A stretch of 64,000 bases of DNA, taken from contig CAMDNE010000006.1 of assembly GCA_945902745.1 (NCBI GenBank), positions 1 to 64,000 of the forward strand, in the 5' to 3' direction. The translations under genes were made by a program, and so were the position numbers. The stretch comes from Chitinophaga pinensis. GTDB taxonomy: Bacteria > Bacteroidota > Bacteroidia > Flavobacteriales_D > Crocinitomicaceae. Below the pieces are notes generated by a model that worked only from the letters and a program-made list of their open reading frames with translations, searched no databases and was not told the origin of the DNA. Shown in pieces: positions 1 through 64,000 of the stretch. Positions within the stretch are counted from its first letter, which is position 1. Each line of letters starts with the position of its first letter.

Positions 1-231
1 ATTTTTACTTCAGGATATGATCCGTATGATTATACGTTGTTGATATTTAATCGTTGGGGAGAAATTGTATTTGAATCTCACAATACTGAAATCGGATGGG
101 ATGGAACGTATGGCAGCAATCATGAAGTAGACCTTGTACAGGATGGAACGTACACATGGAAAATAGAATTCAAAACAAATAGAAATGACGAACGTGTTAT
201 GAGAGTTGGTCACGTAAATATTCTAAGATAA
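1..231 (+). CDS. T9SS type B (gliding motility-associated) C-terminal domain protein, 5' truncated
   Basis: Only the last 76 codons lie in the window; the frame is open from base 1 to TAA at 229-231. The residues FNRWGEIVFESHN followed by IGWDGTYG and a terminal GHVNILR are the gliding motility-associated (type B) T9SS sorting domain, which directs secretion through the outer membrane and surface attachment. The same C-terminus recurs in the next two genes, so this is the third member of a tandem paralogue array. The N-terminal repeats lie off the left edge. A strong terminator follows. Function beyond secretion and cell-surface display cannot be read from this fragment. Confidence 0.9.
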   Translation: MFTSGYDPYDYTLLIFNRWGEIVFESHNTEIGWDGTYGSNHEVDLVQDGTYTWKIEFKTNRNDERVMRVGHVNILR

Positions 232-251
232 ATAACAAGCAATTTAACCGT

Positions 252-284
252 AAAAAGCCTCAAAGTAATTTGAGGCTTTTTTTT
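252..284 (+). terminator. Rho-independent terminator
   Basis: AAAAAGCCTCAAA, a short GTAA loop, then TTTGAGGC and a run of T. It lies 20 bases after the truncated adhesin gene and separates it from the adhesin gene at 481. Confidence 0.85.
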
Positions 285-480
285 GTGAAAATTTTACAAA
301 AAATATTCAGTTAATATTCAGTTAATGAATGATTTTGCTCATTGATTGCATGTATATATTCATATTGTAAAATATCCATACTTTATTTTCCTATTTTTAA
401 AATATTGAGTTATCAATATTTAAAACCAAAATAATCTGCTTGTATGTTTTTAATAATAACCATATTAAGCTAAAACAACT

Positions 481-3400
481 ATGCAATTTTCAATCTCAAA
501 CAATCCTTTATTGAGAAATAAATTCAAGTTTCAAATCATATTAATTTTCATAATTAATATGCTGATAAACAAAGATATATTCAGTCAAATTACAGTTACT
601 TACAATTATACAGGAACTGCGCAATCATGGACCGTTCCTCCTTGCGTCACAAGCATAACAATTACAGCAGCTGGGGCCGACGGTGGAGGCGCTTCAGGGG
701 GGAATGGTGCGGTTCTTTCTGGAACATTAGCTGTAACTCCTGGTCAAGTTTTTCAAATAAAAGTAGGTGGATCTGGTGGCACAGGTGCTAGCTCAGGAGG
801 TTACAATGGCGGAGGAACTGGAAAAGGTGCGAACTCAGCCGCTAATCAATCTGGTGGTGGCGGTGGTGCAACCTCAATAAGTGTTTCACCTTTCGCTTTA
901 GCAAATAGAATTCTTGTAGCTGCAGGTGGAGGTGGATTTGGTGGCGGAACAACTGACGCAGCTGGTGGAGCTGGTGGATGCGCAACAGGCACGACAGGAG
1001 TTGCATCCTTTGGTGGCGGTGGTACTGGTGGAACTCAATCAGCGGGAGGTACAGGCGGAAACCCTTGGGGAAGTGGAAGTGTTGGCAGCTCTGGATCTCT
1101 TGGTACAGGAGCAGCTGGAGCTACTGACAATTGTTATAACTACGCTCCTGGCGGTGGTGGTGGTGGTGGATATTATGGCGGCGGAAGTGGTGGAGCAGAT
1201 TGTTTTTCTGGTGCACCTTATGGCGGTGGCGGCGGTGGAGGTGGTTCCAGTTTAATACCTGCAGGTATAGGATGTACATCTGGAACGAATAACGGACCAG
1301 GTTATTTAACAATTTCTTATACCGCTTCTGTTGGAACTGTTACAGCGACAAATACAGGTCCATATTGTGTTGGAGCAACAATACAACTAAATGCATCAAG
1401 CGGTACATCTTATAGTTGGACTGGCCCTAATTCATTTACATCAACACTCCAGAATCCAACAATTCCTTTGTCATCTACCTCAAATTCAGGAGTCTATACA
1501 GTTGTTGTCAATAATATTGGATGTCTGTCGACGGCAACCACAACAGTTGTAATTAATGCCTTACCAATTGTTAATGCTGGAAATGATCAAACTGTTTGTG
1601 CTGGAACAACGACAACACTTAATGCTTCTGGAGCAACAACGTATTCATGGAATAACGGAATAAATAATAATGTGTCATTTACTCAGGCTGTTGGAACTAT
1701 AATCTATACCGTTACAGGAACAACATCTGGTTGCACCAATACAGATCAAGTTACGGTTATTGTAAATCCTATCCCTGTTATAGATGCTGGACAAGATGTT
1801 TCAATTTGCACAGGATCTTCAGCAACTTTAACTGCTTCAGGAGCTACAACTTATTCTTGGAGTCCGAATGGACAAACAACAGCATCAATAACGGAAAGTC
1901 CAATCTTGACATCAACATATACTGTTACTGGCACAACGCTTGGCTGCTCATCATCAGATGACGTTCAAATAATCATTTTACCAAATGCTTTAATAAACGC
2001 AGGTCCGGATGTAATCCTATGTGAAGGTTTTTCATCACTATTATCTGCTTCAGGAGGAGTAACTTATTCTTGGGATAATGGAATTGGAATTGGGAATAAT
2101 GTTTTAATTACCCCTCTTGCATCAATTTCCCCTCTTTCATCAATTACATATACAGTAATTGGAACTGATGCTTTAGGGTGCATTGGCACTGATGATATTA
2201 CAATAACGGTTAATCCATTACCAACAATAGGCGCAGGAATTGATCAGGCAGTTTGTGATGGCTCATCAGTAACACTTTCTGGAGTAGGAGCTTCAACTTA
2301 TACGTGGGATAATGGTGTAACAGATGCTCTTGCTTTTACACCTTTAGCAACTGCAACTTATACTGTTACTGGGACTGATATAAATGGTTGTATTAATACA
2401 GATCAAGTAACTGTTACAGTAAACATAATTCCTGTTGTTGATGCTGGAATAACCCAAACAATATGTGTTGGTGGCACTGTTACCCTTTCTGGGTCGGGAG
2501 CTTCAACTTATACTTGGGATAATGGTGTGACAGATGGAATCGTATTTTCGCCAACAGCTACTCTGAATTATACCGTAACTGGGATTTCAACTGCAGGATG
2601 TACCTCAACTGATCAAGTTATTGTAACAGTAAATCCACTTCCAATCGTGGAAGCAGGCTTAGATCAAACAGTTTGCGCTGGCACATCGGTTATCCTGAAT
2701 GGTGCAGGTGCTTCAACGTATTCTTGGACAAATAGCATAACTAATAACATCGGTTTTACACCTGTTGTTGGAACACTAACTTATACAGTAACAGGAACTT
2801 CAATTGATGGTTGTGAATCAACAGATCAAATGGATGTAAGTGTTAATCCTTTGCCATCAGTTAGTGGAGGGTTAAATTATTCTGTTTGTGCGGGAACAGC
2901 TGTTACACTTGCAGGTACAGGAGCTGCAACGTACACTTGGAACAATGGAATAACAAATGGTTTAGCTTTTACTCCAATTTCAACAGCAACTTATACGGTA
3001 ACCGGGATATCTGTTGCTGGTTGCGAAAATACAGATCAAGTGCTTGTAACAGTAAACCCAATTCCTATTGTATTTGCTGGGAATGATGTCACTTTTTGTG
3101 CAGGACAAACATTAATTTTTACTGGATCTGGTGCTGCAACATACACATGGGATAATGGTATTACAAATGGAGTTGCTTTCAATCCACCTTCAGGAACGAC
3201 CACTTATACAGTAACTGGAACAACTGCTGCTGGATGTATAAATACAGATCAAGTTGTTTCAACCATCGTTCCAATACCAATAGTTTCATTTACTCCTGAT
3301 ATAACAAGCGGATGCGTGCCATTGATTGTTAATTTCACAAATACAACTGCTAACTCTGCGAATTGTGTTTGGACAATAAGTGATGGCACAATTATAACTG

Positions 3401-4068
3401 GTTGTGGAACTGTCACAAATACATTTACTCAAGCTGGTTGTTTTGATATTACATTAACAACTACGTTAACAAATGGCTGTGTTGCAACATTAACCTCTTT
3501 GAATATGATTTGTGTTGAAGCATTGCCATTAGCTGCTTTTAGCACATCAACGTCTACGATTAACGAAGAAAATTCAATTATTCAATTTCAAAATAACACA
3601 ATTAATGGGTCAAGTTATACCTGGAATTTTGGAGATAATTCACCCACATCATTTGATGAGAATCCATCTCATGACTACACTGGAGCTGAAGTAGGTAATT
3701 ATAGTGTAACACTAATTGCATTATCTCCTTTCGGATGCACTGATACAGCTACTTCCATTATTCAAATGCAAGAAGATTTAATTTATTACATTCCAAATAC
3801 ATTTACTCCAGACCAAGATGCATATAATCCAACTTTCCAACCGATATTCACATCTGGATTTGATCCATTTGATTTCAATTTATTAATTTTCAATCGTTGG
3901 GGAGAAATTATTTTTGAATCGCATAATGCGGAAATTGGCTGGGATGGAACATATGGAAACGGAGGGAAGTTAGTTCAAGAAGGCGTTTATTCCTGGAAAA
4001 TTGAATTCAAAACAAATAAAAACGACGAACGTAAAATGATAAATGGACATGTAAATGTCATAAGATAA
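481..4068 (+). CDS. Glycine-rich, multi-Ig-like-repeat T9SS type B surface adhesin
   Basis: This is a 1195-aa secreted protein, probably a cell-surface or gliding adhesin. Residues 1-36 form a basic/hydrophobic signal segment ending in FSQ. Residues ~37-280 are a glycine-rich domain (runs of GGGGGG) of the kind found at the N-terminus of many secreted Bacteroidota proteins. One Ig-like module follows, then eight ~70-aa repeats (nt ~1566-3280), each opening AGxDxxxC and containing TYSWDNG and YTVTGT. Two PKD-like modules (WNFGDN near the second) precede a type B sorting domain at ~1101-1195 (FNRWGEIIFESHN). There is an AT-rich upstream region but no clear Shine-Dalgarno, as is usual in this phylum. 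It lies six bases upstream of a paralogue and is probably co-transcribed with it. The specific ligand is unknown. Confidence 0.9.
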   Translation: MQFSISNNPLLRNKFKFQIILIFIINMLINKDIFSQITVTYNYTGTAQSWTVPPCVTSITITAAGADGGGASGGNGAVLSGTLAVTPGQVFQIKVGGSGGTGASSGGYNGGGTGKGANSAANQSGGGGGATSISVSPFALANRILVAAGGGGFGGGTTDAAGGAGGCATGTTGVASFGGGGTGGTQSAGGTGGNPWGSGSVGSSGSLGTGAAGATDNCYNYAPGGGGGGGYYGGGSGGADCFSGAPYGGGGGGGGSSLIPAGIGCTSGTNNGPGYLTISYTASVGTVTATNTGPYCVGATIQLNASSGTSYSWTGPNSFTSTLQNPTIPLSSTSNSGVYTVVVNNIGCLSTATTTVVINALPIVNAGNDQTVCAGTTTTLNASGATTYSWNNGINNNVSFTQAVGTIIYTVTGTTSGCTNTDQVTVIVNPIPVIDAGQDVSICTGSSATLTASGATTYSWSPNGQTTASITESPILTSTYTVTGTTLGCSSSDDVQIIILPNALINAGPDVILCEGFSSLLSASGGVTYSWDNGIGIGNNVLITPLASISPLSSITYTVIGTDALGCIGTDDITITVNPLPTIGAGIDQAVCDGSSVTLSGVGASTYTWDNGVTDALAFTPLATATYTVTGTDINGCINTDQVTVTVNIIPVVDAGITQTICVGGTVTLSGSGASTYTWDNGVTDGIVFSPTATLNYTVTGISTAGCTSTDQVIVTVNPLPIVEAGLDQTVCAGTSVILNGAGASTYSWTNSITNNIGFTPVVGTLTYTVTGTSIDGCESTDQMDVSVNPLPSVSGGLNYSVCAGTAVTLAGTGAATYTWNNGITNGLAFTPISTATYTVTGISVAGCENTDQVLVTVNPIPIVFAGNDVTFCAGQTLIFTGSGAATYTWDNGITNGVAFNPPSGTTTYTVTGTTAAGCINTDQVVSTIVPIPIVSFTPDITSGCVPLIVNFTNTTANSANCVWTISDGTIITGCGTVTNTFTQAGCFDITLTTTLTNGCVATLTSLNMICVEALPLAAFSTSTSTINEENSIIQFQNNTINGSSYTWNFGDNSPTSFDENPSHDYTGAEVGNYSVTLIALSPFGCTDTATSIIQMQEDLIYYIPNTFTPDQDAYNPTFQPIFTSGFDPFDFNLLIFNRWGEIIFESHNAEIGWDGTYGNGGKLVQEGVYSWKIEFKTNKNDERKMINGHVNVIR

Positions 4069-4074
4069 AAGCAA

Positions 4075-7068
4075 TTGAGGTATTTTAATCTGAGTTCGAG
4101 TTTAATAAATAAGATTGTTATTATTCTTACTTGTTATTTTAGTTTTATTAATTCAACCTTTTCACAAGGGGATGATTGCGCTACTGCTTACCAAATAAAT
4201 AATGTTTCCAATTTTTGTTCAGGAGCTGGATTTTTTACAAATAATGGTTCAACAATTGGAAGTTTTGGTGTTGCAACTTGCTTATCCGCCACTTCAACAC
4301 AGGATGTTTGGTTTCAATTCACTGCAGTCGGAACAGACGCTCTAATTTCTGCTGGCGGCTCAGGTTCAGGCGGAACAATGATGAGTCCATCTATTTCTAT
4401 CTATAATGGTGATTGCTTAACTGGAATTAATGAACAAGGTTGCGCAAACGGAATAGCTGGGTCGGGAATAACTCAGCTATATGAAGGAGCATTAATCCAA
4501 GGAAGTCCATATTATATTCGCGTTAGCACAACCACGTTGAATGAGGGTACTTTCGAATTATGTATTAATAATTATACACCTTCGGCAAACCCAGGTGCAG
4601 ATTGCGGAGGCGCAGCATTTTTATGTAATCAAAATCCTATAAGTGTTGCAACATTAAGTGGTGGTGGTTTGAATAACGATGAACCAGAAGCAACTTCTTG
4701 TTTAGAAAATGCATTTGGCGCGGATGAAGGAAATTCTTCTTGGTTTTATTGGACGTGTGGAACTGCAGGTTCATTAACCTTTGATATTACTCCATTAAAT
4801 CCCGTTGATGATATTGACTTCATGGTATATCAATTGAACAGTACAAATCCGTGTGGACCAAGAACTGTAATTAGGTGTAATTCCTCTTCGTGTTTAAATG
4901 CAAATGGCTCAACTGGATTAAGTTTAACTGATCTAGATATCACCGAAGACCCAAACTGTGATCCTGGAGAAAATGCATATTGCCAATTTGTAACCATGAC
5001 AGTTGGAACTACCTATGCCTTATTAGTTAATAACTTCAGCGCTAATATGGGATTTACAGTCAATTTTGGAGGAACAGGAGCTTTCCAAGGACCAAACCCA
5101 AATATTGTTGCAGCACCTTTAACAATATGTGAAGGACAAACAGTAACATTTAATGGTTCAACTTCTGTAAATGTTGCAGGTGGGTTAACGTGGAATTTTT
5201 CAAATGGTGGCTCTCCTACTTCAGCAATTGGAAATGGCCCCCATGTTATTACCTACAATACTGCTGGAGCTTTCACTGCAATATTAAATGGAACTGATGC
5301 AAATGGTTGTCAATCAATCGAAACAGTTACGGTTAATGTGAATAATCCTCCAGTTGCGCCAACTGTTACAAATGTATCTTATTGTCAAGGGCAACCTTCA
5401 ACTGCATTAACAGCAACAGGTACAAATTTACTTTGGTATACCGCTGCAATTGGTGGAATTGGATCTGCAATTGCCCCATTACTTTCAACAGCAATCGTTG
5501 GAACAACAAGTTATTATGTTTCTCAAACAATAACAGGGTGTGAAAGTCCTCGAGCACAAATTGATGTTGCAATTACCCCTCCCCCAACAATGAATCTACC
5601 GGTTTCACTTGCTGCTTGTGCAAATAATTTATTCAATTCAACAACCTTTTCAAGCACGGAACTTGGAGTAACATATACTTGGTCAAATTCAAATAATACG
5701 ATCGGAATAGGTGCAAATGGGAATGGAAATATTCCAGCATTTACGGGATTAAACACATCATTAATTGACAATGTTGGAACTATTACTGTCACTCCTTCGT
5801 TTGGAACATGTATCGGATCTGCAACCACTTTCACACTTACAGTTTACCCTTTGCCTCCGGTAAATGCCGGAAGTGATCAATCTATATGTGCAGGTACAGC
5901 ATCAATTTTAACTGCTTCTGGAGCAAGTACATACACTTGGGACAATGCCGTTATTGATGGCGCTCCTTTTATACCAGCAGCAACAACTACTTATACAGTA
6001 ACTGGTACATCTGTTGAAGGATGCATTGCAGATGATCAAGTTCTTGTCACTATAAATCCAATTCCTACAGTTTCAGCTGGATTAGATTTAATAATTTGCA
6101 CTGGACAAACGGCAGTTTTAACGGGAAATGGTGCTGCCACATATTCATGGGATAATAATGTTACAAATGGAGTCGTTTTTACACCTAGTCCTGCGATAAG
6201 TACTTATACTGTTACAGGTACAACAGCTGCAGGATGCACTTCAACAGATCAAATGATTATACAAGTTATTCCATCACCACCTGTTAGTTTTTCTCCAGAT
6301 TTAATAGTAGGGTGCTCACCTTTTACTGTGAATTTCACTAACACAACGTTGAATTCAGTGAATTGCAGTTGGGATATGGGAGATGGTAATCAATTGAGTG
6401 GTTGCGGTACAGTTTCTAATACTTTTTTACAAGCCGGATGTTACGATGTGACATTAACTGTGACTTATGTAACAGGTTGCACAGCATCTTTGACAACTCC
6501 AAATAGTGTTTGTGTTGAACCTAATCCTATCGCATCTTTTATTGCAACGCCATCCATTTTAAATGAATATGATACCCAAGCGACGTTTAATAATACTTCA
6601 GTTGGTGGATCAACTTACGAATGGAATTTTGGTGATAATACTGCTGCATCATTTGAAATAGACCCAACACATGATTATGCTCAAGCTGGTTTAGGAAATT
6701 TCCTTGTGACATTAATTGTTTATTCCCCATTGGGTTGTATCGACTCTGTTCAAAGTGTTATTCAAATAAAAGAAGATTTACTATTTTATATTCCAAATAC
6801 ATTCACACCAGATGAAGATCAATTTAATCAATGGTTCCAACCAGTATTTACTTCAGGTTTTGATCCTTACGATTATACCATGTTGATTTATGATCGGTGG
6901 GGAGAAATAATTTTTGAAACGCACAATACAGATATTGGATGGAATGGAACTTATGGAATTAATCGCGGACTAGTGCAAGACGGAACCTATAATTGGAAGA
7001 TTGAATTCAAAACGACTGATTCTGATGAAAGGGTTATGAAAGTTGGACATGTTAATGTTGTGAGGTAA
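4075..7068 (+). CDS. PPC-like/PKD repeat T9SS type B surface protein, TTG start
   Basis: This is a 997-aa secreted protein. There is no ATG between the upstream stop (4066-4068) and the signal peptide, so the start is taken as TTG 4075; it gives a 31-residue signal ending FSQ. Residues ~32-335 hold two modules resembling pre-peptidase C-terminal (PPC) domains (DVWFQFTA; NSSWFYWTC). Then come a PKD-like module (LTWNFSNGG), an Ig-like module (NLLWYTAAIGG), two of the AGxDxxxC repeats shared with the upstream gene, two further PKD-like modules and the type B sorting domain (YDRWGEIIFETHN). It lies six bases after its paralogue in the same frame, so co-transcription is likely. It differs from the upstream protein mainly at the N-terminus, as expected if modules were shuffled onto a shared C-terminal half. 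Confidence 0.88.
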   Translation: MRYFNLSSSLINKIVIILTCYFSFINSTFSQGDDCATAYQINNVSNFCSGAGFFTNNGSTIGSFGVATCLSATSTQDVWFQFTAVGTDALISAGGSGSGGTMMSPSISIYNGDCLTGINEQGCANGIAGSGITQLYEGALIQGSPYYIRVSTTTLNEGTFELCINNYTPSANPGADCGGAAFLCNQNPISVATLSGGGLNNDEPEATSCLENAFGADEGNSSWFYWTCGTAGSLTFDITPLNPVDDIDFMVYQLNSTNPCGPRTVIRCNSSSCLNANGSTGLSLTDLDITEDPNCDPGENAYCQFVTMTVGTTYALLVNNFSANMGFTVNFGGTGAFQGPNPNIVAAPLTICEGQTVTFNGSTSVNVAGGLTWNFSNGGSPTSAIGNGPHVITYNTAGAFTAILNGTDANGCQSIETVTVNVNNPPVAPTVTNVSYCQGQPSTALTATGTNLLWYTAAIGGIGSAIAPLLSTAIVGTTSYYVSQTITGCESPRAQIDVAITPPPTMNLPVSLAACANNLFNSTTFSSTELGVTYTWSNSNNTIGIGANGNGNIPAFTGLNTSLIDNVGTITVTPSFGTCIGSATTFTLTVYPLPPVNAGSDQSICAGTASILTASGASTYTWDNAVIDGAPFIPAATTTYTVTGTSVEGCIADDQVLVTINPIPTVSAGLDLIICTGQTAVLTGNGAATYSWDNNVTNGVVFTPSPAISTYTVTGTTAAGCTSTDQMIIQVIPSPPVSFSPDLIVGCSPFTVNFTNTTLNSVNCSWDMGDGNQLSGCGTVSNTFLQAGCYDVTLTVTYVTGCTASLTTPNSVCVEPNPIASFIATPSILNEYDTQATFNNTSVGGSTYEWNFGDNTAASFEIDPTHDYAQAGLGNFLVTLIVYSPLGCIDSVQSVIQIKEDLLFYIPNTFTPDEDQFNQWFQPVFTSGFDPYDYTMLIYDRWGEIIFETHNTDIGWNGTYGINRGLVQDGTYNWKIEFKTTDSDERVMKVGHVNVVR

Positions 7069-7084
7069 AAAAAAATTATCGCAT

Positions 7085-7117
7085 AAAAAAAGAGGTTTTA
7101 AAAAACCTCTTTTTTTG
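7085..7117 (+). terminator. Bidirectional Rho-independent terminator
   Basis: AAAAAAAGAGGTTT and AAACCTCTTTTTTT flank a tiny loop. It sits between the + strand adhesin operon and the - strand tRNA, and A/T runs on both sides let it work in both directions. Confidence 0.85.
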
Positions 7118-7120
7118 TTG

Positions 7121-7194
7121 TGGTCCCACTTGGAATCGAACCAAGCACCTACTGATTATGAGTCAGTTGCTCTAACCGAATGAGCTATGGGACC
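7121..7194 (-). tRNA. tRNA with CAT anticodon (elongator Met, or Ile2)
   Basis: The reverse complement folds as a 74-nt cloverleaf. The acceptor is GGTCCCA/TGGGACC, the D arm GCTCATTCGGTTAGAGC, the anticodon stem ACTGA/TCAGT with loop CTCATAA (anticodon CAT), and the T arm contains GGTTCGATTCC. It lacks the 1:72 mismatch and G-C-rich anticodon stem of the initiator at 51131. The acceptor C4-G69, C5-G68 and C6-G67 pairs resemble those recognised by TilS in E. coli tRNA-Ile2, so Ile2 is possible. No CCA is encoded. Confidence 0.93.
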
Positions 7195-7220
7195 GTGAAT
7201 TGTTTAACCAATTCGGGTTG

Positions 7221-7250
7221 CAAATATACTACTTCATCTGCAATTATCAA
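7221..7250 (-). promoter_or_regulatory. Promoter for tRNA(CAT)
   Basis: On the minus strand, TTG (7248-7250), a 19-base spacer and TATATTTG (7221-7228) match the Bacteroidota -33/-7 consensus TTG-N19-21-TAnnTTTG, about 27 bases upstream of the mature tRNA. Confidence 0.75.
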
Positions 7251-7265
7251 GCACTGTATGAAGAA

Positions 7266-8279
7266 TTAATTTATAATAGCCCTGCGCATTCTAAATACCA
7301 GCATAGTAAGTACACCGAATAAAACTGCAGCAAAAATCAAATGACTTGTTTGAACTAATCCTGGCATATTTGCATACGCTAAAAGAACTCCCGAAAGTAA
7401 TTCTAATCCCAATATCACAAATGCTGTTCGAATGATTGTATGTTTTGACGTTTTTTCATTCTTCCAAATCATAAAGGTCATTAAAACCAAAACAAGCCAT
7501 GAAAAACTTCTATGAATTATAAAAGTCCAATTCAAATGTTCCGTCCAAGCTTCTCGCTCGTAACCCGCTTTTTTTAATTCATCAATGAATTCACGCACTT
7601 GTGTTCCCAAGAACATTTGGTAAAATGTAATTGCTAAAACAACCACTGCCATCCATTTCATTGTTTTATTCAATTCGATTTTCTTTTGTTGAACAGGACT
7701 AATTTCGCGAATCACATACAATTGTATTCCAATAATCACCAAAGCTAAGAACATGTGAATGGTGATTGTCCAAGGAACTAAATTCGACGCAACAACGATA
7801 GATCCAAACCAGGCTTCTAAAGTCATTAAAATCAAATTAAACAAGGTAATTAATACCAACTTGCGCTTGCGGTATTTTATTAAAATCCAAATAAACATTG
7901 CTAGCATGAAATTTCCAGCTAAGAATCCCACTAAACGATTTCCGTATTCTGTCCAAGTGCGTTTCCAATTGAATGTCTCTTCAATTCGTAAGGTTGGATC
8001 GTTCATAATTTGATCTGCAGTTGCTTTAAAACCAATTCTGGATAAAAACTTGGCAAATTTTTCAATTTTCTTTGCGCGCTTGTCGGAATAGATTTCTTTA
8101 TAATTACTAGGCAATTCATTTGCTTCAGTCGGTGGAACCCATTGACCAAAACATTTAGGCCAATCAGGACAACCCATTCCACTTCCTGTTATTCGTACAA
8201 AACTACCTGCAACGACAACCATATAAATCAACACAAGTGTGACCCAATTCATCCGAACAAAACTTCTAGAATATCCCAT
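7266..8279 (-). CDS. ctaA: Heme A synthase, COX15/CtaA family
   Basis: This 337-aa polytopic membrane protein should convert heme O to heme A for aa3-type cytochrome oxidase. It has about eight hydrophobic segments. The signature GSGMGCPDWPKCFGQW follows TM1 (residues ~32-47), with the two cysteines typical of the first extracytoplasmic loop. Histidines that could be axial heme ligands are H175, H256 and H313. The first expected ligand position, in the E-x-x-H-R context, appears here as EYGNR (E111, N114). Its length fits the family. It is transcribed alone, opposite to its neighbours; a TAACTTTG -7 box lies five bases before the ATG, implying an almost leaderless mRNA. Confidence 0.93.
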   Translation of the reverse strand: MGYSRSFVRMNWVTLVLIYMVVVAGSFVRITGSGMGCPDWPKCFGQWVPPTEANELPSNYKEIYSDKRAKKIEKFAKFLSRIGFKATADQIMNDPTLRIEETFNWKRTWTEYGNRLVGFLAGNFMLAMFIWILIKYRKRKLVLITLFNLILMTLEAWFGSIVVASNLVPWTITIHMFLALVIIGIQLYVIREISPVQQKKIELNKTMKWMAVVVLAITFYQMFLGTQVREFIDELKKAGYEREAWTEHLNWTFIIHRSFSWLVLVLMTFMIWKNEKTSKHTIIRTAFVILGLELLSGVLLAYANMPGLVQTSHLIFAAVLFGVLTMLVFRMRRAIIN

Positions 8280-8283
8280 TTTA

Positions 8284-8291
8284 CAAAGTTA
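8284..8291 (-). promoter_or_regulatory. -7 promoter element of ctaA
   Basis: TAACTTTG on the minus strand matches TAnnTTTG and ends five bases before the ctaA ATG. No TTG is seen at the ideal -33 distance, so support is partial. Confidence 0.45.
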
Positions 8292-8377
8292 AAATTAAAC
8301 CTGCTTGTTTTTACTATAAGAACAATTTGAAATAAAAACAATTTAGATTCTTATATGTTTTCTTATTTTTAACAAAA

Positions 8378-9127
8378 ATGAATATAGCAGTAATTGGTTG
8401 CGGGTGGTTGGGTTTTCCCCTTTCTAAAGAACTTTTAAAACAGGGGCATGTTGTTTATGGTTCAACCACGACTATCAATAAGTTTGATGAACTAATAGCT
8501 GAATCAATTCAACCCTTTTTGTATGATGGACTTATTAATAAATTAATTTCTATTCCAACTAATGAAATTGATTGCTTAATAATCAATTTTCCACCATCAA
8601 AATCTTTCGATTATCCAACACAAATAAAAGATCTAATTGAACAATTTCCTGCAGCTTGTAAAATAATATTTACGAGTTCAACAAGTGTATACCAAGATTT
8701 AGAAGGAACAATGAATGAAAATGGTGCTGTCAAAATGGATCATTCGGTATTTTTAGCAGAAGAAATTTTACGTTCTTCTAAAAGGCCAGCTACCATTCTT
8801 CGACTTGCAGGATTAATTGGTTCGAATCGTCATCCAATAAAATTTCTCAGCGGGAAGAATATTGAACATGGAAATATGGCTGTCAATCTTGTTCATCAAG
8901 ATGATGTAATTGCTGCAATTATTTGTGTCATTGAAAAAAATGCTTGGAACAAAACATATAATGTTTGTTGGAATGAACATCCTAAAAAAGGGAACTATTA
9001 TCGAAATGCAGCAGAAAAACATGGCTTAACACCTCCAATTGTTGCGTTTTCTGACAGTGTTGGAAAGTCTATAGATGGTAATTTAATTGTTATTGATCTC
9101 GGATTTAACTACAAAAATCCAATTTAA
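8378..9127 (+). CDS. YeeZ-like NAD(P)-dependent oxidoreductase/epimerase
   Basis: This 249-aa cytoplasmic protein belongs to the extended short-chain dehydrogenase family. It has an N-terminal Rossmann fold with GCGWLG at residues 7-12, the GxGxxG dinucleotide-binding loop. The segment IIFTSSTSVYQD contains the usual catalytic-region TSS...VY. It is slightly shorter than classical epimerases, as in the YeeZ group. The substrate is unknown. It is divergent from ctaA across a 98-base gap and has no obvious functional partner next to it. Confidence 0.8.
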   Translation: MNIAVIGCGWLGFPLSKELLKQGHVVYGSTTTINKFDELIAESIQPFLYDGLINKLISIPTNEIDCLIINFPPSKSFDYPTQIKDLIEQFPAACKIIFTSSTSVYQDLEGTMNENGAVKMDHSVFLAEEILRSSKRPATILRLAGLIGSNRHPIKFLSGKNIEHGNMAVNLVHQDDVIAAIICVIEKNAWNKTYNVCWNEHPKKGNYYRNAAEKHGLTPPIVAFSDSVGKSIDGNLIVIDLGFNYKNPI

Positions 9128-9174
9128 ATTCATCTAAATCACGATTATTTTGAGTTTTGGAACAACATTTGCCT

Positions 9175-9182
9175 TAATTTTG
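9175..9182 (+). promoter_or_regulatory. -7 promoter element
   Basis: TAATTTTG fits TAnnTTTG and ends 14 bases before the ATG at 9197. A TTG at 9150-9152 is 22 bases upstream, slightly outside the usual spacing. Confidence 0.5.
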
Positions 9183-9196
9183 CGTCTAATTAAAAA

Positions 9197-11872
9197 ATGA
9201 AGTCAATTATATTATTTTTCGCGTTTTTCTCTGTGTTTGCATCCAATGCTGCTCACATTGTTGGTGGTGATATTTACTATGATTACTTAGGCGGAAATAA
9301 TTACCGATTTTACATAACATTATATAGGGATTGTTTCTCTACTGGTGCTCAGTACGATAATCCTTTACCATTAGCAGTTTACACCTCAGGAAATTTTCTT
9401 TTAACAAGTATTGACGTTCCTTTTCCGGGAAGTGTCATTTTACCAGTGGTTTTTAATAATCCATGTGGAACCGCTCCGACCGATATTTGTGTTGAGAAAG
9501 CAATTTATACAACTGTTATAAATCTTCCCCCAGCTGTGGGTGGTTATACGGTTTCATATCAGCGATGTTGCAGAGGTCCTGCGGTAACAAATCTCATAAG
9601 TCCAGATGATACAGGTATTACGTTAAGTACTCATGTTCCCGGTTCTGAAACCGGATTCACAGTTAACAGTAGTCCTCGATTCACAAATTATCCACCTTTA
9701 GTCTTGTGCAGTAATGACCAATTAATATTTGATCATTCTGCAACTGATCCAGATGGCGATCAATTGGTTTATTCACTTGTAACGCCTTTATCAGGTGCTT
9801 CTTCGACTAATCCAGGGCCATTAACGGCTCCACCTCCGCCTTATTTTCCTGTAGTTTGGGCAGGTGGATTTGGAGCAGCAAATCCTTTAGGTCCTGGGTC
9901 ATCTATTTCAATAAATTCAACGACCGGAATATTAACGGCAACTCCACAAATGTTAGGTTTATTTGTTGTTGGTGTTAGAGTTCAAGAATTTAGAAATGGT
10001 GTCTTAGTCGGAGAAACAATTCGTGATTTTTTATTCAAAGTTTTCAATTGTCAAATTACATTATCTGCCATTTTACCACTTCAAACGCAGCTCTCAACTT
10101 TTGTTTCTTATTGTAACGGACTGAATGTTCAATTTGAAAATAATTCATTCGGTGGTTCAACTTACGCTTGGGATTTCGGTGTAGCAGGTATCACAACAGA
10201 TGTTAGTACTACTTTTGCTCCAAGTTATACGTATCCAGCACCTGGAATTTATCAAGCGATGTTGATTGTGAATCCCGGACAAAACTGCACCGATACTGCT
10301 TATATGACTGTGAATGTCAATAATGTACTAGATGTTTCTTTTACTTCTCAAGATTCGCTTTGTATTTTAGGGAACAATTTCGATTTTGTAGGGATCACAA
10401 ATGGTCCAGCAGGAACAACTTTTTCATGGGATTTTGGGGCAAATGCCTCTCAAGCAACGGCTACAACGCAAAATGTAAATAATATTACCTTCACTACATC
10501 TGGTTCTATACCAATAACCATTGATGCTGCATTTGGCGTTTGTGAATCAACGTATACTAATTCAATTTATATTTTCCCTGAACCTATTGCAGAAATTGCA
10601 CTTCCTGTGGGATATGAATGCGATGGTTTAACCGTTACTTTTGGTAATAATTCAACTGGAACTTCTATCTATTCATGGGATTTTGGAGTAACTGGTGTTA
10701 CTTCAGATACAAGCAATGTTTTCGAGCCAACTTTTACTTTCCCAGCTGGAGGAACATATACTGTTAAATTGATTGGAAGTTCAAATGGCTCATGTGTGGA
10801 TTCTACAACAGTGTCAATTACAGTCAATGAACTTTTGACGATTGCATTTACACACAATGATTCCTTATGTATTACTGGAAATAGTTTCAATTTTGACGGA
10901 TCAATGACAGGTCCTAATTTCACAACTTATCTTTGGAATTTTGGTCCGAATGCGTCAATTCCTAGTTCAACAAATCTGGATGTAAATGGAGTCGTTTTCG
11001 ATATATTTGGAACATTTCCAATCACACTTACTGCATCATTTAATTCGTGCACTGAAAGTGTTACACATTCTGTTTTTATCTTTAGAGAACCAACATTAAA
11101 TTTCCGTGTTGAGCCAGGTCCGCGTTGTGTTCCTGCTTTAGTTCAATTTACAGATTTGAGTGTCGCTGATTCTCCCATTTCATATTTATGGAATTTTGGT
11201 GATGGTGGAACATCTACTTTACAAAACCCATCTCATTTGTATACTGAAGTTGGAATTTATAGTGTAAGTTTAAATATCACAACGGCTGAAGGTTGCATAG
11301 ACACGCTATTTATGTTACAACAAGATTTAGTAACTATTCACCCGTCGCCAACATCTTTGTTCAATGTAGACCCAATTCAGACCGACATTTGTCATGCTGA
11401 AATAACTTTCTCAGATCAATCATCAGGTGCTTCAAGTATTTTTTATTGGTTTGATGATAGTACTTATTTTTCGAATGAAGCCAATTTGATTTATAACTAC
11501 ACAACGAGTGGTTGGCATCGCCCAATGCAAGTTGCAACAAATGAATTTGGTTGCTCTGACACAAGTTATAAAGAATTGTATATTGAGCCTTTTATTATTT
11601 TTATTCCAAATACATTTACTCCGGATGGAAACGAATTTAACAATGATTTCAATGCAAAATTTGCGCTGGAAGTTATTGAATGGGAATTCAAAATCTATAA
11701 TAGATGGGGCGAATTAGTTTATACGACTTCTAACCCTCAATATGGGTGGGACGGAACATTTAATGGTAAATTGGTGCAAGAAGGAGTTTATGCCTATGTC
11801 TTAAGATATGTTTCATGCGAAAAACCTGACGCATGGCAAATGCTTGTTGGACATGTTAATTTATTGAAATAG
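9197..11872 (+). CDS. PKD-repeat T9SS type B surface protein
   Basis: This is an 891-aa secreted protein. The signal peptide covers residues ~1-18 and ends SNAA. The N-terminal region ~19-280 begins HIVGGDIYYDYLGGNNYRF and includes YQRCCRGP; I recognise it as a recurrent N-terminal module of Bacteroidota gliding-associated proteins with no defined function. About five PKD-like modules follow (YAWDFGVAG, FSWDFGANA, YSWDFGVTG, YLWNFGPNA, YLWNFGDGG). The type B sorting domain (IYNRWGELVYTTSNPQYGWDGTF) ends the protein. It probably acts as a surface adhesin. It is monocistronic, and the downstream intergenic sequence carries dispersed repeats rather than a clear terminator. Confidence 0.9.
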   Translation: MKSIILFFAFFSVFASNAAHIVGGDIYYDYLGGNNYRFYITLYRDCFSTGAQYDNPLPLAVYTSGNFLLTSIDVPFPGSVILPVVFNNPCGTAPTDICVEKAIYTTVINLPPAVGGYTVSYQRCCRGPAVTNLISPDDTGITLSTHVPGSETGFTVNSSPRFTNYPPLVLCSNDQLIFDHSATDPDGDQLVYSLVTPLSGASSTNPGPLTAPPPPYFPVVWAGGFGAANPLGPGSSISINSTTGILTATPQMLGLFVVGVRVQEFRNGVLVGETIRDFLFKVFNCQITLSAILPLQTQLSTFVSYCNGLNVQFENNSFGGSTYAWDFGVAGITTDVSTTFAPSYTYPAPGIYQAMLIVNPGQNCTDTAYMTVNVNNVLDVSFTSQDSLCILGNNFDFVGITNGPAGTTFSWDFGANASQATATTQNVNNITFTTSGSIPITIDAAFGVCESTYTNSIYIFPEPIAEIALPVGYECDGLTVTFGNNSTGTSIYSWDFGVTGVTSDTSNVFEPTFTFPAGGTYTVKLIGSSNGSCVDSTTVSITVNELLTIAFTHNDSLCITGNSFNFDGSMTGPNFTTYLWNFGPNASIPSSTNLDVNGVVFDIFGTFPITLTASFNSCTESVTHSVFIFREPTLNFRVEPGPRCVPALVQFTDLSVADSPISYLWNFGDGGTSTLQNPSHLYTEVGIYSVSLNITTAEGCIDTLFMLQQDLVTIHPSPTSLFNVDPIQTDICHAEITFSDQSSGASSIFYWFDDSTYFSNEANLIYNYTTSGWHRPMQVATNEFGCSDTSYKELYIEPFIIFIPNTFTPDGNEFNNDFNAKFALEVIEWEFKIYNRWGELVYTTSNPQYGWDGTFNGKLVQEGVYAYVLRYVSCEKPDAWQMLVGHVNLLK

Positions 11873-11890
11873 TCCATTAATTACAAATGA

Positions 11891-11918
11891 GTGAGGAGTG
11901 AGGAGTGAGGAGTGATGA
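11891..11918. repeat. Heptanucleotide tandem repeat (GTGAGGA x4, last unit imperfect)
   Basis: Three exact GTGAGGA units and a GTGATGA unit lie about 20 bases after the stop of the PKD protein. They are non-coding, so no reading frame is affected. Confidence 0.8.
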
Positions 11919-11990
11919 GTTGAAAGTTTAGAACTGATAGTTTAAATACTGATTTCAAGGTCTTTAAGTTGAATAACGAATTAAAAATCC

Positions 11991-12070
11991 CGAATTACAA
12001 ATCATGAATTGCACGTTAATCTCTAACTATGTGTCCTATGTACCACTTGCCTATGTGTCTATGTGGTTCA
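11991..12070 (+). repeat. Dispersed intergenic repeat, copy 1
   Basis: CGAATTACAAAT followed downstream by CCTATGT...CTATGTGTCTATGTGGTTCA. The same motifs in the same order occur at 57209-57329 before the Ppx gene. Neither copy encodes a protein. Confidence 0.6.
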
Positions 12071-12100
12071 AAAATAAATTATGTGTCCCAAATTCTAAGC

Positions 12101-14509
12101 TTACAACGCTATTGAAACAGTAATTTTCGGAACAATATTTTTCTTCCAATCGATATCCGAGTAAGCGCCATATCGATAAAAACCTCCAATTCCAATTCCC
12201 ATAGAATTAGCAACGAGCACATTATTCAAAATTAAACCTCCTTCATAAAATCCTTTTTCCATTGATTGAAAGGAAATAGAATGTTGTAGTTTTTGATTCA
12301 TTTGCCCATAACCAATTGCATGGTGAACAGAAAATTGTGGTTCATTCCATTTCGCTTTGGTTTTAATTGCGTTAAAATTCATCCGCGTAAATAATGCAAC
12401 TTGTTTGCTTGAATAAAACTCAGATGGTTTCATTGTTTCGAAGGTATTCATCACCGATAAATTCCAATTTCGACCTGTGGCAATTCCAGTATTCATTAGG
12501 AAAAGCGGTGTATCCCCATCAGTTAACGACCCCGCTAAGGTCCAATAAAACTTCCCAATACCACGAATTGCAATATCTTGTTGAATTTCCGTGTTGATTC
12601 TAACATAATCATAATCCGATTCAAACCAACCTTTCCATCCTTTGGTTACTTTCAATTTTATTTTTGGAAATTTTGTTCCCTTAGAAATTCGATTGTCACC
12701 TAATTGCATAACTTTTTCTCTAATATTCCAACTGAACTCAAGTGATGTTTCAGCCAAATCAAATTCAGTTATTGGGAGGTCAACCGTCATATCTCCCGAT
12801 GGATAATAAACATATCCTTGTGTAGTCCAAATGCGCTGATAATTCCCAATGAGTGTGATCTTCATATTGGAATTAATATTTCCAGAGAAAGCCAATTCGC
12901 CTAACCGCTGTTTATCCATGTTTTGAATGAAGAAATGGCGGTACAATGAGGTTGAATTCAACGAAAATAAATCTTTTTGATAAAAAACACCTCCTCGTTC
13001 TGCAACATCTTGTTGATAGCGCATGTTTATTTTGATCCCGTTCTTTCTATTCAAATGTATGGTTGAAAAAGCTCCATATTTTGTATCCTTATCGCGATTG
13101 GCCCATGCATAATAACCACCAATGGTAGCATTTTTCATCAATTTTTTTGACGTTTCTAAGCCAGCACCAAATCTGTATCCTTCATATAAGTCAAAGTCCA
13201 AAACTCTCGTTAAATCAAGATTTAAATAACCCAATGGTATTTTCCCTTGACCCAATGTACCCAACAACGCCAATTTCTTGTCAAACTTCTCTGCCTTGGA
13301 CAAACTGTCAATCATTTCGTACGTCCTTTTCTCTTTGTCATTTATTGAATAGACTCTCAACGAATCCCAGGCTTCATCCTTTACAATTCCTGCATTCTCA
13401 TTGGTTGTTACTGAAACATTATCAAAATCTCGTTTGCGGAGTCCTTCAGGATTTAAAACAATATTTTTAATATACGTACTCCCTTTTCCCTGAATGTAAC
13501 CGTTTTTCATTTTTGGATTCAAGACAAGACCTTTCATTGAAATTTCAGTACTTAATTTTGATGGAAACCATTTCTTCCCATTGATTAATTCATATTCTTG
13601 AACAATGATAATCTCTGTTCCAGTTGAATCTTCATAAGGTGAAGCAGTAACTTTTTCAATCGCATATCCATTGGTGTTAATATACATTCGCCCTGTCATT
13701 CCTTCGAAATTTTTGCCTTTTCGTGGTCTATAAAAAATGGTAAAGGTGGTATCTTTATTTACGACTGTTGTATCTTCAAGAATAAATAAATAGCGTCTTG
13801 TTCCTCCAAAAGCAATAGGATTAATATATGTTTTCCCTAATAACTGAAATTGATTCTCATAAAAACTAAACGATTGCATTTCGTTCGCAAAGGTTGACAA
13901 TAAAGGCGTGTTAAATCCAGAAACTTTATATGCAGTTATTTCTTCTTGATCCCGAGATGGCGGCATAAACGTTCTAATAGAAGCGCTTTCCATCATGAGT
14001 AAATATTGCTGATTAAAAAATGATTTTATTTGTAATAAATTAGAATCCGTTGTTCCTTCGGGAATCCCATCAATTGCATCTTGGTTCACATCAAAAATGA
14101 ATTTACTGTAACTTTCGTACCTAAAAGCATCATTGTCTAATGGGTTATTCTTTTTTCTATTTTCAATTGCAAGATCTATTATCCGATGTGCTGGATTTTC
14201 CCCTGCAGTAACATTGACAACTTGAATTTCTTTAATCAGCGGGGTCAAATAAATTGTGAAATCAACAACATTTGCCAATAATACGCTTGAATCCTTTACC
14301 CCATTCCCACTAATTTCAATTGAAATAACTCCTTCACTTAATTGAATTATTCCATCAATATCTCCTAAAAAAGGTGTTCCAATATTGGGTTTTACTTTCA
14401 CAAAAGGAATTGGGTCACCAGTGAAATTATTCTTTATATAATAGTTCGTTTGACTGAATAATACAGAAGTAACAAAAACAAAAAGTATAACAGATAGGAT
14501 TTTTTTCAT
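12101..14509 (-). CDS. DUF5686/carboxypeptidase-regulatory-like outer-membrane protein
   Basis: An ATG at 14509 gives MKKILSV and a signal peptide ending LFSQ; the reading frame extends six codons upstream only to a TTG, which I reject as start. The mature ~785-aa protein begins with a short carboxypeptidase-regulatory-like beta-sandwich (GDPIPFVKVKPNIG) and continues as the large DUF5686 region, rich in alternating hydrophobic strands and ending with an outer-membrane barrel-like terminus (ITVSIAL). It is probably an integral outer-membrane protein of unknown role. It is divergent from the radical SAM gene, sharing an ~75-base intergenic region. Confidence 0.85.
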   Translation of the reverse strand: MKKILSVILFVFVTSVLFSQTNYYIKNNFTGDPIPFVKVKPNIGTPFLGDIDGIIQLSEGVISIEISGNGVKDSSVLLANVVDFTIYLTPLIKEIQVVNVTAGENPAHRIIDLAIENRKKNNPLDNDAFRYESYSKFIFDVNQDAIDGIPEGTTDSNLLQIKSFFNQQYLLMMESASIRTFMPPSRDQEEITAYKVSGFNTPLLSTFANEMQSFSFYENQFQLLGKTYINPIAFGGTRRYLFILEDTTVVNKDTTFTIFYRPRKGKNFEGMTGRMYINTNGYAIEKVTASPYEDSTGTEIIIVQEYELINGKKWFPSKLSTEISMKGLVLNPKMKNGYIQGKGSTYIKNIVLNPEGLRKRDFDNVSVTTNENAGIVKDEAWDSLRVYSINDKEKRTYEMIDSLSKAEKFDKKLALLGTLGQGKIPLGYLNLDLTRVLDFDLYEGYRFGAGLETSKKLMKNATIGGYYAWANRDKDTKYGAFSTIHLNRKNGIKINMRYQQDVAERGGVFYQKDLFSLNSTSLYRHFFIQNMDKQRLGELAFSGNINSNMKITLIGNYQRIWTTQGYVYYPSGDMTVDLPITEFDLAETSLEFSWNIREKVMQLGDNRISKGTKFPKIKLKVTKGWKGWFESDYDYVRINTEIQQDIAIRGIGKFYWTLAGSLTDGDTPLFLMNTGIATGRNWNLSVMNTFETMKPSEFYSSKQVALFTRMNFNAIKTKAKWNEPQFSVHHAIGYGQMNQKLQHSISFQSMEKGFYEGGLILNNVLVANSMGIGIGGFYRYGAYSDIDWKKNIVPKITVSIAL

Positions 14510-14572
14510 TGGATAAAAGTAAAACAATAAATCTATGACATAGAATTTAGTAAAAAGTTACTTTTTTCTAAA

Positions 14573-14580
14573 TATCTTTG
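14573..14580 (+). promoter_or_regulatory. -7 promoter element of the radical SAM gene
   Basis: TATCTTTG matches TAnnTTTG and ends four bases before the ATG at 14585, implying a leaderless or nearly leaderless transcript. Confidence 0.5.
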
Positions 14581-14584
14581 ATCA

Positions 14585-15604
14585 ATGTCGCAAACGAAAG
14601 ATGCATTCAGAATTCTTAACCATTTGACTTTAAAAAGAGTTTTAAATTTACTTGCGTTAAAATCTTCCTTTTATCTTTCTCGTATTACGCGTAAAGCTAT
14701 TCAATGGGGAAAACCATTTTCCCTTTCGATTGAACCAACAACCGCGTGTAATCTTGGTTGTCCAGAATGCCCAAGTGGTTTGAAGCAATTCACACGCCCA
14801 ACGGGAAAATTGGATTTAGCTTTGCATCAAACGATGTTAAATCAAACGAGTAAATCTGTTTTTTATATCAATTATTATTTTCAAGGAGAACCATTTCTTC
14901 ATCCACAATTCTTGGACTTGATTCGTCAAGCTAAAAAGCACAAGATTTATACTGCAACTTCTACAAACGCTCATTTTATTGATCAAAAAAAAGCAGAAGA
15001 AATTATCGATTCTGGATTGGATCGTCTGATAATTTCCATTGACGGCTTGACACAAGAAACGTATGAAAATTACCGCGTTCATGGCAATTTAGCCAAAGTC
15101 ATTGAAGCGACAAAATTGCTCATCGCTGCAAAAAAAGAAAAGAAATCTGTAACGCCGCATCTTATCTTTCAATTTTTAGCTGTGAAACCAAACGAACATG
15201 AAATACCAGCAGTTTTTACTTTGGGAAATGAATTAGGAATTGATGAAGTGCGTATTAAAACTGCTCAATTATACGATTACAAAAACGGGAATTCATTAAT
15301 GCCAGAAAACGAGAAATATTCACGTTATGTGAGAACTTCAGACGGAACATATAAACTCAAATACAAAACAGGAAATCATTGCTGGAGAATGTGGTCAGGA
15401 AGTGTTTTAACCTGGGACGGAAAAGTTGTCCCTTGTTGTTTTGACAAAGATGCACAGCACGTTTTAGGAACAATCGAACAAACTCCTTTTACTGAAATCT
15501 GGAATCATAAAAAATACAAGAACTTCCGCCAAGCAGTTTTAACAGGTCGGAATCAAATTGACATTTGCCAGAATTGTTCGGAAGGAGCGAAGGTATTTCA
15601 ATAA
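14585..15604 (+). CDS. Radical SAM protein with SPASM domain
   Basis: This 339-aa protein carries CNLGCPEC near residues 54-61, the CX3CX2C motif that holds the SAM-binding 4Fe-4S cluster. The C-terminal part has the cysteine pattern of a SPASM/twitch auxiliary-cluster domain: NHCWRMW, VVPCCFDKD and ICQNC around residues 258-335, with GTI...EIWN between them. Such enzymes modify peptides, or act on cofactors or sugars; no peptide substrate gene is visible nearby, so the substrate is unknown. It is monocistronic and convergent with the small SprB-repeat gene. Confidence 0.9.
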   Translation: MSQTKDAFRILNHLTLKRVLNLLALKSSFYLSRITRKAIQWGKPFSLSIEPTTACNLGCPECPSGLKQFTRPTGKLDLALHQTMLNQTSKSVFYINYYFQGEPFLHPQFLDLIRQAKKHKIYTATSTNAHFIDQKKAEEIIDSGLDRLIISIDGLTQETYENYRVHGNLAKVIEATKLLIAAKKEKKSVTPHLIFQFLAVKPNEHEIPAVFTLGNELGIDEVRIKTAQLYDYKNGNSLMPENEKYSRYVRTSDGTYKLKYKTGNHCWRMWSGSVLTWDGKVVPCCFDKDAQHVLGTIEQTPFTEIWNHKKYKNFRQAVLTGRNQIDICQNCSEGAKVFQ

Positions 15605-15649
15605 GAGTTATAAAATTATTCCTACTTGCACTTCACTACAAGGTTGATC

Positions 15650-16240
15650 CTACTTTTTTAAATTTTGAGCTGTATTATCAACGTCAGTATTTTCTTCTTT
15701 ATAAAAGCTCAAAATCATGTCCTTTTCTAATTTACAACCTTTAGCATCTTCAACCGTAATTTTATGCAGACCATTTGCAAGCGGTGAACTAAATGAGTAT
15801 TGATCATCTATTTTTAACTTATAAGGCTCCTCTGAATTAGTAAAAGTAGTTCCTCCTTTAACGCCAATATCAACAAGCAAGCCTAATGGTTCGTAAAGAA
15901 CATAGTGATTAGGGCTACTCTCTATACTTAATGGTTCAGGTTTATTGATTATCACTTCTTTTTCAGCAACATTTCCTTTTGAATCAGAAACCCGTAGAAT
16001 GTATTTTCCGCTTTTTAAACCTTGTAAATTTGGCTTGGTAGAACCATTACTCCAAAGCAAGTAATATGGAGCAACTCCCCCGCTTACCTGAGAACTGATA
16101 CTTCCTTTGGAACTTCCATTGCAATCATCATCATATGTTTTGACATTGATCTTCAGAGTTGATTGGGCAATCGATAAAGAACTGGTTCCCAAAAAACAAA
16201 AAAGCATTATAGTAATTTTTAATCGTCTATTTGTTTTCAT
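15650..16240 (-). CDS. Small secreted SprB-repeat protein
   Basis: This is a 196-aa protein with a signal peptide (residues ~1-26, ending SIAQ). Residues ~35-100 hold an SprB-type repeat: CNGSSKGSISSQVSGGVAPY, LLWSNGST, then GKYILRVSDSKG. A second, degenerate half carries GGTTFTNSEEPYKLKIDD and ITVEDAKGC. It has no T9SS sorting domain and no lipobox, so it may stay periplasmic or be released. The protein at 53047 has the same two-module layout and is a paralogue. The role is unknown; SprB repeats are known from the mobile gliding adhesin of Flavobacterium. Confidence 0.82.
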   Translation of the reverse strand: MKTNRRLKITIMLFCFLGTSSLSIAQSTLKINVKTYDDDCNGSSKGSISSQVSGGVAPYYLLWSNGSTKPNLQGLKSGKYILRVSDSKGNVAEKEVIINKPEPLSIESSPNHYVLYEPLGLLVDIGVKGGTTFTNSEEPYKLKIDDQYSFSSPLANGLHKITVEDAKGCKLEKDMILSFYKEENTDVDNTAQNLKK

Positions 16241-16566
16241 AACTTATTTTATTCGAACATGATTTTTAATACTACAAATGTATTCTCGTGACATCTAGAA
16301 ACACCATTTTTAAAGTCCCAGTATGATAAAATAAAACGATCTACCTAAAAATAACTAGTTGTTTACCTGTAGAACTAACTAAATGTTTCTACTCAGTAAA
16401 ATAATGCGGGAAATCGATACGGGTAGAAAATAAAGCAAGTAGTGAAATAGTTGAAATCAAACGATAAAATAATTTGAATTTCAAAAAATAACTGCTGTTA
16501 ACTATCTTTAAATTAATTACTTGTTTTAATTTTTTATTATATTAGCCCGATAAATTTACTACTACT
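16241..16566. other. Gene-free divergent intergenic region
   Basis: 326 AT-rich bases between two divergent genes. A TATCTTTA at ~16503-16510 is one base off the -7 consensus for the rightward gene. I see no small ORF with a credible start, no strong hairpin and no tRNA. Confidence 0.5.
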
Positions 16567-19137
16567 ATGCGCTATATACTACTATTTGCGATTCTATCTT
16601 ATTGCTCATTTTTTTTCAGTCAAAGCACCTTTCAACTTGCACTCGGTGGTGCTCAAGAAGAATTTGCTTATTCATTTCAACAAACAGATGATAACGGTTA
16701 TATTATGGCCGGTAGAACCTATAGTTTCGGCACTGGTGGCTGGGAATGTTATATGTCTCGATTCAATAGTAACGGTGATACACTTTGGACAAAGACATAT
16801 GGAAATGTTTTATACGATGAGCTGCAAGATGTTGATACTACGAGCGATGGCGGTTTTATAGCTGTTGGACACACAACTACAACAGATTGGGATGGGAATG
16901 TTTACCTCATTAGAACCAATGCCAATGGGATTGTACTATGGTCAAAAGAATATGGTGGTTCAATAGGTTTGTCTGATAAAGGCTATTCCGTAAGGGAAAC
17001 ATCTGACGGTGGTTTTATTATTACAGGCACAACAGAAACTTATGGCTCAGGAGGAGACGATGTCTATTTGTTAAAGGTTAGCGCTTTAGGAGCAGTGCAA
17101 TGGACAACAACTATTGGTTCTGCAGGAGCAGTAAGTGTTATGGATGCTGGGAGAGAAGTTCAAGAAACAAATGACGGTGGATATATTGTAGTTGGTTATA
17201 CCAGTGCAATAGATATAAATTTTTCCGATGTCTATCTGATAAAATTAAATTCAACTGGAGTTGTTCAATGGAAAAAAACCTATGGAGGAAGTTCTTACGA
17301 TATTGGATATACTGTCCAGCAAACCACCGATAATGGTTTTATTATTGGAGCAACCACAAATAGTTATGGAGCTGGAAATTGGGACGCATACCTTATAAAA
17401 ACGGATGCGAATGGCGTTCTTCAATGGAGCAAAGCATATGGTAAATCGGGAGAAGATCGCGCTCAATGTGCTCGACAAACCCCAGATGGTGGCTACATCC
17501 TTTGTGGAAGATCTGCTAGTTTTGGCCTTGGTAGCTTTGATGTGGCCTTATACAAAACAGATGCTAATGGAACATTATTGTGGACTAAAGGATATGGTGG
17601 TGCAGGCGATGATCAAGGATTTTATGTACGCCCAATAGGCACTTCTTTCGTTTTTTGTGGATATACTGTAAGTTTTGGTGCTGGTATTAAAGATGTATTC
17701 TTTGCTAAGTCGGATGCTAGTGGGAACGTTGGCTGCAATGAAATAACTGGTTCAGGATTTACAACAACAAGTCCATCTACAATAACTAGCACCGCTGGAA
17801 ATAATTCGACAGGCGGTACAGCTATTACACCAGCTACTGCAACGCGAAATACGCTTTCTGTTAAATCTGTTTTATGCGCTTCAAGCGGATCTTGCACTAT
17901 TAATTCAAACTTTACCGCTTCGGCAACGGCAATTTGTTTGAATGGAACCATCAATTTCACAAATACTTCAACCGGAGCGGCAACACAAAATTGGTTGTCA
18001 AATGGAACGAGCTTCAGTACAGCAGTGAATGCTACAAGAACTTTTCCAATTGCAGGAACGTATCAAATAAAATTAATAAGTTACAATGGTGCTTGCTCTG
18101 ACACAAACACTATAAATGTTGTTGTTTCATCACCAAGTACAGCTTCTATTTCAAACACAGCATGTCAAAGTTATACTTGGCCAATAAATAGTCAAACGTA
18201 TTCGCAATCAGGAATTTATTCAGCAACTATTCCAAATGTAGCAGGATGTGATTCTGTCATTACGTTGAATCTTACGATTGGTCAACCAACAAATTCTTCA
18301 TCAACTGTTAGCAACTGCGGAAATTATACGTGGTCAGCAAATGGACAAACATATGTTCAAAGTGGAACGTATACGTCGACCTTTACAAATGCTGCAGGTT
18401 GTTTATCCACTCAGACACTTATTTTAACAATCAATCAACCAACAAATTCTTCGGAGACCGCTATCAGCTGTGGAAGTTATACGTGGTCAGCAAATGGACA
18501 AACATATCCACAAAGTGGAACGTATACGTCGACCTTTACAAATGCTGCAGGTTGTTTATCGACACAAACACTTTATTTAACAATCAATCAACCAACAAAT
18601 TCTTCGGAAACGGTTAGCAATTGTGGAAATTATACGTGGTCAGCAAATGGACAAACATATGCTCAAAGTGGAACCTATACGTCGACCTTTACAAATGCTG
18701 CAGGTTGTTTATCGACACAGACACTTTATTTAACAATCAATCAACCAAGTGCTTCAACTTTAACAGAAACAGCTTTAGATTCATACACACTCAATGGCCA
18801 AACCTACACGCAATCCGGAACATACACGCAAGTTATTCCTAACGCTGCTGGTTGTGACAGCACAATTACCTTGAACTTAACGTTGAATTTTACTGGAATA
18901 ACAGAACTTAAAGATGGTATTCGTATTTACCCAAATCCAACATTTGATAATTTAACAATTGAACGTACTTCTTCGCTTAATAGTAATTATGTTTTAGTTG
19001 ATAGCCAAGGAAGATTGGTGCTTCAAGGAGAATTAACAGAAACAATTACGCATCTGTCATTGGGTAAATTGGAATACGGAAACTACATTCTTCAGCTAGA
19101 AAATCAAAGTGTCCCAATTCGAATCGTGAAACAATAA
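16567..19137 (+). CDS. T9SS type A secreted protein with beta-propeller-like and 51-aa tandem repeats
   Basis: This 856-aa secreted protein has a signal peptide of ~18 residues ending FFSQ. Residues ~19-390 contain about seven repeats built on TSDGGFIAVG, DVYLIKTDANG and LQWSKAYGG, predicting a beta-propeller-like fold. A cysteine-containing PKD-like module follows (~440-520). Five 51-aa repeats (nt 18172-18891) then carry YTWSANGQTY, QSGTYTSTFTNAAGC and TLYLTINQPTNSS. The C-terminal ~75 residues are a type A sorting domain (IRIYPNPTFDNLTIE ... YGNYILQLE). A terminator follows directly. It is probably a surface-anchored adhesin-like protein. The middle repeats are nearly identical in DNA, suggesting recent amplification. 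Confidence 0.9.
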   Translation: MRYILLFAILSYCSFFFSQSTFQLALGGAQEEFAYSFQQTDDNGYIMAGRTYSFGTGGWECYMSRFNSNGDTLWTKTYGNVLYDELQDVDTTSDGGFIAVGHTTTTDWDGNVYLIRTNANGIVLWSKEYGGSIGLSDKGYSVRETSDGGFIITGTTETYGSGGDDVYLLKVSALGAVQWTTTIGSAGAVSVMDAGREVQETNDGGYIVVGYTSAIDINFSDVYLIKLNSTGVVQWKKTYGGSSYDIGYTVQQTTDNGFIIGATTNSYGAGNWDAYLIKTDANGVLQWSKAYGKSGEDRAQCARQTPDGGYILCGRSASFGLGSFDVALYKTDANGTLLWTKGYGGAGDDQGFYVRPIGTSFVFCGYTVSFGAGIKDVFFAKSDASGNVGCNEITGSGFTTTSPSTITSTAGNNSTGGTAITPATATRNTLSVKSVLCASSGSCTINSNFTASATAICLNGTINFTNTSTGAATQNWLSNGTSFSTAVNATRTFPIAGTYQIKLISYNGACSDTNTINVVVSSPSTASISNTACQSYTWPINSQTYSQSGIYSATIPNVAGCDSVITLNLTIGQPTNSSSTVSNCGNYTWSANGQTYVQSGTYTSTFTNAAGCLSTQTLILTINQPTNSSETAISCGSYTWSANGQTYPQSGTYTSTFTNAAGCLSTQTLYLTINQPTNSSETVSNCGNYTWSANGQTYAQSGTYTSTFTNAAGCLSTQTLYLTINQPSASTLTETALDSYTLNGQTYTQSGTYTQVIPNAAGCDSTITLNLTLNFTGITELKDGIRIYPNPTFDNLTIERTSSLNSNYVLVDSQGRLVLQGELTETITHLSLGKLEYGNYILQLENQSVPIRIVKQ
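18172..18891 (+). repeat. 153-bp tandem repeat, five units (outer two diverged)
   Basis: TAT-ACx-TGG codons recur at 18172, 18325, 18478 and 18631, and the related TAC-ACA at 18784, exactly 153 bases apart. Units two to four are nearly identical at the DNA level, including silent positions. Being a multiple of three, copy-number change keeps the frame. Confidence 0.9.
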
Positions 19138-19143
19138 AATTTG

Positions 19144-19172
19144 AATCCCCTGTAAAAAAGGGGATTTTTTTT
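19144..19172 (+). terminator. Rho-independent terminator
   Basis: AATCCCC and GGGGATT flank a short A-rich loop, then a run of eight T. It ends the repeat-protein transcript just before the nuclease gene. Confidence 0.85.
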
Positions 19173-19209
19173 ACCTAAAAATTCTTACTTTTCAAGTTGA
19201 TTCTCAATT

Positions 19210-20208
19210 ATGAAAAAATCCAATGTTGTAATAATTAGTATTCTCCTTTTTGCGCTTGTAATCTTTGTTTGGTTTAAACCTACTTCACAGGAACAAAATA
19301 AGGGTAAACCAACATCCAAAGAAATAAAAAATGAGGACCAACAAATAGTTATCCCGAGTGATATTGAAGATACAATAACGATTCAGGAAAATATTTACAG
19401 CCCATTAGAACTGCCAACATTCTCTAAGAATGATGCGATTATCCGTCATTTCGCATACACACTTTGTTACAATGAAACCTATGAACAAGCTTCATGGGTG
19501 GCATACGAACTCACGGCGGATGAGATCATAAAACGCTATGACCGTACCAATCGTTTTATAGTTGACGGTGCTGTTAAATCCAATTCGGCAGATGATCAAG
19601 ATTACAAAAAATCAGGTTATGACCGCGGCCACCTTGCTCCTGCTGGAGACATGTCATGGTCGGCAACGGCTATGGAAGAGTCCTTTTATTACAGCAATAT
19701 GAGTCCACAAGACCCGAGTTTCAATCGTGGAATCTGGAAGAAATTGGAAGAACAAGTGCGCTCTTGGGCAGGTGAACTTGGAACTGTTTATGTAGTTACA
19801 GGCCCAGTATTAAAAGGTAAAATGAGTACAATTGGGCACAATAATGTTGCGGTTCCAAACTATTATTATAAAGTAATTTTGGATAACAGTGGCACAAGCC
19901 CTAAAGCAATTGGATTTATACTGAGAAATGAGGGATCCAAAGGCTCTTTATCCAATTATGCTGTTTCAATCGATAGCGTTGAACGTTTTACAGGAATAGA
20001 TTTTTTTCCAGGTTTATCGGATAAAACGGAGCAAAGGGTGGAAAATTCCATGTGTGTTTCTTGCTGGAATTGGAGCATTCAGAGACAAAATAGAAATTCA
20101 ACTTCTTCTGAATCGACAGCTGTTCAGTGTTCTGGAATCACAAAAAAAGGATTGCGTTGCAGACGTATGACAAAGGATACAAGCGGGAAGTGTTATCAGC
20201 ATGATTAA
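19210..20208 (+). CDS. DNA/RNA non-specific endonuclease (NUC1 family), membrane-anchored, with C-terminal Cys/His tail
   Basis: This is a 332-aa protein. Residues ~5-22 form an uncleaved-looking hydrophobic anchor. The catalytic segment is SGYDRGHLAPAGDMSW, with the DRGH motif at residues 138-141; its histidine is the general base in Serratia nuclease-type enzymes. The Asn/metal segment follows in NMSPQDPSFNRGIWKKLE, and VVTGPVL is also typical. After the nuclease domain (~70-290) a C-terminal tail has CSGITKKGLRC ... KCYQH, a C-x9-C-x-C/H pattern resembling DUF5763 (zinc-binding-like). It probably faces the periplasm, degrading nucleic acids. It is monocistronic. Confidence 0.9.
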   Translation: MKKSNVVIISILLFALVIFVWFKPTSQEQNKGKPTSKEIKNEDQQIVIPSDIEDTITIQENIYSPLELPTFSKNDAIIRHFAYTLCYNETYEQASWVAYELTADEIIKRYDRTNRFIVDGAVKSNSADDQDYKKSGYDRGHLAPAGDMSWSATAMEESFYYSNMSPQDPSFNRGIWKKLEEQVRSWAGELGTVYVVTGPVLKGKMSTIGHNNVAVPNYYYKVILDNSGTSPKAIGFILRNEGSKGSLSNYAVSIDSVERFTGIDFFPGLSDKTEQRVENSMCVSCWNWSIQRQNRNSTSSESTAVQCSGITKKGLRCRRMTKDTSGKCYQHD

Positions 20209-20214
20209 TCTTCC

Positions 20215-20420
20215 TTCTTTAGGAGGGATTACCTTCGGTGCTACTAAAGTGGTGAGGGAGGTGGAAAGACTGAGGGAGGAGGAAAGTGAAAAGGCTGCAG
20301 TAGGCAGAAAAACAGAAAAAATTAAGCTATTTGGTAAAAATAGGAATTGGGAGTAGGAATTTATGAATTGGAAAATAGAATTCTTAGAACCACCTCCCTT
20401 TATCCCTCCTCAAGGAGGGA
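20215..20420. repeat. Dispersed non-coding repeat region with GGAGGG inverted repeat
   Basis: Purine-rich sequence containing AGGAGGGATTACCTTCGGTG, GAGGGAGGTGG and, at its end, TCCCTCCTCAAGGAGGGA. No frame is open across it. The style resembles spacer repeats scattered in Bacteroidota genomes, but a second copy is not in this window. Confidence 0.4.
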
Positions 20421-20423
20421 AAT

Positions 20424-20453
20424 AAAAAAACGCCTTCATTTCTAAAGGCGTTT
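20424..20453 (-). terminator. Terminator of the 52-aa membrane protein gene
   Basis: On the minus strand, AAACGCCTTT and AAGGCGTTT surround a short loop and run into seven T. It lies 25 bases after the stop of the small gene, which supports that gene being real. Confidence 0.75.
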
Positions 20454-20477
20454 CACAAAATATATTAAAGGAACAAA

Positions 20478-20636
20478 TTAATGTTCAGCTTCATCTTCGA
20501 AAATTCTTTTCGGACGCATTTTTTCAAAAACACCCAATGCAATCCAATAAGGAAGAACAAATCCAAGTAAAAATAACAGCATCCAAAATGCCATTCCACC
20601 AATTAAAAGAAATAAAACTATACCGAAAACGCTCAT
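20478..20636 (-). CDS. Small hydrophobic membrane protein, 52 aa
   Basis: ATG at 20634-20636, TAA at 20478-20480. The product starts MSVFGIVLFLLIGGMAFW, continues with a second hydrophobic run (LLFLLGFVLPYWIALGVF) and ends in a charged tail (EKMRPKRIFEDEAEH). That gives one long or two short membrane segments with a positively charged cytoplasmic end. It has its own terminator. I do not recognise the family, but the hydrophobic/charged layout, normal codon use and terminator argue that it is a gene. The neighbour on the other side (IPExxxVDY) is divergent. Confidence 0.7.
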   Translation of the reverse strand: MSVFGIVLFLLIGGMAFWMLLFLLGFVLPYWIALGVFEKMRPKRIFEDEAEH

Positions 20637-20835
20637 CTTTTTTGTTATTAAGTGCCTAATTACGGTTGTAAAAATACTAAAATATTCAACTATTCAAACA
20701 AATAATTAAAGAAAAACTCATCTTTGATAAAATCATAGTTAAGTCATTTTCCCTCAACTGTTATTTTTCATGTTAAGGAAACATCAACTTTTCATTTTCA
20801 TCTTGCAAAAGCGTGTCTACACCCATTAAAATTCT

Positions 20836-20843
20836 TATTTTTG
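20836..20843 (+). promoter_or_regulatory. -7 promoter element of the pyk operon
   Basis: TATTTTTG matches TAnnTTTG, 18 bases before the ATG at 20862. No TTG sits at ideal -33 spacing. Confidence 0.45.
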
Positions 20844-20861
20844 CAGCTGAATTGATAGGAA

Positions 20862-21293
20862 ATGACAAAACCTAAAAAGCATATACTCACATTTGATCAA
20901 GCCTATGATTTCGAGATGATTGGGATTTGTTCTCACCACAATGATTACCGTTTGGCTTGGGGTTTAAATGAAAAAATCGACACTCAATTGATTAAAGTTG
21001 AAGAAGATTATGTCGTTTCTTCTAAAAAAGGGGTCCAACTTTCCAGCCACTCAATGTATGAATTCAAGGATCCTGAAAACTTGATTGAATACTATTTGAT
21101 AAAAAATAAAAACCAAGGGAAATTTCTAATTCCAGAAAAACCTTCCGTTGATTATTTTTTATTTTTATTCGAAAATCATTTGTGGGACGTAGAAGATTTG
21201 GTTTCAGAGTTACGTGAAATACCAAGTATTTTAGGCGTATTTATCTTCAATCCTGAAGAATTCGATTCAACAGAGAATTTAGTTTTTAATTAA
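20862..21293 (+). CDS. IPExxxVDY family protein
   Basis: This 143-aa protein carries IPEKPSVDY at about residues 90-98, which defines the IPExxxVDY family of uncharacterised cytoplasmic Bacteroidota proteins. It has no signal peptide or membrane segment and is of mixed alpha/beta composition. It lies 34 bases upstream of pyruvate kinase, so co-transcription is very likely; I know this gene pairing from other Bacteroidota, suggesting a link to pyruvate kinase, though no activity is established. It appears to be the first gene of a four-gene operon. Confidence 0.88.
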   Translation: MTKPKKHILTFDQAYDFEMIGICSHHNDYRLAWGLNEKIDTQLIKVEEDYVVSSKKGVQLSSHSMYEFKDPENLIEYYLIKNKNQGKFLIPEKPSVDYFLFLFENHLWDVEDLVSELREIPSILGVFIFNPEEFDSTENLVFN

Positions 21294-21327
21294 ACGGATT
21301 CAGAAAAAATTAGATTTTAAAAAGAAT

Positions 21328-22746
21328 ATGAAAAAAACAAAAATAGTAGCGACCCTAGGGCCTGCCTCAAGTGATAAAGAAATCTTGCGTCAAATGTTTC
21401 AAGCGGGCGTAAATGTTTGCCGTTTGAACTTCAGCCATGGTTCGTATGAAGACCATTCTGCAGTAATTAAAACAATTCGCGAATTAAATGATGAAACTGG
21501 TTGTAATGTTGCGATTTTAGCAGATTTACAAGGTCCCAAAATTCGTACGAATGAAATGGAAAATAACGGAGTTGAGTTAATCAATGGAACAGAAGTTACC
21601 ATTGTAACGGACAAAATTATAGGGACTGCTCAACGATTTTCTATCAATTATCCAAAATTACCACAAGATGTGAAAGCAGGTGAACGCATTTTATTAGATG
21701 ATGGTAAACTCGCATTGGAAGTTGTAAGTACAGATGGTAAAAAAGAATTTATTGCGAAAGTAATTCATGGTGGAATCCTCTCTTCAAAAAAAGGTGTTAA
21801 TTTCCCAAACACAAGTATCTCAATGCCTTCTTTAACTGAAAAAGATTTAGAAGATTTGAATTTTGCATTGGAAAACAATGTTGATTGGATTGGGTTATCA
21901 TTTGTTCGTTCGGCACGTGATATCATAGAATTGAAACATATTATCCTTGATAAAAAAGGCAAAGCAAAGGTGATTGCCAAAATTGAGAAACCTGAAGCCA
22001 TTGAAGATATTGATAATATTATTCAAGAAAGTGATGGTTTGATGGTTGCCCGTGGAGATCTTGGAGTTGAAATTCCTTATCAAAATGTGCCTATTATTCA
22101 AAAAATGTTAATCAACAAAAGTATCATTCATGCCAAGCCAATTATTGTCGCAACGCAAATGATGGAAAGTATGATTACAAATATTTCTCCTACCAGAGCT
22201 GAGGTAAATGACGTTGCTAATGCTGTTTTAGATGGTGCAGATGCAGTGATGCTTTCTGGAGAAACATCAGTTGGAAAATTCCCTGTTGAGGTTATAAAAA
22301 CAATGGCTAACATTGTAATGGAAATGGAGAAATTTGATGGAATCTATAACAAAGAAGAAATTCCTGATAAGAAACAAGCACGTTTTATTTCAGATTCTAT
22401 CTGTTTCAATGCATGCCGTTTATCTCAACGTGTTGAAGCCGATGCAATATTAACAATGTCGTTTTCCGGATACACAGCTTACAAAATTGCTTCTCAACGC
22501 CCAAAAGCACCAATTTATGTTTTCACAAGTAACAAACAGATCTTGACGCAATTGAATTTAATTTGGGGTGTAAAAGCATTTTATTACGATAAACAAATTA
22601 GTACTGATCACACAATTGCTGACATCAAATATTTATTGAAACATCAAGGATTATTGAAAACAGGTGATTTGGCCATCAACATTGCCTCTATTCCGTTGGA
22701 GGATTTAGGAAGTTCAAACATGTTGAAATTGAGTTATGTTGAGTAA
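21328..22746 (+). CDS. pyk: Pyruvate kinase
   Basis: This 472-aa cytoplasmic glycolytic enzyme converts phosphoenolpyruvate and ADP to pyruvate and ATP. It begins KIVATLGPASSD, with CRLNFSHGSYEDH and LADLQGPKIR, the active-site barrel strands. The catalytic segment is KVIAKIEKPEAIEDID, followed by MVARGDLGVEIPYQNVP and TRAEVNDVANAVLDGADAVM then SGETSVGKFP. The length is normal for the bacterial enzyme, without a C-terminal extension. The gene lies inside a four-gene unit and is followed only six bases later by a T9SS surface-protein gene. Confidence 0.97.
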   Translation: MKKTKIVATLGPASSDKEILRQMFQAGVNVCRLNFSHGSYEDHSAVIKTIRELNDETGCNVAILADLQGPKIRTNEMENNGVELINGTEVTIVTDKIIGTAQRFSINYPKLPQDVKAGERILLDDGKLALEVVSTDGKKEFIAKVIHGGILSSKKGVNFPNTSISMPSLTEKDLEDLNFALENNVDWIGLSFVRSARDIIELKHIILDKKGKAKVIAKIEKPEAIEDIDNIIQESDGLMVARGDLGVEIPYQNVPIIQKMLINKSIIHAKPIIVATQMMESMITNISPTRAEVNDVANAVLDGADAVMLSGETSVGKFPVEVIKTMANIVMEMEKFDGIYNKEEIPDKKQARFISDSICFNACRLSQRVEADAILTMSFSGYTAYKIASQRPKAPIYVFTSNKQILTQLNLIWGVKAFYYDKQISTDHTIADIKYLLKHQGLLKTGDLAINIASIPLEDLGSSNMLKLSYVE

Positions 22747-22752
22747 ATAAGT

Positions 22753-23994
22753 ATGAGGAATTTCTTTTCATTCGGACTTTCAATGCTATTCCTTTTCTCC
22801 GCTTGGAGTGAAGAAATTAAAACTGAAAAAAACGCTTTCGCCTGCGCTGTAGATGTGGTGATTCTAGAAGGAAGTACTATTTCATTTTGTCAAGGTCAAC
22901 CAACTTCAATAAATGCAAGTGCAGGATTTGTAGCCTATTCATGGACAGGTCCACAAACTGGAATGACATCCGCATTAATTCCAACTTCTTCTGGAGTTTA
23001 TACTGTTACTGCTGTTGATGGAATTGGGTGTCTTTCGTCTGCATCTATTGCTGTTACTATCAATCCAAATCCAGCAGGCGTGATCGTTTCTTCTGAAGGA
23101 ACGCTTTTATGCCCAGGAAGTTCAGGAACAATTTTAAGCTTAACACAACCTTTTACAACTTATTTATGGGGAAATGGTTCAAGCAATTCCACATTTCAAG
23201 CAACACAAGCAGGAACTTATTCTGTAATTTGCACGGATGGGAATGGATGTTCTGGAAATTCATCAATTACAATTTCTCAACCAAACTTCACATTCAATCC
23301 TTTGGGAACAACGACGGTTTGCAATGGCTCAACTGCAACATTGGTTGCTGGTGGAGGAACAAGTTATTTATGGTCAACTGGAGAATTAGGCCCAACAATT
23401 GTTGTTTCTCCTGTGACAACAACAACCTATTCTGTTACCATTACTAGTGGACTTTGCTCGCAATCATTTAATCAAATTATTACAACCGAAACGCTTCCAG
23501 ATTCTGAAATTCAAGATACTTTTTATATCGGAGTTGGAGAAATTGTTTTTATAAATGGCCCAAATGATTATACGACATACAATTGGACACCAGCAGCCGA
23601 TTTAACACAATACAACTCACAGGGTGCAACATTTACAGGAAGTCAATCGACGCAATATACGGTCAATTCGAGTCACACCAATGGTTGTATGCGAAGCGAT
23701 GATATTTGGGTAATTGTCGTTCAATTAACTATTCCAACGGGGTTTTCTCCAAATGGAGATTTTGTAAATGATACGTTCATTATTCCAGAATTAGAAACGT
23801 TCAAAGGACATGTTACCATTTTTAATAGATGGGGTGATAAAGTTTTTGAAAATTCGACGTATCAAAACGATTGGAATGGCACGTGTCAAACCGAATTTTG
23901 TCTTGGAAATAGCATCTTGCCAGAAGGCACGTATTTTTATTCTATTGAAGTGGAAAAAGTTCATTTTGATGGATTTGTAACATTAAAGTATTGA
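22753..23994 (+). CDS. Ig/PKD-like T9SS type B surface protein
   Basis: This is a 413-aa secreted protein with a signal peptide (residues ~1-19). Three Ig-like modules follow (VAYSWTGPQTG, TTYLWGNGSS, TSYLWSTGEL), each starting near a cysteine. A spacer module (YNWTPAADLT) leads to a type B sorting domain (PTGFSPNGDFVNDTF, IFNRWGDKVFENS). It is shorter than the adhesins at the left of the window. It ends two bases before the PorP/SprF gene, and this pairing of a type B protein with a PorP/SprF partner is a recurrent arrangement, SprB-SprF being the classical example. Confidence 0.9.
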   Translation: MRNFFSFGLSMLFLFSAWSEEIKTEKNAFACAVDVVILEGSTISFCQGQPTSINASAGFVAYSWTGPQTGMTSALIPTSSGVYTVTAVDGIGCLSSASIAVTINPNPAGVIVSSEGTLLCPGSSGTILSLTQPFTTYLWGNGSSNSTFQATQAGTYSVICTDGNGCSGNSSITISQPNFTFNPLGTTTVCNGSTATLVAGGGTSYLWSTGELGPTIVVSPVTTTTYSVTITSGLCSQSFNQIITTETLPDSEIQDTFYIGVGEIVFINGPNDYTTYNWTPAADLTQYNSQGATFTGSQSTQYTVNSSHTNGCMRSDDIWVIVVQLTIPTGFSPNGDFVNDTFIIPELETFKGHVTIFNRWGDKVFENSTYQNDWNGTCQTEFCLGNSILPEGTYFYSIEVEKVHFDGFVTLKY

Positions 23995-23996
23995 AG

Positions 23997-24962
23997 ATGA
24001 AAGCAATTTTAACACTCCTGTTTTTCGTGTTTAGTGGATTTGTTTTTAGTCAAAACACGGTCCGTTATTCCCAGTTCAATTTTGCGAAATCATTATATAA
24101 TCCAGCTGCTTTAGCATCCGATGCAAAATTTACTGCTGATTTATTGTATCGAAATCAATGGGCTGGAGTTGATGGCGCGCCAAGCACCGTTGGATTCAAT
24201 ACTGCCTTTGAGGTGACCAATGAAATGGCTGTTGGAATTAATTTTTATACTGATCGAATTGGTTTAAATCAAACAACTTCATTTTCCGCTCAATATGCCT
24301 ATCGTTTAGTCTTCGATACACGTAAATATTTAGCTTTTGGGATTGGAATTGGTGCAGATAATTTGTCGTATGGCTATGCCAATGCCACCACTGGAACAGC
24401 GAATGACCCTGCGTTTTCTCAGAGTTATTCAAAATTCAATTTGAATGGTTCTTTTGGGATGTATTACAGATCCAGTAATTTTTACATTGGAGCTAGTTTA
24501 CCACAATTATTCCAAAACAAGGTTGGTTATGGAAAACAATTTTCCCCACCCTATTGGCATTATATGTTAGTTTCGGGATACTTTTTTGAAGTTTCAGACA
24601 ACTTTGTGTTGAATCCAAATATCCAGCTGAAAGGAACTGCAAACGCTCCAATTCAAGGAGATTTATTGCTTAGAGGAATTACAAATAGTTTAGGTTTTTC
24701 TATCGGTTATCGTTCTGAAAACTCACTAATTGCTGGAATAGATTATACGATTTCAGGTCGCGTACGTATTGGTTATGCATTTAATCATGATGTTGGATCC
24801 TTGGCTCGAACAAAGGGTGCTTCTCACGAAGTTTATTTAGGACTTGGATTACCGTATTATTTCAACCGAGATTCTTTTGATAGTAGAAAATATGTTGGCA
24901 GAAAAGGAGGACATAAAACAGATTTTAGACGAAGCTATAAAAGATACAATAGACGGAATTAA
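23997..24962 (+). CDS. PorP/SprF family type IX secretion outer-membrane protein
   Basis: This 321-aa outer-membrane protein starts at ATG 23997, two bases after the upstream stop; a TTG six bases earlier is in frame but less likely. The signal peptide ends VFSQ. RYSQFNFAKSLYNPAALAS is the family hallmark, and the rest is a predicted beta-barrel (YRLVFDTRKYLAFGIGIGAD, SIGYRSENSL, GRVRIGYAF). PorP/SprF proteins are needed for the secretion or surface attachment of partner type B proteins. The partner is presumably the gene immediately upstream. The tail is unusually basic (FRRSYKRYNRRN). Confidence 0.93.
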   Translation: MKAILTLLFFVFSGFVFSQNTVRYSQFNFAKSLYNPAALASDAKFTADLLYRNQWAGVDGAPSTVGFNTAFEVTNEMAVGINFYTDRIGLNQTTSFSAQYAYRLVFDTRKYLAFGIGIGADNLSYGYANATTGTANDPAFSQSYSKFNLNGSFGMYYRSSNFYIGASLPQLFQNKVGYGKQFSPPYWHYMLVSGYFFEVSDNFVLNPNIQLKGTANAPIQGDLLLRGITNSLGFSIGYRSENSLIAGIDYTISGRVRIGYAFNHDVGSLARTKGASHEVYLGLGLPYYFNRDSFDSRKYVGRKGGHKTDFRRSYKRYNRRN

Positions 24963-24963
24963 G

Positions 24964-26001
24964 CTATTTTTTTGAAAGAACTAATTGTACTTTTTGTTTA
25001 AAGAATTTTCTAATTGGCACGTCCACTTTGAACGTAAAAAATGTCGCCAAAACAAGTGTAATTGGTAACGCTATTAACAAACTAGAGATCCAAAAATTAA
25101 TTTTTAAAACATCTGTGAAATAGGGAATTATTATCCCGTAACAGAGAGGCTGGTGAATTAAATATAAAGGATACGAAATACTTCCTAAAAACCGCGTTGT
25201 TTTGGTCACAATTCCACTCAATAAACGCTTTGAAAACAGCAAAAATATTCCGGTAAAAAAAACCAACGCTATTGCATAGTAAATAATCGAAATGAAGTTA
25301 AATGCCCTGCCATATTCAAAAAGATAGAGTTGTAAGCAAATGCTTCCGATAATTAAGAAATAATAATAAAATGGTGCTTGCTTAAATCGCATCATTTTGT
25401 AAAAAATAATCCCAATATAAAACATCGGAAAATGATAAATAAAAGGATAAAAACGCGTATAATCTGGTAAATTCAAATGCCGTATAGCAAAAATATAGCA
25501 AGCCGATACCACTCCAAAAACAAGTCCTATTCCAATTATTTTATTGAGTAATTTCAATCGGAAAAGCACATAAATACTTATATAAAAAAGCATTTCAATT
25601 ATTAATGTCCAATAAGAACCATCAATATTAGGCACATTGAAGTAGTATTGAAACATAGATAAGTTTACAAAATAATCCTTAAAAGAAATTTCAACATAAG
25701 GAATTTCACCGTTCAACAAATTCAATCCAAAAAATAACAAAAAAGTAAATGTTGCTATAATCCAATAAATAGGATAGAGTCGGATGCATCGAAATAGAAA
25801 GAAGAGATTCGCATTTTTACTTTTTTCAATGCTCATAAGAATAACAAAACCACTGATCATAAAAAACAAATCAACACCGGTTATCCCAAGTTGAAAACCA
25901 TATTTAGCTTCATTACGAAATAATGTGAGATGAAAAAAAAGGACGAACAGCGCTGCAAAACCTCTTAACACATCTAATTCATCATACCTTTTGTCATTCA
26001 T
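24964..26001 (-). CDS. Acyltransferase 3 (OafA-like) membrane protein
   Basis: This 345-aa protein has about ten membrane segments. ELDVLRGFAALFVLFFHLTL near the N-terminus has the Arg and His typical of acyltransferase-3 enzymes, and FFMISGFVI and IRLYPIYW are further family signatures. Such enzymes transfer acetyl or other acyl groups to surface polysaccharides or lipids; the acceptor is unknown. I use ATG 26001; the codon before it is a TTG. It is convergent with porP/sprF, with the stops almost touching. No glycan cluster is nearby. Confidence 0.88.
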   Translation of the reverse strand: MNDKRYDELDVLRGFAALFVLFFHLTLFRNEAKYGFQLGITGVDLFFMISGFVILMSIEKSKNANLFFLFRCIRLYPIYWIIATFTFLLFFGLNLLNGEIPYVEISFKDYFVNLSMFQYYFNVPNIDGSYWTLIIEMLFYISIYVLFRLKLLNKIIGIGLVFGVVSACYIFAIRHLNLPDYTRFYPFIYHFPMFYIGIIFYKMMRFKQAPFYYYFLIIGSICLQLYLFEYGRAFNFISIIYYAIALVFFTGIFLLFSKRLLSGIVTKTTRFLGSISYPLYLIHQPLCYGIIIPYFTDVLKINFWISSLLIALPITLVLATFFTFKVDVPIRKFFKQKVQLVLSKK

Positions 26002-26156
26002 CAATTTTCAACTTAATCTAAAACAAAATGTAAAATCACTTGTTTTAATCATGGTGGGTAAAGTTATTTTAAATAATTGAATTGAACGGTTGATAAAATG
26101 AAGCATCAATCCAAAAATTTCACACATTAATCATTAATTAATACATCCATCTAACG

Positions 26157-26164
26157 TATATTTG
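26157..26164 (+). promoter_or_regulatory. -7 promoter element of gcvP
   Basis: TATATTTG matches TAnnTTTG, 23 bases before the gcvP ATG. At the -33 position there is TTA rather than TTG. Confidence 0.45.
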
Positions 26165-26187
26165 TCCCTCAAATAAAACTACAAAAT

Positions 26188-29049
26188 ATGAGCGTATTCT
26201 CAAAGCGTCACATTGGTCCTAACGAAGCTGAAAAAACAGCAATGTTAGCCAAAATCGGTTTTCAAACTGTTGCCGAATTAGTAGATAAAACAATCCCTTC
26301 ACATATCCGTTTAAACCGTGAATTGCGCATAACAGATGCAATGAGCGAACAAGAATATCTGAATTATGTTACAAACATTGGTAATAAAAACCAAGTTTTT
26401 AAATCCTTCATTGGTTTAGGATATAATGAAACAATTGTGCCTTCTGTTATTTTAAGAAATGTATTAGAAAATCCAGGATGGTACACAGCTTATACGCCTT
26501 ACCAAGCTGAGATTTCTCAAGGTCGTTTGGAAGCATTGCTGAATTTTCAAACAATGATTCTAGAATTAACTGGAATGGAAATCGCAAATGCTTCTCTTTT
26601 AGATGAAGGCACTGCAGCTGCTGAGGCAATGATTATGTTTTGGAATTCTCGTTCAAGAAACGATGTAAAGGAAGGAAGAAACAAATTCTTTATCGCTGAT
26701 ACTGCTTTTCTTCAAACAATTGATGTAGTTGAAGGTCGTGCAAAAAATTTGGGAATTGAATTAGTTATCGGAAATGCAGAAACGCATAATCTTGATACTA
26801 CGTTCTTCGGATCTTTAGTTCAATATCCAGACGCAAACGGAACAATAACTGATATTAAATCATTCATTACAAAATCAAAAGACTTAGGAATTCAAGTTGC
26901 TGTATCTGCTGATATTCTTTCATTAGTTCTTTTAAATTCTCCTGGTTCGCTAGGAGCTGATTGTGTATTTGGAACTTCTCAACGATTTGGTGTGCCAATG
27001 GGTTCTGGTGGACCTCACGCTGCTTATTTTGCCGTGAAAGAAGATTACAAAAGAAATATTCCGGGTCGTATCATCGGTGTATCGAAAGATGCAGATGATA
27101 ATATGGCTTTGAGAATGGCGCTTCAAACGCGTGAACAACATATCAAAAGAGACAAAGCAACTTCAAATATTTGTACAGCTCAAGCTTTATTAGCTGTTAT
27201 GGCAAGTATGTATGCTGTTTATCACGGTCCGGTTGGAATGCGCGAAATCGCATTAAATGTTCATTCGTTGGCGGCTAAAACTGCAGATGAATTGAAAGCA
27301 ATGGGAATCGAAATTGGTTCAGCTAATTACTTCGATACAATTTGGGTTAAAGGTGTAAATACAACTGCGATTCAAACAGCAGCTGTTGCGCATAAAATGA
27401 ATTTCAATTATGTGAATGCTTCAGAATTAACAATCAGTTTTGGCGAGCCTCATACATTAGAAGATGTAAAAACAATTCTCTCTATTTTTGCCGAAGCAAC
27501 TGGAAAATCTGCTGGAACAGTTAGTCAGGATGCGAAACTTAATTTAGCTGCAAGTGTTTTAAGAACAGACGCAGTTTTTTCTCATCCGACATTTAGCAGC
27601 TATCATTCTGAATCTAAAATGATGCGTTATTTAAAGCGTTTAGAGAACAAAGATCTTTCTTTGGTTCACAGCATGATTGCATTGGGTTCATGTACAATGA
27701 AGTTAAATGCAGCATCTGAATTAATGCCAATCACGAATCCTCAGTTTGCAAACATGCATCCTTTTGCTCCTTTAAATCAAGCAGCTGGATACCAAGAAAT
27801 GTTCCGTGAATTGGAAAAAGATTTGTGTGAATGTACTGGATTTGCAGCAATGTCATTGCAACCAAACTCAGGAGCACAAGGCGAATACGCAGGATTAATG
27901 GTCATCAAAGCATACCATGAATCACGTGGAGATCACCAAAGAAAAGTGATGATTATTCCTTCATCTGCACACGGTACAAACCCTGCTTCTGCTGTTATGG
28001 CTGGATTTGAAGTTGTGGTTACTGGTTGTGATGAAAATGGAAATATTGATATTCCAGAAATGACGCGTGTTGCAATTGAACACAAAGACACATTAGCTGG
28101 ATTGATGGTAACGTATCCTTCAACACATGGAGTGTATGAAGAAGGTATTCGTGAAATTACTTCTATAATTCACGATAATGGTGGTCAAGTTTACATGGAC
28201 GGAGCAAACATGAATGCACAAGTTGGATTAACAAATCCAGGAAACATTGGTGCTGATGTTTGTCACTTGAACTTACACAAAACATTCGCTATTCCTCACG
28301 GTGGTGGTGGACCTGGAATGGGACCAATTGGTGTTGCGGCACATTTAGCGCCATTCTTACCAGGAAGTAAAATGCTAGAAGCTGGTGGAAGCCAAGCAAT
28401 TAATGCAGTTTCTTCTGCGCCTTATGGAAGCGCGTTGATTTTATTGATTTCTTTCGGTTACATCAAAATGCTTGGTGCAATTGGATTAAGAGAATCGACT
28501 GAAATTGCAATTTTAAATGCAAATTATATCGCTGCTTCATTGAAAGGTGATTACGATATTCTTTATACAGGTAAAAACGGAACTGTAGCGCACGAACTAA
28601 TTTTAGATTGTCGTGAGATCAAGAAAACTTCTGAGGTAGAAGCAGGTGATATCGCAAAACGATTAATCGATTATGGTTTCCACGCTCCAACTGTTTCTTT
28701 CCCAGTAGCTGGAACCTTGATGATTGAACCAACAGAATCAGAAGACAAAGAAGAATTGGACCGTTTCATTTTAGCAATGCAATCTATTCGTAAGGAAATT
28801 GCTGCAATCGAAAATGGAAAAGCTGACAAGGAAAATAACTTATTGAAAAATGCACCTCACACAGCGGATTGCATCATTAATAAAGAGTGGAATTACCCAT
28901 ATTCTCCTCAAGAAGCAACCTATCCTGTTGCTTACTTGAAAGAATTCAAGTACTGGGTTCCAGTTCGAAGAGTTGACAATGCTTATGGAGATAGAAATTT
29001 AGTTTGTTCTTGCCCAAGTGTTGAAAGTTATAAGAATGTAGTAGCATAA
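26188..29049 (+). CDS. gcvP: Glycine dehydrogenase (aminomethyl-transferring), P-protein
   Basis: This 953-aa, single-chain P-protein of the glycine cleavage system catalyses PLP-dependent decarboxylation of glycine and transfer of the aminomethyl group to the H-protein lipoamide. FSKRHIGPNEAEKTAML is the usual N-terminus. The first half has YNETIVPSVILRN and YTPYQAEISQGRLE. The second, catalytic half has LGSCTMKLNAASELMPIT, QPNSGAQGEYAGL, SAHGTNPASA and LNLHKTFAIPHGGGGPGMGP, whose lysine binds PLP. The length matches fused P-proteins. It is monocistronic with a strong terminator; gcvT and gcvH are not in the window. Confidence 0.97.
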   Translation: MSVFSKRHIGPNEAEKTAMLAKIGFQTVAELVDKTIPSHIRLNRELRITDAMSEQEYLNYVTNIGNKNQVFKSFIGLGYNETIVPSVILRNVLENPGWYTAYTPYQAEISQGRLEALLNFQTMILELTGMEIANASLLDEGTAAAEAMIMFWNSRSRNDVKEGRNKFFIADTAFLQTIDVVEGRAKNLGIELVIGNAETHNLDTTFFGSLVQYPDANGTITDIKSFITKSKDLGIQVAVSADILSLVLLNSPGSLGADCVFGTSQRFGVPMGSGGPHAAYFAVKEDYKRNIPGRIIGVSKDADDNMALRMALQTREQHIKRDKATSNICTAQALLAVMASMYAVYHGPVGMREIALNVHSLAAKTADELKAMGIEIGSANYFDTIWVKGVNTTAIQTAAVAHKMNFNYVNASELTISFGEPHTLEDVKTILSIFAEATGKSAGTVSQDAKLNLAASVLRTDAVFSHPTFSSYHSESKMMRYLKRLENKDLSLVHSMIALGSCTMKLNAASELMPITNPQFANMHPFAPLNQAAGYQEMFRELEKDLCECTGFAAMSLQPNSGAQGEYAGLMVIKAYHESRGDHQRKVMIIPSSAHGTNPASAVMAGFEVVVTGCDENGNIDIPEMTRVAIEHKDTLAGLMVTYPSTHGVYEEGIREITSIIHDNGGQVYMDGANMNAQVGLTNPGNIGADVCHLNLHKTFAIPHGGGGPGMGPIGVAAHLAPFLPGSKMLEAGGSQAINAVSSAPYGSALILLISFGYIKMLGAIGLRESTEIAILNANYIAASLKGDYDILYTGKNGTVAHELILDCREIKKTSEVEAGDIAKRLIDYGFHAPTVSFPVAGTLMIEPTESEDKEELDRFILAMQSIRKEIAAIENGKADKENNLLKNAPHTADCIINKEWNYPYSPQEATYPVAYLKEFKYWVPVRRVDNAYGDRNLVCSCPSVESYKNVVA

Positions 29050-29062
29050 TTTATTTAAAACA

Positions 29063-29096
29063 TAAAAATCCTTACCAAATGGTAAGGATTTTTTTT
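29063..29096 (+). terminator. Rho-independent terminator of gcvP
   Basis: AAATCCTTACC and GGTAAGGATTT around an AAAT loop, then a run of T. Confidence 0.88.
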
Positions 29097-29134
29097 TATC
29101 AATAATTCAAAATATACTATCCCCTATTACTTCT

Positions 29135-30727
29135 ATGAATTTAATTCTTCGGTTTTCTTTATTTTGTTTAACTACTGCTTTTTTCAACTTTAGTCATTCG
29201 CAAAAATTGAATTATCAATCCATCGAAAAATGGATAGAAGAGAATGAATATAATAATACATCTAAAACGTTAGACACACTTCAGTATTTATATAAGAATA
29301 TCGATCAGTTTCCATTTGAAACTAAATTCAATATACTTGAAAGAAACGCCAACTTTGCACTTCAAGAATTAAGAGATTTCAAATTATGCATGAAATATAT
29401 GCAACAATTAAAGAAAGAAGTCTACGATCAATCAGGTTTCAAATACAAAATTAAATATCATAACTTACTTGGAGAAATATATTACTACGATGGTATCAAT
29501 ATTAAAAAATCCTATGTACAATTTAAAATTGCACTTGAAATAGTAAAAGCGAATAAAACTGATTATCTAGCCGATTTAATTTATTCAAATTATGCGATTT
29601 CAATAATGTCCGAAGGCAAATTTATAGAAGCAAGAAATTTAAAATTAAAAGCATTAAAAATTGCTATACAAAAAAAAGATTATTGGTTACAATCAATCAT
29701 AACAAACAATTTAGGTGTAGTTTATATTTATTTAGACAATAAGGATTCAGCAAATTATTATTTCCAAGAATCCTATGCAAAAGCGAAATTAACTAGAGAA
29801 AAAACAGATGATGTGCAAAGAGCTATTTTCCTTGGACTATTTAATAATGACCAAAACAAACCTGAGCAAGCATTAAAATATTTTCAATTTGCAAAAATAA
29901 ATAGCAATCATTTAAAAAACTTTAATGAAAAAAGACAACTCTATTCTGGTATGTCTAGAAGTAATTCCATGCTTGGAAACTATAAAGAGGCTTATGAGTT
30001 AAAAAAAATAGAAATAATTTATAGTGATTCTGTTGACAAATATTCTTTGGAAAAAGAGAGCTTCATTTATGACTATGAAATACATATTAAAGAATTAGAA
30101 AATCAAAATCAAATACAAATCGTTAGGAATCAAAAAAGCAAATTACAAATAATAATTTCGATTCTGTTAATTGTGATTTTATTAATTGCTGTTTTACTTC
30201 TTTTTATAAGGAATCGGAAAAATAGATTATTGACTAAAATGCAACTTGAAAAAGAAAAGATCGAACGCCAAAAAATTAAACTCGAAAAAGAATTGGCTGA
30301 ACGTGAAAATACAAGTAAAGCAATGTTTTTATTAGAAAAAGACAATCTCATCCACACTATTTCTTCAAAATTACAAGAAACTGTAATTCAATTAAATGAT
30401 GAAAGTCAACCTTTAATTATCCGAATTATTCAAGAATTAAAAGGAAGTATAAATAACAAAAGATGGGAAGAATTTGAGTTACGTTTCAATAAAACAAACC
30501 CATTATTCTTTGAAAAACTCGAATCAGAATTTCCAACATTATCTCCAAATGAAAAAAAATTGTGTGCGTTTCTGTCCATGAACATGTCGTCAAAAGATAT
30601 ATCAAATATTACGAATCAAACAACGCATTCTATTAATATTGCCCGAGGTCGACTCAGAAAAAAACTAAATATTGATCATTCTAATCAAGACATTATTCAA
30701 TTCTTAAGTAAATTCAATAAGATATAA
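29135..30727 (+). CDS. TPR-containing, membrane-anchored HTH (LuxR-like) regulator
   Basis: This is a 530-aa protein. An N-terminal signal peptide (to ~residue 22, SHS-Q) exports the first ~330 residues, which are helical TPR-like repeats (YLDNKDSANYYFQESYAKAK and others). A membrane segment at ~335-356 is followed by a basic coiled coil (~357-400). The cytoplasmic C-terminus carries an HTH: LSPNEKKLCAFLSMNMSSKD ... NIARGRLRKKL, at ~465-525. This architecture is common in Bacteroidota one-component sensors that read an extracytoplasmic signal. Target genes are unknown; the adjacent T9SS gene at 30845, 117 bases downstream, is a candidate. Confidence 0.85.
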   Translation: MNLILRFSLFCLTTAFFNFSHSQKLNYQSIEKWIEENEYNNTSKTLDTLQYLYKNIDQFPFETKFNILERNANFALQELRDFKLCMKYMQQLKKEVYDQSGFKYKIKYHNLLGEIYYYDGINIKKSYVQFKIALEIVKANKTDYLADLIYSNYAISIMSEGKFIEARNLKLKALKIAIQKKDYWLQSIITNNLGVVYIYLDNKDSANYYFQESYAKAKLTREKTDDVQRAIFLGLFNNDQNKPEQALKYFQFAKINSNHLKNFNEKRQLYSGMSRSNSMLGNYKEAYELKKIEIIYSDSVDKYSLEKESFIYDYEIHIKELENQNQIQIVRNQKSKLQIIISILLIVILLIAVLLLFIRNRKNRLLTKMQLEKEKIERQKIKLEKELAERENTSKAMFLLEKDNLIHTISSKLQETVIQLNDESQPLIIRIIQELKGSINNKRWEEFELRFNKTNPLFFEKLESEFPTLSPNEKKLCAFLSMNMSSKDISNITNQTTHSINIARGRLRKKLNIDHSNQDIIQFLSKFNKI

Positions 30728-30844
30728 CTCAATAAAAATGAGGTGTTCAGAAATAAAATAGCGATGTATATATAATGTATATAGGTTGTTTTTTGAATTA
30801 GAAATAGCCGACTGTACTTTAGCCAAAACATTAAGGTACACGTT

Positions 30845-32140
30845 ATGAAAAATTTGACTAGTATTATTTTATTTGCAATTTTATCATCCCAATTAATCGC
30901 ACAAGATTATATAAACTTCTATCCATGGACTTCAGGAGCCACAACCGGCACAACGACGTCAGATCCTGATATAGGAGAATTTGGAACTAAAACAGGATGC
31001 ATTACTGCAACAACAACAGTTGTAAACAGTGGAGGAGCATATCAAACAAGTAATCCTCAATTTACCAGTACGTATGGAACAACTCTAGGCTTAAGAGTTG
31101 GTATTAATTGGACAACAACTTCGCAAACAACAACCGTAACAATAGACTTAAAAAATAGTGGAAATTTAATAGATTTACCTGTTAGCTTTAACCTGTACGA
31201 CATTAATGCCGGAGCCTGCGGAACGGCTGGAAGTCCTATTTTAGCGGCTAACAAATTCATTGATGTTGTAAATGTAAAAGGATACAAAAGAACAAATAAT
31301 ACAACGGTTAACACTAGTACTATATTTAATCCGAATACAATGACAAATGTTGGTAGTGGAAATACACTATCAAGTTATACAATAACAGGTTCATCGTCTG
31401 GTGGAGGAAACATCAGTTCTGCTGTAAATTTTACAACTGCCATTTGCAGAATAGTAATAACATATTCTTCCGGAACAGGCACACCTCCCGGATGTACTTC
31501 AGTTGCGCCATGGCCAATTGCAGGAGGAGAAGACCCTAGAGCTCAAGAAATTGCAATTAGCCCTCTTCAAATTAATTACAATTGTGCTTTTTTGCCGGTT
31601 GAATTTGGAGAATTTAATTATACTTGTTCATCAAATAACATTAAATTTAATTGGAATACCTTTTCCGAAATTAATAATGCCTTATTTCAAATTCACAGTT
31701 CAATAGATGGTGAAAATTTTGAATTGGTGGATGAAACAAACGGATCTGGCACTACCCAATCACCAACAAATTATACTGCTTATATAGAAAAGAGAAACAA
31801 TTTAACAACATATTATAAGCTTAAACAAATAGATTTTGACGGCTTTGAGAAAGAATTAGCAGTTATTAGCATACCAAATAATTGTACCAGTGCCGAACAA
31901 GAATTTTGGTTCTACCCAAATCCATTTAACGATGAGGTTAAAATCCTATGGGGAAATAACATTTCAGAAAACACCAAAATAAGCGTTGTAGACATTGAAG
32001 GCAGACTGCTATTTCAACAAAAAATATCAAACACTAATAACAGCATAACATTAGATACAAAATCTTGGTCTACTGGAATATATTTCTTTCATATTATTGA
32101 AAATGAAAATATTACAATTCAAAAAATGGTAAAACATTAA
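30845..32140 (+). CDS. T9SS type A sorting-domain secreted protein
   Basis: This is a 431-aa secreted protein with a signal peptide of ~20 residues (ending LIAQ). Residues ~21-255 are a Thr/Ser-rich beta domain with no family I recognise. Then FLPVEFGEFNYTCSSNNIKFNW ... TYYKLKQIDFDG opens the fibronectin-like module that often precedes sorting domains. The type A sorting domain follows (FWFYPNPFNDEVKI ... WSTGIYFFHI). It lies just downstream of the TPR-HTH regulator on the same strand and has its own terminator. Confidence 0.88.
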   Translation: MKNLTSIILFAILSSQLIAQDYINFYPWTSGATTGTTTSDPDIGEFGTKTGCITATTTVVNSGGAYQTSNPQFTSTYGTTLGLRVGINWTTTSQTTTVTIDLKNSGNLIDLPVSFNLYDINAGACGTAGSPILAANKFIDVVNVKGYKRTNNTTVNTSTIFNPNTMTNVGSGNTLSSYTITGSSSGGGNISSAVNFTTAICRIVITYSSGTGTPPGCTSVAPWPIAGGEDPRAQEIAISPLQINYNCAFLPVEFGEFNYTCSSNNIKFNWNTFSEINNALFQIHSSIDGENFELVDETNGSGTTQSPTNYTAYIEKRNNLTTYYKLKQIDFDGFEKELAVISIPNNCTSAEQEFWFYPNPFNDEVKILWGNNISENTKISVVDIEGRLLFQQKISNTNNSITLDTKSWSTGIYFFHIIENENITIQKMVKH

Positions 32141-32169
32141 CTTTTTAAGAACTGAGTTTAATTTTTCAT

Positions 32170-32199
32170 ATCCCTTCCAAAATCTGAAGGGATTTTTTT
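32170..32199 (+). terminator. Rho-independent terminator
   Basis: ATCCCTTC and GAAGGGAT around an eight-base loop followed by eight T. Confidence 0.85.
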
Positions 32200-32238
32200 T
32201 GTGTAAATAATTTTAAAACGGAATCTTAACACTATTCC

Positions 32239-32268
32239 TTGTTTTTTAAATTTACTTATCTAACTTTG
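32239..32268 (+). promoter_or_regulatory. Promoter of the leader/PP2C transcript
   Basis: TTG (32239-32241), a 19-base spacer, then TAACTTTG (32261-32268) match the Bacteroidota promoter. The transcript should begin near 32273-32276, at the start codon of the leader ORF and about 160 bases before the phosphatase gene. Confidence 0.75.
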
Positions 32269-32273
32269 CCCTA

Positions 32274-32357
32274 ATGAAAATGACGCAGAAATATTATTTC
32301 AATTGCAATCTATGGCGAACCATGAGTCGCTTTAGCGTCATGATGATGGCTTGCTAA
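32274..32357 (+). CDS. Putative 27-aa Met/Cys-rich leader peptide
   Basis: ATG at 32274, TAA at 32355-32357. The peptide contains YYFNCNLWRTMSRF and ends SVMMMAC; six of 27 residues are methionine and two cysteine. It starts at the predicted transcription start, so it would be translated from a leaderless mRNA. Its 3' half overlaps strong RNA hairpins. Composition and position suggest a leader peptide that senses charged Met- or Cys-tRNA, but there is no direct proof and the downstream gene is not a sulfur-metabolism enzyme. It could also be an untranslated accident of an RNA element. Confidence 0.45.
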   Translation: MKMTQKYYFNCNLWRTMSRFSVMMMAC

Positions 32358-32377
32358 AAAGTAAGCACTGAGTTACT
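32280..32377 (+). promoter_or_regulatory. Structured 5' leader with alternative stems
   Basis: Stem A pairs ATGACGC (32280-32286) with GCGTCAT (32335-32341). Stem B, CATGAGTCGC-TTTA-GCGTCATG (32321-32342, two-base bulge), uses the same 3' strand. Stem C is GCTTGCT-AAAA-AGTAAGC (32349-32366) and contains the leader stop codon. Stem D pairs AGTAA (32360-32364) with TTACT (32373-32377) and excludes C. The mutually exclusive pairings resemble an attenuator, although no U-run terminator follows. Confidence 0.5.
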
Positions 32378-32436
32378 ATTCTCTTTGAAAAATAGAACAA
32401 TCCAATAGTTTTAAGTTTTACCGAATATCCATTGTC

Positions 32437-33288
32437 ATGGAAACATTGATCTTACAAGAAGATGGTGTATCAACAGTTGAATACACTCAAAATGAACTTT
32501 TGCAACGTATTGCATATTTAGAGGAAAAATCTGCTGAAATGCAAGAAAGCATTCGCTATGCTGGTAGTTTACAATTGTCAATATTGCCAAATCAACGTGT
32601 GCTTCAAAACATTTTTAATGACGCGTTCGTGTTTTTCCAACCGAAAGATGTTGTAAGTGGTGACTTTTACTGGACGTTTCAACACAACGATGATGTCTAT
32701 TTTGCTGTTGGTGATTGTACCGGTCACGGCGTTCCTGGAGCTTTGGTAAACATTGCAGGAACAACTTTATTACGTCAAATAATTCGTTTGGATGGAGTTT
32801 CAGATCCAGCACTCATCATGAGAATATTGGATTACGAATTGGTAAGTTTATTCAATGATAACTTGACGGAAGGAACACGAAAAGACGGAATGGATATCGT
32901 TTTTTGTAAATTCAACTTACGTAAAAAAACAGGTTCTTTTTGTGGTGCAGGTCGACCTTTAATTTTGGTACGTGATGGAGAATTGGTGGAATTCAAAAAA
33001 GGTGCTGATGCAATTGGTTACAGTTCCGATGGAGAGAAAAATTTCGAGACGATTCATTTTTCCTTGGTTGAAGGAGATCAGTTTTACTTGTTTACGGATG
33101 GTTATACCGATCAATTTGGTGGTGATAATGTGAAGAAATTCAACCGAAAACGCTTTAGAAATTTATTGCAATCGCTAGATGGTTTTGCCTTTGACAAACA
33201 GAAAAAAGAATTGGAATTGTCGTTTAACAATTGGAAAGGAAACCAAGAGCAAATTGATGACGTTTGTTTGATAGGGGTAAGAATATGA
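32437..33288 (+). CDS. SpoIIE-type PP2C serine/threonine phosphatase
   Basis: This 283-aa cytoplasmic protein is a near-minimal SpoIIE/RsbU-like phosphatase. A short coiled coil (~15-45, RIAYLEEKSAEMQESIRYAG) leads into LQLSILPNQ and the metal-binding motifs DVVSGDFYW, VGDCTGHGVPGALVNIAG and FTDGYTDQFGG. The Asp residues in these coordinate Mn/Mg in PP2C enzymes. Many Bacteroidota homologues are fused to TPR or sensor domains; this one stands alone. It probably dephosphorylates an anti-sigma-antagonist-type partner, none of which is seen nearby. It is preceded by a ~160-nt leader (see 32274). Confidence 0.92.
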   Translation: METLILQEDGVSTVEYTQNELLQRIAYLEEKSAEMQESIRYAGSLQLSILPNQRVLQNIFNDAFVFFQPKDVVSGDFYWTFQHNDDVYFAVGDCTGHGVPGALVNIAGTTLLRQIIRLDGVSDPALIMRILDYELVSLFNDNLTEGTRKDGMDIVFCKFNLRKKTGSFCGAGRPLILVRDGELVEFKKGADAIGYSSDGEKNFETIHFSLVEGDQFYLFTDGYTDQFGGDNVKKFNRKRFRNLLQSLDGFAFDKQKKELELSFNNWKGNQEQIDDVCLIGVRI

Positions 33289-33334
33289 TTGATTTGAATT
33301 TTTATGTTTGATGATTTAACACTCATATAAATAC

Positions 33335-33362
33335 AAAAGGCTCCTTTAAAAAGAGCCTTTTG
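33335..33362 (+). terminator. Bidirectional terminator
   Basis: AAAAGGCTC and GAGCCTTTT around a nine-base loop. It lies between the convergent phosphatase and T9SS protein genes and serves both. Confidence 0.82.
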
Positions 33363-33380
33363 TTAAAATATATTTTGTGA

Positions 33381-34601
33381 CTAATTTTTCTTTACAAATT
33401 GCTGAAATTCAACATTGTTTCCTGAAACGACTTTTATAAAATAACTTCCTTCTTTCAAATCAACCACGTTAACAGTTGGATTGAAAGAATGATAATCCGT
33501 TGAAAGAACTTTCCTTCCCTGTAAATCAACAATTTCAATCAAATCTATCATCGTCTCACTTTTTACAGAAATAAAATCTGCTGAAGGATTAGGTGTTATT
33601 GAAAAACTAATCGCCTTTTCATTCTCCAACAAAGACAGCCATCCCGGACTATTTGGGTTTAAAAGGGTGTGCAAATATTGTTGGTCGGCAACCCAAAGAT
33701 TCCCTAAGGTGTCAATTTCTAAACCAAAAAAAGAGGAGAAAATAATCGGACTATTTGAAGCATCATAAATATTGGTCCATGTATCACCTTCCAATTTTGC
33801 CAATGCAAAAGCATCACCATTCACATCTCCAAAAACAGCCCACAAACTATCATCAGCATCAAATTCCATTTCCAACACATTAGCACTTGGCATGTTGAAC
33901 GTATTATTGGGTGTGATGGTATCTAAAAAATCATAGTTATACGCGAAACTTATTCCTTGTGTGCTTCCAACATAAAACGTGTCTGTATTTCTAGAAAACT
34001 TGGTGTCGTTGTAAATACATAATAAATAATTTGGATCAGAATTCAGGTTGTTTATTGTATTTGTCGTTTGAAAGTATTGATATATACCTGTTCCACCATT
34101 ATTACCATAAAAAAATGCATTTTTTGCATCAATTTTTGTGAAGTTTTTATTATATGCTTCAACCGTTCCATTATAGAATTTCTTAAATCCACCCAAATTT
34201 GCCATTGTTACATATATCGTATCAAGATTACTTGTCATATTAAGATAAGATTCAAAACCTGCATCAATAAGCGTTGAAGTGTATCCTGTAAAAGAATGGA
34301 AACCATATAAATTGATGTTGTAATAAATATCTGTTGGTGTAAATGCAAATTGTAATCTATCATTGGGCCAAAGTATGCCAAAATCAGCATCAGCAAAATT
34401 TCGGATAGTACCGTCGTTTTCTATTACTGCCACCTTCGTATCCTGAATCAGCCATAAATCATTTGTGTATCGGTTTATTTGAAAACTGCGGTTGGGTGAT
34501 GTTTCAAACGAGCCAACTTTATTGATTGATTGCCATGTTTGAGTAAACCCTGTACTTAAACAAGATAAAGCAATGACAATTAGTAATTGCGAAGTTCTCA
34601 T
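33381..34601 (-). CDS. T9SS type A sorting-domain secreted protein
   Basis: This 406-aa secreted protein has a signal peptide (residues ~1-20, ending GFTQ). Residues ~21-315 have spaced beta-strand repeats with LWLIQDTKVAVI, DSLWAVFGD and GNLWVADQQYL, suggesting a two-component-regulator-like beta-propeller. The type A sorting domain follows (FSITPNPSADFISVKSE ... EGSYFIKVV). Its ATG overlaps the stop of the protease gene by four bases (ATGA), so translation is probably coupled. The role is unknown. Confidence 0.86.
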   Translation of the reverse strand: MRTSQLLIVIALSCLSTGFTQTWQSINKVGSFETSPNRSFQINRYTNDLWLIQDTKVAVIENDGTIRNFADADFGILWPNDRLQFAFTPTDIYYNINLYGFHSFTGYTSTLIDAGFESYLNMTSNLDTIYVTMANLGGFKKFYNGTVEAYNKNFTKIDAKNAFFYGNNGGTGIYQYFQTTNTINNLNSDPNYLLCIYNDTKFSRNTDTFYVGSTQGISFAYNYDFLDTITPNNTFNMPSANVLEMEFDADDSLWAVFGDVNGDAFALAKLEGDTWTNIYDASNSPIIFSSFFGLEIDTLGNLWVADQQYLHTLLNPNSPGWLSLLENEKAISFSITPNPSADFISVKSETMIDLIEIVDLQGRKVLSTDYHSFNPTVNVVDLKEGSYFIKVVSGNNVEFQQFVKKN

Positions 34602-37108
34602 AATTTCATTAATTTAAGGGTTCTACTAGTATTCTCATCGGAGCATTTTACAAAATAAGCACCTTGTTGATAATTAGAAATGTCAATATTCAGCTGTTTG
34701 ACATTCGGATATTTTGAATAAAGGATTTTCCCATTCAAATCAAAAATTTCAACTTTAGAAATTACTTGATTTTCAACTCCTTTTATTGTTATTGATTCAT
34801 TCGAAGGGTTAGGATATAAGATAAAGTTTGTTTTAGCCAAATCCTGTAAACCTAAATCATAATTATCATCATACAAAGGATTATCTGAAGTACAAGGGAA
34901 ATCATAAATGGATGTTAATGTAGTATCCGTAATATAAATTGAAAAAAGCATTTTTGCTGTGTCAGAAATAGGGTCCAAAGGAAGCCATGTATCGATAAGT
35001 ATATTAGTGTCAATAAAAATGGTCGGGAAATAAGCTTCATCATATCTAGAAATAAAATGGTAATAAAATCCTTTTGTTTTCACTTGAAACAATATCGTAT
35101 CAACAGAATCCATTTCTTCAAAGGGCATGTAGTCAAATGCATCAAAAATATATTCTAAAATGCCAACACCTGGACCAGTTAAGTAAGAACTTGTATCATT
35201 ATAAAAATCAAGTGAATTACTGGCACTTGGGCGGAGCCACACATCATTTAAGGTTGTGCTTGATAACATGTATTCAGCAAAAGAATACGTATTTTGAACC
35301 AGAACGCGTTCAACTTGATAATATTTATTGTTTTCTAATGGCATTGTACTAGATATCGGCCCCCACCCATCAGCAACAAAGGCATCTTGATACGAAAGTG
35401 CAATTGTATCTCTACTAACAATAACCGAACTAATTAAACTGTCAGGATGAATGATTTGCTTGGTTGGATTTTCAATCATTTGCAATGCTTTGTAGGCATC
35501 GAGCCTCCCCCAACCCGTTGTGTCATCATAGCCTGGTTCATATAAATTGGTGGCTGAGTGTTCCAAAATATATTCAATATCTTCCACAGAAAGATTTCTT
35601 TTGGTATAGCAATCTTTGTTGTAATGACTTAGTAACAATGCAACAACACCTGTTACATGAGGAGCAGCAGCTGAAGTTCCATTAAATTTTTCATAAGGGT
35701 AAGGCTCTGTCACTGGGTTAACCATACTCAATGTGTAAACAATTGAATCCGAACCAGGTGCAATTAAATCCATATTTCCGCCATACATAGACCAATAAGC
35801 ACCTTGTTCTTCCTGAAAACTTTGGTTTAATCCATTTTGAACTGTGTAACCATCATATCCAGAAGCACCAACAGAAATAAGCCAATTATCTGGAAAAGAT
35901 TGGGGGTAAACAAAGTCTATTAATGTTGGATCCAAACTTGGTGAAAATTGTTGACTATTTCCTCTAGAAACTACATTTATTACTCCATTTTTTAAAGAAA
36001 ATAAATATGCTTCTCGACAAAGTGTGCAAATAGGTGAAAATGCAACTGTAGAATCATTAACATCTTTTAATACTATTTTTGAGCCATCGTCTTCGTCATC
36101 ATCTCCCCCTCCTGAGGGCTCTTGTGGAAGAGATTCACCAGTTTTTATTATATACGAATGATTGCCAATATTAACGCCAAAGCCTGGAGTATGTTCAAAA
36201 TATGGGTTAAATTCATCGTAATAATTGGCTGGGTAATCCCAATAAGTATTGACTGATCGTGCTGCATCAACAACACTTGCACAAATATAACTGGACAAAC
36301 CTTGTCCTGGGAAATCTAGTCTTAAATCGAATAGTGAACAGCCCGATCCTGGTATTGTGTCTCCTCCTGCAATACCTGCAATACCTGTAATATTATCCCT
36401 TTTTGCACCAATAATACCCGCTACAGGAGTTCCATGTCCTTTTTTGTCCTTACCCCATTCATAAGCTATTGAATTGTTCGCCGTAAAATAACCTCCTCCA
36501 AAAACAACATCAATATCGGGATGTATTGTATCTATTCCAGAATCATGAACACCTACTTTAACAAATGATTTTCCTGTTTCAATTGTCCATGCATTTTCAA
36601 TATTTATTCCTGCATTTGGATGCAATGCCGAACCATTCAATGATATTTGTTTGTCATACAACGTGTCACTCGGTGTAGTCGGACTAGCAGTATAAGCTGG
36701 GAAATTATAATGGCAATATTCGATTAATGGATTGAAATTATCTAAAACTCTCATTAATTTGGCAACATCAATATGAGGTGGAACTGTCATAGTGAAAGTT
36801 GCCCAAAATGGAGGTATTGTAATTTTTTCTCCTAAACGGGAAATGGAAACTGTATCTGTGGTTCTTAAAAAGGGGAATATTTTGGTAATTTGATAATTCG
36901 AAATTCCTGGATATAAAAGTTCTAGATTTTTAAGTTGTTCTTTTGAACGGTCATTCAAAACTGATTTAAAAGGCAGAACTAAACTGTTTATATCATTTAT
37001 TTCATCAAAATTCAAATACGAATAATTGAATTTTACAATTATTTGACTTTCTGATTCTTGGGAAATTATATTGTTATGAAACAATGAAACAATGAAACAA
37101 TGAAACAT
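34598..37108 (-). CDS. Subtilisin-like (S8) serine protease with T9SS type A domain; start affected by repeat
   Basis: This 836-aa secreted peptidase has catalytic residues D189 (VGVHDSGIDTIHPDID), H225 (GHGTPVAG) and Ser near 478 (FNGTSAAAPHVTGVVALLL). A pro-region precedes them. The type A sorting domain (FILYPNPSNESITI ... QGAYFVKCS) is at the C-terminus. The frame's only ATG (37108) sits at the edge of four 8-bp repeats and gives a signal segment without a basic n-region. An upstream ATG pair (37137/37134) encodes MMNKIPILVLCFIVSLF, a classical signal peptide, but is out of frame with four repeats; three repeats would join it. I read this as a phase-variable gene. Confidence 0.9.
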   Translation of the reverse strand: MFHCFIVSLFHNNIISQESESQIIVKFNYSYLNFDEINDINSLVLPFKSVLNDRSKEQLKNLELLYPGISNYQITKIFPFLRTTDTVSISRLGEKITIPPFWATFTMTVPPHIDVAKLMRVLDNFNPLIEYCHYNFPAYTASPTTPSDTLYDKQISLNGSALHPNAGINIENAWTIETGKSFVKVGVHDSGIDTIHPDIDVVFGGGYFTANNSIAYEWGKDKKGHGTPVAGIIGAKRDNITGIAGIAGGDTIPGSGCSLFDLRLDFPGQGLSSYICASVVDAARSVNTYWDYPANYYDEFNPYFEHTPGFGVNIGNHSYIIKTGESLPQEPSGGGDDDEDDGSKIVLKDVNDSTVAFSPICTLCREAYLFSLKNGVINVVSRGNSQQFSPSLDPTLIDFVYPQSFPDNWLISVGASGYDGYTVQNGLNQSFQEEQGAYWSMYGGNMDLIAPGSDSIVYTLSMVNPVTEPYPYEKFNGTSAAAPHVTGVVALLLSHYNKDCYTKRNLSVEDIEYILEHSATNLYEPGYDDTTGWGRLDAYKALQMIENPTKQIIHPDSLISSVIVSRDTIALSYQDAFVADGWGPISSTMPLENNKYYQVERVLVQNTYSFAEYMLSSTTLNDVWLRPSASNSLDFYNDTSSYLTGPGVGILEYIFDAFDYMPFEEMDSVDTILFQVKTKGFYYHFISRYDEAYFPTIFIDTNILIDTWLPLDPISDTAKMLFSIYITDTTLTSIYDFPCTSDNPLYDDNYDLGLQDLAKTNFILYPNPSNESITIKGVENQVISKVEIFDLNGKILYSKYPNVKQLNIDISNYQQGAYFVKCSDENTSRTLKLMKL
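37076..37107 (-). repeat. Octanucleotide simple sequence repeat, TGTTTCAT x4, in protease signal-peptide region
   Basis: Four exact, contiguous 8-bp units (ATGAAACA on the plus strand at 37076, 37084, 37092 and 37100). They begin at the second base of the protease ATG. As eight is not a multiple of three, gain or loss of one unit shifts the frame between the upstream ATG and the protease. Confidence 0.95.
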
Positions 37109-37203
37109 AGCACTAATATTGGAATTTTATTCATCATAAGTGGTTACAGTTATCAGCTAATGTAATTGATTTATTGGATAATTCAAAAATTTAATAAATT
37201 AAC

Positions 37204-37232
37204 ACCATAAAAAAGGCTCCATTTGGAGCCTT
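37204..37232 (-). terminator. Terminator of the VPS10/BNR gene
   Basis: On the minus strand, AAAGGCTCCA and TGGAGCCTTT with a three-base loop, then TTTT. It is downstream of the 37253 stop. Confidence 0.8.
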
Positions 37233-37252
37233 TCTATTTATAAAAATTTCAA

Positions 37253-40200
37253 TTAATTTTTCTTTACAAATTCTTCAAACGACTTCAATGTGACATAAGT
37301 AATACCTACTTTTTCAGTTGCTACTTTGTATTTGCCAATTTGGGCGTCTTTTATAAGTTGAAATTTCTTTTTCCCATCAGCTAGTTTATCTTGTAACATT
37401 TTCATTGTTTCCAATTGAGAAACTGAAGGGCCACCATAATAAGATCCAATTGTGCTGTATAGATCCCCAATTTTTTCTCTCAATTGAGGCTCACCTGCAC
37501 CAACATAATTATCACCTTTGGTTACAACTAAAACATCCTTTAATGCATTCAAATCTGTATTCAATTTCAATGCTTGCTTTTTTAAACTAGCATTTTCTTT
37601 CATTACTTTTTCCGAATGAAGAATGTATTCATCCATTTCGTAAACCAAGTAAGCCAACTCTTCTGTCATGTCATACAACACTTTTGTTGTAGCTTCTTGA
37701 AGTTTTCTTTCTTCTGATGTGAAAACAGTATTTGTAGGATATTTCAATTCTAGAGAACTTTCAAATTTCTCTGACCCTTTTGTAATGACAACCTTATATT
37801 TTCCAGCTGGAACACGAGGTGAAAACATTGCGCTTCCAGCAATTGTCTTTCCTGCAGCAACTTTTGGTGCCATTGAATTGCATCCCCACTCCACAATGTT
37901 GATTCCTTTTTGTTTTCCTGGAGAAATTGTTGTGATCCACTTGTCATTGCTATCATAAATATCTAAACTCATTTTTCCAAACGTATGTCTTTTAGATAAG
38001 TAATATTTAATTTGTGCCGATGAAGATGGATTTGAACCTATGAATTGGGTTTCACTACTTGCTCCTCCAAATGTACTTGTCTCATCCATTTCATATGTTT
38101 TGGATGGGAAAAAATAAAGCGGTTTAGCCAATACTTCAGCATTCAATTCGCGCAAAGGACTAATGTCATCAATGATTATGATTCCGCGACCATGTGTTCC
38201 CAATATCAAATCATTCGTCTTTGGATGTAATTCAATATAATGAACAGCAGCAGCAGGAACTCCATTCGTAAATTTAGACCAGCTTAATCCACCATCAATT
38301 GTAATAAACAATCCTAATTCCGTCCCAAGGAAAAGCAAATTTGGATTTTTATAATCCTCCTGAATATTTCGTGCAAAGCTTGTGATATCGGCCGTTACAA
38401 TAGATTTCCAAGTAAGTCCATTGTCCATCGTTTTATAAACATAAGCGTTTTTATCATTTTTAGTATGGCCATCAAAAACAGCGTATGCCGTTGCTTTATC
38501 AAATGAACTTGCTTCAATATGATAACACCATGTGTTGACAGGAAGTCCTTTGATGTTCATTGTCAAATTAGTCCACGTCTTTCCAGCATCTTTTGTCAGC
38601 TGCACATTACCATCATCCGTTCCAATCCAAATAATATTTTCATCTAACGGTGATTCCGCGATTGTGAAAATTGTACAATGATTTTCTGCACCTGAATTGT
38701 CTGCAGACAAACCTCCTGATTGAACTTGTTGTTGTTTCGTAGGATTGTTAGTTGTTAGATCTGGTGACATTTTCTTCCAATTGTTTCCCATGTCGTCCGA
38801 CTTGTGAAGAAACTGACTTCCAATATATAAACGATCCGGTTGATGTTGGCTTGTAGTTATTGCAGCATTCCAGTTGAAACGGTATTTTGGATCCCCTGTT
38901 ACAGGAAAAGGTTTAACTGTTTTCACTTGCTTTTTCTCGCTGTCATATCTCCAAACTCCTTCAGCACCTTGCATTTCAGAATACATGATTTTTGGATTTG
39001 TAGGATGGGGATAAACTCTAAAACCATCACCATAACCGATTGATTCCCAATCACGCGCTTCAATTCCACCAGGACTAGCCGATGGGCCAAACCAAGATCC
39101 ATTATCTTGTAATCCACCGTAAATATTATACGGCGTTTGATTGTCAACACTTACATGATAGAACATACAAATCGGCAAATTTTCAATAATTTCCATTGTT
39201 GTTCCACCATTTAAAGATCGATATAATCCACCGTCAGTTGCGACAAACATTTTATCTGAATCCTTCACATCAAACCAAATATCATGAATGTCTGAGTGCA
39301 TCATACCAAGACCTTTAAAAGTCTTACCACCATCATGACTAATGGAACCTGACAAACCTGCTTTGACAACAGTATTAGGATCTTTTGGGTCCACAACAAT
39401 TCGTGAAAAATAAAATGGTCGAACGGTTAACCCAAAATCACCATTTAAATGTTTCCAAGTAACACCAGCATCATCTGAACGGTACAATCCTTTTTCAGTA
39501 TCTTTTTCTGCTTCAACAACAGCATAAAGAATAGAAGGATTCGAAGGAGCAACTGTAACAGCAATCCTTCCTAAAACTCCTTTTGGAAAACCAGTGTGGA
39601 TTTTTACCCATGTTTTTCCTCCATCGATACTTTTGTGTAAGGAACTATTCAATCCACCAGAATTAAAAGACCAAGCTGTTCTTCTATATTCCCAAAATGA
39701 TGCATAAAGTATTTCTGGATTAGTTGGATCCATTACAAGATCTGAACAACCCGTAAATGCATTTAAGTACAAAACTTTCGTCCATGTCTTTCCTCCATCA
39801 CTCGTTTTAAAAACGCCTCTGTCTTCATTGTCTCCCCACAAGGCTCCCATTGCACCAACATAAACGGTGTTTTTATCTTTAGGATGTATTTCAATGGCAC
39901 TTATTCTTTCGGTCTTTTCCAGACCCATTTTTTGCCAGTTCTTTCCACCGTCATTCGTTTTGTAGATTCCGTCCCCAATTGAAACACTGTTTCGCGTCCA
40001 AACTTCTCCTGTTCCAACCCACAATGAGTTATCTGGATCGTTAGGATCAACCGCTACAGCACCAATTGATTGACAATGTTCATCAAATATTGAATTGAAA
40101 ATTACCCCTCCATCTTGAGATCTCCATACACCTCCACCGGCTGTACCAATATAAATTGTTCGAGAATTAGACGGATGTCCTTCAATGTCGGAAACACGTC

Positions 40201-40336
40201 CACTCATTAAAGCAGGGCCAATTTGACGGGCCTTAAGATCGCCAAAGAGTTCTTTCCCTTCAATTTTTATAATTTCTTGAGCAGAACTAATTGAAACAAC
40301 AAAGAGTAATACGAAAGAATAAAGATTTTTTTTCAT
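37253..40336 (-). CDS. VPS10/sortilin-like BNR-repeat secreted protein
   Basis: This 1027-aa protein has a signal peptide (~1-19, ending SSAQ). Residues ~20-720 form a large beta-propeller made of BNR/Asp-box repeats such as SQDGGVIFN, TNDGGKNWQK, TSDGGKTWTK, SDDAGVTWK and TKDAGKTW. This is the VPS10-type fold often annotated as glycosyl hydrolase in Bacteroidota, although no glycosidase residues can be assigned. A small beta domain (YKVVITKGSEKFESSLEL) and a helical C-terminal part follow. There is no T9SS sorting domain, so it probably stays periplasmic. It is 27 bases downstream of the LolA-like gene and likely co-transcribed. Confidence 0.85.
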   Translation of the reverse strand: MKKNLYSFVLLFVVSISSAQEIIKIEGKELFGDLKARQIGPALMSGRVSDIEGHPSNSRTIYIGTAGGGVWRSQDGGVIFNSIFDEHCQSIGAVAVDPNDPDNSLWVGTGEVWTRNSVSIGDGIYKTNDGGKNWQKMGLEKTERISAIEIHPKDKNTVYVGAMGALWGDNEDRGVFKTSDGGKTWTKVLYLNAFTGCSDLVMDPTNPEILYASFWEYRRTAWSFNSGGLNSSLHKSIDGGKTWVKIHTGFPKGVLGRIAVTVAPSNPSILYAVVEAEKDTEKGLYRSDDAGVTWKHLNGDFGLTVRPFYFSRIVVDPKDPNTVVKAGLSGSISHDGGKTFKGLGMMHSDIHDIWFDVKDSDKMFVATDGGLYRSLNGGTTMEIIENLPICMFYHVSVDNQTPYNIYGGLQDNGSWFGPSASPGGIEARDWESIGYGDGFRVYPHPTNPKIMYSEMQGAEGVWRYDSEKKQVKTVKPFPVTGDPKYRFNWNAAITTSQHQPDRLYIGSQFLHKSDDMGNNWKKMSPDLTTNNPTKQQQVQSGGLSADNSGAENHCTIFTIAESPLDENIIWIGTDDGNVQLTKDAGKTWTNLTMNIKGLPVNTWCYHIEASSFDKATAYAVFDGHTKNDKNAYVYKTMDNGLTWKSIVTADITSFARNIQEDYKNPNLLFLGTELGLFITIDGGLSWSKFTNGVPAAAVHYIELHPKTNDLILGTHGRGIIIIDDISPLRELNAEVLAKPLYFFPSKTYEMDETSTFGGASSETQFIGSNPSSSAQIKYYLSKRHTFGKMSLDIYDSNDKWITTISPGKQKGINIVEWGCNSMAPKVAAGKTIAGSAMFSPRVPAGKYKVVITKGSEKFESSLELKYPTNTVFTSEERKLQEATTKVLYDMTEELAYLVYEMDEYILHSEKVMKENASLKKQALKLNTDLNALKDVLVVTKGDNYVGAGEPQLREKIGDLYSTIGSYYGGPSVSQLETMKMLQDKLADGKKKFQLIKDAQIGKYKVATEKVGITYVTLKSFEEFVKKN

Positions 40337-40363
40337 AAATTATAGAATATCCAATATGTGATT

Positions 40364-41107
40364 TTATTCTCCTGGGAATTTAAAAATTGAATTTTCAAAT
40401 TTATTATTTAACGCTATTGATTCAAAAACAATAGTTTGTCCCTGACCGTCTTTTAATTTCTGAGTCATCGAAAATGCAAACATTAATCCATCCACCTCTT
40501 GATAATCGGAATATAGGGTTTGTGAAATCTGACCTTTCATTTCACCAGATGGGATTTCTTGTTCAACTACGATTGGAACATAATTTTCTTTATCGAAATA
40601 ATAGTATTCGATATTTGGGATCTCCTTTTCTTCTGAAAGGATTGTCTTTTTTGTCAATTTTATTTTGAAACATTCAACACCTTCTATTGTCTCATTTGGC
40701 AATAATTCTACAGTATAACCTTTGTCTTTATAATTAACGAAAGGTGAAATAAAATCTGAAGCTGCTCTTTTTATATTTTCTGTATTTTCTGAATCATCCT
40801 TCTCAGCTTTCATTGTCATGAAATTTGTGCTCCAAGATGTTTCTCCATCAAATGCCATTTGAGTAATCTCTTTCCCTTGAAAATTGATCTTCATCATCAT
40901 CTTACCATCTTTCAAATTAACCATGTCAATTGGAATGCTCATTCCTCCATAATCTACTTTTGCTTTCATTTGAACACTAACAATGGCGTTGATTTTATCT
41001 AAGCCACCAATGTTTTCAAAATATTTTGAAACGATTTCATCAGCCGATTGAGCAAATGAACAAATTGCAAATCCAATGAATGCAGTTAAAAGAGTTATTT
41101 TTTTCAT
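40364..41107 (-). CDS. Outer-membrane lipoprotein-sorting (LolA-like) protein
   Basis: An internal ATG at 41107 gives MKKITLLTAFIGFAICSFAQ, a good signal peptide; an ATG 14 codons upstream gives a poor one, so I use 41107. The ~230-aa mature part has alternating strands (AIVSVQMKAKVDYGGMSIP, GKMMMKINFQGKEITQMAF, IEYYYFDKENYVP) typical of the LolA/LppX-like half-barrel that binds acyl chains. It is periplasmic. It is probably the first gene of an operon with the VPS10 protein. Confidence 0.75.
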   Translation of the reverse strand: MKKITLLTAFIGFAICSFAQSADEIVSKYFENIGGLDKINAIVSVQMKAKVDYGGMSIPIDMVNLKDGKMMMKINFQGKEITQMAFDGETSWSTNFMTMKAEKDDSENTENIKRAASDFISPFVNYKDKGYTVELLPNETIEGVECFKIKLTKKTILSEEKEIPNIEYYYFDKENYVPIVVEQEIPSGEMKGQISQTLYSDYQEVDGLMFAFSMTQKLKDGQGQTIVFESIALNNKFENSIFKFPGE

Positions 41108-41205
41108 AGAATATATTTTAGATTTAAATTTAATAAAGTCCAAATTCATAACTTCAAAAGAATGATAAACGGTAATCAGTTGTTTTTAGTGTTCGATTTA
41201 CTGCC

Positions 41206-41243
41206 ACAAAAAAATCCTGCTTTTTTGAAGCAGGATTTTTAGT
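41206..41243 (-). terminator. Terminator of metK
   Basis: On the minus strand, AAAAATCCTGCTT and AAGCAGGATTTTT around a four- or five-base loop with a T-run. It is downstream of the metK stop at 41262. Confidence 0.85.
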
Positions 41244-41261
41244 AATTTTTTATACTGAAAA

Positions 41262-42542
41262 TTAAAGGCCAAAAGCAGCTTTAACTTTATCTACAAAATC
41301 TAATTTCTCCCATGTAAATAACTCAACGTCCATCGTTTTCACTTTTCCGTCTGGAGATTTAAATGTTTTTGTAACAACTTCGTTTTTACGTCCCATGTGA
41401 CCATAAGCAGCCGTTTCAGAATAAATAGGGTTACGTAATTTCAAACGTTGCTCAATTGCATAAGGACGCATATCAAAAATAGCTTCCACTTTCTTAGCTA
41501 ATTCACCGTCTGTCATATCCACTTTCCCAGTTCCATAAGTATTGATGAACAAACCACATGGTTTAGCAACACCAATTGCATAAGAAACTTGAACTAAAAC
41601 CTCATCACACAATCCTGCAGCAACCAAGTTTTTCGCAATGTGACGTGTCGCATAAGCAGCAGAACGGTCAACTTTTGATGGATCTTTTCCAGAGAATGCA
41701 CCACCACCGTGAGCTCCTTTTCCACCATACGTATCAACAATAATCTTACGACCAGTTAATCCTGTATCTCCGTGAGGTCCACCGATAACGAATTTCCCCG
41801 TTGGATTAATGTGATATGTAATTTGGTCGTTAAATAATCCTTGTAATTCTGGTTTCAATTTCGCTTTCACTCGTGGGATAACGATAGAAATAATATCCGC
41901 TTTAATTTTTGCTAACATTTCTGCTTCAGGCGCAAAATCATCGTGTTGTGTAGAAACAACAATTGTGTCGATGCGTTGAGGAACATTATCATCAGAATAT
42001 TCGATTGTTACTTGCGACTTAGCATCAGGACGTAAATAAGGAATCAATTCTAATTCATTATTACGAACGTATGAAAGCTCTTCCAAGATTTTATGTGCTA
42101 AATCCAATGCCAATGGCATGTAGTTATCTGTTTCAATAGTCGCATAACCAAACATCATTCCTTGGTCACCTGCACCTTGAGCATTTGCTTTTGATTCAAA
42201 ATCATTGTTCGCAACTGCACGGTCAACTCCTTGATTGATATCTTCAGATTGATCGTGTAAAGCCGAAATGATCCCACAAGAATTTGCATCAAACATATAT
42301 TCAGACTTCGTATAACCAATTTTTCTAATCGTCTCACGAGCAATTGATTGAACATCTAGATATGTTGTAGTTTTGATTTCTCCAGCCAAAACAACCAATC
42401 CTGTAGTAACCAACGTCTCACAAGCCACTTTTGATTCTGGATCAAAGGCCATGAAGTTGTCAATTAAAGCATCTGAAATTTGGTCAGAAACTTTGTCAGG
42501 ATGTCCTTCTGAAACTGACTCTGATGTAAATAAATATGACAT
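41262..42542 (-). CDS. metK: S-adenosylmethionine synthetase
   Basis: This 426-aa cytosolic enzyme makes S-adenosylmethionine from methionine and ATP. Diagnostic segments are [19 protein letters not shown] at residues ~8-26, the [15 protein letters not shown] loop, [14 protein letters not shown] and [20 protein letters not shown]. The start ATG gives the standard N-terminus ([13 protein letters not shown]). The length is slightly above the ~384-aa E. coli enzyme, as in other Bacteroidota. It is monocistronic with a strong terminator. I see no recognisable SAM riboswitch upstream, though an approximate -7 box (TAATTTCG) lies in the leader. Confidence 0.97.
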
Positions 42543-42731
42543 TTTATTTTCTTTAAATTATGGAAGTGCGAAATTAGGGAAAAAAAATTGATACAAAAAA
42601 TGAAAAATCAATTAAGCACAAGAAATAAAAGAAAAGATAACTTCATCGCAAGATATAGTTGAGAATAGAAAAATTCTGGAATTGTATCTTGATTTCTAAC
42701 TAAGAAATCACCTAACTTTATCATGTTACAA

Positions 42732-43082
42732 TTACTGTTTCTTCATTCCTCCGGGTTGGCAGCAAAGTGGTAGCTTTTTAACTATTTCACTTTTTGCTTT
42801 GAGCTCATCAGCGTCATAACCTATTGAGTTTATTTTTTCTTTCACTTGCAGTAAACTAATCTTCTTAGGAGAAAATTTGACTGTTACTTTCTTTGTCTCA
42901 AGGTCTAGTTCAGCAAACTTTACTCCTTTGGTATAATTCAGTCCTTCTTCTATTCGACCTTTACAATCTCCACATTCTGCTGATGTTTGAATTACAGCAG
43001 TTTCATACTTTGCTTTTTTTTCCTGTGCATTTGCACTGTTCAAGATGAACATTCCGATTAATACAATTAAATACTTTTTCAT
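42732..43082 (-). CDS. Exported heavy-metal-associated (HMA) domain protein
   Basis: This is a 116-aa protein. Residues 1-20 are a signal peptide ending NAQ. The rest is one ferredoxin-like HMA domain with C37 and C40 (ECGDCKGRIEEGL), the CxxC metal-binding pair, and IGYDADELKAK in the last strand/helix. The C-terminus adds another cysteine pair, LPLCCQPGG, which could also bind metal. It is probably a periplasmic copper-type chaperone or sensor. It is 16 bases after the TonB receptor stop, so probably in the same operon. Confidence 0.88.
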   Translation of the reverse strand: MKKYLIVLIGMFILNSANAQEKKAKYETAVIQTSAECGDCKGRIEEGLNYTKGVKFAELDLETKKVTVKFSPKKISLLQVKEKINSIGYDADELKAKSEIVKKLPLCCQPGGMKKQ

Positions 43083-43098
43083 TTTATTTGTTTTTTGT

Positions 43099-45297
43099 TT
43101 ATTTATTTTTCTCTCTTTTCAATGAATAACGAACACCCGCGTATACATTTATCCCCATGATTGGTCCCCAAATTCGTGTTGCATCAAAATTGCTTCCAAA
43201 AGGATTTTCAGCATCAACAATTGCATTTTTCTGTTTGAAATTTGATAAATTTTCACCTCCAAGATAAAAATCCCACTTTTTAAATACATGCGTTATTTGA
43301 GCATTTATCATGGGATAAACTTCGCTATATTCAACTTCATCAGTAGGAGTTAAACCTGGTAATCTCGATTCTCCAAAAACGGATACTGTTGCATTGTATT
43401 CCCAACGTTTATCCCGAGTAATATAGCCAACATTAAAAAAACCACGTTGCCTTGGAATCATAACTTGTTGTTGCATTGTCCCTGCATATTCCGCTTTTAC
43501 GTCTAAAAATTTATACGCCAATCTAAATTCTAAGTTTTTTATTACTGAAAAACTAAGCTCCGTTTGAAAACTGTTGGAATATGAACTTCCTTCTAAGTTT
43601 TTAAAAACGACAGCATTATTATCAAAATCACGGTCAACAATTAATTGATTGACAAATAACGTGTGGTAATAATCAAGTGTGATGGTCGCTTTTTTATCAA
43701 ACAGTTTAAATTCTTGCACCAATGAACCACCAATATTCCATGAAACTTCTGGCATTAACGAAAGTGGAACAACCCATGTTTTTGAATTTGCTAAAAGTGA
43801 AATATTGTCGATCATGAAATTTGGCACTCTCCATCCTTTTCCAGAAGTAAATCGCACATCGGTTTTTTCCGTTAAAGTATATTTTGCATGTAATCTTGGA
43901 GAAAATTGTATCCCATATAAATTATGAAAATCCAAACGAGCTCCTAATACAGTTGTTAAACGGGCTCCAGTATAAGTGTATTCGCCAAAAACACCTGGAA
44001 CAAGTTCTATTCGATCAGATGTTAGTGTATCTTGGCGTTGTTTCATGTCAATATAAACCCCACTTATTCCCGCTTTAATTTTGTGATCGGTTGTTCCAAA
44101 ATAACCATCATAAATAGCATTGACATAGCCCCGTTTTTCTTCTCCAGAAAATTGTCTGATTCCAAATTTAGCGTCAACAGTTTGATATTTTATATTGTAA
44201 ACAACACCAATTGATGTTTGCGGTTTTTTGAGAAAAAATCCCGTTTTCGCAAAAACATCAATATGCCTTGAGTCAATTTGAACACCATATTTCCCATCGT
44301 TAGTTGTTCGGTTAAATCCTGTTTGACCTCCATTTTTTGTGTCTAAATAAGCATTGACACCAAATTGAGCTTCCATTTTTTTTCCTTGATAAGCCCATCG
44401 GTTCATGAATGCAAGGTTATTCCCTTTTGGTGTATCTCGAAAACCGTCACCATTTCGATCCATTTCACCAAACATGCTTGAGGCATGCGCAAACCAACCG
44501 GTGCTCCATTTTTCATTCAAAATGTGTCCTGCATTCAAATTGACTTCTTCTCTTCCGAAGGCATTGGTATAGAAGTTGAAAAAGAATTTTTCCATTTCCA
44601 GCGGCTTTTTCACTTCTAAGTTGACCAAACCAGCCATGGATTCGTAGCCATTCACAACGTTTCCCGTTCCTTTAGTAATCTGAATTGATTCAATCCACGT
44701 TCCTGGTACAGAATTCAAACCAAAAGAACTTTCTAAGCCTCTTAAATAGGGAATGTTTTCCAATTGAATTTGGGTGTAAACTCCATCCAAACCCATCATT
44801 TGAATCTTCTTGGCACCTGAAACAGCATCCGTGATATTCACATCAACTGAAGCATTTGTTTCGAAGGATTCTGATAAATTGCAACATGCAGCCTTTCTTA
44901 ATTCACCAGCCGTTAACTCTTCAACATGCAGTGTTTTTAAGCGAGAAATAGAATGCGTATCGCGTTTCATTTGAATGACAACTTCTGGAATTAATTTATC
45001 AGAAAACAAGGTTATTTCTAATGAAATATACCTGTCTTTTTTGTTGACAATTAGGGTGTCAGAATTATAACCAAATGCGGAAATAATTAACGTGTCTGGT
45101 AATTCTTTGGGAAGAATTAGTTCAAACATCCCTTCTTCGTTTGTTACTGCGGTAATTTTACTGTTTAATAATTTTAATTTTGCTCCAATGAGCGGTTCTC
45201 TTTTTAAATCATTTGAGCCTAAAACAACACCTTTCAATTGAGAAAAGGAGGTTAATGCAACTGATAGAAAAAGTAAAACCAATAGTTTACTTTTCAT
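43099..45297 (-). CDS. TonB-dependent receptor, probably for metal uptake
   Basis: This 732-aa outer-membrane receptor has a signal peptide (~1-19), a carboxypeptidase-regulatory-like domain (~20-105, GVVLGSNDLKREPLIGAKL), a plug domain (~125-235, VPGTWIESIQITKGTGNVV) and a 22-strand-type barrel to the C-terminus (INVYAGVRYSLKR). A CC pair (AACCNLSESFE) is at the start of the plug. It is flanked by an HMA protein and a Cys-rich small protein, suggesting a copper-like substrate; this is inference from context. Confidence 0.9.
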   Translation of the reverse strand: MKSKLLVLLFLSVALTSFSQLKGVVLGSNDLKREPLIGAKLKLLNSKITAVTNEEGMFELILPKELPDTLIISAFGYNSDTLIVNKKDRYISLEITLFSDKLIPEVVIQMKRDTHSISRLKTLHVEELTAGELRKAACCNLSESFETNASVDVNITDAVSGAKKIQMMGLDGVYTQIQLENIPYLRGLESSFGLNSVPGTWIESIQITKGTGNVVNGYESMAGLVNLEVKKPLEMEKFFFNFYTNAFGREEVNLNAGHILNEKWSTGWFAHASSMFGEMDRNGDGFRDTPKGNNLAFMNRWAYQGKKMEAQFGVNAYLDTKNGGQTGFNRTTNDGKYGVQIDSRHIDVFAKTGFFLKKPQTSIGVVYNIKYQTVDAKFGIRQFSGEEKRGYVNAIYDGYFGTTDHKIKAGISGVYIDMKQRQDTLTSDRIELVPGVFGEYTYTGARLTTVLGARLDFHNLYGIQFSPRLHAKYTLTEKTDVRFTSGKGWRVPNFMIDNISLLANSKTWVVPLSLMPEVSWNIGGSLVQEFKLFDKKATITLDYYHTLFVNQLIVDRDFDNNAVVFKNLEGSSYSNSFQTELSFSVIKNLEFRLAYKFLDVKAEYAGTMQQQVMIPRQRGFFNVGYITRDKRWEYNATVSVFGESRLPGLTPTDEVEYSEVYPMINAQITHVFKKWDFYLGGENLSNFKQKNAIVDAENPFGSNFDATRIWGPIMGINVYAGVRYSLKREKNK

Positions 45298-45338
45298 ATA
45301 TTTTAATTTAATGAATAACTAGCGTTAAGCATTAAATC

Positions 45339-45764
45339 TTAAATACGAAAAACTTGATGTAAAATGAGTGCTTCCTTTCCCCAAGGTTTTGGAGGTGGAT
45401 CAATATATTCTGTTAATTGATCATTTGAAGCAAAGAGGGTATTTTCTTTAAATCTAAATTTAATTGATGGTAGATTAAAACATAAGGTTTCTATCGTTGG
45501 ATGATAATCGTTGTGAAAATCAAGTTTAATTTTTACAACATCCACCTCATCATTACAGCAATTATCATCCTTAATTACTTTTTTCTTGCAACAAGGGGGA
45601 AGAGATTCTTCCTGATGCTGTTCACACTGATGATTCTGTTGAATAAAAAAGGACCGAGAAATACCATCTTTTTTGCACGTATGTGTAAATACACTGAACC
45701 CTACATTTCCAAGAAAGGTAAATGCAACAAGTAAAAATAATATGGAAGTTCTAATAAAATTCAC
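45339..45764 (-). CDS. HYC_CC_PP family small protein
   Basis: This 141-aa protein starts at GTG (45764), five bases after a TATTTTTG box. The N-terminal hydrophobic segment (SILFLLVAFTFLGNVGFSVF) may be a signal or membrane anchor. It is followed by HTCKKDG, a cluster PPCCKKKV, DNCCNDEV and a terminal DPPPKPWG, the H-C/CC/PP pattern that gives the HYC_CC_PP family its name. The function is uncharacterised; this family is often next to metal-related TonB receptors, as here. It is probably the first gene of a three-gene operon. Confidence 0.8.
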   Translation of the reverse strand: MNFIRTSILFLLVAFTFLGNVGFSVFTHTCKKDGISRSFFIQQNHQCEQHQEESLPPCCKKKVIKDDNCCNDEVDVVKIKLDFHNDYHPTIETLCFNLPSIKFRFKENTLFASNDQLTEYIDPPPKPWGKEALILHQVFRI

Positions 45765-45768
45765 AAAA

Positions 45769-45776
45769 CAAAAATA
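45769..45776 (-). promoter_or_regulatory. -7 promoter element of the metal operon
   Basis: TATTTTTG (minus strand) matches TAnnTTTG and ends four bases before the GTG start, suggesting a leaderless transcript. A TTG is present 17 bases upstream, closer than the usual 19-21. Confidence 0.45.
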
Positions 45777-45832
45777 AGCTATTAATTGTATTACAAAAAA
45801 TATAATATCAATAGATTATTGGAAGTTTAACT

Positions 45833-45840
45833 TAATTTTG
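45833..45840 (+). promoter_or_regulatory. -7 promoter element of nfu gene
   Basis: TAATTTTG, 14 bases before the ATG at 45855, matches TAnnTTTG; no TTG is seen at -33 spacing. Confidence 0.4.
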
Positions 45841-45854
45841 TAAAAAAGAACAAA

Positions 45855-46454
45855 ATGAATGTACCTGTTACAGTTTACGCAGAAATGACACCAAATCCGT
45901 CGACGATGAAATTTGTCGCGAATAAATATTTACTACTTACAGGAGACTCAGTAGAATTTTCTTCCTTGACAGATGCAAAAGGATTTTCTCCAATGGCAGA
46001 GGAATTGTTTAATTTTCCGTTTGTAAAGAATGTTTTCATGGCAGCGAATTTTATTACCATTACAAAAACGGATAACGTTCCTTGGGATTTTATTTCAATG
46101 GAATTACGTGAATTTGTCAAAGGATGGATTACTGACGGCAAAGATGTTTTGATTCAAATGCCAGCTCCTAAAACAGTTATTGAAGCGACAGAAGACAAAC
46201 CTAAAAAGGAATATTTGCCCTCAGAATACGATGATGCAATCAAAAGTTTGTTAGATGAATATGTACGTCCAGCAGTTGAAAACGATGGTGGTGCAATTGA
46301 CTTCAGAGGGTTTGATAACGGAGTTGTAACTGTCGTTATGCGCGGTTCTTGTGCAGGTTGTCCTTCTTCAACGATGACATTAAAAGGTGGAATAGAGAAT
46401 TTATTAAAATCTCATTTACCTGAAGTAACTGAAGTCGTTGCGGAGAACGAATAA
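45855..46454 (+). CDS. Nfu-type iron-sulfur cluster carrier
   Basis: This 199-aa cytosolic protein has two domains. Residues ~1-95 form an Nfu N-terminal domain (AEMTPNPSTMKFVANKYLL), and ~110-199 a NifU-like C-terminal domain with C166 and C169 in GSCAGCPSSTMTLKGG, the cysteines that hold a bridging 4Fe-4S cluster. It delivers Fe-S clusters to target enzymes. The length is normal for the group. It is monocistronic and divergent from the metal operon; no other isc/suf genes are in view. Confidence 0.93.
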   Translation: MNVPVTVYAEMTPNPSTMKFVANKYLLLTGDSVEFSSLTDAKGFSPMAEELFNFPFVKNVFMAANFITITKTDNVPWDFISMELREFVKGWITDGKDVLIQMPAPKTVIEATEDKPKKEYLPSEYDDAIKSLLDEYVRPAVENDGGAIDFRGFDNGVVTVVMRGSCAGCPSSTMTLKGGIENLLKSHLPEVTEVVAENE

Positions 46455-46482
46455 TTCGGCACTTCGACAGGCTCAGTGACCA
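46455..46482 (+). repeat. Short dispersed intergenic repeat (ACTTCGACAGGCTCAGTGACC)
   Basis: TTCGGC followed by ACTTCGACAGGCTCAGTGAC. I know near-identical strings as scattered non-coding repeats in many bacterial genomes. No second copy occurs in this window, so this rests on recognition. Confidence 0.5.
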
Positions 46483-46516
46483 AATTAATTTAGGATTCGG
46501 GATTAATTCCGAATCC

Positions 46517-47260
46517 TTAAAGCCAAGAAAACATTGCTTCCAAATCTCCGGGTTTAAGCCATTGACCCATTTTCACTTTCAGTTCTTCCATTAAGGCTTT
46601 TTCGGTGTATATATCTTTACCTTTTTCGCTGTACTGAAATATTGTTTCAGGGACATCCATTGCTTTTACTTCTTTCGCAAAGTAAACTACACTTCCGTCT
46701 TCGGTTGCCATTCCAAGAATTGCTCCTGGCAGACCTTGAAATCCTTCAGGGCCAATTGAAGGAACAATATCTACTGCGAACCAAGCATAAATTCTTGTTG
46801 AATCATTCATCTGCCAGAATGCTTTGCGGCAATTATACCCGCTAATCATTCTCTTACTTTCAGTTATTTTCCATGCTCTGGCATCCATTGAATCCTTAAT
46901 ATATCCTGGTGTTCCAAATAAATCCATTTCAATGAACTTCTGTTTAGAATTAATGTTTTGGTAGACCGTATTACGCGTCGTGAAATATTTCAAAAATCCT
47001 TCAACTGGCTCCTCATCTTCGATTGGACGAAACACGGTATTTGAATCATTGAAAAACAATTCAAAATTCTCAACCCGGTATTTATTTTCTTCGGTAATAA
47101 AATTCTTCATTCGCGGATTATCACCCATCCGTTTTTTCAGATTAGTTTTGCGTTCGAAAACAATTTTCCCAGAAGTAATCTGAGCTTTTAATCCAAAAGA
47201 AGTTGTAAATAAAACTACTAATAGAATAAGAATTCTTTTAATGCATACCTCTAAAATCAT
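46517..47260 (-). CDS. GLPGLI family protein
   Basis: This is a 247-aa exported protein with a signal peptide in residues ~1-26 (VVLFTTSFGLKAQ). The family motif occurs as FQGLPGAILGMATEDG around residues 172-187, and GKIVFERKTNL opens the mature domain. GLPGLI proteins have no known activity but regularly sit beside beta-barrel family proteins, as here: the ATG lies 23 bases inside the upstream gene, implying translational coupling. The only ATG that keeps the signal peptide is this one. Confidence 0.9.
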   Translation of the reverse strand: MILEVCIKRILILLVVLFTTSFGLKAQITSGKIVFERKTNLKKRMGDNPRMKNFITEENKYRVENFELFFNDSNTVFRPIEDEEPVEGFLKYFTTRNTVYQNINSKQKFIEMDLFGTPGYIKDSMDARAWKITESKRMISGYNCRKAFWQMNDSTRIYAWFAVDIVPSIGPEGFQGLPGAILGMATEDGSVVYFAKEVKAMDVPETIFQYSEKGKDIYTEKALMEELKVKMGQWLKPGDLEAMFSWL

Positions 47261-50015
47261 CTTCTTTCATTTTTCTGTTATTGAATCTATACGTCACTTT
47301 CAAAAGAAAATATCTCGAAATGATCGTTGTTCTATTGTCTGTTGTTGTGTTTCCAGTAACTGTTCTACTTGCACTGATGTTTTGGTTTAAAATATCATTT
47401 CCAGTAACCGATACAACTAGATTGCCTGTTTTCAAGAATTTCTTACTCACCTCAGCATCAAGAATGAAAAAATCAGTGTTGTAGAAGCCTGACCCTGGTT
47501 GTGAATTTTTCGTGTAATCACCATCAACTTTGATAATAAATCCTTTTGGCAAAGTCCATTTAAATCCAATTCCATACTTTAAAATAGAATACGGCGTATT
47601 TGAAACTGTGCTCAATGAACTAATTGGATTGTTGTATGAATAACTTGACGTTAAGCTAATCTCTAGTGAATCCCATTCGAAATCAATATCCAAACCAGGG
47701 ATTAAAGCATAATTATCTGTTATATTTTCTTGTGTTCCAACGAAACTTTTGTACCTATTAAAGGATCCTGTAAAAGAAGGTTGAAACTCAATTTTTCGAT
47801 CTAGAATTGGGAAACCTGCGCCACCGTAAACATTTGCAGATAAATTACCATCCACGTTTACTGTTTGTGTTAGTGTTCGTCCATAATCATCATATGTAGA
47901 TTGTGTTGCAAATGCATTATCTGTTACATTAAATGATCCTCCTGTCCAAATATATTTACCACTCAATGCATTCCATGTGTTGAAATTCAACATCATTGTA
48001 TGTACATAATTCGGTTTCAAATTCGCATTTCCTACTTGAATTCTGTTAGGATTTGAATTGTCCTGAATTGGTTGTAAATCATTTATTGAAGGTTGTTGCG
48101 AACTCGTGTTGTAGTTAAACGTTAACCTTTTACTCACACTCGGTTTAAATTCATATTTGAATTTTGGTAGAATATTATTAATGTTTTGATTAATTAATGT
48201 GTCTGTTGACAAATTGTTATTGTTGATATTGATGTTTCTAAAATAAGCTCCACCTGAAACAAAATGTTTTCCTTTTTCATAAATTAATTCTGTACCAGCT
48301 CTATTTTGAACGCGCGAATTATCGAAGTTGTTGGAAAGATCTTGTCGAATGGCAGTGTACTCTCCATTCAATTTGTCGTACGCTAATTTTTCTTGAGTTG
48401 AGATACCGTATTCGAAAAGATAATTGAAATTAATTTTCACATATTTTGAAAGAGGTTCGAAATAAGAAGCCGTGATATAATGATTTATAGAAGAATTATT
48501 ATTTACCTTCTTTTGATCTATTGTATCAACAATTCCCAATAATTTATAATCTGATTTAGTATATAATAATCCATCAGTTTTATTATTTGACAATACCAAA
48601 TCATAACGCAATTCAAATTCACGTCTTTTCTTCATGAATTTTCGGTAAAGACGCACTGTATTATTCACCTTAATACCTTTTGAATCATTTTTATTCCCAA
48701 CTTCAGTTGATAACGATTGTATTCCAGTTTCTCCTTTAAAGAGTGAAAAAGAAGTGTTATCCGTTAAACCACTGTCAAAACTTATAGACGGTTTGAATTC
48801 AAGTAAAGTCAAAGAGTCCAATTGAGTTGTAAGTGTCAAATTCAATTTGTGGGATTCGCTTGTAGAGAGATTTCTCGTTGAATCTTCCGTGTAATAGGTT
48901 GTGTCAGCTAAAAAATATTGAGAATAATTGGCAGTCCTGGAATCTAATCGGTCATTATAATAGGAATAATTAAATAGCAGTTCTGTATTTTGTTTTTTAC
49001 CGTATTTATCAGAAAAGTAGATTCCTGCTTTAAATGTTTGAGGAACACCACCTTTATTTTTTGAATTATCTGCTTCCCAAAAATTACCATTTGCACCAGT
49101 TTCATTTGTCAAACCAAACTTATTCATGTCTCCTCTTCCAAAATTAGATCGTGGCGTATTAGATCCCAATGCAAAAACTGATATTTTTTGTTTACTATCA
49201 AATTTATTGAAAAGCAATTCTCCTTCATAGAAAGGCGTTCCTCCAGCATATTTAACTCCTGGTGTTAAAAACAAATCCGATGCTCCGGAGACCCTTCCGA
49301 AATATCCTTTTTTGGCGGAGTCTTTCAATTTGAGATCGAGGACTTTTATTTTAGCATCCGAACCTCCAATCGTTTCACTGTCTGTTTTCTCATAAATTTG
49401 AACAGTTTGAATTCCATCAGCGGCCAAATTTTTAGTCGCAATTGTTGGATCAGTTCCAAAAAACTCATCTCCATCTACGAGTACTTTATTTATTTCCTGT
49501 CCTTGCGAGGTGATTTTTCCATCCTTATCAATCTTCAAACCAGGCAACTTTTTCAATAAATCTTCTACAACAGCGCCTTCAGCAACTTTAAAAGAATCGG
49601 CTACATAAACCAAGGTGTCACCCTTGTAGTAAATAGGATTCTTATTCGCATAAATAATAACTTCTTGTAATTCTTTGGTTTTAGAAGTCATTTTAACCAC
49701 CGGAATATTGATGTCGTAATTATCCTTGTTCCCAAAAATATAATAGGTTCTGTCATCGAAATTAGGATGCGCAATGATCAATGAGAACGTATCTGCGTCA
49801 AAATTTGTAAGATTAAAAAAACCTTTGCTATCTGAACGAGTAAATCCTAATAATAAAGAGTCTTTTACTCGAACAGCCATTATCATCGCATTTTGCAATG
49901 GTTTCACACCCGTTGTATCGTAGACCACGCCTGTAACTTTCATTGTTTGCCCACTGGCAGATTGCATTGAAAAAACGAAAATTAATCCTAGAAATAATTG
50001 AAATAGGTTCTTCAT
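47238..50015 (-). CDS. Outer-membrane beta-barrel family protein (TonB-receptor-like)
   Basis: This 925-aa protein has a signal peptide (~1-22, ending ASGQ), a carboxypeptidase-regulatory-like domain (~23-115, VTGVVYDTTGVKPLQNAMIM) and a plug-like region (~120-225, AEGAVVEDLLKKLPGLKIDK, VNKVLVDGDEFFG in context). A large beta-barrel then continues to the C-terminus (ISRYFLLKVTYRFN). It belongs to the outer membrane beta-barrel family related to TonB receptors but with an atypical plug. It lies with a GLPGLI protein in an overlapping pair. The substrate is unknown. Confidence 0.88.
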   Translation of the reverse strand: MKNLFQLFLGLIFVFSMQSASGQTMKVTGVVYDTTGVKPLQNAMIMAVRVKDSLLLGFTRSDSKGFFNLTNFDADTFSLIIAHPNFDDRTYYIFGNKDNYDINIPVVKMTSKTKELQEVIIYANKNPIYYKGDTLVYVADSFKVAEGAVVEDLLKKLPGLKIDKDGKITSQGQEINKVLVDGDEFFGTDPTIATKNLAADGIQTVQIYEKTDSETIGGSDAKIKVLDLKLKDSAKKGYFGRVSGASDLFLTPGVKYAGGTPFYEGELLFNKFDSKQKISVFALGSNTPRSNFGRGDMNKFGLTNETGANGNFWEADNSKNKGGVPQTFKAGIYFSDKYGKKQNTELLFNYSYYNDRLDSRTANYSQYFLADTTYYTEDSTRNLSTSESHKLNLTLTTQLDSLTLLEFKPSISFDSGLTDNTSFSLFKGETGIQSLSTEVGNKNDSKGIKVNNTVRLYRKFMKKRREFELRYDLVLSNNKTDGLLYTKSDYKLLGIVDTIDQKKVNNNSSINHYITASYFEPLSKYVKINFNYLFEYGISTQEKLAYDKLNGEYTAIRQDLSNNFDNSRVQNRAGTELIYEKGKHFVSGGAYFRNININNNNLSTDTLINQNINNILPKFKYEFKPSVSKRLTFNYNTSSQQPSINDLQPIQDNSNPNRIQVGNANLKPNYVHTMMLNFNTWNALSGKYIWTGGSFNVTDNAFATQSTYDDYGRTLTQTVNVDGNLSANVYGGAGFPILDRKIEFQPSFTGSFNRYKSFVGTQENITDNYALIPGLDIDFEWDSLEISLTSSYSYNNPISSLSTVSNTPYSILKYGIGFKWTLPKGFIIKVDGDYTKNSQPGSGFYNTDFFILDAEVSKKFLKTGNLVVSVTGNDILNQNISASRTVTGNTTTDNRTTIISRYFLLKVTYRFNNRKMKEDDFRGMH

Positions 50016-50161
50016 AAATTTTTAATCTATTTTGAAGAACAAGTTTAAACAAACAAAAAGAGAGAATCTTGTTAAAAATGTCAAACGGCTTTATTGTTTG
50101 GTTAAAGGTTGAAGAATCGATATAAAAAAGGAGAAACTAAAAAATCAACCTCTCAAGAATA

Positions 50162-50953
50162 TTAATTCAGTATTTTAACTGACTGAAGTATTTGAAAAGC
50201 CAAACCTTGTTCATCAACCATAACATCATATTGAATTTCAAGTTTTTTCCCAATCATAGCTTTTTCATTATTTGATAACTTTTCAATTTCCTTATCCAAA
50301 CGTTGCACGGCTAAAGACGAAGCAAAACCATCTGGGGTGTTTTCACCAACCAATAAAAATTTCGTACTTCCATCAGAAGCAAATCCTTGAAAAGTAGTCT
50401 CAAAATCCTTTTCTTGATTTAAAATTCTCATTGTGCGATCAAGGGAACAATCTTTCAATTTAGCGATTTGAAATTGCATTTTTGGCAAATCTTCTTCATA
50501 TGCTGCTGTTCTTTCCTTCGTATAAATTACCTTTTGGTGTTTGTCATAAAAAGAAATACGCTCCACAAAAATTGGAACCTTCAATTCATTGTCAAAATAA
50601 ACTTCTTTAGACACGATTTTTTTACCATTTTCGATATAAAAAGTATACGTACCATAGTTTCCTGTAGTGACATCCGAAAACATTTCATCCATTTTAACAG
50701 TATTCTTTTCTTTATCTAAATATGCAATTGCTCCAGCTGTTGACCCAGCGTTATTGTTGTAATTCAGACTGTTTACAACCAATAAATCTTTGTTGTTTTC
50801 AATTGCGGCCATTTTTTCCTCTAATTGATCTTCATTCGGAAATTTAGGTTGTGCCTTAACTTCTTCAGGATTATCATTTTTCTCATTACCAGAATTACAT
50901 CCTGCAAATAACAAAGAGAAAAGAAGAGCGAAATAAATGATTGGGGTTTTCAT
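50162..50953 (-). CDS. Lipoprotein of unknown function
   Basis: ATG 50953 gives MKTPIIYFALLFSLLFAGC, a lipoprotein signal with lipobox LFAGC; a TTG 15 codons upstream is the only earlier start and is rejected. The mature protein (~245 aa) begins with a charged linker (NEKNDNPEEVKAQPKFPNED) and has no family I recognise. It contains regular strands (GTYTFYIENGKKIVSKEVYF) reminiscent of small periplasmic beta proteins. It is upstream of the beta-barrel gene on the same strand (146-base gap), so a shared role is possible but unproven. Confidence 0.75.
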   Translation of the reverse strand: MKTPIIYFALLFSLLFAGCNSGNEKNDNPEEVKAQPKFPNEDQLEEKMAAIENNKDLLVVNSLNYNNNAGSTAGAIAYLDKEKNTVKMDEMFSDVTTGNYGTYTFYIENGKKIVSKEVYFDNELKVPIFVERISFYDKHQKVIYTKERTAAYEEDLPKMQFQIAKLKDCSLDRTMRILNQEKDFETTFQGFASDGSTKFLLVGENTPDGFASSLAVQRLDKEIEKLSNNEKAMIGKKLEIQYDVMVDEQGLAFQILQSVKILN

Positions 50954-51065
50954 GCTTATTGTTTTTCGGATAATGTTTTGTGTAAACAAAAGTAACAAGA
51001 TTCAATTAAATAAATTCTTTTTTGAATCTCAACAAATTTCAAAATTCAATTTTTTTATATTTAAT

Positions 51066-51096
51066 TTGGAATTACTCGAAACTCTGAGTACCTTTG
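51066..51096 (+). promoter_or_regulatory. Promoter of the fMet/Arg tRNA operon
   Basis: TTG (51066-51068), 20-base spacer, TACCTTTG (51089-51096) fit the Bacteroidota consensus, 34 bases before the first tRNA. Confidence 0.78.
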
Positions 51097-51130
51097 CACC
51101 GCATTTAAACTTCATGTTTAGTGAATAGAG

Positions 51131-51203
<73 letters not shown>

Positions 51204-51249
51204 CAAAGTAAAGGAATTCAGCAATGAGTTCCTTTTTTTTTGAAATATT

Positions 51250-51321
51250 GGTCCCATAGTTCAACGGATAGAATAGAAGTTTCCTAAACTTTAGATGCAG
51301 GTTCGATTCCTGTTGGGACCA
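51250..51321 (+). tRNA. tRNA-Arg (CCT)
   Basis: A 72-nt cloverleaf: acceptor GGTCCCA/TGGGACC, D arm GTTCAACGGATAGAAT, anticodon stem GAAGT/ACTTT with loop TTCCTAA (anticodon CCT, reading AGG), T arm GGTTCGATTCC. It lies 46 bases after tRNA-fMet and is followed by a terminator. Confidence 0.94.
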
Positions 51322-51332
51322 CAAATACTTTA

Positions 51333-51359
51333 AAAGCCCCTAAAACAGGGGCTTTTTTT
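51333..51359 (+). terminator. Terminator of the tRNA operon
   Basis: AAAGCCCC and GGGGCTTT around TAAAACA, followed by T-run. Confidence 0.88.
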
Positions 51360-51454
51360 ATTATAAAGGTATTCATTCCTTTATCACACTTGCTATTTAC
51401 CTTACTTTCATTACAAATAAAACAAAAATTTACCCTTACTACATTACATTTATC

Positions 51455-51485
51455 TTGTTATTTTACCTTTATTTTGTTACATTTG
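51455..51485 (+). promoter_or_regulatory. Promoter of the DUF4143 ATPase gene
   Basis: TTG (51455-51457), 20-base spacer, TACATTTG (51478-51485), 19 bases before the ATG at 51505. Confidence 0.72.
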
Positions 51486-51504
51486 TTGTTGAAGCAAACT
51501 CACA

Positions 51505-52857
51505 ATGAATATAGATAGACATGTTTTTAGGGACCTATTGAAATGGAAAAGTAGTTCCGATCGGAAGCCCTTGATTTTAAGAGGAGCAAGACAAGTTGGT
51601 AAAACAACCCTCATTCATCAATTTGCAAAAAGCTACAAGAACAGAGTCCTTCTAAATTTGGAGATAGCGGAAGATAGACGGTTTTTTACAGATTTCGAAA
51701 ATGTACACACCATCGTTGAAGCACTGTTTATATCACACAATATCACTCCAGCCGAAAAAGGAGATACAATTATCTTTATAGATGAAATTCAGGAAACACC
51801 AGAAGCGATTTCAATGTTACGGTATTTCTATGAGATGGAACCTGAAATTCATGTAATTGCAGCTGGTTCACTACTCGAACATACTATGCGAAAAATCAAA
51901 AGTTTTCCAGTTGGCAGGGTCAATATGTTGTACATGTTTCCAATTAATTTTCCTGAGTTTCTTAGTGCTATCAAAAAGACTAACGCTATGGAAGAACTGA
52001 ATACAGTTCCAATACGCGAGGTTGCGCATAAGACCTTGTTGGATTTATTTAATCGGTATGCAATTATTGGCGGTATGCCTGAAGTTGTAAGAAAATATGT
52101 GGAAACAAACAATATCGCTGATTTGCCATCCATTTACGAAAGTATCTGGGAAACGTATAAAGAGGATGTTGTTAAATATGCGGCCAACAATTCAGAAGCC
52201 CGAATAATCAGACATATCATGTCTACTGCTCATTTGGGATTAGATGCAAGAATTAAGTTTCAAAATTTCGGAAACTCGAATTACCGATCAAGGGAAGTCG
52301 GTGAAGCATTTCGAAATCTCGATGACGCCAAGGTGATTCAACTTATCTACCCAACCACAGACACTTCTCCACCAATACTTCCGGATCTGAAAAAATCTCC
52401 CAGGCTTCAATTTCTGGATACTGGACTCATTAATCATGAATTAAACATTCAAGCCGAAATGCTCGCCATGGAAGATTTGAATAATGCCTACAAAGGAGCG
52501 GTCATTCCACATTTAGTGGCGCAGGAACTTATATCTTTAAATACATCAAAATCAGTAAAACCGATCTTTTGGGTACGCGAAAAGAATCAATCTTCAGCTG
52601 AAGTAGACCTTGTGGTACAATTCAATAAGATGGTTATTCCAATTGAGATAAAATCAGGTAAAGAAGGTAAACTGAAATCGTTGCACCAATTTATTGAAGG
52701 GGCACCTCATCCTTATGCTGTTCGAATGTATGCAGGTAAATTTAGCATCGAAGAGCATTCAACAAGAAGTGGTAAAAAGTATTTTTTGATGAACATACCT
52801 TATTACTTGTCAACGAAACTAAATGAATATCTTAGTTATTTAGTTACCAATTTTTAA
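51505..52857 (+). CDS. AAA_14/DUF4143 family ATPase
   Basis: This 450-aa cytoplasmic protein has a Walker A motif at residues ~26-36 (RGARQVGKTTL) and Walker B TIIFIDEIQ at ~90-98. The C-terminal DUF4143 region has INHELNIQAEM and a restriction-endonuclease-like segment AEVDLVVQFNKMVIPIEIKSGK, whose D...E-x-K layout resembles PD-(D/E)xK nucleases. The biological role is undefined; such proteins are widespread, mobile and sometimes linked to toxin-antitoxin or defence islands. It stands alone after the tRNA operon, with its own promoter; a tRNA-adjacent position would fit acquisition by transfer, but no att repeats were seen. Confidence 0.9.
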   Translation: MNIDRHVFRDLLKWKSSSDRKPLILRGARQVGKTTLIHQFAKSYKNRVLLNLEIAEDRRFFTDFENVHTIVEALFISHNITPAEKGDTIIFIDEIQETPEAISMLRYFYEMEPEIHVIAAGSLLEHTMRKIKSFPVGRVNMLYMFPINFPEFLSAIKKTNAMEELNTVPIREVAHKTLLDLFNRYAIIGGMPEVVRKYVETNNIADLPSIYESIWETYKEDVVKYAANNSEARIIRHIMSTAHLGLDARIKFQNFGNSNYRSREVGEAFRNLDDAKVIQLIYPTTDTSPPILPDLKKSPRLQFLDTGLINHELNIQAEMLAMEDLNNAYKGAVIPHLVAQELISLNTSKSVKPIFWVREKNQSSAEVDLVVQFNKMVIPIEIKSGKEGKLKSLHQFIEGAPHPYAVRMYAGKFSIEEHSTRSGKKYFLMNIPYYLSTKLNEYLSYLVTNF

Positions 52858-53046
52858 ACCATTGAAACCTCTCTAAATCTTCCAAAAAAGGGTTCGAAAA
52901 TAGGTCAGTGGACTCCACAAAAAACACTTTACTACGTATTTATGCATAGTACTCTTTAAATATATTCATAGATTATTTTGATCCGCCTTTGCTAATTTGA
53001 AAAAAATCGAAATAGGATAAGTTCTTTTGTCATAGTTATAAAAACA

Positions 53047-53724
53047 ATGATTATGAAAACTTTAAAATTAATTAGTGGTATATTTTTTCTAAGCGCATTA
53101 AGCGGAAACGCAATGGCTTCTAATCGAGAAAAAATTCAAGATTTAAAAATTGAATATACAAAAACTGATGTTTCTTGTTTCGGGAAAACGGACGGGAAAA
53201 TTGAACTTGAAATTTGTGGTGGTAAAGCACCGTACATCATAGTTTGGGATAATGGATTTTATTCCATGGTTTTAGATAATTTGAGAAATGGAGAATATTC
53301 TGTTAAAGTATGCGATGCTCGTGGAAAAACAGCTATTCAATATGTCACTATTGAAACCCCGTCTCCATTACAATTAAGTTTCAACAGTCCAGTAACCACT
53401 TTTGTAGATGCAGTTGGAGGTGTGATGAATGCCAAATTAATCGGTGGATCACCATGGGAAATTGAAAATACAGATTACTATTTCGTGAAAATTAATGACC
53501 AAGCATTTTTGGATGATTCAAAGTCATTGCCGGATGGAGAATATATTTTTAGTGTGGAAGACGCACATGGATGCACGCTTCAAAAACCAGTTTTAATTGA
53601 TTTTTCGCTATCATCTGTAAAAGAAGTGTCTGAACCAATTAAAAATCCTGAGCAACAAATCATAAAAATGACTATAATTGACTACCCAATTTATACTTAT
53701 TTAGACGAAATTGATAACCAATAA
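53047..53724 (+). CDS. Small secreted SprB-repeat protein (paralogue of 15650)
   Basis: This is a 225-aa protein with a signal peptide (to ~residue 25, NAMAS). Residues ~37-100 have an SprB-like repeat: VSCFGKTDGKIELEICGGKA, IVWDNG, then GEYSVKVCDARGK. The second half has GGSPWEIENTDYYFVKINDQ and FSVEDAHGCTLQK, mirroring the protein at 15650. There is no T9SS sorting domain. An ATG two codons downstream (53053) is equally possible. The stop overlaps the start of the GH99 gene by 14 bases, so the two are translationally linked. The role is unknown, perhaps as a carrier or partner of the glycosidase. Confidence 0.82.
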   Translation: MIMKTLKLISGIFFLSALSGNAMASNREKIQDLKIEYTKTDVSCFGKTDGKIELEICGGKAPYIIVWDNGFYSMVLDNLRNGEYSVKVCDARGKTAIQYVTIETPSPLQLSFNSPVTTFVDAVGGVMNAKLIGGSPWEIENTDYYFVKINDQAFLDDSKSLPDGEYIFSVEDAHGCTLQKPVLIDFSLSSVKEVSEPIKNPEQQIIKMTIIDYPIYTYLDEIDNQ

Positions 53725-54796
53725 AAAGCTTTTATTACTTTTTTATTCTTTAAGCTTGAGCATACTTGCAGCTGCTCAAGCTCTCAATTCACATGCCTTT
53801 TGCTTTTACTATAATTGGTATGGGTCGGTTGAGTTGGATGGCACAAATCACCATTGGAAGCATCCAGTAATGCCGCAAAATGACAAAGACACAAACTCCT
53901 TTATATTTGAAGGAAATGGGAATATTGGAGCTGATTATTACCCCGCTTCAGGGGAATATTCCAGTTCCGATTCTGTCACAATCGATCGTCATATGAAAGA
54001 AATGGCAAGCGCTGGAATTGGAGTTATTGCCGTTACATGGCTCGGAGAGAACGATTATTCATTTCGAAGCGTTCCCACCATTTTAGATCTTGCTAATCAA
54101 TACGATCTTAAGATTTGCTTTCAAATCGAACCGTGTGTTCGGAAAAATCCACTTGCAACGAAACAAGCGATTGAATTTATAATCGAAAATTTTGGAAATC
54201 ACCCAGCATTTTATCGCGAAGAAGTAACTAAACGTCCTCTTTTCTTTGTCTACGATTCATATATGATTCCTGCGGATGAATGGAGCGAAGTTTTTGGTAA
54301 AAATGATAAACCTAATTCATTTAGAAATTCTGAATTTGATTCAGATATAATCGGACTTTGGTGCTGGAAAGAGGACTCTTCTTTCTTTTTAAATTCCGGA
54401 TTTGACGGTTTTTATACTTATTTCGCTAGTCGAGGATTTACGTATGGTGCAAATCCAGATAATTGGTTGAAGTTGCAGCATTTTGCTGATGAACATCACC
54501 TGAAATTTATTCCATCCGTTGGACCAGGATATAGCGATAACCGCATCAGGCCATGGAATATAGCGAATACCAAAAATCGGGATGACGGTTCTTATTATGA
54601 TAATTTCTTTCAAAGTGCGATTGATGCTCATGTTAAATGGATTGGTATCACTTCCTATAACGAATGGCATGAAGGAACGCAAATTGAACCTGCAAAACCA
54701 ATGTCTTTTCGAGCATATCACTATCTAGATTATGGCAATCTTCCAATTGATTATTATTTAAAAAGGACGCTTTATTGGTTAGAAAAATTCAATTAA
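53711..54796 (+). CDS. Glycoside hydrolase family 99 (endo-alpha-mannosidase-like), TTG start
   Basis: This 361-aa secreted enzyme has no ATG before the signal peptide; TTG 53711 gives a signal ending AAAQ. CFYYNWYGSVEL, GVIAVTWLG, CFQIEPC (E140), GFYTYFASRGFTYG and SYNEWHEGTQIEP (E318, E321, E326) match GH99. The E-W-H-E spacing fits the catalytic pair of Bacteroides GH99 (E333/E336). It should cleave alpha-1,2-mannosidic linkages internally. It lacks a T9SS domain. It overlaps the upstream SprB-repeat gene by 14 bases in a different frame, implying coupling. Confidence 0.86.
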   Translation: MITNKKLLLLFYSLSLSILAAAQALNSHAFCFYYNWYGSVELDGTNHHWKHPVMPQNDKDTNSFIFEGNGNIGADYYPASGEYSSSDSVTIDRHMKEMASAGIGVIAVTWLGENDYSFRSVPTILDLANQYDLKICFQIEPCVRKNPLATKQAIEFIIENFGNHPAFYREEVTKRPLFFVYDSYMIPADEWSEVFGKNDKPNSFRNSEFDSDIIGLWCWKEDSSFFLNSGFDGFYTYFASRGFTYGANPDNWLKLQHFADEHHLKFIPSVGPGYSDNRIRPWNIANTKNRDDGSYYDNFFQSAIDAHVKWIGITSYNEWHEGTQIEPAKPMSFRAYHYLDYGNLPIDYYLKRTLYWLEKFN

Positions 54797-54911
54797 TTAA
54801 GTACAAATTTGAGGAACCCGAAAGAAACATCAATTTGAATTACTCTTTCTAAACAAGGAAAATTTGCGCACCCCCGTTAAATTTCGTTTCTTTGCACTTT
54901 AATTTCTACAA

Positions 54912-55787
54912 ATGTCTCACAAATCAGGTTTCGTAAGTATAGTCGGTAGTCCAAATGTTGGTAAATCAACGTTGATGAATCGTTTAGTTGGCGAAAAATT
55001 ATCTATCGTAACATCAAAAGCTCAAACTACACGACACCGTATTTTGGGAATTGTAAATGATGAAGATTATCAAATCGTTTTTTCTGACACGCCAGGTGTT
55101 GTTAATGCAGCATACAAGTTGCATGAAAACATGATGGACTATGTCAATGCTTCCCTAAAAGACGCTGATGTTTTGCTTTTTATCACTGATATGAAGGAAA
55201 ATGAAATGAACCATCTGGAAACACTTGAAAAAATTAAATCACTAAAAATTCCAGTACTTTGTCTCATCAATAAAATAGATTTGGGCGACCAAACTAAAGT
55301 AGTTGAGCGCATCAACTATTGGCAAGAACAATTACCAAAAGCAATTATTTGTCCTATTTCTGCACTCCATGAATTCAACTTGGAAAAGGTATGGGATAGA
55401 ATTCTTGAATTTGTGCCTGAAAGTCCAGCTTATTATGATAAAGATGAGCTTTCTGACCGACCAATGCGTTTTTTCGTTTCAGAAATTGTACGAGAAAAAA
55501 TATTCATGCATTGTGAAAAGGAAGTGCCATATAGCTGCCAAGTAGAAATTGAAGAATATATTGAAGAACCGAATTTAACACGAATTCGGGTTCTAATCAT
55601 CGTTGAACGCGATTCTCAAAAAGGAATTGTTATCGGAAAGGGTGGTGAAATGTTGAAGAAAATTGGTCGTGAAGCACGCATTGAAATCGAAAAATTTATC
55701 GATCAAAAAGTGTTCATGGAAACGTTCGTTAAAGTGGATAAAGACTGGCGTTCAACAGCGAATAAATTAAAGAAATACGGATATTGA
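54912..55787 (+). CDS. era: GTPase Era
   Basis: This 291-aa cytoplasmic GTPase acts in 30S ribosome maturation. G1 [21 protein letters not shown]3 FSDTPGVV, G4 LINKIDLGD and the C-terminal KH domain with GIVIGKGGEMLKKIGREAR are clear. The length is normal. The gene is 86 bases upstream of der, the other ribosome-assembly GTPase. Confidence 0.96.
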   Translation: MSHKSGFVSIVGSPNVGKSTLMNRLVGEKLSIVTSKAQTTRHRILGIVNDEDYQIVFSDTPGVVNAAYKLHENMMDYVNASLKDADVLLFITDMKENEMNHLETLEKIKSLKIPVLCLINKIDLGDQTKVVERINYWQEQLPKAIICPISALHEFNLEKVWDRILEFVPESPAYYDKDELSDRPMRFFVSEIVREKIFMHCEKEVPYSCQVEIEEYIEEPNLTRIRVLIIVERDSQKGIVIGKGGEMLKKIGREARIEIEKFIDQKVFMETFVKVDKDWRSTANKLKKYGY

Positions 55788-55873
55788 TTAGAACATAGAG
55801 CCTAGAACATAGAGCATAGATTTTCGAATCTATATTCTATAACCTATTCTCCAAATTCAAGATTTAAAAAAAC
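55788..55873. repeat. Intergenic direct repeat TAGAACATAGAG
   Basis: TTAGAACATAGAGC and TAGAACATAGAGC repeat 15 bases apart between era and der, followed by an AT-rich inverted stretch around TAGATTTTCGAATCTA. Non-coding. Confidence 0.5.
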
Positions 55874-57184
55874 ATGGGTAATATAGTTGCAATAGTAGGT
55901 CGTCCAAATGTTGGAAAATCAACATTGTTTAATCGCTTGACAGAATCTCGTGATGCAATAGTTAAAGAAATTAGTGGAGTAACGCGTGACCGTCTTTACG
56001 GAAAAGGAGAATGGAATGGTGCGCAATTTTCTGTTATCGATACAGGAGGTTATGTTCATGGTTCTGATGATATTTTTGAAGCAGAAATCCGCAAACAAGT
56101 TGTTATTGCTATCGAGGAAGCTACGGTAATTTTGTTCATGGTGGACGTAACAACTGGAATAGTAGATTTAGATGATACGGTGGCTTCTATGCTACGTAAA
56201 TCTAAAAAGCCCGTTCTTATTGTTGCCAACAAAGTTGATAGTAACAAACGAATTGGTTTATCTGCTGAATTTTATTCTTTTGGACTAGGACCTGTTTTTG
56301 ATTTATCAGCTACAAATGGCACCGGAACAGGTGAAATTCTTGATGAAGTTGTGAAACATTTCAACATTGAGGATGAATCTGTAAACGAGAAAGATCACTT
56401 ACCTAGAATTGCTATTGTTGGTCGTCCAAATGTTGGTAAATCATCGTTGGTAAATGCCTTGACTGGTGAAGAAAGAAATATCGTCACAAGTATTTCAGGT
56501 ACTACACGTGATTCAATCAATACACGTTTCAATTCCTTTGGATTTGACTTCTTATTAATTGACACTGCTGGAATTCGAAAGAAAGCAAAAGTACAAGAAG
56601 ATATTGAATATTATTCTGTTTTGCGATCAGTTAGAACAATAGAAGATGCGGATGTTTGTATTTTCATGATTGATGCAGAAGAAGGATTGCAAAAACAAGA
56701 TTTACATATTTATTATATCATTGAGAAAAACTCAAAAGGATGTGTTGTTCTCGTAAATAAATGGGATTTGGTTGAAAAAGATCAAAACACCATGAATGAA
56801 TACGAAGCTAAATTACGTCTAGAATTGGCGCCGTTTAATGATGTCCCGATTATTTTTACGTCAACATTGACAAAGCAACGTATTCACAAAGCGTTAGAAG
56901 CAACAATGATGGTTCATGAAAATAGAACCAAGAAAATTGCAACATCCAAATTGAATGAGGTGATGTTAGAAATTATTCAAGCAACTCCTCCCCCAGCATT
57001 GAAAGGAAAATATATTCGTATCAAGTATGTACAACAATTACCAATGTATTCTCCAGCATTTGCGTTTTTCTGTAATTTACCGCAATACATTCCAGATTCT
57101 TATAGACGTTTTCTTGAAAATCGTTTAAGAGAAAAGTTTGATTTTTGTGGTGTACCGATTCGTATTTTCTTTAGAAAGAAGTGA
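55874..57184 (+). CDS. der: GTPase Der (EngA)
   Basis: This 436-aa protein is a double-GTPase ribosome biogenesis factor for the 50S subunit. G1 of domain one is [15 protein letters not shown] and of domain two [19 protein letters not shown], each followed by a D-T-G/A-G G3 ([19 protein letters not shown]) and an NK-x-D G4 (NKVDSN, NKWDLV). The C-terminal KH-like domain ends with [15 protein letters not shown]. The length is typical. It follows era on the same strand. Confidence 0.97.
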
Positions 57185-57208
57185 TTAATTCAAAGAAGAA
57201 CAGAAGTG

Positions 57209-57329
57209 CGAATTACAAATTGCTAGTTATGGGGTTTACTAAAACTGCAAAAAGTAGTATTTCAAAATTATAAAAACGAAAAAATTACCTATAAAGCCTA
57301 TGTGACCTATGTCTCTATGTGGTTTCAAT
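57209..57329 (+). repeat. Dispersed intergenic repeat, copy 2
   Basis: CGAATTACAAAT then CCTATGTGACCTATGTCTCT, ATGTGGTTTCA, in the same order as the copy at 11991-12070. It lies between der and the Ppx gene and has no coding capacity. Confidence 0.6.
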
Positions 57330-57349
57330 AAGTAATGACAGTAAAAAGT

Positions 57350-58231
57350 ATGAAATTTGGAGCAATAGATATAGGAACAAATGCCGCCCGACTGCTTGTA
57401 GGGGAGGTTGAACATGAAGGAGGACATTCTTTTGTAAAGAAGATTTCTTATACGCGTGTTCCATTGCGACTAGGAGAAGAAGTTTTTGAAGATGGAAAAA
57501 TTTCCAAGAAAAAAACGGAAGATTTTGTAAAAACAATTCAAGCTTTCAAGCTGATTTCAGAGATATTTGATGTCAAACAATTACGTGCTGTTGCAACATC
57601 GGCTATGCGTGAAGCAACCAATTCTAAGAAAATAATTGAAAAAATTCTTGAAGAATCAGGTGTTGAAATTGAAGTAATCAGCGGTGATGTTGAAGCAGAA
57701 TTAATCTTCAGTACTTTTTTCTTACTTGATTTTGATAAAACCCTTCCCTTTTTGGTAATTGACGTAGGCGGTGGGAGCACCGAAGTGAGTGTCTTTGAAA
57801 GTGGTGAGCGCATTGCCTCAAAATCCTTTGAAATTGGTACAATTCGTTTATTAAAAGGGAAAGTAAAAAATGATGTCTGGTCGAATATTCATGAATGGAT
57901 CGCTGAACATGTGGATTTAAATTCTCCGCATAAAATCTTCGGAACAGGTGGAAATATTAATAAAGTCCATAAAATAGTAGGCGTTGGTCAAATGGAACCT
58001 GTTTCACTTGAAAAAATGAAAGATTTAAGAGTCAAACTTGGTTCACTTACACTTATTCAAAGAGAAGATGAGTACCAACTGAAGCCAGATAGAGCAGATG
58101 TTATTCTTCCAGCATTGGATATTTACATCTATATTTTGGATGAATTAAAATCAACCGAATTAATTGTCCCTAAAATTGGATTATCAGATGGTATGATTTA
58201 TCAAATGTATTTAGATAGTACAAAAAATTAA
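57350..58231 (+). CDS. Ppx/GppA family exopolyphosphatase/phosphatase
   Basis: This is a 293-aa cytoplasmic protein. ATG 57350 gives MKFGAIDIGTNAARLLVG, matching the usual family start; an ATG five codons upstream is also possible. Motifs are DIGTNAARLL near residue 7 and LVIDVGGGSTEVSVFESGER near residue 130, both of the ASKHA phosphate-binding type. It should hydrolyse polyphosphate or pppGpp; the short length (no C-terminal HD domain) fits the Bacteroidota group. The stop overlaps the convergent TonB gene by four bases. Confidence 0.9.
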   Translation: MKFGAIDIGTNAARLLVGEVEHEGGHSFVKKISYTRVPLRLGEEVFEDGKISKKKTEDFVKTIQAFKLISEIFDVKQLRAVATSAMREATNSKKIIEKILEESGVEIEVISGDVEAELIFSTFFLLDFDKTLPFLVIDVGGGSTEVSVFESGERIASKSFEIGTIRLLKGKVKNDVWSNIHEWIAEHVDLNSPHKIFGTGGNINKVHKIVGVGQMEPVSLEKMKDLRVKLGSLTLIQREDEYQLKPDRADVILPALDIYIYILDELKSTELIVPKIGLSDGMIYQMYLDSTKN

Positions 58232-59097
58232 TCCAACCGAAATTTAAACGGCATTGTAAAATACACTTTTACTTTCTTCCCATTGTTTTCTCCTGGAATC
58301 CAATTTGGCATTTTATTAACGACTCGAAGAACTTCCTGATTAAAATTCGGTGCGCCATTTACTCCACGAACAACTTCAGGTTTAACAATTTTCCCTTCTT
58401 CCGTAACAGTGAATTTCACATAAACCGTTCCCTCAATACCATTCTCTTTTTCAAAATCAGGGTACTTTAAATTCTCATATACAAAAGCAAATAGTTTTGT
58501 AACTCCACCAGGATATTCTGGCATTTTTTCAGCATAACTCAAAACCTCATCTGTTATCGCCATTTTTTCAGGAGGCTCAACAAGTTGAATATCACCAACC
58601 ATAACCGGTTCTCCCATAATTATTGGTTCAGGCATAATAGAGGGTTCTTTTGTAACTTTTTTCACATGTTCTGGAACAATTGTTTCCTTTACGTTCCTAT
58701 CATTTGGCATACTTACTTCGCCTAATGTGTTTCCGTCAGGATAATTTTGATGAATTGGATTCGGTGTTTTAATAGTTGTTTTTCGGTTGTCTTCTTTACA
58801 CGAAACCAAACTCACACACACCAACGCAAGAATTAAAAAAGAAGTATTTCCGCCTTTCTTTTTCAAACCTTCAATTAACAACGGAAGATCATCGTGATGG
58901 AAATCAAATTGATCGCGCGACATTCTTCCACATGTTTTTGCAGTTGGATTAGACAAAAGGTAGATGATTATTTCTGCTCGATCCATTTTTGTGAAATCAA
59001 TCACAGGTTTATCACATTGGTCGCAATGACGAGAAATAAGCCCTATTTTCATTTTGTTCCACTCTTCTGGACATGGCTCTTTGATGTTAACATTCAT
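58228..59097 (-). CDS. Energy transducer TonB with N-terminal Cys-rich cytoplasmic domain
   Basis: This 289-aa protein has a domain of ~80 residues at its N-terminus with C9, C25 and C28 (RHCDQCDKPVIDFTKMDR), then one membrane segment (~84-99, ending LVSC). A Pro-rich linker (~100-190) follows, then a TonB C-terminal domain (YPGGVTKLFAFVYENLKYPD ... GTVYVKFTVTEEGKIVKPEVV) ending in a beta-strand typical of TonB. It transmits proton-motive force to TonB receptors. The Cys domain ahead of the membrane segment is unusual relative to classical TonB and may bind metal. It is monocistronic. Confidence 0.88.
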   Translation of the reverse strand: MNVNIKEPCPEEWNKMKIGLISRHCDQCDKPVIDFTKMDRAEIIIYLLSNPTAKTCGRMSRDQFDFHHDDLPLLIEGLKKKGGNTSFLILALVCVSLVSCKEDNRKTTIKTPNPIHQNYPDGNTLGEVSMPNDRNVKETIVPEHVKKVTKEPSIMPEPIIMGEPVMVGDIQLVEPPEKMAITDEVLSYAEKMPEYPGGVTKLFAFVYENLKYPDFEKENGIEGTVYVKFTVTEEGKIVKPEVVRGVNGAPNFNQEVLRVVNKMPNWIPGENNGKKVKVYFTMPFKFRLD

Positions 59098-59217
59098 CTC
59101 TTTTATGTTTTTTAATGCAAAATGGATTCACTTTCGTTCAAAATCCAAACTCCACACGTTAAAAATATCGAATCAAAAATTTATTGTCAAATCAATCTTT
59201 CTCGAAATGATACATGT

Positions 59218-62200
59218 CTAAAAGAACGCTCTAACTTCCATTCCTCCCGAGTGAATTGTTCGTGTGTTCTCAGATTTCCGCCCGTTGTATTGAATGGACA
59301 ATTGCAAATTTTTAGAAATGGATCTTTGATAACCAATATTCCATGTATAATTTATTCCTGGTCTTAGCGCTTCTAACATTTCAAATCCCAATGCTGAATT
59401 TTGACTTCCATTATAATCAATTTTAACCGTTTTGAATCCACCTTGTAAACTACCTTTTTCAGCTTGATTGTATTTAAAAGTTGACCCTAATTCATATAAG
59501 TTTGCTTGTTCTCCACCAAATTGAATAGCATTACTTTTTTCAGAATATTTGCCATCTAATGTTATCCTAAAAGTTGTTGTTGGTTGATATATCAAACTTG
59601 GTTGGATGAAATAATATTTCAAGGAATAATTTCTCCCTGAGGTATAATCTGCTTCTGAATCTTTTGTCCCAATCTGACCTTTCGCTTCAATTGAAAAAAT
59701 TCTTTTAATATTCCATCGTATTGAAAGTTCATGGTACCGATTTGCTTTTGAATCAAAACCAGTTGCCAACAATGTTTTACTGCTCAAATCTTGAAAGGTA
59801 TATTCACCTCCAACAATACTAGATGTTCTATTGAAGAAAACAGTATTCCTTAAATTCGTATTAGTTGCAATAAGATTCGTGTCTCTAATTTGGGTTGAAA
59901 AGGGATTGAAAGCATCAATTCCATTAAATAAATTTGTTTTTCTACTGATTCGAACCCTTACTTGATCTGAAAAACGAGACAACAATTTCTTTACTCCTTT
60001 TTTGGAAGACCAAATACGTTCTGGTCGCCAATAAATTGATTGATTAAACTCGTTTGAATATGTTTTTATGTATTCATTACTCGGTGTAAAAACCCTAATA
60101 TAACTCGCTTGGTCAATGTATTGTGCAATTTCAAATTCGTTTAAATCTTTAATTCCATCTGAATTATAATCTATCCATGTATAAACGCCTTGTCCATCAT
60201 TCACTTTGATGTAAAGGAATTCTCTTTTCAGTTCCAAACCTGATCCAATTTCGTAAAAGTTGTTCCACGTCAACGCTCCTTTTAAAAGACGAACCTCATA
60301 GTCAATTCTTCCTAACAAGGTTTTTTCAGGCGTTTGATTAAGTAAAGTAGAATTCAACACCTTTAACTCACGGTAACTCGTCACAACATTTAAAGACTGG
60401 TTTTTCATTTCTGTCAACTTTATTTCTCCACCCGCCGTTCTGGCCTTTGCAACTGGTGTTAATTGCAAACTATCCGAACGCTGATCATATCGTTCACGGT
60501 AAAAAATCTTATAATTGTTTTTAATCGAATCTCCATTCGCTAAATAAAATTGATAGTCAAAAAATTGATAGCTATTCGTTTCTAATGGCATTGTTCCTCC
60601 CGAATATCGGTTCAATTCATGATCATCCTTGTAACCAATTCTAAGCCATTTTATATCTTGTGAAAATTCAGAACGGTGACGAATAAATTCATTTTTAGTG
60701 GTTGTTTTACTTGATAAATAACTTCCATCCCAAATTGCATTGAATCCTTTTTGTTTCCATTTGCCGTTAATTGCTGTTCGTAAACCCTGGTAATCACTTC
60801 CAATGATAAAATGTTGTCCTTCTACATTCATGTTTCCGAACGACTGATTTTTGAAATTCATCCCAATCGTTGAAGCAACTTGATTTCCTGAATATCCCTT
60901 GTTTCTCGTATTCCAATCTCGGTCAAATTCAACGGCTCTGTACTGTTCAATCGGACTAAAATTTCGATCTAATGCTTCCAACTCTAATTTCGTTTCCATT
61001 TGCCATTTCGGCACTGAATCACGGCTTAATGGAATTATCCCAATCAACCTGCTTCGATTCGCAAAACTTTGATCATCGCTACTACTGTACTTTGAAAAAG
61101 TATTCAAATCATTCTTAGAATAGGCCATTTCCGTTTCGACTCGAAGATTTTTTCTGATGGAATATGAAAAGCCAGAAGTAACCATTTGCTTTTGTTTCGG
61201 TGTAATCATCACACGAGAAGGATCATAATCTCCTTGAGAAACGCCACCAACTGGCATTACCCATTTGTAAACGCGGCCAAGCGCATTGAAATTACTAAAA
61301 ACATAATCACCTTTCCCCATTCCAACAAATGTGAACGTAGCGCGATAAACAGCAGAATCAGGATTGACAGAATAAACCAAAACGGAATCGTACATCAAAG
61401 AATCAATCATTTTATACAAAACTTGATTTTCAAAATAACCAATAGAATCGATGCTGTTTGTTCGAGCTAGATCTAATGTATCACCAATTTGAGATAACAA
61501 TTGCTTTTGAGAAAATGATAAATCCTGCTGTAAGGATTGATTTTTTGCATCTTGTTCAGAATATACGTTGAACCAAAAATTCAATTTTTTAGAAGAATAG
61601 GTTGTTGAAGTTTGGAAAAGTGAACGGGCATAATTTTGATCTGAATATTGGAATTCAATGACAATTCTCGAATCTTTTGTTATTTGGTTGCGAGAAGTAA
61701 AAATCACTTCCGCCGAATTGTAATTAATCGTGTAATCAAATTCTTGTCCTCTTTCTACTAATTTTCCATCGATATAAACACGCTCTGTTCCCGACAAAAC
61801 AATAATAAAAGGTTCGTTTTCATTTCCTTTCAATCGATAAGGCCCTTGATTCCCTTCTATTCCTGGAATTATTTGTCGCGCGAATTTCCCTTTCGATAAA
61901 GCTCCACTTACTTGGGTATTCCAAACTTTGGTAGTATCCGCATTCCATTGATAATTCATAGTGAGTCCTTGTCCACGTTTTTTATATGTCAAGAAATATC
62001 CTTTTGGTTTTGAAATCCAAAAATCACCGGCAATGAGTTTCATTCTATCATTATAAATTTGAATGAAAACTTGGTCAAACTCTTGCAATTTATTCGTGTT
62101 TCCATCTGGTTGAATTGGTAAATTATCATCAGACACAGAAGCAATCATTTTTAAATTTGGTGCAATATCACCCGAAAGTTCGAGGTTTAATGTTGAATTA

Positions 62201-62664
62201 ACGCCTAAATCTTGATTATTTCCAAAAGAAACACCTCGAGAAATACTTCCAGATTTAGAAATTGAAGAACCACCAAAAACATCCGAAACATCGTATTGAT
62301 TAGTGATTAAATATTTATCTCTATCTCCTTTGTCTTGATTATAAATGATACTCGTATCTCGAGAACCATATACCTTCGCTAAATTCATTGGTAAAACGCG
62401 ATATACAATTCGAATCGAATCACCGCAAGGAATTGTTAATGCGAAACGCGCCTTAGCGTAATCCATATAATAGGAATTAAAGGATACCAATTCAGCGCCA
62501 CAAAAAACTTGAACAGAATTGGGTGAGATCGATAACGTGTCTAAATTCAGAGTATCTACTGTAGCCCTAAATGTTCGTGTACGCAAACTCGTTGTCTGTG
62601 AAAAACCATTCACAGCACTAATCAAAAAGACAATTAACAAGCTTATGTGTCGTAAATTTGACAT
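59218..62664 (-). CDS. Very large outer-membrane protein of a Bacteroidota family, function unknown
   Basis: This 1148-aa protein has a signal peptide (~1-23, ending GFSQ) and dense beta-strand patterning to the last residues (SGGMEVRAFF), as for a large barrel. SGSISRGVSFGNNQDLGVNS and LPIQPDGNTNKLQEFDQVFI resemble a conserved N-terminal stretch in a group of uncharacterised Bacteroidota surface proteins, with some likeness to SprA, but I cannot assign it to SprA. Its function is unknown; a secretion or outer-membrane assembly role is speculative. It is monocistronic, with no obvious partner. Confidence 0.7.
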   Translation of the reverse strand: MSNLRHISLLIVFLISAVNGFSQTTSLRTRTFRATVDTLNLDTLSISPNSVQVFCGAELVSFNSYYMDYAKARFALTIPCGDSIRIVYRVLPMNLAKVYGSRDTSIIYNQDKGDRDKYLITNQYDVSDVFGGSSISKSGSISRGVSFGNNQDLGVNSTLNLELSGDIAPNLKMIASVSDDNLPIQPDGNTNKLQEFDQVFIQIYNDRMKLIAGDFWISKPKGYFLTYKKRGQGLTMNYQWNADTTKVWNTQVSGALSKGKFARQIIPGIEGNQGPYRLKGNENEPFIIVLSGTERVYIDGKLVERGQEFDYTINYNSAEVIFTSRNQITKDSRIVIEFQYSDQNYARSLFQTSTTYSSKKLNFWFNVYSEQDAKNQSLQQDLSFSQKQLLSQIGDTLDLARTNSIDSIGYFENQVLYKMIDSLMYDSVLVYSVNPDSAVYRATFTFVGMGKGDYVFSNFNALGRVYKWVMPVGGVSQGDYDPSRVMITPKQKQMVTSGFSYSIRKNLRVETEMAYSKNDLNTFSKYSSSDDQSFANRSRLIGIIPLSRDSVPKWQMETKLELEALDRNFSPIEQYRAVEFDRDWNTRNKGYSGNQVASTIGMNFKNQSFGNMNVEGQHFIIGSDYQGLRTAINGKWKQKGFNAIWDGSYLSSKTTTKNEFIRHRSEFSQDIKWLRIGYKDDHELNRYSGGTMPLETNSYQFFDYQFYLANGDSIKNNYKIFYRERYDQRSDSLQLTPVAKARTAGGEIKLTEMKNQSLNVVTSYRELKVLNSTLLNQTPEKTLLGRIDYEVRLLKGALTWNNFYEIGSGLELKREFLYIKVNDGQGVYTWIDYNSDGIKDLNEFEIAQYIDQASYIRVFTPSNEYIKTYSNEFNQSIYWRPERIWSSKKGVKKLLSRFSDQVRVRISRKTNLFNGIDAFNPFSTQIRDTNLIATNTNLRNTVFFNRTSSIVGGEYTFQDLSSKTLLATGFDSKANRYHELSIRWNIKRIFSIEAKGQIGTKDSEADYTSGRNYSLKYYFIQPSLIYQPTTTFRITLDGKYSEKSNAIQFGGEQANLYELGSTFKYNQAEKGSLQGGFKTVKIDYNGSQNSALGFEMLEALRPGINYTWNIGYQRSISKNLQLSIQYNGRKSENTRTIHSGGMEVRAFF

Positions 62665-62754
62665 TCGTACGAATGTACAACGTTGAAAGCAGAAAAATCG
62701 TGTTTGAGTTGGAAAAAAGTATGAAAATCAACTATTAAAACTAAAGCTAATATC

Positions 62755-63099
62755 TTATTTACCTTCTTTAATAAGTATATTATCAACTTGTGTTTTTAGT
62801 AAAGGCAAATCTTTGTCAATTATGCCCCAAATTATTACATTGTCCACATTATCATAAGAATGAATGACCCAATTTCTAAGACTTACAATTCTCCTTGCAT
62901 TTGAAATGTCAATAGTTGGATTAATTTTTATTATTCTATTGGTCGCTTCCCCAATAATTTCCAATTCTCTTTCAACAGCTCGTCTAATTAATTTGTTGGT
63001 GTCGTACAATTTAAAATTCCTTTCATTACCCAAATATTCAAAAATTGAATCAATAGAATTTGAAATGTCGAGCAAGTACATTTTGATATCACGCGGCAT
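62755..63099 (-). CDS. hepT: HepT-type toxin (DUF86)
   Basis: This 114-aa protein has the RX4HXY motif as R75...H80-S-Y82 in SLRNWVIHSYDN, the catalytic signature of HepT ribonucleases/toxins. It starts with ATG 63099, overlapping the antitoxin's 3' end by 11 bases, as usual for the MntA-HepT pair. AEPylated/AMPylated Tyr in the motif is the reported mode of neutralisation by MntA. It is a type VII-like toxin-antitoxin unit. Confidence 0.93.
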   Translation of the reverse strand: MPRDIKMYLLDISNSIDSIFEYLGNERNFKLYDTNKLIRRAVERELEIIGEATNRIIKINPTIDISNARRIVSLRNWVIHSYDNVDNVIIWGIIDKDLPLLKTQVDNILIKEGK

Positions 63100-63382
63100 A
63101 CACTAATTGCTTGGTTTTCTCAATACTCTGAATAAAGTAAGGATTAGAAAGTGACTTTTCAGTTAACAAATCAATCTTTCGATTAAACAGTTTTTCAAGC
63201 ATTTCGTGAAGTTCAAAATAATTGTCTGTATATTTTTCGAATGGAATTTCCTTAAATGAAATTAGAATATCGATATCACTTGAATCATTAAATTTTTCAG
63301 TTGTTGCTGAGCCAAATAGGTACATAGACTTTACATCATACTTTTCGCAAAGTAGTTGCAATTCGTCTATTTTATTCTTCAT
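63089..63382 (-). CDS. mntA: MntA-type nucleotidyltransferase antitoxin
   Basis: This 97-aa minimal nucleotidyltransferase has GSATTEKFNDSSDID, the GSX10DXD motif (G24, S25, D36, D38), needed to transfer AMP to HepT Tyr. ATG 63382 gives a normal N-terminus (MKNKIDELQLLCEKY); an ATG at 63394 is the alternative. A TATATTTG box on the minus strand (63413-63420) suits a short-leader promoter. It precedes and overlaps hepT by 11 bases. Confidence 0.92.
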   Translation of the reverse strand: MKNKIDELQLLCEKYDVKSMYLFGSATTEKFNDSSDIDILISFKEIPFEKYTDNYFELHEMLEKLFNRKIDLLTEKSLSNPYFIQSIEKTKQLVYAA

Positions 63383-63490
63383 CAAACTTAACATCACTTT
63401 TTTTCTTAATTTCAAATATACGAATTTAAAATTTGAATTAGAAATTACAAAACCGAGGTGAAAATGACTTCCTTAAAAATTGTAACATCC

Positions 63491-63498
63491 TAGCTTTG
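63491..63498 (+). promoter_or_regulatory. -7 promoter element of the histidine kinase gene
   Basis: TAGCTTTG matches TAnnTTTG; no TTG at -33. It would give a ~60-base leader ending in a strong hairpin before the GTG. Confidence 0.4.
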
Positions 63499-63540
63499 CT
63501 GTTAAAAAAAGTTAAGCTAAAGTCAAAGCTACCAATGGAA

Positions 63541-63565
63541 GATTAATTTCGTTAAAAAATTAATC
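63541..63565 (+). promoter_or_regulatory. Perfect hairpin abutting the kinase start codon
   Basis: GATTAATTT (63541-63549), loop CGTTAAA, AAATTAATC (63557-63565). Nine perfect pairs end one base before GTG 63566, so it could hide the ribosome-binding region. Confidence 0.5.
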
Positions 63566-64000
63566 GTGCGGAAAATACGTGTCAATTTCATTGTTGCTCT
63601 TGTCGTTATAGCTTTACTCGCTTTATTGGTGATTCAAGCGTTCCAAACAGTGCAATTATATGACCGTAAATCGACACAATTTGAAACAAATCTTTCTACT
63701 TCTTTAGAACGAATAGCTGTTCGTCATGAAAAAGCGGAAGATATTCGGCGCTATATGCACATTGTGAACCGTGATTTTAGCGGTCAATACAAGGATGTTT
63801 TAAAAGAAGAATTTAAACTTTTAGTTTCTGCACAGGAATCCATTTCAATTGAGGACACTGCAGTTTTTGAAAACGGTGAACTACAAAATTACCTTGTTAT
63901 TAAAGGAAAAGCATACGATTCTTTGACTGGATTAACTACAGAACAAAAAGTTTTAGCACGTGATGTTAGACAATTAAGGGACCTATTTGACAAACAAAAA
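63566..64000 (+). CDS. Sensor histidine kinase, N-terminal part (3' truncated), GTG start
   Basis: The reading frame has no ATG between its upstream stop (63518-63520) and the membrane segment, so I use GTG 63566. The first ~145 residues are visible: a short basic stretch (VRKIRVNF), a membrane segment (IVALVVIALLALLVIQAF), then a soluble domain of about 110 residues with charged helices (SLERIAVRHEKAEDIRRY). This arrangement is typical of the periplasmic sensor region of Bacteroidota two-component kinases, whose HisKA/HATPase part would lie beyond the window. The identification is by resemblance only. Confidence 0.65.
   Translation, partial: MRKIRVNFIVALVVIALLALLVIQAFQTVQLYDRKSTQFETNLSTSLERIAVRHEKAEDIRRYMHIVNRDFSGQYKDVLKEEFKLLVSAQESISIEDTAVFENGELQNYLVIKGKAYDSLTGLTTEQKVLARDVRQLRDLFDKQK

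Follow-up and report, generated by a model that had tools for sequence, protein, structure and literature searches.

What does a short open reading frame at the predicted 5′ end of an mRNA do for the serine phosphatase gene that follows it? The question is raised by positions 32239 to 32436 of the window (the whole stretch of DNA analysed, 64,000 nucleotides; the promoter, leader and phosphatase gene lie on its + strand), which the original prediction described as an attenuator-like leader with an ORF rich in Met and Cys. Comparison with relatives leads us to a different reading, in which the leader appears to be a switch, hitherto undescribed, by which the cell reads its translation status. 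The position of the promoter, the upstream ORF (uORF), a rule for its residues, the pairing of a pseudoknot behind it and the spacing of the parts are conserved in this comparison.

Promoter and predicted leaderless uORF

A Bacteroidota-type promoter is located at 32239 to 32268, with a TTG element at 32239 to 32241 and a −7 box, TAACTTTG, at 32261 to 32268. Since the TAnnTTTG box of Flavobacterium psychrophilum is positioned at −12 to −5 (PMC9723704), transcription is predicted to start at about 32273, one base 5′ of the ATG of a 27-codon uORF (32274 to 32357, MKMTQKYYFNCNLWRTMSRFSVMMMAC, stop codon TAA at 32355 to 32357). Such a leaderless start would be unusual, because about 5.5% of the mapped mRNAs of F. 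psychrophilum are leaderless (PMC9723704) and, in B. thetaiotaomicron, about 3.7% have a 5′ UTR shorter than 10 nt. A good intrinsic terminator at 32170 to 32193 of the window (8 bp stem, T8) closes the upstream gene for a T9SS-sorted protein, so that the leader forms its own transcription unit.

The window belongs to a Flavobacteriales genome whose nearest relatives fall in Crocinitomicaceae. A search of 240 Crocinitomicaceae genomes gave 21 orthologs of the phosphatase, the one from this genome included (E < 1e-85), and 399 genomes taken from the order yielded none outside Crocinitomicaceae at E < 1e-72. Alignment of the upstream regions places a TAnnTTT(G/A) box at the same position in 20 of these 21 orthologs. 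In 19 of them a start codon 4 to 18 nt past the box opens a frame of 24 to 36 codons; measured by box spacing, the uORF start is 0 to 14 nt from the predicted transcript start across the family. The probability that a start in the first 15 nt of a shuffled leader opens at least 24 codons is 0.05 to 0.12 per leader; the nominal counts overstate independence, as clades share ancestry. The two exceptions, G150 (L064; 7 codons, near a contig edge) and G157 (L068:2270-2450; 4 codons), are draft genomes in which the phosphatase gene is intact, and G157 retains the pseudoknot described below. Both the promoter and the 27-codon ORF named in the original prediction are thus present in the sequence, and the conservation of the ORF in relatives, on which that prediction had been staked, is borne out. 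The run of three Met codons through which methionine was to be sensed is found only in the closest species.

Composition of the uORF peptides

The peptide sequence drifts fast, codon changes within clades being mostly non-synonymous. Its composition is far more constant. Asp, Glu, Gly, and Ala together account for 3.3% of the residues in the family uORFs vs 14.2% in dinucleotide shuffles kept open, and Trp, Cys, Met, and His for 23% vs 14% (0 of 500 shuffles in either case); Arg is likewise plentiful. When this DNA is read in its two other frames, Asp, Glu, Gly, and Ala make up 17% to 20% of the residues, with no depletion. Val is not depleted in the uORFs, which argues that selection acts on amino acids and not on G at the first codon position. 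Two positional preferences accompany the composition. Among 13 clade representatives, 10 have a Cys within the final five codons (2.7 expected) and 11 have a Trp at codons 13 to 19 (1.5 expected), and neither count was reached in 1000 shuffles. The position of Trp from the start is fairly constant, and its distance to the end ranges from ~8 to 22 codons. A conserved run of one regulated amino acid is absent from the uORFs, in which the residues are mixed, and so is a polycysteine tract, there being usually a single Cys near the end. Synonymous codon choice in the uORFs is no rarer than in shuffles. As a separate observation, Val is encoded by GTC in 86% of cases in the uORFs vs 8% in the genes of the window, and ATA, which encodes 21% of Ile in the window genes, is absent from them; this bias may stem from RNA pairing or from decoding.

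One explanation for such peptides is a nascent chain that arrests the ribosome in response to a specific ligand or drug, in the manner of TnaC or the Erm leaders, or that acts in trans. The peptides are basic and aromatic, contain Cys and are nearly without acidic residues, and the steady position of Trp from the start would suit an arrest; the variable stretch from Trp to the end is ill-suited to a fixed arrest motif, and non-synonymous changes predominate within clades, with a length that varies from 24 to 36 amino acids. We regard this explanation as very improbable. That the sequence drifts at fixed composition is easier to reconcile with a supply sensor than with a specific peptide. The low content of Asp, Glu, Gly, and Ala could also serve a property other than supply, for example charge.

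RNA structure within and around the uORF

Taken as a single sequence, the leader in the window has an unremarkable fold (z −1.6; 13 of 200 shuffles fold equally well), and no U-run terminator is seen in its sequence or fold. As the MAFFT alignment of the pseudoknot lost register, pairings were assessed across the family by a strand-swap permutation test instead. The best supported element within the uORF is an inner hairpin carrying the Trp codon (32305 to 32330, with a core pairing 32311 to 32315 with 32320 to 32324), which gives z 3.5 to 4.1 family-wide and is equalled by 1 to 2 of 20000 permutations. The Trp codon does not keep to one part of this hairpin: some species have it on the 5′ arm, others on the 3′ arm or in the loop, and base pairing therefore does not explain the presence of Trp.

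The original prediction had proposed four stems, A to D, all of which are present in the window sequence. Stem A (7 bp, 32280 to 32286 with 32335 to 32341), which closes the middle of the uORF, is kept in near species of the same genus and is not supported family-wide (z 1.3 to 1.5). Stem C (32349 to 32366), whose loop contains the stop codon of the uORF, is similarly local, being kept in the closest species and giving z 0.3 to 0.8 in the family-wide test. The remaining two fail in close relatives: in the alignment, G021 and G023 lack an intact stem B (CATGA/TCATG), and G023 and G155 lack an intact stem D (AGTAA/TTACT). The strand that stem D would use is the 5′ strand of the conserved H-type pseudoknot. 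We also considered an 8-bp pairing, seen in the MFE fold of the window, by which the uORF sequence would hide the phosphatase start; family-wide it does not rise above permutations, and the strand-swap test found no conserved alternative pairing that links the uORF with the phosphatase start.

Pseudoknot behind the uORF stop codon

A predicted H-type pseudoknot with an A-rich loop between its helices occupies 32370 to 32395. Helix S1 pairs 32370 to 32372 with 32381 to 32383, and S2 pairs 32376 to 32380 with 32391 to 32395, both being short (3 and 5 bp) and AU-rich in the window. The interval between uORF and gene can form such a pseudoknot in nearly all orthologs, with a poor fit in G148 and an ambiguous one in G150. 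S2 is rewritten from lineage to lineage (CUAUU/AAUAG, CCGUU/AACGG, CAGGU/ACCUG, CCGAU/AUCGG, GAGG/CCUC, etc.), and a given loop generally matches the tail of its own clade better than the tails of others: the summed score for such pairing is 172 vs 126 (SD 9) in cross-clade permutations, of which 0 of 100,000 reach 172. This covariation backs the pseudoknot.

The spacing is equally regular. From the uORF stop codon to the pseudoknot there are 9 to 12 nt in 16 of 19 genomes (16, 17, and 21 nt in the other three), and from the pseudoknot to the phosphatase start 58 to 69 nt in all 19. A ribosome with a stop codon in its A site covers ~10 nt beyond the stop, as known from toeprints, so the knot would lie at the leading edge of the terminating ribosome. 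The near-constant distance from the uORF stop to the phosphatase start, 67 to 86 nt, also speaks for another arrangement, in which ribosomes would enter at the 5′ end, translate the uORF to its stop and start again at the phosphatase gene, the number that cross being tuned by the pseudoknot and the uORF being a constitutive enhancer or damper that senses nothing. Reinitiation has been put forward as a general role of leader peptides (PMC4833913). A gap of some 70 nt interrupted by a pseudoknot is long for reinitiation, however, and the strong residue rule would be left unexplained; we consider this arrangement unlikely, yet the least unlikely of the four rivals discussed here.

Small H-type pseudoknots such as preQ1-I and SAM-II are riboswitches, and the knot might itself sense a metabolite, an ion, temperature, or an RNA-binding protein, with the uORF only keeping the 5′ region open or folded. 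The retention of the knot in G157, where the uORF is degenerate, and the conserved AAUC tail are in line with this. The loops and both helices vary between lineages, though, leaving no fixed pocket, and Rfam 15, which includes preQ1-I and SAM-II, gives no match at the gathering score, its weak matches (three species, E up to 5) falling mostly outside the pseudoknot. With the residue rule of the uORF unexplained and a second family doing without a knot (see below), a sensing pseudoknot appears improbable to us, somewhat more so than plain reinitiation.

Phosphatase gene and initiation region

Behind the pseudoknot, 32396 to 32436 holds a conserved AACAAUC tail followed by a U/A-rich, G-poor stretch that would serve as the initiation platform, as judged from the alignment; across the family, G makes up 7% and T 50% of the last 30 nt upstream of the phosphatase gene. 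The gene itself (32437 to 33288, 283 amino acids), which we presume to be the regulated one, encodes a SpoIIE/PP2C-type serine phosphatase with matches to Pfam SpoIIE (E 4e-20) and PDB 6k4e (E 6e-32), the NCBIfam SiaA match being below cutoff. It is therefore outside sulfur metabolism, as had been pointed out originally. No conserved operon is present, the neighboring genes varying in size and strand among relatives. SpoIIE/PP2C phosphatases are strongly expanded in some relatives: G028, G029, G033, and G046 have 30 to 39 genes with such a domain, and other relatives one or none.

Second family and searches for the same leader

In another family of the order, all five PAS-PP2C orthologs found carry a uORF of 22 to 25 codons at the promoter (L030:1034-1102, L033:1034-1111, and upstream of the genes in L124, L125, and L126), with peptides such as MKSTLNRTYCFWRHCMHKSIIG and MKISSKISRTYCHYWHFMSMLIIK. 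The PP2C groups of the two families share 45% identity over the phosphatase domain. The residue rule reappears, with Asp, Glu, Gly, and Ala at 2.8% vs 13.5% and Trp, Cys, Met, and His at 25% vs 13% (0 of 2000 shuffles for each), in a test that is partly blind, as the first two loci were noticed partly by their composition and the other three were not so chosen. No pseudoknot is evident in these five leaders, so that the knot is not essential to every form.

The spacers of the second family (44 to 55 nt) are G-poor and C/U-rich, with 11 G vs 70 C in 253 nt. They resemble Rho sites, and translation of the uORF might control Rho-dependent termination in the spacer, the position of the ribosome exposing or covering the site; Rho is a component of the toiL system (PMC12121999). 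In Crocinitomicaceae the spacers have a lower C content (18% C, 13% G) and contain a structured knot, and no terminator is evident in the leader; we give Rho control the same low probability as a sensing pseudoknot.

Peptide-profile searches of 240 plus 39 genomes, which would miss strongly diverged copies, returned strong matches at PP2C loci only; the weaker matches inspected lie inside or between unrelated genes. The suggestion that the same leader might precede methionine or cysteine genes thus finds no counterpart among the strong matches. Pattern searches for the pseudoknot gave no more matches than reversed controls, the loop length of one pattern being wrong for the window. Scanning 1.2 Mb of G115 revealed four leaderless short ORFs ahead of long ORFs, none with the uORF profile, and in G029 18 other PP2C loci are without such a leader, gene starts lying far upstream being incompletely covered. 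No description of this leader was found in the open-access literature searched; the F. psychrophilum study describes leader-peptide attenuation upstream of amino-acid operons, a different setting (PMC9723704).

Proposed mechanism

Transcription attenuation by Met or Cys was rejected, as the Met run and stems B and D are not conserved, a terminator is missing and the downstream gene encodes a phosphatase. What stands of the attenuator-like leader is a conserved 5′ uORF amid structured RNA, for which ribosome sensing that needs no terminator is the readiest reading; the sensing of methionine, stems B and D, and the link to sulfur have fallen away. The pseudoknot, the residue rule, the regular spacing and the second family were no part of the original prediction.

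We place at about even chances the reading that the predicted leaderless uORF and the pseudoknot form a cis-acting, translation-monitoring leader that controls the PP2C phosphatase. The mRNA would open with a uORF whose codons demand scarce amino acids and seldom encode Asp, Glu, Gly, or Ala. With charged tRNAs plentiful, the ribosome would pass it freely; with charged tRNAs short, or ribosomes slow, it would stall, at the Trp hairpin or at the terminal Cys. A ribosome at the uORF stop would have its leading edge against the pseudoknot, with the knot lying between it and the phosphatase's initiation platform, and reaching the stop or stalling earlier would leave the pseudoknot region in different states. 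That state would then determine how much phosphatase is translated or what becomes of the mRNA. We infer from the conserved arrangement that the uORF is translated and that ribosomes stall on it, and likewise the signal and the direction of control. As to direction, a rise in phosphatase output upon shortage seems somewhat likelier than the opposite, the analogy being with stress phosphatases like RsbU (PMC12143880).

A more specific version, to which we lend distinctly less confidence, holds that the leader is a general sensor of amino-acid scarcity, built from a leaderless uORF of selected composition and a pseudoknot latch at the terminating ribosome, and wired to a PP2C phosphatase. Here the cheap residues near central metabolism would be avoided, shortage of any of many amino acids would stall the uORF, and the pseudoknot would act as a position-sensitive latch.

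The majority of known attenuator uORFs respond to one amino acid or a few and regulate biosynthesis. If the translation-monitoring reading is true, the leader would gauge amino-acid or translation status as a whole, and would do so for a signalling phosphatase and not for an enzyme gene. It would also be a defined leaderless regulatory switch for Bacteroidota, where leaderless mRNAs are rare, and would connect translation state with serine-phosphatase signalling in a way open to testing.

Comparison with known systems

Classical attenuators (the trp, his, thr, and ilv leaders) likewise combine a short uORF containing scarce residues with leader hairpins; unlike them, the leader described here has no terminator, no run of a single codon and no biosynthetic gene. 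The preQ1-I and SAM-II riboswitches share with it a small H-type pseudoknot with an A-rich loop in a 5′ leader, but the knot here is without a covariance-model match, varies in helices and loops and sits behind a uORF stop codon. The toiL uORF of E. coli topAI is also short, precedes a non-biosynthetic gene and has been proposed as a multi-stress reporter of translation (PMC12121999). In toiL a structure covers the ribosome-binding site, whereas pairing of the start region does not exceed permutations in our family, and toiL is not of the leaderless type, has no pseudoknot at the stop and is unrelated in sequence (PMC12121999).

Among the systems compared, the mycobacterial attenuators with leaderless polycysteine uORFs (Canestrari et al. 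2020, cited in PMC9031893) have a short ORF at the transcript start and an amino-acid-responsive reading, both of which are predicted for the leader here, and share with it Cys codons near the end of the ORF. They differ in that the uORFs described here have one Cys and no run, contain many other scarce residues, are followed by a pseudoknot, and precede the gene of a signalling phosphatase, in place of a sulfur operon, in a Bacteroidota host.
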